Of a stretch of 33,264 bases of DNA, positions 1 through 33,264 are shown in pieces. The notes below the pieces were generated by a model. The model did no database searches, was not told the DNA's origin, and was given only the letters and a program-made list of their open reading frames with translations. The stretch lies in contig CANJNZ010000053.1 in assembly GCA_947476045.1 (NCBI GenBank), positions 1 to 33,264 of the forward strand, given 5' to 3'. Source of the stretch: Chthoniobacteraceae bacterium (GTDB lineage: Bacteria > Verrucomicrobiota > Verrucomicrobiia > Chthoniobacterales > Chthoniobacteraceae). Within the stretch, counting starts at the first letter, position 1. Every line of letters begins with the position of its first letter. Made by a program: the position numbers and the translations under genes.

Positions 1-2
1 CA

Positions 3-131
3 CTCCGGCATCGAATGAGGGACACCCTGCAACGTTACTGGGAGGACGCCAAATCCGTCCTCCAACTCATCGGTCGCGACTGGCTGCTGGTTCAACTAAA
101 CGCTATGCGGAAAACTCGAATGTCTGTTTAA
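3..131 (+). CDS. 3' end of an unknown protein, cut by the window edge
   Basis: An open frame runs in from the left edge and ends at TAA 129-131, giving a 42-residue tail that is rich in Arg, Trp and Leu and contains the segment IGRDWLLVQLN. No family is recognised with confidence. The tail weakly recalls the C-termini of some IS630-type transposases, which often end with an 'IGxRDW' like stretch, but this is an impression and not a match I can prove. It overlaps the 3' end of the minus-strand membrane-protein gene by 29 bases, which fits a mobile element that landed in that gene. It could also be a chance open frame. Confidence 0.3.
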   Translation, partial: LRHRMRDTLQRYWEDAKSVLQLIGRDWLLVQLNAMRKTRMSV

Positions 132-291
132 TTTGAGCAGATGGTATGAATCCGAAGCGCCGGAAAAGACGTCGCGCCCAAGGGTTCGTCTCGGCTGTTG
201 GCGACACCCAGCGAATCGTGCTGACCACATCAGCAACCTTGGTGAGTATTAACGCGGCAAAGCTGAGCCAGTAGATAATCGCCAGTGTCAT
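103..291 (-). pseudogene. small membrane protein, probably truncated at its C-terminus
   Basis: The 62-residue product starts with one clear membrane segment (about residues 3-25), followed by ADVVSTIRWV and a TNPWARRLFRRFGF stretch. This pattern of a helix, a 'DVVST' motif and an 'E-(T/S)-N-P-x-A-R' motif is what I associate with small multi-helix membrane proteins related to the DUF5658 type, in which further helices follow. Here the protein ends about 12 residues after RRFGF with an unrelated polar tail (QIKQTFEFSA). I infer that the 3' half was lost, probably by an insertion at about 130-150. The start codon overlaps the stop of the upstream ADP-ribosylglycohydrolase gene (ATGA, 288-291), so the two were one translational unit. 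A genuine short protein is the alternative. Confidence 0.5.
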
Positions 292-1208
292 CCCGATGTT
301 CCGCTCAGTTTCGATACCAGCGATTCGATCAGTTCACGCTTCGCGAGCTTATCCAGCCATTCGCCGGGAATCCCGTCCGCGCCGTAGCACGCCCCTGCAA
401 TCTGCCCGCACACGGCGCCCGTGGTGTCAGCATCCTCACCAAGATTCACAGCAGTCAGGATCGCATCGCGGAAAGAGGATGTGCGGTGAAAACTCCAGAG
501 CGCGGCCTCCAGTGTGTGAATCACATAGCCCGATGCCCGGATTTCTTCCTCCGCCTTTTCACGATAGGCGCCGTCAAGAATTGCCCGCACTTTGGGTGAA
601 GCAACCGGTTCGGATTTCAATCGTTCAAGCGCCTCCTCCTTTTCCATTCCGCTAAGCAGATGATGCAGGAGCGCTCCGAGCGCATGACACGAGTCCAGAC
701 ACTCCTGTGCTCCGTGTGTGGTTCGGGAAGATTCGCGGGATAAGCGGATGGCCTCTTGGAGATCGCCGTTTGCAAAAATTGGCACAGGAGCAAGCCGCAT
801 GATGGAACCATTGCCGGCCGTATCGGGCGCGGTGGAGCCACAGAAGGGCTCCCGGCTTTTCTCGAAGCGCCTCAATGCACCGCTGATCGTGATGCCGATA
901 TCGAAGCAACGTCCATTGGAGGACAGATACCCCTCATTCATCCAGCGGCAGTAGCGAATCATTTGATCGTGCGCGTCGAAGTCGCCGCACTCGACCAGAC
1001 TCTCCGCGATGCACAGAGCCATGGATGTGTCATCAGTCCATTCACCCGGTTTCAAATGAAAAGGACCGCCTCCCATCATATCATGAATGGGTGCAAAACT
1101 GCCCTTGGTGCGAAACTCAAGTGTGGTGCCCACTGCATCTCCAACAGCGAGTCCAAGCAGGCATCCCCGTGCGCGAAGTGAACGATAATTTTCAGGAACT
1201 TGGTTCAT
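288..1208 (-). CDS. ADP-ribosylglycohydrolase family protein
   Basis: The family removes ADP-ribose from modified proteins or small molecules, using a binuclear magnesium centre; the substrate here is unknown. With the start at 1208 the product has 306 residues, normal for the family. The family marks are all present: GLAVGDAVGTTLEF near the N-terminus, the TDDT metal motif (residues 58-61), GNGSIMR (132-138) and the second metal motif DADTT (259-263). An in-frame ATG at 1295 would add 29 residues that look like non-domain sequence (Gln/Asn/Ser-rich), so the later start is preferred. No Shine-Dalgarno is seen at either start. The stop overlaps the start of the small membrane-protein gene by four bases, pointing to coupled translation. 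The family assignment is secure; the physiological target is not. Confidence 0.88.
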   Translation of the reverse strand: MNQVPENYRSLRARGCLLGLAVGDAVGTTLEFRTKGSFAPIHDMMGGGPFHLKPGEWTDDTSMALCIAESLVECGDFDAHDQMIRYCRWMNEGYLSSNGRCFDIGITISGALRRFEKSREPFCGSTAPDTAGNGSIMRLAPVPIFANGDLQEAIRLSRESSRTTHGAQECLDSCHALGALLHHLLSGMEKEEALERLKSEPVASPKVRAILDGAYREKAEEEIRASGYVIHTLEAALWSFHRTSSFRDAILTAVNLGEDADTTGAVCGQIAGACYGADGIPGEWLDKLAKRELIESLVSKLSGTSG

Positions 1209-1304
1209 TTGGGATGAGCATTTCCGATTGTGCGAGTTTTGCTGGGGCGACGTGGCGGTGAACCAATTTAAAAGGTCAAACTGGAGCAAGGCCATTTCAC
1301 AAGC

Positions 1305-2000
1305 CTAAGTAAAATTGTAGTTTGTCGGACATAGTTCGCTTTGGTTTACGATGGGCTTTGGCTCATCGCTTCGCAGCCTGATGGGACGCCAGAAGCGTGC
1401 CGATCCGTCGGCGGCGATTTGCGTAACAAATGGCAGGACACGGCCATCTGCCATCGTAGGCTCCACCTTCAGCTTTCCACCCGGTAGCACGCGCAATTTG
1501 GCAGTCCCCGCCGTAGTATCGAGTGCGACTGCCCCGATAATTCCGTCGAATACCGCTGTGAACTTCCCGACAGCGGGAACTTTGGCACCGACATGGTTTT
1601 TCGTGAGGACCGGAGCAGAAAAAGTCACGCTGGTTCCGTTCACGGTCAGTGTGCCATCAGCGCGAGTGAGTTCGCTGGGATTGCTTATCAGGCTAAAAGC
1701 AACGCCCAACGGATTGTTGGTAACGTCCGCAGGCACAAATTGCTTGGTCGTTGCATCCACCGTCCCCTTCAGTGAGGATTTCTCAGCGCCAATCTTAATG
1801 CTGATAGTGACGACACTCTTGCCAGAAATGACCACATTGACGTAGCCCGAGTTTTCAAATGTGGCACCATCAACCAAACCGTAATACAAACCTGCACCCT
1901 CGAATTTCGGTTGCTGCCCACCTCCTGGGATTGAGAAGGCGCTGGCTGACAAGGCTGCGAGCGCAAGAACGGTTAGTTTAAATTGAATTTTCGTTTTCAT
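1305..2000 (-). CDS. secreted protein of unknown function
   Basis: I do not recognise the family. The 231-residue product has a good signal peptide (MKTKIQFKLTVLALAALSASA, cleavage probably after SASA or shortly after). The mature part is dominated by alternating beta-strand-like segments such as YVNVVISGKSVVTISIKIG and GTLTVNGTSVTFSAP, with many Thr, Val and Gly and almost no Cys, typical of an all-beta extracellular domain. A single Cys lies near the C-terminus. The pattern 'YYGLVDGATFENSGYVNVVISGK' at the start of the mature part looks like proteins found in several paralogues in Verrucomicrobia, but this is from memory and uncertain. It stands alone on the minus strand, divergent from alaS, with about 170 bases between them. 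Confidence 0.7.
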   Translation of the reverse strand: MKTKIQFKLTVLALAALSASAFSIPGGGQQPKFEGAGLYYGLVDGATFENSGYVNVVISGKSVVTISIKIGAEKSSLKGTVDATTKQFVPADVTNNPLGVAFSLISNPSELTRADGTLTVNGTSVTFSAPVLTKNHVGAKVPAVGKFTAVFDGIIGAVALDTTAGTAKLRVLPGGKLKVEPTMADGRVLPFVTQIAADGSARFWRPIRLRSDEPKPIVNQSELCPTNYNFT

Positions 2001-2170
2001 AGGTTTGATAAAGGGTTGGTAGTTAGAAATAGACGCGTTTTTTCAGTAAGGAGCAGGTATAGTTCCATAATTACCATAATTTGTATGGCTGTGCAGAAGT
2101 CCGCCCGCACAGGGCTTTACCTTTTGCATTCGCTGGCTAGCCTGCGCGCCCTTTTTCAAAATACACGGCC

Positions 2171-4915
2171 ATGCTCACCAGCACACAGATCCGCCAGTCG
2201 TTCCTCGATTTCTTTCGCGAGAAAAAGCACACCATCGTGCCTAGCTCGTCGCTCATGCCCGATTCGCCGAACCTCCTTTTCACGAACGCCGGCATGAACC
2301 AGTTCGTCCCCATCTTCCTCGGCGAGCGCGCTGCGGACGTGAGCAAATGGGCGGGCGCTGTCCCCGGCAGCGACACGCGCGCGGCGGACACGCAGAAGTG
2401 CATCCGCGCGGGCGGCAAGCACAACGACCTCGATGACGTCGGCCTCGACACCTACCACCACACGTTCTTCGAGATGCTCGGGAACTGGTCCTTCGGCGAC
2501 TACTTCAAAAAGGAAGCCATCGAGTGGGCGTGGGAGTTGATCGTCGAGCGGTGGAAATTTCCCGCGCAGCGCCTCTACGCGACAATCTACAATCCCGACA
2601 AATCCATCGGCGATCCCGCCGAGCGCGACGAGGAAGCGTGGAATTTCTGGGCGGAAAAATTCCGCAGCAAAGGGCTCGACCCCGCCGTCCACATCGTCAA
2701 CGGCAACAAAAAGGACAATTTCTGGATGATGGGCGAAACCGGCCCGTGCGGCCCGTGCTCCGAGTTGCACGTGGACCTCACACCCGCTGGCGACACGAAA
2801 GGCGCGCTCGTGAACAAAGGCACCGCCGAGTGCATCGAAATCTGGAACCTCGTCTTTATCCAGTTCAATGCCAACACCGACGGCACCTTCACGCCGCTCC
2901 CCGCGCAGCATGTGGACACCGGCATGGGCTTCGAGCGCGTGACCTCGATCATTCAGGGCACAAAAAACTTCACCGACTTCGCCAACGCGAAAATCTCCAA
3001 CTACGAGACGGACATCTTCCGCCCCATCTTCGACGGAATCGAAAAACTGAGTGGCAAAACCTACGGCTGCACGCTTCCGCAATCCGGCAGCACCGGCGAC
3101 ACCGCGCAGGAGAAGGAAGACGTCGCATTCCGCGTCATCGCCGATCACATCCGCACGCTCAGCTTCGCCATCGCCGACGGCATCCAGCCCGGCAACAACG
3201 ACCGCAACTACGTCCTGCGCCGCATCCTCCGCCGCGCCGTGAAATATGGCCGCACGCTCGGCTTCCACGAACCCTTCTTCTACAAACTCGTCGCCGTCCT
3301 CGCCCGCACGATGGGCGACGTTTTCCCGAACATCCGCGAAAAACAAAAGCACGTAGAGGAAACGCTGAAGCGCGAGGAGGAGGCGTTCAATCGGACGCTG
3401 GATCGAGGGATCGCGATCTTTGATGAGGCCGTTACAGAGTTGACCGCGATGCGAGGGGGCTTGTTTACGGCGAAAGACTCGCAGCGCAACACGAGTTTAA
3501 TTGAAATTGAGCTTAAAGGCGCCTTCGCCTTCAAACTCTACGACACCTACGGCTTTCCGCTCGATCTCACCGAGTTGATGGCCCGCGAGCGAGGCCTCAC
3601 CGTGGACACCGCTGGCTTTGAAGTCGAAATGGAGGAGCAGCGCGCCCGCGCTCGCGCCGCGCAGAAGAAACAAATCATCGAGCTTTCCCAAATCGAGACG
3701 ACGGTGCCGACGAACTTCCTCGGCTATGACGCGCTCTCGACCGAGGCAAAGGTGCTCGAAGTCGTCGCGCTCAAGGACAAGACCGCCGTGGTGCTCGATT
3801 CGACCACCGCCTACGCCGAGATGGGCGGGCAGGTGGGCGATTCCGGCGAGATCGTGCATGGCGCGGATACGTGGCACATTTCCAATACGCAGAAGAGCGG
3901 CAACACGTGGCTGCATTTCCTCGAGGGCGTGGATGCTCCCGCCGTGGGCACGCATGTGACGCTGGCCGTCGAAGCCCGCCGCCGCGCCGCTATCCAGCGG
4001 CATCACACCGTTACGCATTTGCTGCACTGGGCGCTGCACGAAGTCGTGAACAAAGACGCCACGCAAAAAGGCTCCAGCGTCGCGCCGGACAAGCTGACGT
4101 TTGATTTCAACAGCGCCGCACTTTCGCCCGAGCAAGTCCGCGACATCGAGCGCCTCGTGAATGAGCGCATCCTCGAAAACGCGCCCGTCGTCTGGAACGA
4201 AGTGCCCTACGCCGACGTGCGCGGGCGCGCCGACATCATGCAGTTCTTCGGCGACAAATACGGCGAGACCGTCCGCGTCGTGGACATCGGGGGTTACAGC
4301 AAGGAACTCTGCGCCGGCACGCACACCCGCGCCACCGGCGAGATCGGCCTTTTCCGAATCGCCAGCGAAGCCGCCATCGCCGCCGGAGTCCGCCGCATCG
4401 AAGCCGTCGCCGGCCTCAGCGCCTACGATTCCGCGCTGAACGACGCCGCGCGTCTGCACGCGCTCGCCGCAAAAATCGGCGCGCCGCTTTCCGATCTGGA
4501 AAAGAAACTCGACGCCGTCCTCGCACAGCAAAAGGAACTCGAAAAGACGCTCAAATCCGCCCAGCAGCGCGAAGCCGCCGGGCGCGCCAAATCGCTCCTC
4601 GCGAGCGCGGAGAACAACGCCATCGTCGCCAACCTCGGCGATCTCGACGGCGACAGCGTCATGCACATTACCGAAGCGCTGAAGGGCAGCTTCCACGGCA
4701 TCGTCGTCCTAGGCGCAGCCAGCGGCGGGGCCGTCACGCTCATCGCGAGCGTCGGCAAAGAGTTTCAATCCAAAGTGCAGGCCGGAAAAATCATCCAGAC
4801 CATCGCCCCGATCGTCGGAGGCAAAGGCGGCGGCAAACCCGACTTCGCCCGAGGCGGCGGCAAAGACGCCAGCAAACTCGCCGAGGCGCTGGCTGCGGCG
4901 AAGGCGCTTCTTTAG
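2171..4915 (+). CDS. alaS: alanyl-tRNA synthetase
   Basis: This enzyme charges tRNA-Ala and edits mischarged Ser or Gly in the cytoplasm. The 914-residue length fits bacterial AlaRS. In order the sequence shows the class II catalytic domain (FTNAGMNQFVPIFLG, the TQKCIRAGGKHNDLDDVG signature, HHTFFEMLGNWSFGDYFK and GETGPCGPCSE), then the tRNA-recognition helices (AFKLYDTYGFPLDLTELMARERG), the editing domain with its metal ligands (HHTVTH near residue 613 and CAGTHT near 715), a coiled coil (about 775-805) and a Gly-rich DHHA1 end (GGKGGGKPDFARGGG). Codons ending in C dominate, unlike the next gene. Residues about 426-449 look like an extra segment before the AFKLYDTYGF motif. The haemoglobin gene follows nine bases downstream. 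Confidence 0.98.
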   Translation: MLTSTQIRQSFLDFFREKKHTIVPSSSLMPDSPNLLFTNAGMNQFVPIFLGERAADVSKWAGAVPGSDTRAADTQKCIRAGGKHNDLDDVGLDTYHHTFFEMLGNWSFGDYFKKEAIEWAWELIVERWKFPAQRLYATIYNPDKSIGDPAERDEEAWNFWAEKFRSKGLDPAVHIVNGNKKDNFWMMGETGPCGPCSELHVDLTPAGDTKGALVNKGTAECIEIWNLVFIQFNANTDGTFTPLPAQHVDTGMGFERVTSIIQGTKNFTDFANAKISNYETDIFRPIFDGIEKLSGKTYGCTLPQSGSTGDTAQEKEDVAFRVIADHIRTLSFAIADGIQPGNNDRNYVLRRILRRAVKYGRTLGFHEPFFYKLVAVLARTMGDVFPNIREKQKHVEETLKREEEAFNRTLDRGIAIFDEAVTELTAMRGGLFTAKDSQRNTSLIEIELKGAFAFKLYDTYGFPLDLTELMARERGLTVDTAGFEVEMEEQRARARAAQKKQIIELSQIETTVPTNFLGYDALSTEAKVLEVVALKDKTAVVLDSTTAYAEMGGQVGDSGEIVHGADTWHISNTQKSGNTWLHFLEGVDAPAVGTHVTLAVEARRRAAIQRHHTVTHLLHWALHEVVNKDATQKGSSVAPDKLTFDFNSAALSPEQVRDIERLVNERILENAPVVWNEVPYADVRGRADIMQFFGDKYGETVRVVDIGGYSKELCAGTHTRATGEIGLFRIASEAAIAAGVRRIEAVAGLSAYDSALNDAARLHALAAKIGAPLSDLEKKLDAVLAQQKELEKTLKSAQQREAAGRAKSLLASAENNAIVANLGDLDGDSVMHITEALKGSFHGIVVLGAASGGAVTLIASVGKEFQSKVQAGKIIQTIAPIVGGKGGGKPDFARGGGKDASKLAEALAAAKALL

Positions 4916-4924
4916 TTTTCAGCC

Positions 4925-5383
4925 ATGAGTGGCGACTACATCGTTGAGCCGAATCCTCCGGTGGACGCGCCGCCTTTTGCTTCGCTGTATGAACGGCTCG
5001 GCGGGGAGGCGGGGTTGCAGCGGCTGGTGAAATGGTTTTATGCGCGGTTGCGCTATGAGCCGGAGGTGGAGGCGATTTTCCGCGAGCATGTGCGCGACTG
5101 GCCGCAGCATTTGCAGACGATTGTGGATTTTTGGGCGCAGGTGACGGGAGGGCCGCAGCGCTATGCGGGCGGGATGGGGCGTCATGTTTTTCTGCAACTG
5201 AGCCCGGTGCATTACGAGGTGTGGCTGGCGGTGTGGGGGAGGAATTGCAACGAGGTGCTGCCGCCGCGCGAGGCGTCGGAAATGATGGCGCTCGCGCAGG
5301 ATTTCGGTAACAGGCTGCAGCAAATGAGCGCGCAACACCGCAATGCCCAGCAGCAGATGCATCCAGATGTAACATCAAAATGA
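4925..5383 (+). CDS. truncated haemoglobin, group III-like
   Basis: The product is a 152-residue globin of the short 2-over-2 helix type, which binds haem and small ligands such as O2 or NO. Residues that line up with the well-studied Campylobacter group III protein Ctb are all present: Tyr39 (position B10, in KWFYARL), His62 (E7, in DWPQHL), FW69-70, the proximal His87 (F8, in GRHVFL) and Trp100 (G8, in HYEVWLAVW). The DWPxHL plus VDFW pattern argues for group III over groups I and II. An N-terminal extension of about 18 residues and a Gln-rich tail are outside the core. It sits nine bases after alaS and 46 before the DAHP synthase gene, so it is probably co-transcribed with them, an unusual place for a globin. 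The physiological ligand cannot be read from the sequence. Confidence 0.88.
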   Translation: MSGDYIVEPNPPVDAPPFASLYERLGGEAGLQRLVKWFYARLRYEPEVEAIFREHVRDWPQHLQTIVDFWAQVTGGPQRYAGGMGRHVFLQLSPVHYEVWLAVWGRNCNEVLPPREASEMMALAQDFGNRLQQMSAQHRNAQQQMHPDVTSK

Positions 5384-5429
5384 TGATCCGCACTGGCAGC
5401 CGCGCAAATTTCCAGATACCAGCCAAACC

Positions 5430-6464
5430 ATGACACGAGTTTCAGACGTTCACGTTATTGCAAATACCGCGCTTCCTTCGCCGAGGGAGCTGAGTGTGGA
5501 AATCCCGCGCAGCGAGGCGCACGCGGCATTTGTTGCGGGAGCGCGCGCGGATATTTCGCGGGTAATTACAGGCGAGGATTCGCGCTTCGTGCTCATCGTG
5601 GGGCCGTGCTCGATTCACGATTTGAAATGCGGACGCGAATACGCGGAACGGCTGTCGAAGCTGGCTGCCGAAGTGCGCGACCGCGTGCTGGTGGTGATGC
5701 GCGTGTATTTTGAAAAGCCGCGCACGACGGTTGGATGGAAGGGTCTCATCATGGACCCGCATCTCGACGGCACGAACGACATTCCGGCGGGGCTGCGCAT
5801 CGCGCGCGGCTTCCTGCGCGACGTGCTCGATCTCGGTCTGCCGACTGCGACCGAGATGCTCGACCCAATCACGCCGCAATACATCGCCGACCTCACGTGC
5901 TGGAGCGCCATCGGCGCGCGCACGACGGAGTCGCAGACGCACCGGCAGATGGCGAGCGGGCTCTCGATGCCCGTTGGTTTCAAAAACACGACGAGCGGAG
6001 CGGTGATTCCTGCGCTCAATGCGATCAAGGCGGCGATGCAGCCGCAGACTTTCCTAGGTATTGACGATCAGGGCCGCGCGAGCGTGGTGGCGACGGAGGG
6101 AAATCCCGACTGCCACGTTATTCTACGCGGAGGCGACGATGCGGCGAATTACGATGCGGAGTCGGTGTCGAAGACGATCGCTGCCTTGGAAAAACACGGG
6201 CTGCCGAAGACGGTGATGATTGATGCGAGTCACGCGAATTGCGGCAAGGATTGCCGGAAAATGCCCGCAACTTTCCGCAGCATCATCGCGCAACGCGCGG
6301 CGGGATCGCGCGGGATCGTCGGCGCGATGCTGGAGAGCAATCTTGTCGCCGGCGCGCAGAGTCTCGGTGAATCAAAGGACGCGCTGGTCTATGGCCAGTC
6401 CATCACCGACCAGTGCATTGACTGGGCGACTACGGAGGAATTGGTGCGGGAGCTTGCGCGCTGA
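5430..6464 (+). CDS. aroF: 3-deoxy-7-phosphoheptulonate synthase, class I (AroF/AroG/AroH type)
   Basis: This cytoplasmic enzyme joins phosphoenolpyruvate and erythrose 4-phosphate in the first step of the shikimate pathway. The 344-residue length is that of class I-alpha enzymes. Visible motifs are GPCSIHD (residues 58-64, with the metal-binding Cys60), MRVYFEKPRTTVGWKG (PEP-binding Arg and Lys), WSAIGARTTESQTHRQMASG, MPVGFKN, VILRGG and DASHANC with the metal-binding His. The Lys-Pro-Arg-Thr-Thr motif is intact, so it should be active. Which aromatic amino acid gives feedback inhibition cannot be decided, so the symbol is one of three possible paralogue names. The stop overlaps the ATG of the exonuclease III gene by one base (TGATG), implying coupled translation. 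Confidence 0.95.
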   Translation: MTRVSDVHVIANTALPSPRELSVEIPRSEAHAAFVAGARADISRVITGEDSRFVLIVGPCSIHDLKCGREYAERLSKLAAEVRDRVLVVMRVYFEKPRTTVGWKGLIMDPHLDGTNDIPAGLRIARGFLRDVLDLGLPTATEMLDPITPQYIADLTCWSAIGARTTESQTHRQMASGLSMPVGFKNTTSGAVIPALNAIKAAMQPQTFLGIDDQGRASVVATEGNPDCHVILRGGDDAANYDAESVSKTIAALEKHGLPKTVMIDASHANCGKDCRKMPATFRSIIAQRAAGSRGIVGAMLESNLVAGAQSLGESKDALVYGQSITDQCIDWATTEELVRELAR

Positions 6465-7222
6465 TGAAGCTGATTTCGTGGAATGTGAACGGCGTCCGTG
6501 CGGCGCTGAAAAAAGGGTTTCTCGATTTCCTCGCCGCGCAAGATGCGGACATCGTGTGCGTGCAGGAAACGAAGGCGCATCCCGATGATGTGGACGCGGA
6601 GTGGCCGGGCTACACGGCGCATTGGAACTGGGCGGAAAAGAAGGGCTACAGCGGCGTGCTCACGCTCTCAAAAAATGCGCCACTCGCGGTGACGCGCGGC
6701 ATCGGCGCGGCAGAACACGACCGCGAAGGGCGTGTGCTCACATCGGAGTTTGCGGAGTTTTTCCTCGTGAATGTGTATGTGCCGAACTCGCAGCGTGAGC
6801 TGACGCGACTGGACTATCGGCAGCAGTGGGATCGCGATTTTCTCGCCTACTTGCGCGGTCTGGAAAAACGGAAGCCAGTGCTTTTGTGCGGCGACTTGAA
6901 TGTGGCACACACGGAAATCGATCTCGCGCGACCAAAGGACAACACGAAGAACCACGGCTTTACGCCGGAGGAGCGCGCGGGCTTTGATGCGATGGTGGCG
7001 GCAGGGTTTGTGGATACGTTCCGGGAGTTTGAAAAAGCAGGCGGGCATTACACTTGGTGGAGCCAGATGAACAATGCGCGCTCGCGGAACATCGGCTGGC
7101 GCATTGATTATTTCCTGTGCTCGGAAGTGCTGCGTAAAAAGCTGAAGTCGGCGACGATTTACAAGGATGTGCCCGGCTCGGATCATTGTCCGGTCGGACT
7201 GGAGTTGATTCTGCGGAAGTGA
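6464..7222 (+). CDS. xth: exodeoxyribonuclease III (AP endonuclease)
   Basis: The enzyme cuts DNA at abasic sites and removes 3' blocking groups in base excision repair. The 252-residue product is a complete member of the endonuclease/exonuclease/phosphatase fold: WNVNG (residues 6-10), metal-binding Glu35 in QETK, GDLNVAH (143-149, with Asp144 and Asn146), NIGWRIDYF (209-217) and the catalytic GSDHCPV (238-244, with Asp240-His241). It begins inside the stop of the DAHP synthase gene (TGATG at 6462-6466), so it is translated by coupling, and no separate ribosome binding site is seen. The length and the motif set fit the XthA branch. Confidence 0.96.
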   Translation: MKLISWNVNGVRAALKKGFLDFLAAQDADIVCVQETKAHPDDVDAEWPGYTAHWNWAEKKGYSGVLTLSKNAPLAVTRGIGAAEHDREGRVLTSEFAEFFLVNVYVPNSQRELTRLDYRQQWDRDFLAYLRGLEKRKPVLLCGDLNVAHTEIDLARPKDNTKNHGFTPEERAGFDAMVAAGFVDTFREFEKAGGHYTWWSQMNNARSRNIGWRIDYFLCSEVLRKKLKSATIYKDVPGSDHCPVGLELILRK

Positions 7223-7272
7223 TCTAAAATTCCGCGCTCGTCACCGGACGCGCTTCGCTGGAAAGTGCCGCC

Positions 7273-8199
7273 ATGTCTGTTTCCGTGGAGCCCATCGAAA
7301 AGGGCGGCTCTGGCCGCAAGTTCTGGCGCGTCAATGTCGCCGGACGTTCGCTTATTCTCGTGAGTTACAGCGAGGAGCGTCCTGAAAATCGTCATTACGT
7401 GGAGATCGGGCAATTCCTCGCCGCCGTCGGCGTTCGTGTGCCGCGCGTTTATTTTCATGATGAAAAAGAGGGAATCATTTTGATGGAGGACGCTGGTGGA
7501 AATGATCTGTGGTCGCATCGCAAAGATTCGTGGCCCGAGCGGCGCGCGCTTTATCAGCGGACGCTGGATCAGGCGCTGGTGCTGCACACGAAGGCGCACA
7601 CGGCGGAGGGGCGTCCGCATTTGCAGCAGGAATTTGACGCGGCGCTGTATGGCTGGGAACAGGCGTATTTTATCGAGCACTGTTTGCAGCGGCACTTCGG
7701 GCTCTCGGAAAGCGAAGTCGCAGAGCACGTGGATCGCACGCGGCTCGCGGAGATCGCGGCACATCTTGCGGCGCAGCCCCGTTGTCTCGTGCATCGTGAT
7801 TTCCAAAGCCAGAACGTGATCGTGCGCGATGGCGAGGTGTGCCTGATTGATTTCCAAGGGCTGCGTCCGGGTCTTGCGCAATACGACCTCGCGTCGCTGC
7901 TGCATGATCCTTACGTGGAACTGACGGCGGCGGAGCGCGGGGAGTTGCTGGCGCATTATCTCAGCGGGCTGCTCGGCGCTGGCCGGCACGAAGAGGCGCA
8001 CTGGATGGCGCTGTATGATTTGTGCGCGATGCAACGACTGATGCAGGCGCTCGGTGCCTACGGCAAACTTGGCCGCACCGATGGGCGCGCGGATTTTCTC
8101 GCGCATATTCCTGCAGCGCTGCCGCGACTCATCGAAGTGCTGGAACGGGTGGCGGGGCTGGAGAAATTGCGGACGCTGCTCGTGCGTCTAGCGGCCTAG
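7273..8199 (+). CDS. aminoglycoside-phosphotransferase-fold sugar kinase, AmgK-like
   Basis: The 308-residue product has the small-molecule kinase fold. It shows a Gly/Ser-rich nucleotide loop near the start (KGGSGRKFWRV, residues 10-20), the catalytic HRDFQSQNVIV (174-184, with Asp176 and Asn181) and the metal-binding IDFQG (192-196, Asp193), followed by YDLASLLHDPYVEL. That last segment, together with IDFQ, is the pattern of AmgK, a kinase that phosphorylates N-acetylmuramate and N-acetylglucosamine at the anomeric carbon in peptidoglycan recycling. I infer this role. A nucleotidyltransferase partner (MurU), often next to amgK, is not in the window. The gene follows xth by 50 bases, and its last 12 bases overlap the 3' end of the convergent PDZ-protein gene. 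Choline or aminoglycoside kinase activity is less likely but not excluded. Confidence 0.72.
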   Translation: MSVSVEPIEKGGSGRKFWRVNVAGRSLILVSYSEERPENRHYVEIGQFLAAVGVRVPRVYFHDEKEGIILMEDAGGNDLWSHRKDSWPERRALYQRTLDQALVLHTKAHTAEGRPHLQQEFDAALYGWEQAYFIEHCLQRHFGLSESEVAEHVDRTRLAEIAAHLAAQPRCLVHRDFQSQNVIVRDGEVCLIDFQGLRPGLAQYDLASLLHDPYVELTAAERGELLAHYLSGLLGAGRHEEAHWMALYDLCAMQRLMQALGAYGKLGRTDGRADFLAHIPAALPRLIEVLERVAGLEKLRTLLVRLAA

Positions 8200-9249
8200 T
8201 TCGAGGAGGCCATTGGAGCCGAGGAATGGTTGCGTCTGCCTTTCGATCTCGGGGAGCTCGTCATTCGGCGGATCGATGGGGGTGATGTTCAAGTCGTGGA
8301 TGTGTCCAGCGCGGGAGATGCGAACTTTCACAAGCTCGCTGGCTGTGAGGTAGAAGACGGCGTTCAGCACGTCCTCGGGGTTGGTGATTTTCCACGCGCC
8401 CATTTGCAGTAGCACGTCGCCAACTCGCAGCCCTCCTTTATGGCCGGGGCCGTCGGTGACGAGATTGCGGATGCGCGCTGTGCTTTCGTGCTCGGGTGCA
8501 TCGGTGGTGCGAACGCCCGCGCCGAGCCAGCCGCTGCGGACGCGACCGTGATTGCGGTAGTCGTGGAGAATTTTGTCAGCAGCCTCGATGGGCAGCGCGA
8601 AGAGACCGCTTCCACCTTCGAGCGTGCTGATGAGGACGCCAACAGTTTCGCCTTTGAAATTTACAACAGGCGAGCCGCCCTGACCTTTTTGCACAGGTGC
8701 GCTGGCGCGGATGTGACGCGTGGCGAAGTAGCGGTTTTGGAAGCCAATATCGAAACCAGCGACGATGCCGAAGCTGGGTGAAAGTGGAAGTTCCCGCGGA
8801 TACCCGAGCGTGACGACAGGAGCGGCGAGCGCGAGCGCGGCGGAGCTGCCGGATTTCAAAAATGGGAGCGGCTTGTCTGCCTCGACTTTCAGCACTGCGA
8901 GCCCGCTGCGTGCGTCTGCGACGAGGCGTGTTGCGGGAAATTTCTCATCGCCGATGCTGACGACGATGTCCTCGGTGGTGCCGCCGATGGTGTAGCTGGT
9001 ATAGAGCGTGCCGTCGGCATCCACGAGAAAGCCGGTGCCGCTGAGCCGTCCATGCTCGTCGTCGGCCTCGATGCGGCAGACGGCTCCACGAGACTGGTCG
9101 AAAACACTGCGCACTTCGCGTGTGATCGCATCGGCGAGCGATTCTGTTTTCGCCTCTTCGGCGAAAGTGGGCGCCGCGATGCAGACGAACGCGACTGCAA
9201 TGCTAGAAGCGAATCGGCGCAGGCTCATAGCTCGCGGGCTGTGCATCAA
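8188..9249 (-). CDS. HtrA/DegS-like PDZ protein with all catalytic residues replaced (pseudoprotease)
   Basis: The product is exported: a signal peptide spans residues 8-30 (MSLRRFASSIAVAFVCIAAPTFA), and Met8 (at 9228) may be the true start. A trypsin-like HtrA domain (about 50-215) is followed by a PDZ domain (about 240-320, WLGAGVR, then GGLRVGDVLLQMGAWKI). Aligned by eye to HtrA, GTGFLVDADGTLYTSYTI matches the 'GSGFIVDxDGxILTNNHVV' motif with Thr87 in place of the catalytic His. RSGLAVLKV matches 'RTDLAVLKI' with Gly116 for the Asp, and GQGGSPVVN matches 'GNSGGPLVN' with Gly191 for the Ser. The fold motifs remain but the triad is gone, so I infer a non-enzymatic binding role. It is the last gene of a sigma/anti-sigma operon and overlaps the gene before it, so it probably works with them at the envelope. 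Confidence 0.85.
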   Translation of the reverse strand: MMHSPRAMSLRRFASSIAVAFVCIAAPTFAEEAKTESLADAITREVRSVFDQSRGAVCRIEADDEHGRLSGTGFLVDADGTLYTSYTIGGTTEDIVVSIGDEKFPATRLVADARSGLAVLKVEADKPLPFLKSGSSAALALAAPVVTLGYPRELPLSPSFGIVAGFDIGFQNRYFATRHIRASAPVQKGQGGSPVVNFKGETVGVLISTLEGGSGLFALPIEAADKILHDYRNHGRVRSGWLGAGVRTTDAPEHESTARIRNLVTDGPGHKGGLRVGDVLLQMGAWKITNPEDVLNAVFYLTASELVKVRISRAGHIHDLNITPIDPPNDELPEIERQTQPFLGSNGLLELGR

Positions 9250-9709
9250 TCACGAAGCGTGTGGGCATCCCGGGCTGCGCGTTGTTTTGCGCAGGGCGCT
9301 TGGCTCTACGGATGGCGAGCGATGGGTTGCCGGGCTGGAGTGTGAAGAATCGCTCCGTTTCAGCAGAGACGTTGGCGATATTTTCCTGCGGCAACGATGG
9401 AATCGTCTGAGCGAATTGCTGCTGCAGCGCTGGCTGGCGAGTGGGCAGTGCGATTTGGATCGCGCCGATGCCGATGAGGAGAATCGCCGCCATGGTGCCT
9501 GCGTAATTCCAATCGAGCCGCATCGAGCCGAAGAATGTGCGCAGGCGTTCGAGAGAAATTTTCCACGCTGGCTGGTGCAACAACTCCTCGCGTTGGCGAC
9601 GGTGGATGTTTTTCAACAAGTCATCGAAGTAGCCCGGCGGCGGCTGCTCGTGGCGCTTGAGGCGGAGCAGTGCTTGGAGTTGCTGTTCGGTGAGTTGTTT
9701 ATCTTCCAT
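9203..9709 (-). CDS. single-pass membrane protein, probable anti-sigma factor
   Basis: The 168-residue product has a hydrophilic N-terminal part (about 1-65, LTEQQLQALLRLKRHE and PPPGYFDDLLKNIHRRQREELL), one membrane helix (about 69-89, YAGTMAAILLIGIGAIQIALP) and an outer C-terminal part rich in Gln, Pro and Ala. No zinc anti-sigma motif (HxxxCxxC) is present. The role is inferred from position: it starts three bases after the ECF sigma-factor gene and overlaps the following PDZ-protein gene by up to 47 bases. Cytoplasmic N-terminus, single helix and periplasmic tail is the topology of RseA-type anti-sigma factors. I cannot show binding to the sigma factor from sequence, and a membrane-anchoring partner of another type is possible. 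Confidence 0.65.
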   Translation of the reverse strand: MEDKQLTEQQLQALLRLKRHEQPPPGYFDDLLKNIHRRQREELLHQPAWKISLERLRTFFGSMRLDWNYAGTMAAILLIGIGAIQIALPTRQPALQQQFAQTIPSLPQENIANVSAETERFFTLQPGNPSLAIRRAKRPAQNNAQPGMPTRFVIDAQPASYEPAPIRF

Positions 9710-9712
9710 ATG

Positions 9713-10417
9713 CTAAGCGGCTGAAATTGGCGCGAACTCGGAGAGCCACGCTTGAAGTTGTTTGTGGGCGTAGAAAAGGCGCGAGCGCACGGTGCCTTCG
9801 CTGGTGCCGAGAATTTTTGCGATGTCGGCGTGCGCCATTCCTTGAATGTCGAACATGGTCACCACGGCGCGGTGGTCGGGGGAAAGTTTCATCATCGCCT
9901 CGTTGATCTTCTTTTGCAGTTCGCCGAGGTCGGTATCGCGCACGGGCGTGCTGGCGGCGGTCAGCTCGGTGAATTCTTTGTCGTTGGCGATGCCGTTGTC
10001 CACGTCATCGAGGCTGATGGTCCGGCGGCGACCCCGCTTTTTCAGGAAGTTGAGCGTCGTGTTCGCCGCGATGGAATGTGTCCACGTATAGAACTGAGAT
10101 TTTCCACGGAAGCCGCCTATGTTGCGATACGCCTTGCCCCACACATCTTGCAGGATGTCGTTCGTGTCCTCGTGGTTTGAGGTCATGTGATAGACGAGCG
10201 CGTAAAGTCGGGGGCTGTATTTGACGATGAGCGAATCAAACGCCGCTACGTCGCCGGTTTGAGCACGGGCGACCAGCTCTTCATCCTCACGTCGGCTTTG
10301 TTCCTGTTCCATGGCGCGCGCGTCCTTCCTAGCGGCGAGAGCGCTGGTGGGCAAAGCCGATTCGGCTGGAACGAAAGATGGCATCAGGGTGGTGAAACTG
10401 AGCGTTGAAGTGCTCAT
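9713..10417 (-). CDS. RNA polymerase sigma factor, ECF type
   Basis: The product directs RNA polymerase to a specific promoter set. Counting from the ATG at 10417 (234 residues), sigma region 2 lies at about 60-127 (AFDSLIVKYSPRLYALVYHM, then EDTNDILQDVWGKAYRNIGGFRG and FYTWTHSIAANTTLNFLKKRGRRR) and region 4 at about 177-226 (LSPDHRAVVTMFDIQGMAHADIAKIL, then EGTVRSRLFYAHKQL). No region 3 is present, which is typical of ECF factors of the RpoE type. Alternative starts exist at 10489 and 10312; the latter removes a Ser/Thr-rich leader that looks unstructured and may be non-native. It heads a three-gene operon with a probable membrane anti-sigma factor and a PDZ pseudoprotease, as in envelope-stress circuits. 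Autoregulation is likely by analogy, but no promoter motif was identified. Confidence 0.9.
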   Translation of the reverse strand: MSTSTLSFTTLMPSFVPAESALPTSALAARKDARAMEQEQSRREDEELVARAQTGDVAAFDSLIVKYSPRLYALVYHMTSNHEDTNDILQDVWGKAYRNIGGFRGKSQFYTWTHSIAANTTLNFLKKRGRRRTISLDDVDNGIANDKEFTELTAASTPVRDTDLGELQKKINEAMMKLSPDHRAVVTMFDIQGMAHADIAKILGTSEGTVRSRLFYAHKQLQAWLSEFAPISAA

Positions 10418-10594
10418 TGAAAACGATTTCGGTGAAAGTGCAAACGGAGAGGTGAGAGAGCCGGTGTCAGTGCGACGGTCAAATTCCACCGCGCCCAGAG
10501 CGGCAAAATCAAACTGAGGCTGATGAGGATTATCATGGCTCGATGAACTTCGTCGGCTTCAGACACGCGGCAGTTGCGGTCGTTCAAAAAAATG

Positions 10595-10646
10595 TGCCTC
10601 GCACAAAGGCGCGAAGCGGTTGCCTCGCACGGAGTGCGCGGAGTTC
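10595..10646. repeat. degenerate tandem repeat, two units of 26 bases
   Basis: The ten bases TGCCTCGCAC begin at 10595 and recur at 10621. The rest of each unit is alike with changes (GCGCGAAG against GCGCGGAG). It resembles decayed copies of the dispersed 'cacggag' type intergenic repeats common in environmental genomes. Confidence 0.45.
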
Positions 10647-10809
10647 ACGGCGTTTGTTTCTTAGTGTTCGGGTTCAGTGCTCAAAGAACTGAGGTTTGGT
10701 GTCACGGTGGCGCACCTAGATGGCCGAAAGTGTGCCAAACGGTGTGACATGGCGCAGCTTTCGCAATGGGCCATATTTTCGTAAATATCAGGGGCACAGT
10801 TTTATAGGA

Positions 10810-10815
10810 TATAAT
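10810..10815 (+). promoter_or_regulatory. possible -10 box of the dnaK promoter
   Basis: A perfect TATAAT lies 80 bases before the dnaK start in a locally AT-rich tract. No good -35 hexamer is found at 16-18 bases upstream, and no sigma-32-type CCCCAT box, so this is only a candidate. Confidence 0.25.
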
Positions 10816-10894
10816 CCCCGCATTGGCCCGTCACTTGCAAAGAGGGCCGACGCTTCGTTTGGAGCAATTTTTTTAAAACCAACCAATACTTTCT

Positions 10895-12841
10895 ATGGCT
10901 AAAATCCTCGGAATTGACCTCGGCACCACGAACTCCTGTATGTCCGTCATGGATGGGCAGGAGCCCAACGTCCTCGAAAACTCGGAGGGCGCGCGCACCA
11001 CGCCGTCCGTCGTCGCTTTCAGCAAAACTGGCGAACGTCTCGTCGGTCAGGCGGCGAAGCGTCAGGCGGTCACGAACGCGACGAACACCATTTTTTCCGT
11101 GAAGCGTTTTATGGGGCGCAAGTTCGATGAAGTGCAGGACGAATTGAAGCGCGTGCCTTACAAAGTCGTGAAAGCGGCGAATGGCGACGCGCACATCCAA
11201 GTGCAGGTCGGCGGAGAGACGAAAACATTTTCACCGCCGGAAATTTCCGCGATGATTCTCGCAAAACTCAAATCCGACGCGGAAGCGAAGCTCGGCGAAA
11301 CCATCACGCAGGCGGTCGTCACGGTGCCCGCTTATTTCAACGACTCGCAGCGTCAGGCCACGAAGGACGCCGGGAAAATCGCGGGCCTCGAAGTGCTCCG
11401 CATCATCAACGAACCCACGGCGGCATCGCTCGCTTACGGCCTCGATAAAAAGCGCGACGAGAAAATCGCAGTGTATGACCTCGGCGGCGGAACGTTCGAT
11501 ATTTCCGTGCTGGAAATCGGCGACGGCGTCTTTGAAGTGAAAGCCACAAACGGCGACACGCACCTCGGCGGCGACGACTGGGACAACACGCTCATGGATT
11601 GGATTCTTGCCGAGTTCAAAGCAGACTCCGGCCTCGATCTCACCAAGCAGCCCGACGCCATCCAGCGCATTAAAGAGGAAGCCGAGAAAGCGAAAATCGC
11701 CCTCAGCTCCGCGCAGGAATACGAAATCAATTTGCCCTTCATCACTGCCGACCAGACCGGGCCGAAGCACATCCAGAAAAAGCTCACCCGCTCGAAACTC
11801 GAACAGCTCACCGATTCGCTCTTCCAGCGCACGCTCGCACCGACGCGCGCTTGCATGAAAGACGCCGGTCTTTCCGAGAAGGACATCAACGAACTCGTCC
11901 TCGTCGGCGGCATGACTCGGATGCCGAAAGTCATCGAGGTCGCGCGCAGCATCATCGGCAAAGAGCCGCACAAAGGCGTGAACCCCGATGAAGTCGTCGC
12001 CATCGGCGCAGCCATTCAGGGCGGCGTGCTCAAGGGCGACGTGAAAGACGTGCTCCTGCTCGACGTGGCCCCGCTCACGCTCGCTATCGAGACCGCAGGC
12101 GGAGTCGCCACGCCGATGATTACGCGCAACACGACCATCCCATCGCGCAAGTCGCAGATTTTCTCGACCTATTCGGACAGCCAGCCCGGCGTCGAAATCG
12201 TCGTCCTGCAAGGCGAGCGCCCGATGTCGAAGGACAACAAAAAACTCGGCACCTTCCACCTCGACGGCATCCCGCCGGCCCCGCGCGGCACGCCGCAAAT
12301 CGAAGTCACGTTCGACATTGATGCGAACGGAATCCTGCACGTCTCCGCGAAAGATCTCGGCACCGGCAAGGAACAGAAAATTTCCATCACCGGCAGCAGC
12401 GGCCTCTCGAAAGAAGAAGTCGAGAAGATGCAGCGCGAAGCCGAGGCACATGCCGAGGAAGACAAAAAGGCGAAGGAATCCGTCGAGATTCGCAACAACG
12501 CCGACAACCTCGCCTACCAGTGCGAAAAACAACTCAAGGAGCTGGGCGATAAAATCCCCGGCAACGTGAAGAGCGAGATCGAAGCGAAGATCGCCACGGT
12601 GAAAGAAGCCCTCAAAGGCAACGACGTGGAGGCCATCAAAACCGCCTACACCGATCTGCAAAACAAATTCCAGGCAGCGAGCGAAGAGCTCTATAAAAAC
12701 GCCGCCGCCGGAGCTGGCCCACAGACCACACCCGAAGATTTTGCGAAGCAAAACGCAGGTGGTGGCGAAGGTGCCGCGAAGAAAGACGGCGACGTCGTGG
12801 ACGCAGAGTTCGAAGTTGTGGACGGCGACAAGAAGAAGTAA
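10895..12841 (+). CDS. dnaK: chaperone DnaK (Hsp70)
   Basis: DnaK is the ATP-dependent Hsp70 chaperone of the cytoplasm. The 648-residue product is full length. The nucleotide-binding domain shows [18 protein letters not shown] at the start, [21 protein letters not shown], the phosphate motif [19 protein letters not shown] and LVGGMTRMP. The linker reads [15 protein letters not shown]; the usual form is DVxPLSLGIET, so the Leu-Gly pair is Leu-Ala here. The substrate domain follows, then the helical lid (from about 505), and the C-terminus ends in the common [11 protein letters not shown] signature. The leader just upstream (AAAACCAACCAATACTTTCT) lacks a Shine-Dalgarno. Neither grpE nor dnaJ is adjacent; instead a small secreted protein and groESL follow, an uncommon clustering of the two chaperone systems. 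Confidence 0.98.
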
Positions 12842-12847
12842 CGCGCA

Positions 12848-13201
12848 ATGAAACGCCGTCTCACACTTGCCATTGGCTGTCTTGCTGCCGCGATGCCTTC
12901 CGTCTCTTCGGCTGCTGCTCCGGCGCGCACGGTGAATGTCGCTCCCGCACAAACTTCCCGCTTTAGCCTGCTCGACGCCACACAGGCGGCGCACGGCGAG
13001 CTGGAAAAGCGCGGGCTTTCACCCGACCACACCATCGCCAGCGTCGTCCTGCTCAAGGGCGTGCAGGCGGGCACGGGGAGCTACGATGTGCGTATCGAAC
13101 CACCGGCAACGCTCGAAGACGGGCAGCGGCTGCGCGGCTTCTGCGTCGGGCTGGATGGCAGCATCGTTCCCGTGAACGGATTCCGAGCGAAGACCGACTG
13201 A
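12848..13201 (+). CDS. small secreted protein of unknown function
   Basis: I do not recognise this 117-residue protein. It has a signal peptide ([22 protein letters not shown], cleavage after about residue 22-24). The mature part of some 94 residues holds an amphipathic segment ([29 protein letters not shown]) and a beta-like end (YDVRIEPP, then [18 protein letters not shown]) with one Cys. It starts six bases after the dnaK stop and about 100 before groES, so it is probably transcribed with dnaK. An exported protein inside a cytoplasmic chaperone cluster is odd; it may be a heat-inducible envelope protein. That is inference from position only. Confidence 0.7.
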
Positions 13202-13307
13202 ATTTTCTAATTTTCGCCGTGTTCAGCGGTCGGTGGCTCTGCCTCCGGCGGATGAAGTCGGCGATTTTAACCAACAACAAACCAACAACCAAAAAACCAA
13301 ATACAAC

Positions 13308-13604
13308 ATGGCTAAAGTGAACGTTCGTCCCCTCGGGGATCGCGTCCTCGTGCAACACGTCGAGGAAGCGGAAGTCAAAAAAGGCGGAATCATCATTCCC
13401 GATACCGCGAAGGAAAAACCACAGGAGGGCAAAATCATCGCTCTCGGAACCGGCAAGCGCGACGAGGACGGGAAAATCATCCCGTTCGTCGTGAAGGTCG
13501 GCGACAAAGTGCTCGTCAGCAAATACGGCGGCACGGAAATCAAAATTGATGGGGAGAGCTACCTCATCATGCGCGAGGACGACATCCTCGGCATCATCGG
13601 CTAA
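13308..13604 (+). CDS. groES: co-chaperonin GroES
   Basis: GroES caps the GroEL ring during protein folding. The 98-residue product begins [16 protein letters not shown] and has the mobile loop ([21 protein letters not shown]), the roof region and the closing [13 protein letters not shown], all standard. The frame is open upstream to 13233, but homologues start at the Met chosen here. The 45 bases before the start are almost free of G (runs of ACCAAC and ACAACC), with no Shine-Dalgarno. groEL follows 35 bases downstream as in most bacteria. Confidence 0.97.
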
Positions 13605-13630
13605 ACCAAACTCAACCTACTAAAAACTAA

Positions 13631-15274
<1,644 letters not shown>

Positions 15275-15310
15275 AAACTCCCGCTCTCGCAAAGAGCTAA
15301 GTAAATTCAC

Positions 15311-15348
15311 AAACCGCCGGTTTCCGAAAGGGGACCGGCGGTTTTGTT
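15311..15348 (+). terminator. rho-independent terminator of the groESL unit
   Basis: AAACCGCCGGT (15311-15321) pairs perfectly with ACCGGCGGTTT (15334-15344) across a 12-base loop, and a T-rich end (TTTTGTT) follows. It lies 37 bases past the groEL stop. It is the only convincing hairpin-plus-T terminator I found in the window. Confidence 0.85.
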
Positions 15349-15413
15349 ACATATAGTCCGACCAAACGTAAAAACTATCTGCATTCAAACGATGAATCCC
15401 TTCTTTGGTGGTA

Positions 15414-15716
15414 TTAAAGCCGCCGCCGGATCGTTCGGGCGATTGTTTTGGGGTCCTGCCGGAGGTCTTGGAGTGCGACTACCATCAGACGGTTTCCTTC
15501 AATCGTATAAAACAGTCCATACACCGATTTCCCCACGCGAGTCCGCCTTACAGCGCCGATTTTCGATCTCGTTGCTAATTTTGGAAATTTTCTGAGCAAC
15601 TCCAACTTGCGATCCAATGCACGGAGAAATGCGTCTCCACCAGACGTCTCGTCGAGCAACGAGTAAATCTCATCCAAATCGGAATCGGCTCCGGAGAGGA
15701 TGATGATTTCCATCAC
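15414..15716 (-). CDS. RelE/ParE family toxin
   Basis: The 100-residue product has the compact fold order of the RelE/ParE superfamily: an N-terminal strand (MEIIILSGAD), two helices (SDLDEIYSLLD and FLRALDRKLELLRKFPKLA), then strands with conserved features (VRRTRVGKSVYGLFYTIEGNRLMVVALQDLRQDPKTI). Members either cut mRNA on the ribosome or poison DNA gyrase; which one cannot be told here. Its start overlaps the stop of the upstream antitoxin gene by four bases (ATGA, 15713-15716), the usual antitoxin-then-toxin order. The pair lies between the groEL terminator and an unrelated secreted-protein unit. The toxin appears intact. Confidence 0.82.
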   Translation of the reverse strand: MMEIIILSGADSDLDEIYSLLDETSGGDAFLRALDRKLELLRKFPKLATRSKIGAVRRTRVGKSVYGLFYTIEGNRLMVVALQDLRQDPKTIARTIRRRL

Positions 15717-15934
15717 CGTTTTTTTCTGAGTCTTGCTTTTACCTCAGTCCAACTCTTCGCAGAGGAAGGATTGGCGCGGTAATTCGCGATTCGTTCATTC
15801 AGCGCAGCAGTCAATGTCTTGTCTTCCACGGGGCTGCCATACACTTCATCAACAAGCTCGGAAATCAGGATGCGCTTCTTCGCGAGGGAAAGGGCGCGCA
15901 ATTGAGGAATCGTTTCCGTAACCATGCTCTGCAT
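15713..15934 (-). CDS. antitoxin of the 'addiction module component' type
   Basis: The 73-residue product matches the pattern of the short unstable antitoxins (Pfam Unstab_antitox / TIGR02574): a helix with LRALSLAKKRILISELVDEVYG, then LTAALNERIANYRANPSSAKSWTEVKARLRKK. The 'L-x-x-R-x-x-x-Y-x-x-N/D-P-x-x-x-x-S-W-x-x-V' pattern in the second half is the core of that family. Such proteins bind and neutralise the RelE/ParE toxin encoded just downstream. The start could also be Met4 (15925). No DNA-binding domain is apparent, so repression would need the complex or another factor. Confidence 0.8.
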   Translation of the reverse strand: MQSMVTETIPQLRALSLAKKRILISELVDEVYGSPVEDKTLTAALNERIANYRANPSSAKSWTEVKARLRKKR

Positions 15935-16116
15935 CTTATCGGGGAATCAAAACGTGGCAAGTGCGTGCTACGCGAGCGCCGTCCCGAAACAACGGCATCA
16001 TTGATGTCCGAACAGGAAATTTAGTTTTGAAGAGGTTCAGCGGAAATTGAACGTAACAGATGATTTCATTGCCGAAGGGGGTGATTCGCGCGATTCTCAC
16101 GCGCGATTTCCACCGG

Positions 16117-17127
16117 ATGAAGAATACTCTGCCAATGTTCGCTGCGCTGTTTGCGTGTGCTTTTTGCCCGGTGCTCCGCGCGCAGCAACCGGCAACGACG
16201 GATTTCCAAGTGTATCGCGGGACGCAGGTGCCGCCGGAGGTTGAGCGGATTTATGAGAAGGGGCTGAAGTATCTCGTGGCGGCGCAGAATGCCGACGGAA
16301 CTTTCCCCGGCCAGTATGGGACGGAGCCGGGCGTGGTGGGGTTTGCGCTGATGACGATGCTGGCGCATGGCGATGATCCGAATCACGGGCCGTATGCGAA
16401 GGCGGTAAAGAAGTGCGTGGAGAACCTGCTGAAAAATCAGGCGGAGAACGGCTACATCGGCACTTCGATGTATAATCACGGTTTTGCGACGCTGGCGCTG
16501 GCGGAGGCGTATGGGACGGTGCAGGATGATCGCATCGGACCGGCGCTGAAAAAGGCGGTGGAGCTGACGCTGAGTTCGCAGGACAAAAACAAATTTCACG
16601 GCTGGCGCTATTCGCCCGAGGCGCAGGATGCGGATTCGACGGTGAGCGGGGCGTGTTTTGTTTCGCTCATCGCAGCGCGCAATGCGGGTGTGAAAGTGCC
16701 GGAGAAAAACATCGAGGATGCGCTGAAGTTTTTCACCGACTGTCAAAATGTGGGCGGCGGTGACATCGGCTACATGCCGCGAAGTGGCGCGCATGGCGGG
16801 GCGACGACGGCGATTGGCGTGGCGGCGTTTGCGTATGCGCGGAAGAAGGATCATACGACTTTCACCAAGGCGCTCAAGGCGATGAAAGGCAGCGATGAAA
16901 ACGGGGGCGGGTATCCTTTCTACTACGAGTATTACGCGGCGCAGGCTTACTTTCAGAGCGACTTCAAGGCGTGGCAGTCTTGGAACGACAAACAGGTGAA
17001 ACGGCTCACCGAAATGCAAAACGAAGACGGTAGCTGGGACGCCGGCCTCGGCCCCGGAACGAGCACTGCACTCGGGCTGCTCTCCATCGCGCTGAACTAC
17101 CGCTACCTTCCAATCTATGAACGCTAA
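16117..17127 (+). CDS. secreted alpha/alpha-toroid protein (prenyltransferase/squalene-cyclase-like repeats)
   Basis: The 336-residue product starts with a signal peptide (MKNTLPMFAALFACAFCPVLRAQ); an upstream in-frame ATG at 16060 would bury it, so the later start is chosen. The mature protein is made of repeats of the toroid superfamily: GLKYLVAAQNADGTFPGQYG, CVENLLKNQAENGYIG, AVELTLSSQDKNKFHGWRY and RLTEMQNEDGSWDAGLGPG, each a helix followed by a 'Q-x-x-D/E-G-x-F/W' turn. No catalytic DXDD of squalene cyclases is seen, so an enzyme activity is not implied. Its last 11 bases overlap the start of the 992-residue protein gene, so the two are translationally coupled. Proteins of this type are frequent in Planctomycetes and Verrucomicrobia, with unknown function. 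Confidence 0.82.
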   Translation: MKNTLPMFAALFACAFCPVLRAQQPATTDFQVYRGTQVPPEVERIYEKGLKYLVAAQNADGTFPGQYGTEPGVVGFALMTMLAHGDDPNHGPYAKAVKKCVENLLKNQAENGYIGTSMYNHGFATLALAEAYGTVQDDRIGPALKKAVELTLSSQDKNKFHGWRYSPEAQDADSTVSGACFVSLIAARNAGVKVPEKNIEDALKFFTDCQNVGGGDIGYMPRSGAHGGATTAIGVAAFAYARKKDHTTFTKALKAMKGSDENGGGYPFYYEYYAAQAYFQSDFKAWQSWNDKQVKRLTEMQNEDGSWDAGLGPGTSTALGLLSIALNYRYLPIYER

Positions 17128-20095
17128 ACTCACGGCGCGCGGTGTTCGATTTGTGGTGGCTGTCTGGCTATTCCTGTTGTCGCCAGCATGGGCGGAGAAA
17201 ATTATCGAGGTGCAGGAGCAAGTTGAACTGGACGGTCTGGATGAGTTCATACTCGGCGGCGATGTAATCGTGAACGGCAACGTGGTGGCGCCGAATCCAA
17301 ACAAGCCCCCAGATAAGGCGCAGGAGAAAGATGGAGCAGGCGAGCAAGTGCTCGAATTGACGGACGGCTCGCAGCTTCATGGTCAGCTCGTTTCCCTCGG
17401 AAAAAGCGAGGTCGTGTGGAAGCGTGCGGATGCCGAGCAACCGCTCATTTTTTCGCCGCAGGAAGTGCGCAGACTCATCCTCGGAAAGCCGCTGCCGCTC
17501 AAGGATGCGAAGGCAAACGCTACGCTCAAACTCAGCAGCAACGACTGGATCACGGGGGAACTGAGCGCGCTGCATGAAGGGAAATTCCAGATCGAAATCG
17601 GCGGCGCAACGAAGCTCGAAGTCGAGCGCGGCAATGTCGAGTGGCTCGCACTTTCTCCCGCAGCGCCGCCCGATGCCTACGATGGGCCGGTCGGGCCGAT
17701 GGGTATGTCCGGCTGGGATACTGGCGGCGAAACAGGCGGCGCGTGGGATTACGCGGATGGCGCGTTCATCGCCAAAACGCCGTCGCTGATTTCGCGTTCG
17801 TTCGATGCGTTGTCGGACAAGGTGGACATCCAGTTCACGTCGGGCGACGGGGGCAGCAACAATCGCGGGATGGCCATGTGGCTCCAGCCGGGGAAAAATA
17901 TTCGGGGCTACAGCAAAGGATCGGTCTATCTGCGGTTTCAGGCGAACAGCGTGAACGCGAACGTTTACACCGGCGAGCAAATGAAAAATTTCAGCGCGGA
18001 TATTCCGCCCGAAAAAGAAGAGAAGAAAATTTCGAAGTATCGTCTGCTCTTCGACCGCAAGGACGGGCGGCTGATCGTTTTCATGAACGGGAAACAAATC
18101 GCCGACTGGGATTTCCCGGAGGCCAAAGAAGCGCCCGCTGGTGGCTTGATCAACTGGCAGCCGAATTACTGGAACTCCGAATCGCCGTGGACACTCTCGA
18201 ACATCCGCGTGCAGCCTTGGGACGGAAATCCTGTGCCCGATGCGAAGGACGATGAGGCCGGAAAGGATTTGATCAAAGCAGCGGCGACGGAGCGCAAAGC
18301 GGGAAAGCTGGAAGGCATCACGCCGGACGCGGTGAAATTCAGCGGTGCAGATGTTTCGCGAAAGGAGGCGATTTTTCTCCGGCTCACATCGCCTGCCAAT
18401 GCGGAGCCGCCGCCTGCGACTGTTGCGCGCGTGTGGCTCAGCACGCGCGGCGAATTCGATGTGACGGGGATCGGTTTCCGCGACGGGCAGCTCAAGGTGC
18501 GCACTTCGTTTGCGGGCGATCTCGCTCTGCCGCTGTCGGCGATTCGCTCGATTGAATTTCCGCACAAAGCCACCGCCGCCGAGAAGGCCGTGGCTGACGG
18601 AGGTGACACGCTCATTTTCAAAAACGGCGATCAACTGCGCGGGACGCTCAGCGCCGCGAGTAACGATCAACCACTGCAATGGAAGCCAGTGAAAGGCGAC
18701 AAGCTCATCGCTTTTGCGCCGGGCAGGCTCGCGGGCGTGCTGCTTGCGTCCCGCAAAGATGCGCCCGCATTTACCGGCGGTGCGGCGGTGCGTTTTCAAA
18801 ATGGCGACTGGCTGCCCGGAAAATTACTCGCGCTAGATGGACAAAATTTACGGCTCGGCACCGCGCTTTCTGGAGAGCTGAACATCGCGCGCAGCGGCAT
18901 CCGCACGGTTTATTTTGGAGCGGAGGGGGAGGCGCCCGTTTGGGATGGTGCGAGCCAGCGCGAAGTGTGGATGGGCGGCACGACGGTGCCCGGCTACTAC
19001 GGCTCTTCGCGGGCAAAAAAGGACGAGAAGAAACCAAACCCGTGGCGCTATCTCGATGGAGCTTTCACTTTGATCAGCGGCAGCAGTCGCAATGGAAACG
19101 GGCAGAATCTCGGACGCAAATTCGACACGCTGCCGGAGAAGGTGGACATCAGCTTCGAGCTTTCCACGACGAAGGGCCCGGCGGCTTTTGCGATTCAGCT
19201 TTTCGTCGAAGAGAACAGGCAGAGCGGCATCATGGTGCAGGGGAGTTGGGACAGCGTGTATCTTTACGACATGTCGCCGCGAAAGCAGGGCGGCGCGTTT
19301 TTTAATCAGCCACAGCAAATCGAGTTTGGACAAAAACTCGGCGGCGAGGCCAATCGCCGGCATTTTCGTTTTCTCGCAGATCGAAAAACGGGACGGCTAT
19401 GGATGTTTGTGAACGGTCAGCTTGTGGGTCAGCTCAAACGGCGCAGTTCGAGCGAGGATAATCCAAAACCGGGGAAGGGCGTGGCGATTATTCCACAGCC
19501 GATGGGCGCGCGCGTGACGGTGTCAAATTTGTGGGTCGCGCCATGGAGTGGTGCGCTGCCCGTGCAGCCCAAAAAGGATGACAAGGGAGAGAAAGAGGAA
19601 GGGGTGGAAAAGAAAAAGGAGGAGAAGAAACCCGAGCCCCGGACGAGCGACGCGCTCGCGCTCGTGAATGGCGACGAGACGCAGGGTGAAATCGTGAGCG
19701 CCACTGCGGACACACTTACAATCAAGTGCGATGCAGGCGAACTCGACATCCCCATCGCCCGCACATTGATCGCGGACTTCGCCAGTCCGCCCGCAGCAGC
19801 GAAGCCCGGCATCCGGTTGCGCTTCGCAGGCAAAGGCGCACTCACGGTGCAGTCGTTCAAAATCGAAAACGGGAAAGTTGTTTGCCAGAGCGCGAATGCG
19901 GGCGAACTCAGCTTCCCGGCCTCCGCGCTTTCGGAGATTGTCTTTCAGCCAAATCAAGTGCGCCCATTCGAAGGAGCCGGTGGAAAAGACGGCAATGCTG
20001 GACAAGCTGGCGGCGTATGGGGTGGCGGTGGTTTTCTGCAAATTGATGAGGAGGGGGGATTTTTCCAAGGAGGTCGGGTCATCATTCGAGAATAG
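17117..20095 (+). CDS. 992-residue secreted protein with seven small beta modules and two LamG-like domains
   Basis: No function is known to me. A signal peptide (to about residue 26) precedes a repeated design. Small beta modules of about 45 residues follow the pattern 'L-x-N/D-G-D-x-L-x-G-x-L ... I/L-x-x-I-x-F' at about 78-123, 136-180, 436-482, 497-545, 555-601, 846-890 and 898-945. Two larger jelly-roll domains of concanavalin/LamG type lie at about 200-370 and 605-812; both contain DR-K-x-GRL-x-x-F-NG and end in a 'L-SN-x-x-V-x-PW' strand. The order is therefore 2 beta, LamG, 3 beta, LamG, 2 beta. A charged Lys/Glu linker (about 818-842) precedes the last pair, and the tail is Gly-rich. 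The gene overlaps the toroid-protein gene, suggesting the products act together at the cell surface. Confidence 0.85.
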   Translation: MNAKLTARGVRFVVAVWLFLLSPAWAEKIIEVQEQVELDGLDEFILGGDVIVNGNVVAPNPNKPPDKAQEKDGAGEQVLELTDGSQLHGQLVSLGKSEVVWKRADAEQPLIFSPQEVRRLILGKPLPLKDAKANATLKLSSNDWITGELSALHEGKFQIEIGGATKLEVERGNVEWLALSPAAPPDAYDGPVGPMGMSGWDTGGETGGAWDYADGAFIAKTPSLISRSFDALSDKVDIQFTSGDGGSNNRGMAMWLQPGKNIRGYSKGSVYLRFQANSVNANVYTGEQMKNFSADIPPEKEEKKISKYRLLFDRKDGRLIVFMNGKQIADWDFPEAKEAPAGGLINWQPNYWNSESPWTLSNIRVQPWDGNPVPDAKDDEAGKDLIKAAATERKAGKLEGITPDAVKFSGADVSRKEAIFLRLTSPANAEPPPATVARVWLSTRGEFDVTGIGFRDGQLKVRTSFAGDLALPLSAIRSIEFPHKATAAEKAVADGGDTLIFKNGDQLRGTLSAASNDQPLQWKPVKGDKLIAFAPGRLAGVLLASRKDAPAFTGGAAVRFQNGDWLPGKLLALDGQNLRLGTALSGELNIARSGIRTVYFGAEGEAPVWDGASQREVWMGGTTVPGYYGSSRAKKDEKKPNPWRYLDGAFTLISGSSRNGNGQNLGRKFDTLPEKVDISFELSTTKGPAAFAIQLFVEENRQSGIMVQGSWDSVYLYDMSPRKQGGAFFNQPQQIEFGQKLGGEANRRHFRFLADRKTGRLWMFVNGQLVGQLKRRSSSEDNPKPGKGVAIIPQPMGARVTVSNLWVAPWSGALPVQPKKDDKGEKEEGVEKKKEEKKPEPRTSDALALVNGDETQGEIVSATADTLTIKCDAGELDIPIARTLIADFASPPAAAKPGIRLRFAGKGALTVQSFKIENGKVVCQSANAGELSFPASALSEIVFQPNQVRPFEGAGGKDGNAGQAGGVWGGGGFLQIDEEGGFFQGGRVIIRE

Positions 20096-20152
20096 GAGTT
20101 TCCATTTTGCGGCTCGCACTTCGCTGCGCTGCTGCCAAAAATTGCCACTGCG

Positions 20153-20839
20153 ATGGAAACGACGCTCATCACATTTCTCCAACTCCCGCTGCTAACCGAT
20201 GGCGAAGAACGCACGGAATCCATCGTGCCTGTCGTTTTAGCGGAAGAAGCAGTTCCATCGCAGCAAAACACCGAACTTCCGGAAACGTTTTCCGATTTTC
20301 CGAGCTTGCTCGACGAAGCCATCGCCCGGCTTTCCGCGCCCGATGACGCGAGCGTCGTTTTTCCAGACGATGAAATCCATCGCGACATTCTGATCCCGTT
20401 ATTGCCAGCGATGCTCGGCGATGCCGCGATCCGCGAACACTGGTCCGCTGCTGGCATCGCTGATCGCGAATGGATTGCGGATGATTTTGAAATCCCCGTC
20501 ACTGCGAGCTACCACGCGAGCCCCGATGCGCGCGCTCTCGCCGACACTCTGCTCGCCGAGCCGTCCTTCCGCGAATTGTGCGCCGCTTTGTTGAATCAAC
20601 TGCGTGCCACGCCATCCATCACAACGGAAATTTCGCCATCGTTGGAAGAAGTGCCGACAGTCGAAGCGGAAACGTCTTTCACTGAAGCGCCACCAGCCGA
20701 TCCGCTCGATGCACTGTTAGCGCGCTTGCGTGAACCGGGCGGCATACCTCTCGCCGAATTGCTGGCCGAACCAGAATTGCTCGCGCGCCTAACTGGCTCC
20801 GTAGGCGAACGACTCCGCGTGATCGCGCTGCCCGCTTAA
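20153..20839 (+). CDS. acidic protein of unknown function
   Basis: I do not recognise this 228-residue protein. It is rich in Glu, Asp, Pro and Ala, with no signal peptide or membrane segment. A helical middle part (AIARLSAPDD to RELCAALLNQLRATPS) is followed by a Pro/Glu/Thr-rich linker and a helical end with LDALLARLREPGGIPLAELLAEPELLARL. It lies 57 bases after the 992-residue protein gene on the same strand and may belong to that unit. Its TAA shares three bases with the stop of the convergent amidohydrolase gene (TTAA at 20836-20839). Codon use is like the neighbours, which supports a real gene, but no homologue can be named. Confidence 0.6.
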   Translation: METTLITFLQLPLLTDGEERTESIVPVVLAEEAVPSQQNTELPETFSDFPSLLDEAIARLSAPDDASVVFPDDEIHRDILIPLLPAMLGDAAIREHWSAAGIADREWIADDFEIPVTASYHASPDARALADTLLAEPSFRELCAALLNQLRATPSITTEISPSLEEVPTVEAETSFTEAPPADPLDALLARLREPGGIPLAELLAEPELLARLTGSVGERLRVIALPA

Positions 20840-21837
20840 GCCTTGCTGGTTCGCAACAGCGAGTGGGCGCGGGTGAAGTGGGTGTCGGAAAATCCCATCG
20901 CGCGTTTGAGTTGGTAGTCGCGCTCGATGATGTTCGGTTCCTTCTGCCAGCGACGATATGCGCTCCACGGCACGAAGCCGCGCAGCGCGGCCCACAGGCC
21001 GGAGCAGGGGACTGGAAAATCGCTGCCATGCAACAGCCGTTCGCCAAGCAGTCCGGCATTCGGGCCGACGCAACGATGCGCGTGGCGTCCGCGAAGCGGG
21101 ACGTTCCAGGCGCTCGTGTCGCCGTAAAGATTTGGCCACTTGGTAAGCATTTCTGAAAAAGTGTGGAAATACTCCGGGTCGCCCAGTCCGCTTTTGGTTG
21201 CTGCGTGCGCGGCGATCACGGTCACGCCACATTCGAGTGGTTGCGTGAGGATGCGCGGGTCGGAGAAAGCGTGATTGATGACCTGCACGGTGTGCTCGCC
21301 GCCGGTGTGGGCGAGCAATGGCAGCCGCGCTTCGGCGATGCGTTCCCAAAATTTGCGGTAGCGCAGATCGTTGCAGTCCACGTTGTGGCAGTTGGGCAGC
21401 ATTTTCAAAACCGCTGCACCAGCTTCGAGGCAGCGTTCCAATTCATCCAGCGCATCGGCGCGTGCTGGGTGGATGCTCACAGCGGGGATAAACTCGGGAT
21501 GCTCGCGCGCGAGTCGCAGCACGTAGTCGTTCGGCACGTGGAAGGAGCCCGCGTCCATTTTCGTGCCGTCGGCGGAATACACTTCGTCCTGTGCGAGGAG
21601 CACGACGGCACCGAGGGATGATTCGCGCACGAGCCGCAGCAGATGTGCGACGTAGCGTTCGTCAAAATCCGGCGCATGCAGTGAAATCCCTCTCAGACCG
21701 ATGTGGCGAAGCATGTATGCGCCCATCGGTTTTTGCCACCATGTTGCGCCGAGTTTCACCCAGCAGCCGGAGCCGCTGCGACCGTTGCCGACGAGATGAA
21801 CGTGGGCGTCTATCGGGGGTTGTGACGCGGCATTCAT
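20836..21837 (-). CDS. amidohydrolase-2 family metal-dependent hydrolase
   Basis: The 333-residue product is a TIM-barrel hydrolase of the amidohydrolase-related type. Metal ligands are visible in order: HVH (residues 12-14, in IDAHVHLVG), Lys145 (AAVLKMLPN), His177 (LLAHTGGEHT), His211 (VIAAHAATK) and Asp273 (HGSDFPVP). The substrate is not known; relatives include decarboxylases and hydrolases of aromatic or lactone compounds. There is no signal peptide, so it acts in the cytoplasm. It sits 15 bases before the pdhB stop on the same strand and is thus transcribed after pdhB, possibly as a passenger of the pdh unit. Confidence 0.82.
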   Translation of the reverse strand: MNAASQPPIDAHVHLVGNGRSGSGCWVKLGATWWQKPMGAYMLRHIGLRGISLHAPDFDERYVAHLLRLVRESSLGAVVLLAQDEVYSADGTKMDAGSFHVPNDYVLRLAREHPEFIPAVSIHPARADALDELERCLEAGAAVLKMLPNCHNVDCNDLRYRKFWERIAEARLPLLAHTGGEHTVQVINHAFSDPRILTQPLECGVTVIAAHAATKSGLGDPEYFHTFSEMLTKWPNLYGDTSAWNVPLRGRHAHRCVGPNAGLLGERLLHGSDFPVPCSGLWAALRGFVPWSAYRRWQKEPNIIERDYQLKRAMGFSDTHFTRAHSLLRTSKA

Positions 21838-21852
21838 CGCGCTGTGCTTGTG

Positions 21853-22827
21853 CTAGCAGATGCTCAGCACCTTCTCGACGATGTCGAGCGGGCGCGGGAG
21901 CTGTTTCTTTTCCAACTCGGGGCTGTAGATCGCAGGCGCGTCCATCGAGCTGATGCGAAGAACTGGTGCGTCGAGATCGTCGAATGCTTTTTCCTGGAGC
22001 ATCGAGGCGATTTGTGCGCCGACGCCGCAGAATGGTTTGTTTTCCTCGATGTAAACGGCGCGGTGCGTCTTGCGAACGCTGGCGAGGATCGCTTCTTCAT
22101 CGAGCGGGCGGATGCTGCGCAAGTCCACGACTTCGGCGTTGATGTTGTGCTCGGCGGCGAGAAGTTCGGCGGCCTTGAGCGCGGTGAGAGCGGCGCGTCC
22201 GTGGGCGATGAGCGAAATATCGGTGCCTTCGCGTTTCACGTCGGCCTTGCCGAGCGGGATGAGATATTCCTCCTCGGGCACCTCGCCTTTTTCGCCGTAG
22301 AGCAGCGTGTTTTCCATGAACATGACGGGGTCATTGTCGCGGATGGCGGATTTCATCAGGCCCTTCGCATCGTAGGCGGTGGCGGGGCAGACGACTTTCA
22401 GGCCGGGGATGTTGGCGAGGAAGTTTTCGTGGTTGTGCGAGTGGGTCGCTCCGACGTTTGTGCCGCCGTTTGCGGGGCCTCTTATCACGATGGGGCAGTT
22501 GATGAGGCCGCCGCTCATGTAGCGGACTTGTGCGGCGTTATTGATGATCTGATCCCATGCAACGGCGGCAAAGCTCCAGAACATCAGCTCCATCACGGGG
22601 CGGATGCCGAGCATGGATGCACCGATGCCCATGCCGATGAAGCCCGCTTCGGAAATCGGCGTGTCCATCACGCGCTTGCTGCCGAAACGCTGCCATAGAC
22701 CGCGTGTGACTTTATACGCGCCGTCGTATTCGGCGACTTCCTCGCCCATGAGGACGACGTTCGGGTCGCGTTCCATTTCTTCGGCAAATGCCTGATTGAG
22801 TGCGTCGCGGTATTCGATGAGTGCCAT
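21853..22827 (-). CDS. pdhB: pyruvate dehydrogenase E1 component, beta subunit
   Basis: Together with PdhA this subunit forms the thiamine-diphosphate enzyme that decarboxylates pyruvate for acetyl-CoA production. The 324-residue product has the standard order: MALIEYRDALNQAFAEEMERDPNVVLMGEEV, YKVTRGLWQRFG, VMDTPISEAGFIGMGIGASMLGIRPVMELMFWSF, then VGATHSHNHE, VVCPATAYDAKGLMKSAIRD and LRSIRPLDEEAIL with an intact C-terminal region (LRISSMDAPAIYSPELE). The family also includes branched-chain and acetoin dehydrogenase subunits. Pyruvate is favoured because the E1-alpha pair looks like the PDH type. Genes for E2 and E3 are not in the window. Confidence 0.92.
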   Translation of the reverse strand: MALIEYRDALNQAFAEEMERDPNVVLMGEEVAEYDGAYKVTRGLWQRFGSKRVMDTPISEAGFIGMGIGASMLGIRPVMELMFWSFAAVAWDQIINNAAQVRYMSGGLINCPIVIRGPANGGTNVGATHSHNHENFLANIPGLKVVCPATAYDAKGLMKSAIRDNDPVMFMENTLLYGEKGEVPEEEYLIPLGKADVKREGTDISLIAHGRAALTALKAAELLAAEHNINAEVVDLRSIRPLDEEAILASVRKTHRAVYIEENKPFCGVGAQIASMLQEKAFDDLDAPVLRISSMDAPAIYSPELEKKQLPRPLDIVEKVLSIC

Positions 22828-22857
22828 GTCTTACAAAAAATCTAAAAGTTGAATCGG

Positions 22858-22875
22858 GCCGGTGAAAAATCCGGC
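22858..22875 (-). repeat. short inverted repeat between pdhA and pdhB
   Basis: GCCGG (22858-22862) and CCGGC (22871-22875) flank eight AT-rich bases in the 50-base gap between pdhA and pdhB. A weak intercistronic hairpin could form and might stabilise the upstream message. No T-run follows, so it is not a typical terminator. Confidence 0.3.
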
Positions 22876-22877
22876 GG

Positions 22878-23960
22878 TTAGGAATTGAAGAAGTGTTTGC
22901 CTGTGCGGCCAGCCTCGGTCTGGCGGTCCACTTCAAAATAGACGTCCTGTGTGATGCTTTCCTCGCTGGGGATTGGGCTTTCGTCGGCGAATTGCGCGGC
23001 GGTTGCGGCCTCGGCTTTGGCGGCTTCGTCGAGTTGCTCGTATTGTTCCTCTGTCAGGGTTCCTTCTTCGAGCAGGCGGCGTTTGAAAATCTGGATGGGA
23101 TCGTGGTTCTGTTTGTAGTTCTCGATTTCCTCTTTTTGCCGGTAGCCGCCGGTGTGTTTCGCATCAGCGACGGAGTGGCCGTAGTAGCGATAGGTGGCGA
23201 TTTCGAGAACGGTCGGTTTGCTTTCGTTGTGTGCGCGCTCGATGGCGGTCTGCACGTTGGCGCGGACTTCGTAGATGTCGGTGCCATTGCATTGCCCCCA
23301 TGCGATGTTGAAGCCCTCGGCGCGTTCGGCGAGGCAGCTCTTGAATGACGAGCTGCGCGCGAGGCTCGTGCCCATGCTGTAGCCGTTGTTTTCGATGATG
23401 TAGATCACCGGGATGTCAAAAAGGGCGGCCATGTTCAGGCTCTCGTAAAAGCATCCCTGGTTCACCGCGCCATCGCCCATGAAACACATCGCGGCGCCCT
23501 TCACGCCTTTGTATTTCAGCGCGAAAGCGAGGCCGAGGCCGAGCGGTGTCTGGCCGGCGACGATGCCGTGACCGCCCCAGTAGTTCTTGTCCGGCGCAAA
23601 GAAGTGCATCGAGCCGCCTTTGCCTTTCGAGCAGCCAGTGACCTTGCCAAACAATTCGGCCATGCACTCGTTCATGGTCATTCCGACTGCGAGAGCATGG
23701 CCGTGGTCGCGGTAGGCGGTGATGACGTGGTCGTCGTCGCCCATCAGCGATACGCAACCCACGGCGACGGACTCCTGCCCATTATAAAGATGAAGGAAGC
23801 CGCCCATTTTCTTGGCCTGATACTGGCGGAGCGACTCGGTCTCGAACCGGCGGATGCGCACCATTTCGGTGAGGAGCCGCACTTTCTGCTGTGCAGAAAG
23901 TTTGGAATTGATGGGTGTTTTGGCGAAATCGAGTTGTTTAGCTTTAGCGGCGGAGGCCAT
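22878..23960 (-). CDS. pdhA: pyruvate dehydrogenase E1 component, alpha subunit
   Basis: This subunit binds thiamine diphosphate and works with PdhB. The 360-residue product has IRRFETESLRQYQAKKMGGFLHLYNGQE, YRDHGHALAVG, the KGKGGSMHFF loop and the thiamine diphosphate motif from GDG to NN (residues 162-192, GDGAVNQGCFYESLNMAALF then IIENN). The phosphorylation-loop equivalent reads YRYYGHSVADAKHTGGYR. Here 'H' and 'S' keep the active-site loop, but control by a eukaryote-type kinase is not implied. It begins the minus-strand unit pdhA-pdhB-amidohydrolase. About 200 bases separate it from the divergent ThuA-like gene and should hold both promoters. Confidence 0.95.
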   Translation of the reverse strand: MASAAKAKQLDFAKTPINSKLSAQQKVRLLTEMVRIRRFETESLRQYQAKKMGGFLHLYNGQESVAVGCVSLMGDDDHVITAYRDHGHALAVGMTMNECMAELFGKVTGCSKGKGGSMHFFAPDKNYWGGHGIVAGQTPLGLGLAFALKYKGVKGAAMCFMGDGAVNQGCFYESLNMAALFDIPVIYIIENNGYSMGTSLARSSSFKSCLAERAEGFNIAWGQCNGTDIYEVRANVQTAIERAHNESKPTVLEIATYRYYGHSVADAKHTGGYRQKEEIENYKQNHDPIQIFKRRLLEEGTLTEEQYEQLDEAAKAEAATAAQFADESPIPSEESITQDVYFEVDRQTEAGRTGKHFFNS

Positions 23961-24066
23961 GGCAAAAAGTGTCTTGTTTAATGGTGATGCTCATCCGCGC
24001 ACGGACAAGCGACGTAATTATCGCGGCGCATCCTACGGAAGCACGCAAGCCGCGCAACTCTCGAAT

Positions 24067-24113
24067 CACACAGAATCGCAAAAACGCATTCAAAGGTTCC
24101 TGTGTTTCTGTGG
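24067..24113. repeat. imperfect inverted repeat in the pdhA/ThuA intergenic region
   Basis: TCACACAGAA near 24066-24075 is mirrored by TTCCTGTGT and TTTCTGTGG at 24097-24113. The text resembles the dispersed 'cacagag' type intergenic repeats seen in many environmental genomes. It lies between two divergent genes. No other structure in this interval was recognised. Confidence 0.35.
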
Positions 24114-24167
24114 TTGCCCCTGAACGCCGGTGCACATATTTCGCTGAGCGTTCGATTCTACCACCAC

Positions 24168-24974
24168 ATGAAAACCACCATCGCCCTGTTTGCCACACTC
24201 CTCTCCACGTCCGTGCTCTTCGCCGAAGACGTGAAGCCGCTCAAAGCCCTGCTCGTCACCGGCGGGTGCTGCCACGAATACGGAAAACAGAAGGATGTGC
24301 TCAAGCAGGGCCTCGAAGCTCGCGCCAATGTGATCGTGGATATCGCCTACAGCCCCGACAGCAGCACGAAGCCGCCAATCGAAATTTACGGAAAGCCGGA
24401 TTACGCGAAGGGATATGATGTGGTCATCCATGACGAATGCTCCTCGAATCAAAACGCCCCCGACGTCATCACGGGCGTGCTCCAGCCGCACGTGGACGGT
24501 ATCCCCGGCGTGAATCTTCACTGCGCCATGCACAGCTACCGTTTTGGTAGTTTCGGCAAGCCCGTGCCCGCCGGAGCGGATAATGCGCGTTGGTATGAAT
24601 ATCTCGGTTTGCAGTCCACGGGACACGGCGCTCAGCAGCCCATCGCGATTACTTTCACCGACAAAGAATCGCCTATCACCAAGGATCTCGCCGATTGGAC
24701 TACGGTGAACGAAGAACTCTACAACAACGTCCAGATCCTGACCGGCAAGACGCTGGCTCGGGGCAAGCAGGGCAATGCGGACAATGTCGTCGCATGGACG
24801 AATGAATACGGCCCGAAGAAGACGCGCGTCTTTTCGACCACCATCGGCCACAACACTGCAACAGTCGCCGATGAGCGCTATCTCGATCTCGTGACGCGCG
24901 GCGTGCTCTGGGCCACCGGAAAACTCGGCGACGACGGCAAGCCCGCGAAAGGCTACGAGGCCAAAGCAAAGTAA
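24168..24974 (+). CDS. secreted ThuA-like protein
   Basis: The 268-residue product has a signal peptide (MKTTIALFATLLSTSVLFA), which sets the start at 24168; the longer frame from 24102 adds 22 residues ahead of it and is rejected. The ThuA domain belongs to the glutamine-amidotransferase-like fold: ALLVTGGCCHEYGKQKDVLKQGL, YDVVIHDE, VNLHCAMHSYRFG and the late TTIGHNTATVADERYLDLVTRGVLWA. Such secreted ThuA proteins are abundant in Verrucomicrobia and Planctomycetes and are thought to act in sugar use, but their reaction is not established. A 55-base gap separates it from argA. Confidence 0.85.
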   Translation: MKTTIALFATLLSTSVLFAEDVKPLKALLVTGGCCHEYGKQKDVLKQGLEARANVIVDIAYSPDSSTKPPIEIYGKPDYAKGYDVVIHDECSSNQNAPDVITGVLQPHVDGIPGVNLHCAMHSYRFGSFGKPVPAGADNARWYEYLGLQSTGHGAQQPIAITFTDKESPITKDLADWTTVNEELYNNVQILTGKTLARGKQGNADNVVAWTNEYGPKKTRVFSTTIGHNTATVADERYLDLVTRGVLWATGKLGDDGKPAKGYEAKAK

Positions 24975-25029
24975 TTCGCAGATTGCGCTTTTCCGCGCGG
25001 CGCGTTTGGCGCACAAACGACCGACTTCA

Positions 25030-26340
25030 ATGAAAGTCTCCGATCTGCGCGGCATTCTTACTTACGTCCCTCGCTTCCGCGAAAAGACATTCGTCATCGC
25101 GGTGGATGGCGAGGTCGTGGCGTCGCCAAATTTCTCCACCATCCTGCTCGACCTCGCCGTGCTGCGTTCGCTGAACGTGCGCGTCGTGCTCGTTCACGGT
25201 GCAGCGGCGCAAATCGAAAAGCTCGCCGCCGAGCGTGGTGTAAAGCCGAGTAATACGAACGGCACCGGCATCACGGATGAAGCGACGCTCAAAGTTTCGC
25301 TCGATGCGGCGACCACATTGATGAATGACATCATGCAGGGTCTCACGAGCGTGGATCTGCGCGCCGCCTATGCAAATGTGATCATCGCACACCCCGCAGG
25401 TATTCTGGGCGGCGTGGATTTTCAGCACACCGGCAAGGTCGAGCGCGTGGATACCAAACTCCTTCAACTCCTGCTCAACGACGGCGCGATCCCCATCGTG
25501 CCGCCGATTGGTTTCGACGGTGAAGGCCGCACTTTCCGCGTGAACAGCGACGCCATCGCCGTGGAAGTCGCCGAGGCTTTGCAGGCGATGAAAGTGATCT
25601 ATCTCGGCGCACGCGACGGCGTCGAAGTAGCTGGCGCGCTCGTGCAGCAGCTGAGCATCGCAGAAGCGGAAGATTTGGTGAAAAAGCGCCGCGCTCAACT
25701 CGACCCGGGCACGCTTTCCAAAATCGAGCACGGCGCCCGCGCCTGCCGGAACGGAGTGCCGCGCGTGCATTTGCTGAACGGAAATACGGATGAGGCGTTG
25801 CTTGCAGAGGTGTTTAGCACCGAAGGCGTGGGCACGATGATTTACGGAAACGATTACCAGCAAATCAGGCGCATCTTTAAGAAGGATGTTCGTGCAGTGC
25901 TCGCATTGATCAAATCGAGCGTCGAGCACGCCGAACTGGTGAAGCGCACACGCGCCGAGTTGGTGGCGCAGCTTGATGACTATTGGGCGCTCGAAGTGGA
26001 CAGGCAACTCGTCGCCTGCGCCGCCGTGCATTTTTACCCCGAAGCGCAAAAGGCGGAGCTTGCGTGTCTCTACGTGGCAAAGGCGCACGAAGGCCAGGGC
26101 TACGGTCGCAAGCTCATGGCGTTTGCGGAGCAACTCGCCGCACAAAAAGGCGCGAAGCATATTTTTGCGCTGAGCACACAGGCGTTTAATTACTTCCAGC
26201 AAAAAGGCGGCTACGTGGAGGTCACGCCCGACGAATTGCCGCCGGAGCGCCGGAAAAAATACGACGCGAGCGGCCGCAATTCCAAGGTGCTCCAAAAAGC
26301 CGTCATCGCCACAACCGCAGCCGAGGCCCCGCGCGCTTGA
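25030..26340 (+). CDS. argA: N-acetylglutamate synthase (amino-acid N-acetyltransferase)
   Basis: This enzyme acetylates glutamate with acetyl-CoA, the first step of arginine synthesis. The 436-residue product has the classical two-domain order. An amino-acid-kinase domain comes first (about 1-290: FVIAVDGEVV, VVLVHGAAAQIEKLAAERG, then LLNDGAIPIVPPIGFDGEGRTFRVNSDAIAVEVAEAL). A GNAT domain follows (about 300-436: CLYVAKAHEGQGYGRKLMAFAEQLA, then TQAFNYFQQKGGYVEVTPDELPPERRKKYDASGRNSKVL). The 'RNSK' end is a family mark. In the long form, arginine feedback acts on the kinase-like domain. The start at 25030 follows family length; 25006 would add eight residues. A solute symporter follows 28 bases downstream. 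Confidence 0.92.
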   Translation: MKVSDLRGILTYVPRFREKTFVIAVDGEVVASPNFSTILLDLAVLRSLNVRVVLVHGAAAQIEKLAAERGVKPSNTNGTGITDEATLKVSLDAATTLMNDIMQGLTSVDLRAAYANVIIAHPAGILGGVDFQHTGKVERVDTKLLQLLLNDGAIPIVPPIGFDGEGRTFRVNSDAIAVEVAEALQAMKVIYLGARDGVEVAGALVQQLSIAEAEDLVKKRRAQLDPGTLSKIEHGARACRNGVPRVHLLNGNTDEALLAEVFSTEGVGTMIYGNDYQQIRRIFKKDVRAVLALIKSSVEHAELVKRTRAELVAQLDDYWALEVDRQLVACAAVHFYPEAQKAELACLYVAKAHEGQGYGRKLMAFAEQLAAQKGAKHIFALSTQAFNYFQQKGGYVEVTPDELPPERRKKYDASGRNSKVLQKAVIATTAAEAPRA

Positions 26341-26368
26341 TGAGCGAGGCGTGTTCGTTTTTTTCAAT

Positions 26369-27988
26369 ATGAATAGCGGAATCCTGCTCGATGCGTTGGT
26401 CATCGTGGCTTACTTTGCCATCGTGCTCTTTATCGGGCTGCGTATGAGCCGTGGTGAAAAGTCGGTGGAGGGTTTTGCGCTCGGCAATCGCCAGATTGCT
26501 TGGTGGGCCGTGCTGGCGAGCATCCTTGCGGCGGAAATTTCTGCGGGCACATTTTTCGGTGCACCGGGCGAGGGATTCGCGCTGCGGAACTACACTTACA
26601 TCCAACTCATTATCGGCTACCTGCTCGCGCGTATCTTGGTGAGCGCGGTTTTCATCCCGGCCTACTACCGCTACAACGTGGTGAGCATTTACGAATTTCT
26701 CGAAATGCGCTTCGGCCCCCAGACAAGGCGCAGAGCGTCTGCGGTGTTTCTTGTCACGCGTTTGCTGGCGAGCGGGACGCGGCTCTGGGTGCCCACGGTG
26801 CTGCTCGTGATGATCTGGAATCTCGCGCATCCCGATGTTCATGCGACGCCCATGCATGAATTTTGGCTCTGCGGCGGCGCGCTGGTTTTCATCACACTTG
26901 CGACGGCACTTTATACGACCATTGGTGGAATTCGCGCGGTGATTTGGACGGACGTCATTCAGATCGTCGTGCTCGTAAGCGCGCTCGGTTTTTCGCTGGG
27001 TTACCTCGTTATTCACAACGGCGGCTGGAGCGCCGTGAGCAGCACTTTGCTCGATGCAAAAGTTTTCGATACCGGGATAAAAGATGGAATCGGTTTTTGG
27101 GCGAACGTGAAGGGCGTGCTGGAGCAGGAATACACGTTGTGGGCGGCGTTTCTCGGCTCGACGTTTGTGACGCTTGCAACGCATGGCACTGATCAAGACA
27201 TGGTGCAGCGGATGCTCACCGCGAAGAACAAGCGCCAGAGTGCAGCGGCGACAATTCTGAGCGGGCTTGCTGATGTGCCGATTCAGTTCGCGGTGCTCGC
27301 GATCGGTATTCTGCTGGCAGTCTATTACGGCGCAAATCCAGATCCGCTTTTGCCGCGCAATCCCGACACCGGCGCTGTCATCGCAAACAAAGCGTATCCA
27401 CATTTCATCCTCACCGTCATGCCCGCCGGCCTGCGCGGACTGGTGCTTGCCGGCGTGCTTGCAACGACGATGGGATCGTTGAGCACGGCGATCAATTCCC
27501 TCGCGACTTCCTACGTGCGCGACTTTCATTTCCGTTGGTTTGGCGAGCCCTCGGAAGACAAGGGCCGCGTGCGTGTGCTGCGGCTCGGCACGGTGATTTT
27601 CGCGCTGCTGTTTATAGTCGTCGGCCTTGGCACAGCGTGGGTCACGGCGATGAATCCGCAACTCCGCATCATCCCGATCATCCTCGGAATTTTTGGTTAC
27701 ACCTACGGTTCGCTGCTCGGCGTCTTCCTCGTCGGCCTTTTTACGCGTGGACGTGGGAACGATGTTGGCAACGGCATCGCGATGCTGGTCGGATTTATCG
27801 TCGTCGTAATATTGAGCGGACTGCACAACGATGTGTGGCGACTCTTCCACCCAGGCGTGAAAAACGCCGTGCTCTGGCAGGCGGACTGGCTGCCGGTGAT
27901 AGAATTTCCGTGGCGCGTCTTTTTTGGAGCCGTCACCAGCTTCGCGATTGCAGTTTGCTTTCGCTCGCCGAGGCGCATGGATGCTTGA
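26369..27988 (+). CDS. sodium:solute symporter (SSS family)
   Basis: The 539-residue product is a many-helix inner-membrane transporter with about 12-13 hydrophobic segments. SSS features are visible: FALGNRQIAWWAVLASILAAEISAGTFFGAPGEGF (the first-half ion-binding region), YNVVSIYEFLEMRFG, ALYTTIGGIRAVIWTDVIQ, HGTDQDMVQRMLTAKN, and MPAGLRGLVLAGVLATTMGSLSTAINSLATSYVRDF. The substrate cannot be named; relatives carry sugars, proline or carboxylates with Na+. It begins 28 bases after argA and may be co-transcribed. The start at ATG 26369 was preferred over 26351. The gene lies just before the candidate origin. Confidence 0.88.
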   Translation: MNSGILLDALVIVAYFAIVLFIGLRMSRGEKSVEGFALGNRQIAWWAVLASILAAEISAGTFFGAPGEGFALRNYTYIQLIIGYLLARILVSAVFIPAYYRYNVVSIYEFLEMRFGPQTRRRASAVFLVTRLLASGTRLWVPTVLLVMIWNLAHPDVHATPMHEFWLCGGALVFITLATALYTTIGGIRAVIWTDVIQIVVLVSALGFSLGYLVIHNGGWSAVSSTLLDAKVFDTGIKDGIGFWANVKGVLEQEYTLWAAFLGSTFVTLATHGTDQDMVQRMLTAKNKRQSAAATILSGLADVPIQFAVLAIGILLAVYYGANPDPLLPRNPDTGAVIANKAYPHFILTVMPAGLRGLVLAGVLATTMGSLSTAINSLATSYVRDFHFRWFGEPSEDKGRVRVLRLGTVIFALLFIVVGLGTAWVTAMNPQLRIIPIILGIFGYTYGSLLGVFLVGLFTRGRGNDVGNGIAMLVGFIVVVILSGLHNDVWRLFHPGVKNAVLWQADWLPVIEFPWRVFFGAVTSFAIAVCFRSPRRMDA

Positions 27989-28025
27989 TTCCAGAGCCAT
28001 GACCACGTGCGGATCGTCTTGTTTG

Positions 28026-28043
28026 CGTGACTTTCATGTCACG
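28026..28043. repeat. short inverted repeat after the symporter gene
   Basis: CGTGAC (28026-28031) and GTCACG (28038-28043) flank six bases, 38 bases past the symporter stop. It could end symporter transcription or be an operator. No T-run follows. Confidence 0.35.
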
Positions 28044-28112
28044 ACAACGCGCCAAGCGTGCAAAATTCGGCACTCCAGCGCGGGGCAAGTTTTTTCTTCA
28101 AAAAAAGTTTCC

Positions 28113-28121
28113 ATATCCACA
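28113..28121 (+). promoter_or_regulatory. DnaA-box-like site
   Basis: ATATCCACA differs from TTATCCACA by one base and sits at the edge of an AT-rich tract (28088-28116), a typical arrangement for an origin unwinding region. Confidence 0.45.
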
Positions 28122-28149
28122 GCGAAAAACCTTGTCCGCAATCCTCGCT

Positions 28150-28186
28150 ATTTTCATGCTCCGCGACCTCCGGCGGTCATGAAAAT
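28150..28186. repeat. inverted repeat with nine-base perfect arms
   Basis: ATTTTCATG (28150-28158) and CATGAAAAT (28178-28186) are perfect arms around a 19-base GC-rich spacer. It lies between two DnaA-box-like sites in the candidate origin and could bind a dimeric protein or form a cruciform. Confidence 0.5.
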
Positions 28187-28192
28187 CGCTGG

Positions 28193-28201
28193 TGTGAATA
28201 A
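28193..28201 (-). promoter_or_regulatory. DnaA-box-like site
   Basis: TGTGAATAA differs from TGTGGATAA (the DnaA box in the opposite orientation) by one base. It lies seven bases after the 28150-28186 inverted repeat. Confidence 0.4.
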
Positions 28202-28318
28202 CTCGTGAACAACTCGGCATTTCATCAACCATGTAAACTTTCTGTCGCTTGCCCGGCGACGGAAGTGCTGCCGCATGTTCAAAATAATGTAGTCATCGGC
28301 GTTCCACGCTCATCCGTC

Positions 28319-28349
28319 CTGCAAAACGTTTCGCGAAAGCGTTTTACAG
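28319..28349. repeat. inverted repeat, ten-base arms with one mismatch, around a palindrome
   Basis: CTGCAAAACG (28319-28328) and CGTTTTACAG (28340-28349) are complementary but for one position. The bases between contain TTTCGCGAAA, a perfect ten-base palindrome. The whole can form a long hairpin. It lies 125 bases before dnaA. Confidence 0.5.
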
Positions 28350-28356
28350 GTTCATT

Positions 28357-28376
28357 TTCCGGCTGCCCAGCCGGAA
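28357..28376. repeat. inverted repeat with nine-base perfect arms
   Basis: TTCCGGCTG (28357-28365) pairs perfectly with CAGCCGGAA (28368-28376) across two bases. It lies seven bases after the previous repeat and about 100 before dnaA. No T-run follows. A protein-binding site is more likely than a terminator. Confidence 0.5.
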
Positions 28377-28473
28377 GTGTGGAACGCACCCACGCGCCTC
28401 CAGGCTAGAAACTAGCTCAGTTCCGCGCTTGCCACTCCCCCATAACAGCCCGAAAAAACGACCAAAACCGCCC

Positions 28474-28482
28474 TGTGGATAA
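28474..28482 (-). promoter_or_regulatory. perfect DnaA box overlapping the dnaA start codon
   Basis: TGTGGATAA is an exact DnaA box on the minus strand. Its second to fourth bases (28475-28477) are the GTG start codon of dnaA. DnaA bound here would sit on the translation start of its own gene, and on the transcript's template. Confidence 0.75.
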
Positions 28483-29842
28483 AATTCCTACTACCGAAAA
28501 TCTCGCGCCCGTCTGGGCCGAAATTGCTTCTGCGCTCCGCGCAGAGGTTTCCGCTGATATTTTCGACCGCTGGTTCAAGGAAACCGAACTCGTCGAACTT
28601 AGCTCTGAACATCTCACGCTTCGTGTCCCGAATGAGATTTACCGCTATTGGATCGAGGATAATTACTTCGACCCGCTGCGTGCCGCTGCGTTGTTCACAT
28701 TAAAGAGCGCCCGCGAAATCCGCTTTGTAAGCGCCGGTCTTGCCAAGGTGCCTCACCATGAGCCCGAGCGCGTGAAACCCCGCGTGCAGCTCACCGAGGA
28801 GGAGACCGACGAGAAGGCCGTGGCGAACGGACTGAATCCGAAAAACAGCTTTGATAATTTCGTCGTCGGCTCGAACAACGAATTCGCCGCTGCCGCCTGT
28901 CGCGCAGTTTCGGAGAATCCCGGCAAAGTCTATAACCCGCTATTTTTCTACGGCGGAGTAGGTCTCGGCAAAACGCACCTCATGCACGCCATCGGCCATC
29001 ACTTGATGTCCACGCGGAAGATGAAGGTCTGCTACGTCACGAGCGAAAAATTCACTAACGAGTTCATTGATGCGATTCAGAACGGAACACTCGTGAAATT
29101 CCGCAAGCGCTACCGTCAAGTGGACGTGCTGCTCATTGACGACATTCACTTTTTCGCCGGCAAGGAGCGCTCGCAGGAAGAGTTCTTCCATACGTTCAAC
29201 ACGCTGTTCGACGGGCACAAACAGATCGTCCTTAGCTCCGACCGACCGCCCGCTGAAATCGGCAACCTCGAACCGCGACTCGTTTCGCGCTTTGAATGGG
29301 GTCTCACCGCCGAGTTGCAAGCGCCCGATGTCGAAACGCGCATGGCTATCTTACAAAAGAAAGCGGCCAGCATCGGCGCGATCATCGAGCCTGAGATTAT
29401 CCAGTTTGTAGCCGAGCGCATCCGGACAAACATCCGCCGCCTCGAAGGCGCACTCATGCGAGTCGCGTCATTCCGTTCGCTCAGCGGCACCAAGCCTTCG
29501 CAAGAACGCATCGAGATTTTGCTCAAAGATCTTCTGCAGGAAGAAGCGCGCCGCACCGTCAGCGTGGAGCAAATCCAAAAACGCGTGGCAGAACACTTCG
29601 ACGTTCGTTTCGCCGACATGACCAGCAAACGACGCCCAAACAGCATCGCCTTCCCGCGCCAGATCGCCATGTTCCTCACGCGTGAGCTGACAAAAATGTC
29701 GCTTTGCGAAATCGGCGACGCCTTCGGTGGCCGCGACCACGGCACCGTCCTCCACGCACACCGTCTGGTGAAGGACCGCATGGGCGACGACGACAAAGTG
29801 AAGCAGGTCGTCAAATTCCTGAACGATCAACTCCAGCGTTAA
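28475..29842 (+). CDS. dnaA: chromosomal replication initiator protein DnaA
   Basis: DnaA binds DnaA boxes and opens the origin. The 455-residue product has domain I (about 1-85, VWAEIASALRAEVSADIFDRWF), a short linker, the AAA+ domain (FDNFVVGSNNEFAAAACRAV, Walker A GGVGLGKTH at 160-168, Walker B LLIDDIHFF at 219-227, sensor VLSSDRPP, EPRLVSRFEWGL with the arginine finger) and domain IV with the DNA-binding signature GDAFGGRDHGTVLHAHRLV. Family members usually read 'RDHSTV', so Gly replaces Ser here. The start is GTG; no in-frame ATG occurs before the AAA+ domain. No Shine-Dalgarno is present. The GTG lies inside a perfect DnaA box. dnaN does not follow; a large lipoprotein gene does. Confidence 0.97.
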   Translation: MDKIPTTENLAPVWAEIASALRAEVSADIFDRWFKETELVELSSEHLTLRVPNEIYRYWIEDNYFDPLRAAALFTLKSAREIRFVSAGLAKVPHHEPERVKPRVQLTEEETDEKAVANGLNPKNSFDNFVVGSNNEFAAAACRAVSENPGKVYNPLFFYGGVGLGKTHLMHAIGHHLMSTRKMKVCYVTSEKFTNEFIDAIQNGTLVKFRKRYRQVDVLLIDDIHFFAGKERSQEEFFHTFNTLFDGHKQIVLSSDRPPAEIGNLEPRLVSRFEWGLTAELQAPDVETRMAILQKKAASIGAIIEPEIIQFVAERIRTNIRRLEGALMRVASFRSLSGTKPSQERIEILLKDLLQEEARRTVSVEQIQKRVAEHFDVRFADMTSKRRPNSIAFPRQIAMFLTRELTKMSLCEIGDAFGGRDHGTVLHAHRLVKDRMGDDDKVKQVVKFLNDQLQR

Positions 29843-29985
29843 AAACGCGGACCGCCCGCGACTGGAATCAACTGGGTCCAAGGGGGCAGTCCTGCCTCAG
29901 CGGTTTTCTTCGTGCATTGGCACTGTTGCAGGCATACAAGCCGCACCTCTCGCGCTTGGGCGCGACAAAACTCATCTTATTTGCC

Positions 29986-32250
29986 ATGAAACGCCGTTCA
30001 CTTCACTCGCTCTTTGCGCCAGTCACCGCGCTCTTTGTCGCCGCCGCTTTTACCTCTTGCGAAAAGGCACCGGAAAAAACAACCGCGCCGCAACCTGAGC
30101 CAGCCAAGCCAGCCGCCGAAAAAGCTGCCGAGGCTCCAAAGCCAGCTCCTGCAAATCCCGCGCCGGCCCAGCCTGCTGCGGATGCGGCGAAACCGGCTGC
30201 GCAAGTTGCGGACGTCGCGAAGGTCGCCGCGACATACGGCTTCGCCTCTCGGCTTCCCAAGGATGTCGAAGGATTTTCCGCCATCTATCACCTGCACGAC
30301 ATCTGGGTTTCATTCAGCAACAGCAAATGGGCCACGACGCTGCTCGACTTGGAGCCAGTGAAGAAGGATCCGCAAATCCAAAATTCCATCAAACAGTGGA
30401 ACTCGCCCGAAGCGCAGAAAGTGAAAGATCTATTGGAGGCAATCGTCGGCAACGAATTCCTCGTCGTCGAGCCAGCCGGATACGCCAGTAAAATTGAGCC
30501 GCTCATGGAAGCATACGGGAAATTTTTAGAATCCTATTTGCAACAGGCATTTCTCGCCGGGCTGAGCGGCAAGCAAATGGGGCCGAAGGAAATTCAAACC
30601 CTCATGCAGAACGCGGCACCTGAACTCGTTCCGGCTTTTGCAAAATGCGATGTGCCACCCATGCTACTCATCTCGAAAGCCGGAAAGGCAAAGGCCGATA
30701 TTGATGGTGCTTTCAAGCAACTGACCGGAATGGTCGGCACCAAACTTCCGCCCGCTTTCGAACTGGGCAGCTTCAAAGTCGCGGATAAATACGAATTCCA
30801 AACGCTGAGCGTCGTAGCCAAAAAACTCGTCGCCCAATTTCAGGAGGTGCAATTTGAACTTCAACTTAAGGAACTCATCGGCGACGAAGCGAAGGCCAAA
30901 GAGCTTGTTGCGCAAATTTCCGCCAAGCACGCCGAACTCGCGTGGGGCTGGGTGGACGATTATTTCGTCGTCTCCCTTGGCGTGGATCACAGTCACGTAA
31001 AATTTGCCGCGACAGAAGCAGACAGCGCTCTCGCGATAGCCGATGTGGCCAAGCGTGCAGTGCAATTTGCCGACAAAAAGCCGATGGGTCTCGCGTATGT
31101 GAGCAAAGCGCTCTTCGAAAAATTTTCTCCTCGGATGGAGTTCGCCACCAAATTCAACGGCATCTCCAACGAACTCCGTGGCATTTTGAAGCCCGAGCAC
31201 ATTACCGCGATGCAGGCCGATGTTAAAAAACTCGAGGGCAAGGCGCAGTCGCTTTTCACGCGGCAGTTCGATCCGATGGTAGCGGTTTCCTACGTTGAGT
31301 CGGGAATTCACGCCGATGCCTTCGGCGGGTTGCGTAACAGCAGCTACGACTCATCGAAGCCGCTCGGTTTTGCCAGCCTCGCCACACCGGCATCTTTCCT
31401 GTTTTTCGACAGTCGCGCCAACGGCCCGCACAGCAAGGCCATCGTGGATTTCGTTGAAGAGGGAGCAATCACGCTCTGGGGTTGGTATGAAAAATACGGA
31501 CGCACCATGATTCCTGAAGAGGAGCGCAAGAGTGCCGCGATGGCCGAAGGCATGGTGAAACCGATGGTGGAGCAACTTTGGAAATCTGGTCGCCTTCTCG
31601 GCAAGGCACTCGGCGACGAGTCTGCATTCATCCTGGACCTCAATGGCAATGTGCCGAAACTTCCCGAGATTCCGCCCTTCCTTGCTGACGGAAAAATCCC
31701 GCGCATCGCGTATGTCGCCGAATTGAAAGACCGCGCCGCACTCTCTGAGTCGTGGAAAGGTTTTTCGGGCCTCATCAAACAAATCGGCGCATTTGTCCCG
31801 CCCACTGCGCTTCCGCAAGGCGTGCCTGAGGCGGTGATGAAAAAGGACGGCGATGTGGAGTTGCACTTCATCCCGCTGCCAGTGCCCACCGACGATGTGT
31901 TGCCGCACATCGCTATCAGCAAGGACCGCTGGATCATCAGCACATCACCAAGCTTTAGCAAAGAACTCGCATCCAAAGCCGTCGCGACCACCGGCCCTGC
32001 GCTCGGCAGCAATGATCAGGTGAATTTCAGCGCCGTCTGGGATCTCGCCGAAGTCTGGCTCGGAGTTTTGGACAAAAATACCGAGCAAATGCTCGGCCCC
32101 GGCGAAGCGAAGGAATTCAAAGAGAACCGTTCATTGATCAGCACCGCGCTCAAACTCGCCCGCTGCCTGAAAGGCATGGAAAGCCAAATCTCCGAGGAAT
32201 CCGGCCAGGCCCGCATGAGCGTCCACCTCAAAGTCGAAGACTTGAAGTAA
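29986..32250 (+). CDS. large lipoprotein of unknown function
   Basis: I do not recognise the family. The 754-residue product begins with a lipoprotein signal (MKRRSLHSLFAPVTALFVAAAFTSC, lipobox FTSC with Cys25). A linker rich in Ala, Pro, Lys and Glu (about 26-75) would reach from the membrane. The remainder is an ordered periplasmic or surface domain of about 680 residues with a mixed helix/strand pattern (SAIYHLHDIWVSFSNSKWA early; a late DRWIISTSPSFSKELASKA stretch). The frame stays open upstream into dnaA, but the lipoprotein signal fixes the start at 29986. Its stop lies two bases from that of the convergent ABC ATPase gene. It follows dnaA by 143 bases; no functional link is visible. 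Confidence 0.8.
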   Translation: MKRRSLHSLFAPVTALFVAAAFTSCEKAPEKTTAPQPEPAKPAAEKAAEAPKPAPANPAPAQPAADAAKPAAQVADVAKVAATYGFASRLPKDVEGFSAIYHLHDIWVSFSNSKWATTLLDLEPVKKDPQIQNSIKQWNSPEAQKVKDLLEAIVGNEFLVVEPAGYASKIEPLMEAYGKFLESYLQQAFLAGLSGKQMGPKEIQTLMQNAAPELVPAFAKCDVPPMLLISKAGKAKADIDGAFKQLTGMVGTKLPPAFELGSFKVADKYEFQTLSVVAKKLVAQFQEVQFELQLKELIGDEAKAKELVAQISAKHAELAWGWVDDYFVVSLGVDHSHVKFAATEADSALAIADVAKRAVQFADKKPMGLAYVSKALFEKFSPRMEFATKFNGISNELRGILKPEHITAMQADVKKLEGKAQSLFTRQFDPMVAVSYVESGIHADAFGGLRNSSYDSSKPLGFASLATPASFLFFDSRANGPHSKAIVDFVEEGAITLWGWYEKYGRTMIPEEERKSAAMAEGMVKPMVEQLWKSGRLLGKALGDESAFILDLNGNVPKLPEIPPFLADGKIPRIAYVAELKDRAALSESWKGFSGLIKQIGAFVPPTALPQGVPEAVMKKDGDVELHFIPLPVPTDDVLPHIAISKDRWIISTSPSFSKELASKAVATTGPALGSNDQVNFSAVWDLAEVWLGVLDKNTEQMLGPGEAKEFKENRSLISTALKLARCLKGMESQISEESGQARMSVHLKVEDLK

Positions 32251-32252
32251 CT

Positions 32253-32987
32253 CTAGTATCGCAGCACACGCGCAAGGAAGCCGCGGCACTGTGCGGATTT
32301 TGGGGCGGTGAAGACTTGCTCGGCGGGGCCGCTTTCCACGATGCGGCCTTCGGCGAGCAGTGCTACGACATCGCCGACACGGCGGGCGAAACCCATCTCG
32401 TGCGTGACGAGAACGAAATCGCGGCCCTCGCTTTTCAACTCTTCGATAACTTCGAGCACCTCCGCTGTCATCTCAGGGTCAAGCGATGAAGTGGGCTCGT
32501 CTAAGAGCAACACGCGCGGTTTTACGGCTATGGCTCTGGCGATGGCGACGCGCTGCTTTTGTCCGCCGGAAAGTTCCGCTGGTTTTTTGCCGGCGTGCTC
32601 GCCGAGCTGGAATCGCTTTAGCGTTTCGCTGGCGATGTCCCGTGCTTCGTCAGGCGTGCAGCCGTGAACTTTTTCGAGGGGTAGAGTGATATTTTCCAGC
32701 GCGGTGAGGTGCGGAAATAAATTATATGATTGAAACACGACGCCGAGCCGCCGCCGATGGGCGCGGAGGGTTTCTTCGTTGGAAAAATCTACGGCAGTGC
32801 CGTCGAGCGCGATGGCGCCGGAGTCCGGAGTTTCCAGACCGGCGATGATGCGGAGCAGCGTGCTTTTTCCGCCGCCAGACGGACCGATGAGGACGATGGA
32901 GCGCGCTTCGCCGAAGTCTGAGTTGATGCCGTCGAGCACTGTCTTTCCGTCGAAGGACTTGGTAAGTTGGTTCAGTTGGAGATGCAT
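32253..32987 (-). CDS. ABC transporter ATP-binding protein, polar amino acid (GlnQ/HisP) type
   Basis: This 244-residue ATPase would drive uptake of polar amino acids through a membrane partner. It shows Walker A GPSGGGKST (residues 35-43), the Q-loop VFQSYNLFPHLTALENI typical of the GlnQ/HisP branch, the signature LSGGQKQR (139-146), Walker B VLLLDE (159-164), the D-loop SSLD and the switch His196 (VTHEMGF). All catalytic residues are intact. The start at 32987 fits the family; the frame runs on to 33032. No permease or binding protein is in the window. The region upstream of its start holds only about 190 bases before a transposase, so partner genes may have been displaced or lie elsewhere. 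Confidence 0.9.
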   Translation of the reverse strand: MHLQLNQLTKSFDGKTVLDGINSDFGEARSIVLIGPSGGGKSTLLRIIAGLETPDSGAIALDGTAVDFSNEETLRAHRRRLGVVFQSYNLFPHLTALENITLPLEKVHGCTPDEARDIASETLKRFQLGEHAGKKPAELSGGQKQRVAIARAIAVKPRVLLLDEPTSSLDPEMTAEVLEVIEELKSEGRDFVLVTHEMGFARRVGDVVALLAEGRIVESGPAEQVFTAPKSAQCRGFLARVLRY

Positions 32988-33175
32988 CAATGGAGTAGTT
33001 CTGATGCGATCGCACGTAAGTTGTCTCTGCAAAAATCCTAAACCATAACCTTTACGCCCAGTAATCGTGGGGCGGGGCCGCCTTGCTGCGTGGCGAAAAC
33101 TTCATGTCTGCCTTTCTAGAGCATTTTCTATTTATATTGTCGCAATTTTTGGGAAGGTGTGGCAAAGAGGAGTGA

Positions 33176-33264
33176 ATGAAAAGTTACAGCAATGACTTGA
33201 GAGAACGCATAGTCACGGCGCGAGCACGCGGCGACAGCGCGGCGGAAGTCGCTCGGCGCTTCGG
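33176..33264 (+). mobile_element. IS630-type transposase, N-terminal part, cut by the window edge
   Basis: The visible 29 residues (MKSYSNDLRERIVTARARG then DSAAEVARRF) are the start of the helix-turn-helix of IS630-family transposases, whose members begin with 'MK-x-YS-x-DLR-x-R-(I/V)-V'. A canonical ribosome binding site (AGAGGAG, 33166-33172) precedes the ATG, unlike nearly all other genes in the window. The left end of the element, with its TA target, should lie in the AT-rich tract near 33128-33140, but the inverted repeat cannot be confirmed without the far end. Confidence 0.8.

Follow-up and report, generated by a model that had tools for sequence, protein, structure and literature searches.

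A predicted operon in a Chthoniobacteraceae genome encodes an ECF sigma factor, a single-pass membrane protein that is a candidate anti-sigma factor, and an exported HtrA-like PDZ protein that has lost the residues needed for cutting. The anti-sigma candidate itself ends in a conserved tail resembling a PDZ ligand, which is a new observation here. On balance, these genes probably form an envelope-stress switch of the RpoE kind in which the sensor does not cut. We speculate further, tentatively and with rather less than even confidence, that in much of Verrucomicrobiota the dead HtrA works as a ligand-gated clamp, whose PDZ groove would grip the anti-sigma factor's own OMP-like C-terminus until free OMP C-termini displace it. 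Stress would thus be read as internal versus external ligand and not through regulated proteolysis as a first step. The named HtrA stress sensors, DegS and AlgW, work via cutting, whereas the HtrA here is without the cutting residues. Pairing such a protein with an anti-sigma-like partner that has its own PDZ-ligand-like tail would separate sensing from proteolysis. No description of such an operon was found among the matches listed in the openly licensed PMC literature.

The window (the whole 33,264-nucleotide stretch analysed) carries the operon on its minus strand at 8188-10417. The sigma factor gene (9713..10417, minus strand) encodes 234 aa from an ATG at 10417; an internal ATG at 10312, with the same start context as some relatives, is an alternative start. 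It is followed by the membrane protein gene (9203..9709, minus strand; 168 aa) and the pseudo-HtrA gene (8188..9228, minus strand; 346 aa), and these two overlap by 26 bases. The genes dnaK, groES and groEL adjoin the operon. A first-pass annotation had described three coupled genes whose products are an ECF sigma factor, a membrane protein with one TM helix and no zinc motif, and an HtrA-PDZ protein that is exported, a description with which the open reading frames and Pfam matches agree. The sigma protein matches Sigma70_r2 (3.4e-14) and Sigma70_r4_2 (1.3e-13) and has sigma regions 2 and 4 only, as ECF factors do; against the RpoE model TIGR02939 it scores 138.1 bits, under the cut-off of 236.15. 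The strict RpoE-type promoter form GGAACTT was found upstream in 0 of 117 cases, a test of low power given that shuffles expect 0.65. Two looser RpoE-type forms occurred at or below chance (16 against 18.7 expected, and 36 against 46.05). A further form, GGAA[AC]C, was seen 25 times against 7.75 in shuffles, an excess that we set aside because related sequences inflate the count.

The membrane protein has the layout of RseA: a helical N-terminal domain, one transmembrane helix and a tail, encoded beside a sigma factor. This assumes the topology and draws on a low-confidence model (pTM 0.30), in which helices at residues 8-19, 27-45 and 48-62 precede a TM helix at 67-87, a disordered stretch and the conserved tail. 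A hydrophobic window is present in 43 of 44 relatives. The window's protein has no Pfam match up to E 0.1, and hence no zinc anti-sigma (ZAS, zf-HC2) domain by Pfam, and belongs to no curated anti-sigma family, with NCBIfam NF052375 scoring 19 bits against a cut-off of 100. Among homologues in two other families (f18 and f14), zf-HC2 scores over its cut-off in four of five, the fifth reaching 21.5 against 22.2. These homologues strengthen the case that the membrane protein is likely an anti-sigma factor.

The third protein retains the architecture of HtrA and DegS, a trypsin-like domain followed by a PDZ domain, without their His-Asp-Ser catalytic triad. Its trypsin-like domain matches Trypsin_2 at 1.7e-16. 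The PDZ region (codons 8281..8526, minus strand; about residues 235-316) matches PDZ_2 over residues 236-315 at 2.8e-5, its 24.8 bits lying just under the Pfam cut-off of 27; in all 13 relatives scanned (5 + 8), at least one PDZ model is over the cut-off. A single-chain AlphaFold model (pLDDT 87.4, pTM 0.82) matches DegP, DegQ, DegS and AlgW over residues 28-325, with Z up to 32.5. DegP and DegQ are the closest folds (DegP Z 32.5 over 287 residues; DegS Z 28.3). In alignments to DegP-like, MucD and HTRA2 chains, and to an HtrA from this genome whose triad is intact, T80, G109 and G184 fall at the positions of the catalytic His, Asp and Ser. These residues, numbered from the ATG at 9228, are the Thr87, Gly116 and Gly191 that the first-pass annotation, counting from a TTG at 9249, had assigned to the triad positions. 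The assignment thus holds, and the checks proposed with it, structural alignment and fold prediction, return an HtrA-PDZ fold with T/G/G at the catalytic sites. Neither His nor Ser occurs in any invariant column of two alignments of the pseudo-HtrA, one within the order and one wider, so no substitute triad appears to be visible. Two candidate replacements were rejected: most named relatives have Ala where this protein has Ser186, next to Gly184 (GAP replacing GSP), and His172 is near-invariant within the order only and not in the wider alignment. A hydrophobic N-terminal window above 1.6, representing a signal peptide or an anchor, is present in 29 of 44 relatives.

Judging from the alignments, loss of the triad is ancient and common to the members of this operon. 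The order-level set comprises 44 loci from 57 genomes, 13 genomes without an ortholog-level match being left out; the cut was placed at a gap in scores between the 44th match (1.5e-36) and the next (9.6e-26). The dead HtrA and membrane protein genes are adjacent at all 44 loci, and the sigma gene is present at 43. It is also present at 77 of 80 named loci, a set that overlaps with the 44, and all three genes occur in 44 of 60 further regions that were picked for having a membrane protein homologue. One genome (G030) has a second membrane-protein-like copy, which was not counted, and another (G035) has no membrane protein match. The catalytic His is found at none of the 44 order-level loci, the Asp is replaced by Gly in all 44, and the Ser is retained in four; at the named loci the corresponding figures are 0/80, 80/80 and 1/80. 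Wider loci keep neither His (0/44, one being a gap) nor Asp (0/44), and Ser persists in 3/44, while none of a further 12 operon loci (11 new) keeps the triad. As a control, HtrA proteins encoded outside the operon have H/D/S at all 58 loci inspected (29 + 29; best hits, not all).

It is hardly credible that the protein is a decaying pseudogene or an alignment artefact. The lost triad, taken alone, would fit that explanation, but the same loss recurs in every aligned operon member, the predicted fold is confident and dN/dS is 0.09-0.29 in four pairs. Four sigma comparisons were left out of the dN/dS analysis, three of them covering 30-36 codons only. By these ratios the pseudo-HtrA gene is under purifying selection, and a single decayed gene is ruled out because no aligned operon member keeps His or Asp. 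The search among other Verrucomicrobia, suggested at the first pass, thus recovers the same gene order with His and Asp absent from every operon member aligned, and supports the first-pass interpretation in part, as regards a sigma factor operon with an anti-sigma-like gene and an HtrA member that has lost its cutting residues.

The membrane protein's C-terminus follows the conserved consensus RYVIDaRPVSYEpxFxF-COOH. In the window, this tail, the last 17 residues of the protein, ends IRF-COOH and is encoded at 9206..9256 (minus strand), and its last 23 coding bases fall inside the overlap with the pseudo-HtrA gene. The overlap was ruled out as the source of this conservation, the Phe end being kept in ten non-overlapping loci (by the start calls of this analysis). 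The final residue is Phe at 44 of 44 order-level loci and 80 of 80 named loci, with Phe also at position -2 in 64 of the 80. Where a dead HtrA is present (99 loci), the membrane protein ends in Phe 89 times, in Tyr six times and in Met four times; the tail ends IEM at four loci whose PDZ protein is degenerate. In sequence the tail resembles a ligand of the DegS and AlgW PDZ domains. Ligands of AlgW and DegS end WVF and YxF, and the AlgW PDZ binds Phe-ended tails such as the WVF of MucE (PMC8545111, extract); BamA of this genome ends YKF. We infer that the PDZ domain and the Phe-ended tail are a candidate contact site, and direct contact between them is quite likely. The pair is also amenable to a simple peptide-binding test. 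That the dead HtrA acts instead as a free chaperone or OMP sponge in the periplasm, produced from a stress operon and making no contact with the anti-sigma factor, is very improbable: its fold is nearest DegP/DegQ and chaperone genes adjoin the operon, yet such a role leaves unexplained why the product of the neighbouring gene has a conserved, PDZ-ligand-like tail.

In the mechanism we propose, the exported pseudo-HtrA would bind the tail of the membrane anti-sigma factor in its PDZ groove and so shield it, and the old substrate cleft might grip the conserved RYVIDARPVSY stretch. Unassembled OMPs, which can have the same aromatic ending at their C-termini, would displace the tail by competition. 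Other proteases, among them probably the M50 (RseP-type) enzyme encoded in this genome, would then degrade the freed anti-sigma factor, and sigma would be released. This direction, shielding followed by competition, falls a little short of an even call. A YugP-like Zn_peptidase_2 was also considered as the releasing protease. Its gene turns up at 65 of the 80 named loci, usually immediately upstream of the sigma gene. Of 60 other regions, however, one has it, and this genome lacks it, so it is not general.

Many of these elements have counterparts in the E. coli RpoE-RseA-RseB system with DegS and RseP: an ECF sigma factor, a single-pass anti-sigma factor with a periplasmic tail, an HtrA-PDZ sensor fold, an M50 protease in the genome, and OMP C-termini as a plausible signal. 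Here, however, the HtrA is dead and lies inside the operon, the window's anti-sigma candidate has no curated family match, and the PDZ-ligand-like end is on the anti-sigma protein itself. In the AlgU-MucA-MucB-MucD system of Pseudomonas, the HtrA gene mucD likewise sits in the sigma operon, but MucD is an active protease. So is AlgW (PMC8545111, extract), and its MucE ligand is a separate protein. The Mycobacterium sigE and rseA-htrA-tatB genes also place sigma, anti-sigma and htrA side by side; there, HtrA is described as an essential serine protease, sigE and rseA are not co-transcribed, and RseA is controlled by redox, PknB and ClpC1P2 (PMC10027907, extract). The magnetosome pseudoprotease MamO also has an HtrA-type trypsin fold whose active site is degenerate, and its roles are likewise non-catalytic (PMC4794232, extract), but it is characterised by metal binding and MamE activation and has no sigma operon. 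The pseudo-HtrA scores 27.5 bits against the MamO family model (cut-off 800) and so falls outside that family. MamO promotes MamE-dependent proteolysis (PMC4794232, extract), and at least two HtrA-like genes of this genome are intact; a dead HtrA that similarly stimulates a living one to cut the anti-sigma factor is nevertheless improbable, since no aligned locus has a living HtrA as its third operon gene.

A less remote alternative, still unlikely, is that the Phe tail serves chiefly as a signal to an RseP-type site-2 protease or to an active HtrA encoded elsewhere, with the dead HtrA as a cap or accessory. RseP does not act on RseA until DegS has cut it back at Val148 (PMC8098476, extract), and the genome has the M50 protein noted above. 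Of the 28 loci lacking a dead HtrA, 11 also have an aromatic end. For those of them in families f24, f63 and f68, the HtrA loci inspected, which were the best-scoring matches only, are all intact, and another reader of the tail can therefore exist, although a weakly scoring dead copy may lie elsewhere in such genomes. Against this alternative, the HtrA-PDZ protein is maintained under selection, and tail and dead HtrA are jointly missing in several lineages: in genus g5 both are gone from beside the sigma gene at all 7 loci, and f35, f43, f58 and others have neither.

The contact that we favour does not amount to a strict rule of aromatic tails only with a dead HtrA, which fails on the 11 of 28 loci without one and on the Met ends in 4 of 99 loci with one. 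On a tree of 127 rows (leaving out G111, G139 and G197, at contig ends, and G044, where sigma was not seen), five independent contrasts, or six, depending on whether starred branches are used, give an association between tail and dead HtrA that is not significant (sign test, median p 0.5). Across 200 pairings, 1-3 contrasts (mean 2.3) had the tail changing in the same direction, and none or, rarely, one had it changing in the opposite direction. In one genome (G180), counted as having the dead HtrA, the gene lies on another contig and the Phe tail is still kept.

On the minus strand at 8188-10417, three tightly packed genes encode an ECF sigma factor, a single-TM-helix protein of 168 residues and an exported HtrA-PDZ protein of 346 residues. 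The last two genes share 26 bases. This is the operon described in the first-pass annotation; Pfam and NCBIfam back its first and third assignments, and the membrane protein has no above-cut-off curated match in either database. The HtrA-PDZ protein had been read as a dead protease carrying Thr87, Gly116 and Gly191 in place of its triad. Numbered from another start codon, these residues are Thr80, Gly109 and Gly184, which in HtrA alignments occupy the positions of the catalytic His, Asp and Ser. In the proposed fold check, the predicted structure (pLDDT 87.4) has a complete HtrA protease domain plus PDZ, is nearest DegP/DegQ, and resembles DegS and AlgW too.

A search for the same gene order, as the annotation had suggested, covered 57 genomes, the window's own included. 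HtrA-type matches to this pseudo-HtrA (P0001) occur in 57 and matches to the membrane protein (P0002) in 50. The pseudo-HtrA is present at ortholog level in 44, beside the membrane protein in 44/44, with the sigma factor detected in 43. Named relatives include Chthoniobacterales and Spartobacteria MAGs and Chthoniobacter flavus Ellin428. Searches with anti-sigma alignments found homologues in 189/236 genomes of the class and, with a wider alignment, in 80/240 genomes of a phylum sample.

Judged by alignment, the triad is lost in all aligned operon members, which answers the annotation's question of whether it is always missing. In the order set, His is found in 0/44, Asp is replaced by Gly in 44/44 and Ser is retained in 4/44. 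The class set (44 loci with a pseudo-HtrA match among 60 regions, with 10 of the 44 belonging to the same order) has His in 0/44 (one being a gap), Asp in 0/44 and Ser in three (G072, G074, G059). In the named set, which overlaps the order set and consists of 80 loci kept from 315 found, the values are 0/80 for His, 80/80 for Asp to Gly and 1/80 for Ser. None of 11 further loci, nor realigned G136, has an intact triad. As a control, all three residues are present in 58/58 non-operon HtrA loci inspected, these being best-scoring matches rather than every HtrA. The dead HtrA has a dN/dS of 0.09-0.29 (four pairs). Decay of the protease domain has gone much further in family f15: none of five proteins scanned (4 + 1) reaches the Trypsin_2 cut-off, and each has at least one PDZ model above cut-off. 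Genus g33 of this family (L318-L321, L254) keeps the operon with a PDZ protein in which the protease domain is barely recognisable, and its anti-sigma tails end VLIEM in four and LIEF in one.

The membrane protein is likely an anti-sigma factor, because an N-terminal zf-HC2 domain is present on its homologues in families f18 and f14 (4/5 tested exceed the cut-off, the fifth scoring 21.5 vs 22.2) and its predicted structure, of low overall confidence, shows three short helices and a single TM helix, the rest being disordered. Its C-terminus is strongly conserved across the order as RYVIDaRPVSYEpxFxF-COOH, with Phe last in 44/44 order loci and 80/80 named loci, and Phe at -2 in 64/80 named loci. 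Gene overlap was rejected as the cause, the Phe being retained in ten loci without overlap, as judged from script-chosen start codons. PMC8545111 describes YxF and WVF C-termini as ligands for the PDZ domains of DegS and AlgW. In the window's genome, BamA terminates in YKF and a second Omp85 frame in DAF; therefore, outer membrane proteins (OMPs) can, by sequence, share the tail's ending.

We favour a PDZ clamp, in which the pseudo-HtrA would hold the anti-sigma tail through its PDZ domain, OMP ends would compete with the tail, and other proteases would complete release. The genome encodes an M50 protein, RseP type by family and size. Since RseP takes RseA already shortened (PMC8098476), a shield that exposes the tail upon stress is, by analogy, reasonable. 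The pseudo-HtrA may instead serve as an activator, or it may be a chaperone. In a check for autoregulation, a strict RpoE-type promoter was found in 0/117 upstream stretches (chance expectation 0.65). A YugP-like zinc metallopeptidase (PF04298) occurs in 65/80 named loci (e.g. L139:2027-2734), mostly just upstream of sigma; this family was not found in the window's genome.

The tail and the dead HtrA tend to occur together, though imperfectly. Across 127 loci, aromatic and other ends number 95 and 4 where the dead HtrA is present, and 11 and 17 where it is absent. In genus g5, no pseudo-HtrA was seen at the locus and the last residue of the membrane protein is K, R, P or Q in 7/7. Genome G180 (L260), whose dead HtrA lies on a different contig from its sigma operon, retains the tail. 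Aromatic ends also occur in f24, f63 and f68 loci and in G087, G157 and G186, where the HtrA loci inspected are intact; G194 ends VEY. The sigma tree offers just 5 or 6 independent contrasts. The tail follows the dead HtrA in 1-3 of them (mean 2.3) and hardly ever changes in the opposite direction, which is not significant (sign test, median p 0.5). The association is therefore suggestive, and tail conservation is the stronger argument. Family f24 (L308, L310, L311) has a long anti-sigma homologue of about 320-340 aa ending LKF or IKF, with no adjacent HtrA found.

The operon shares parts with RpoE-RseA-DegS, AlgU-MucA-MucD/AlgW and mycobacterial sigE with rseA-htrA (PMC10027907), but their HtrAs are active, whereas the window's is dead. 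A known dead HtrA, MamO, acts in magnetosome formation (PMC4794232). Among listings of openly licensed PMC literature, no sigma/anti-sigma system with a dead HtrA was found described. We regard the operon as a new form of RpoE-like system, and do not place its pseudo-HtrA among HtrA proteases because it lacks the triad.

Elsewhere in the window, two long plus-strand ORFs, of 992 aa (17117-20095) and 848 aa (29704-32250), have no Pfam match at 1e-3. A plus-strand chaperone cluster (10895-15274) adjoins the stress operon, with dnaK divergent from it, followed by a 117-aa ORF lacking a Pfam match (12848-13201), groES (13233-13604) and groEL (13640-15274).
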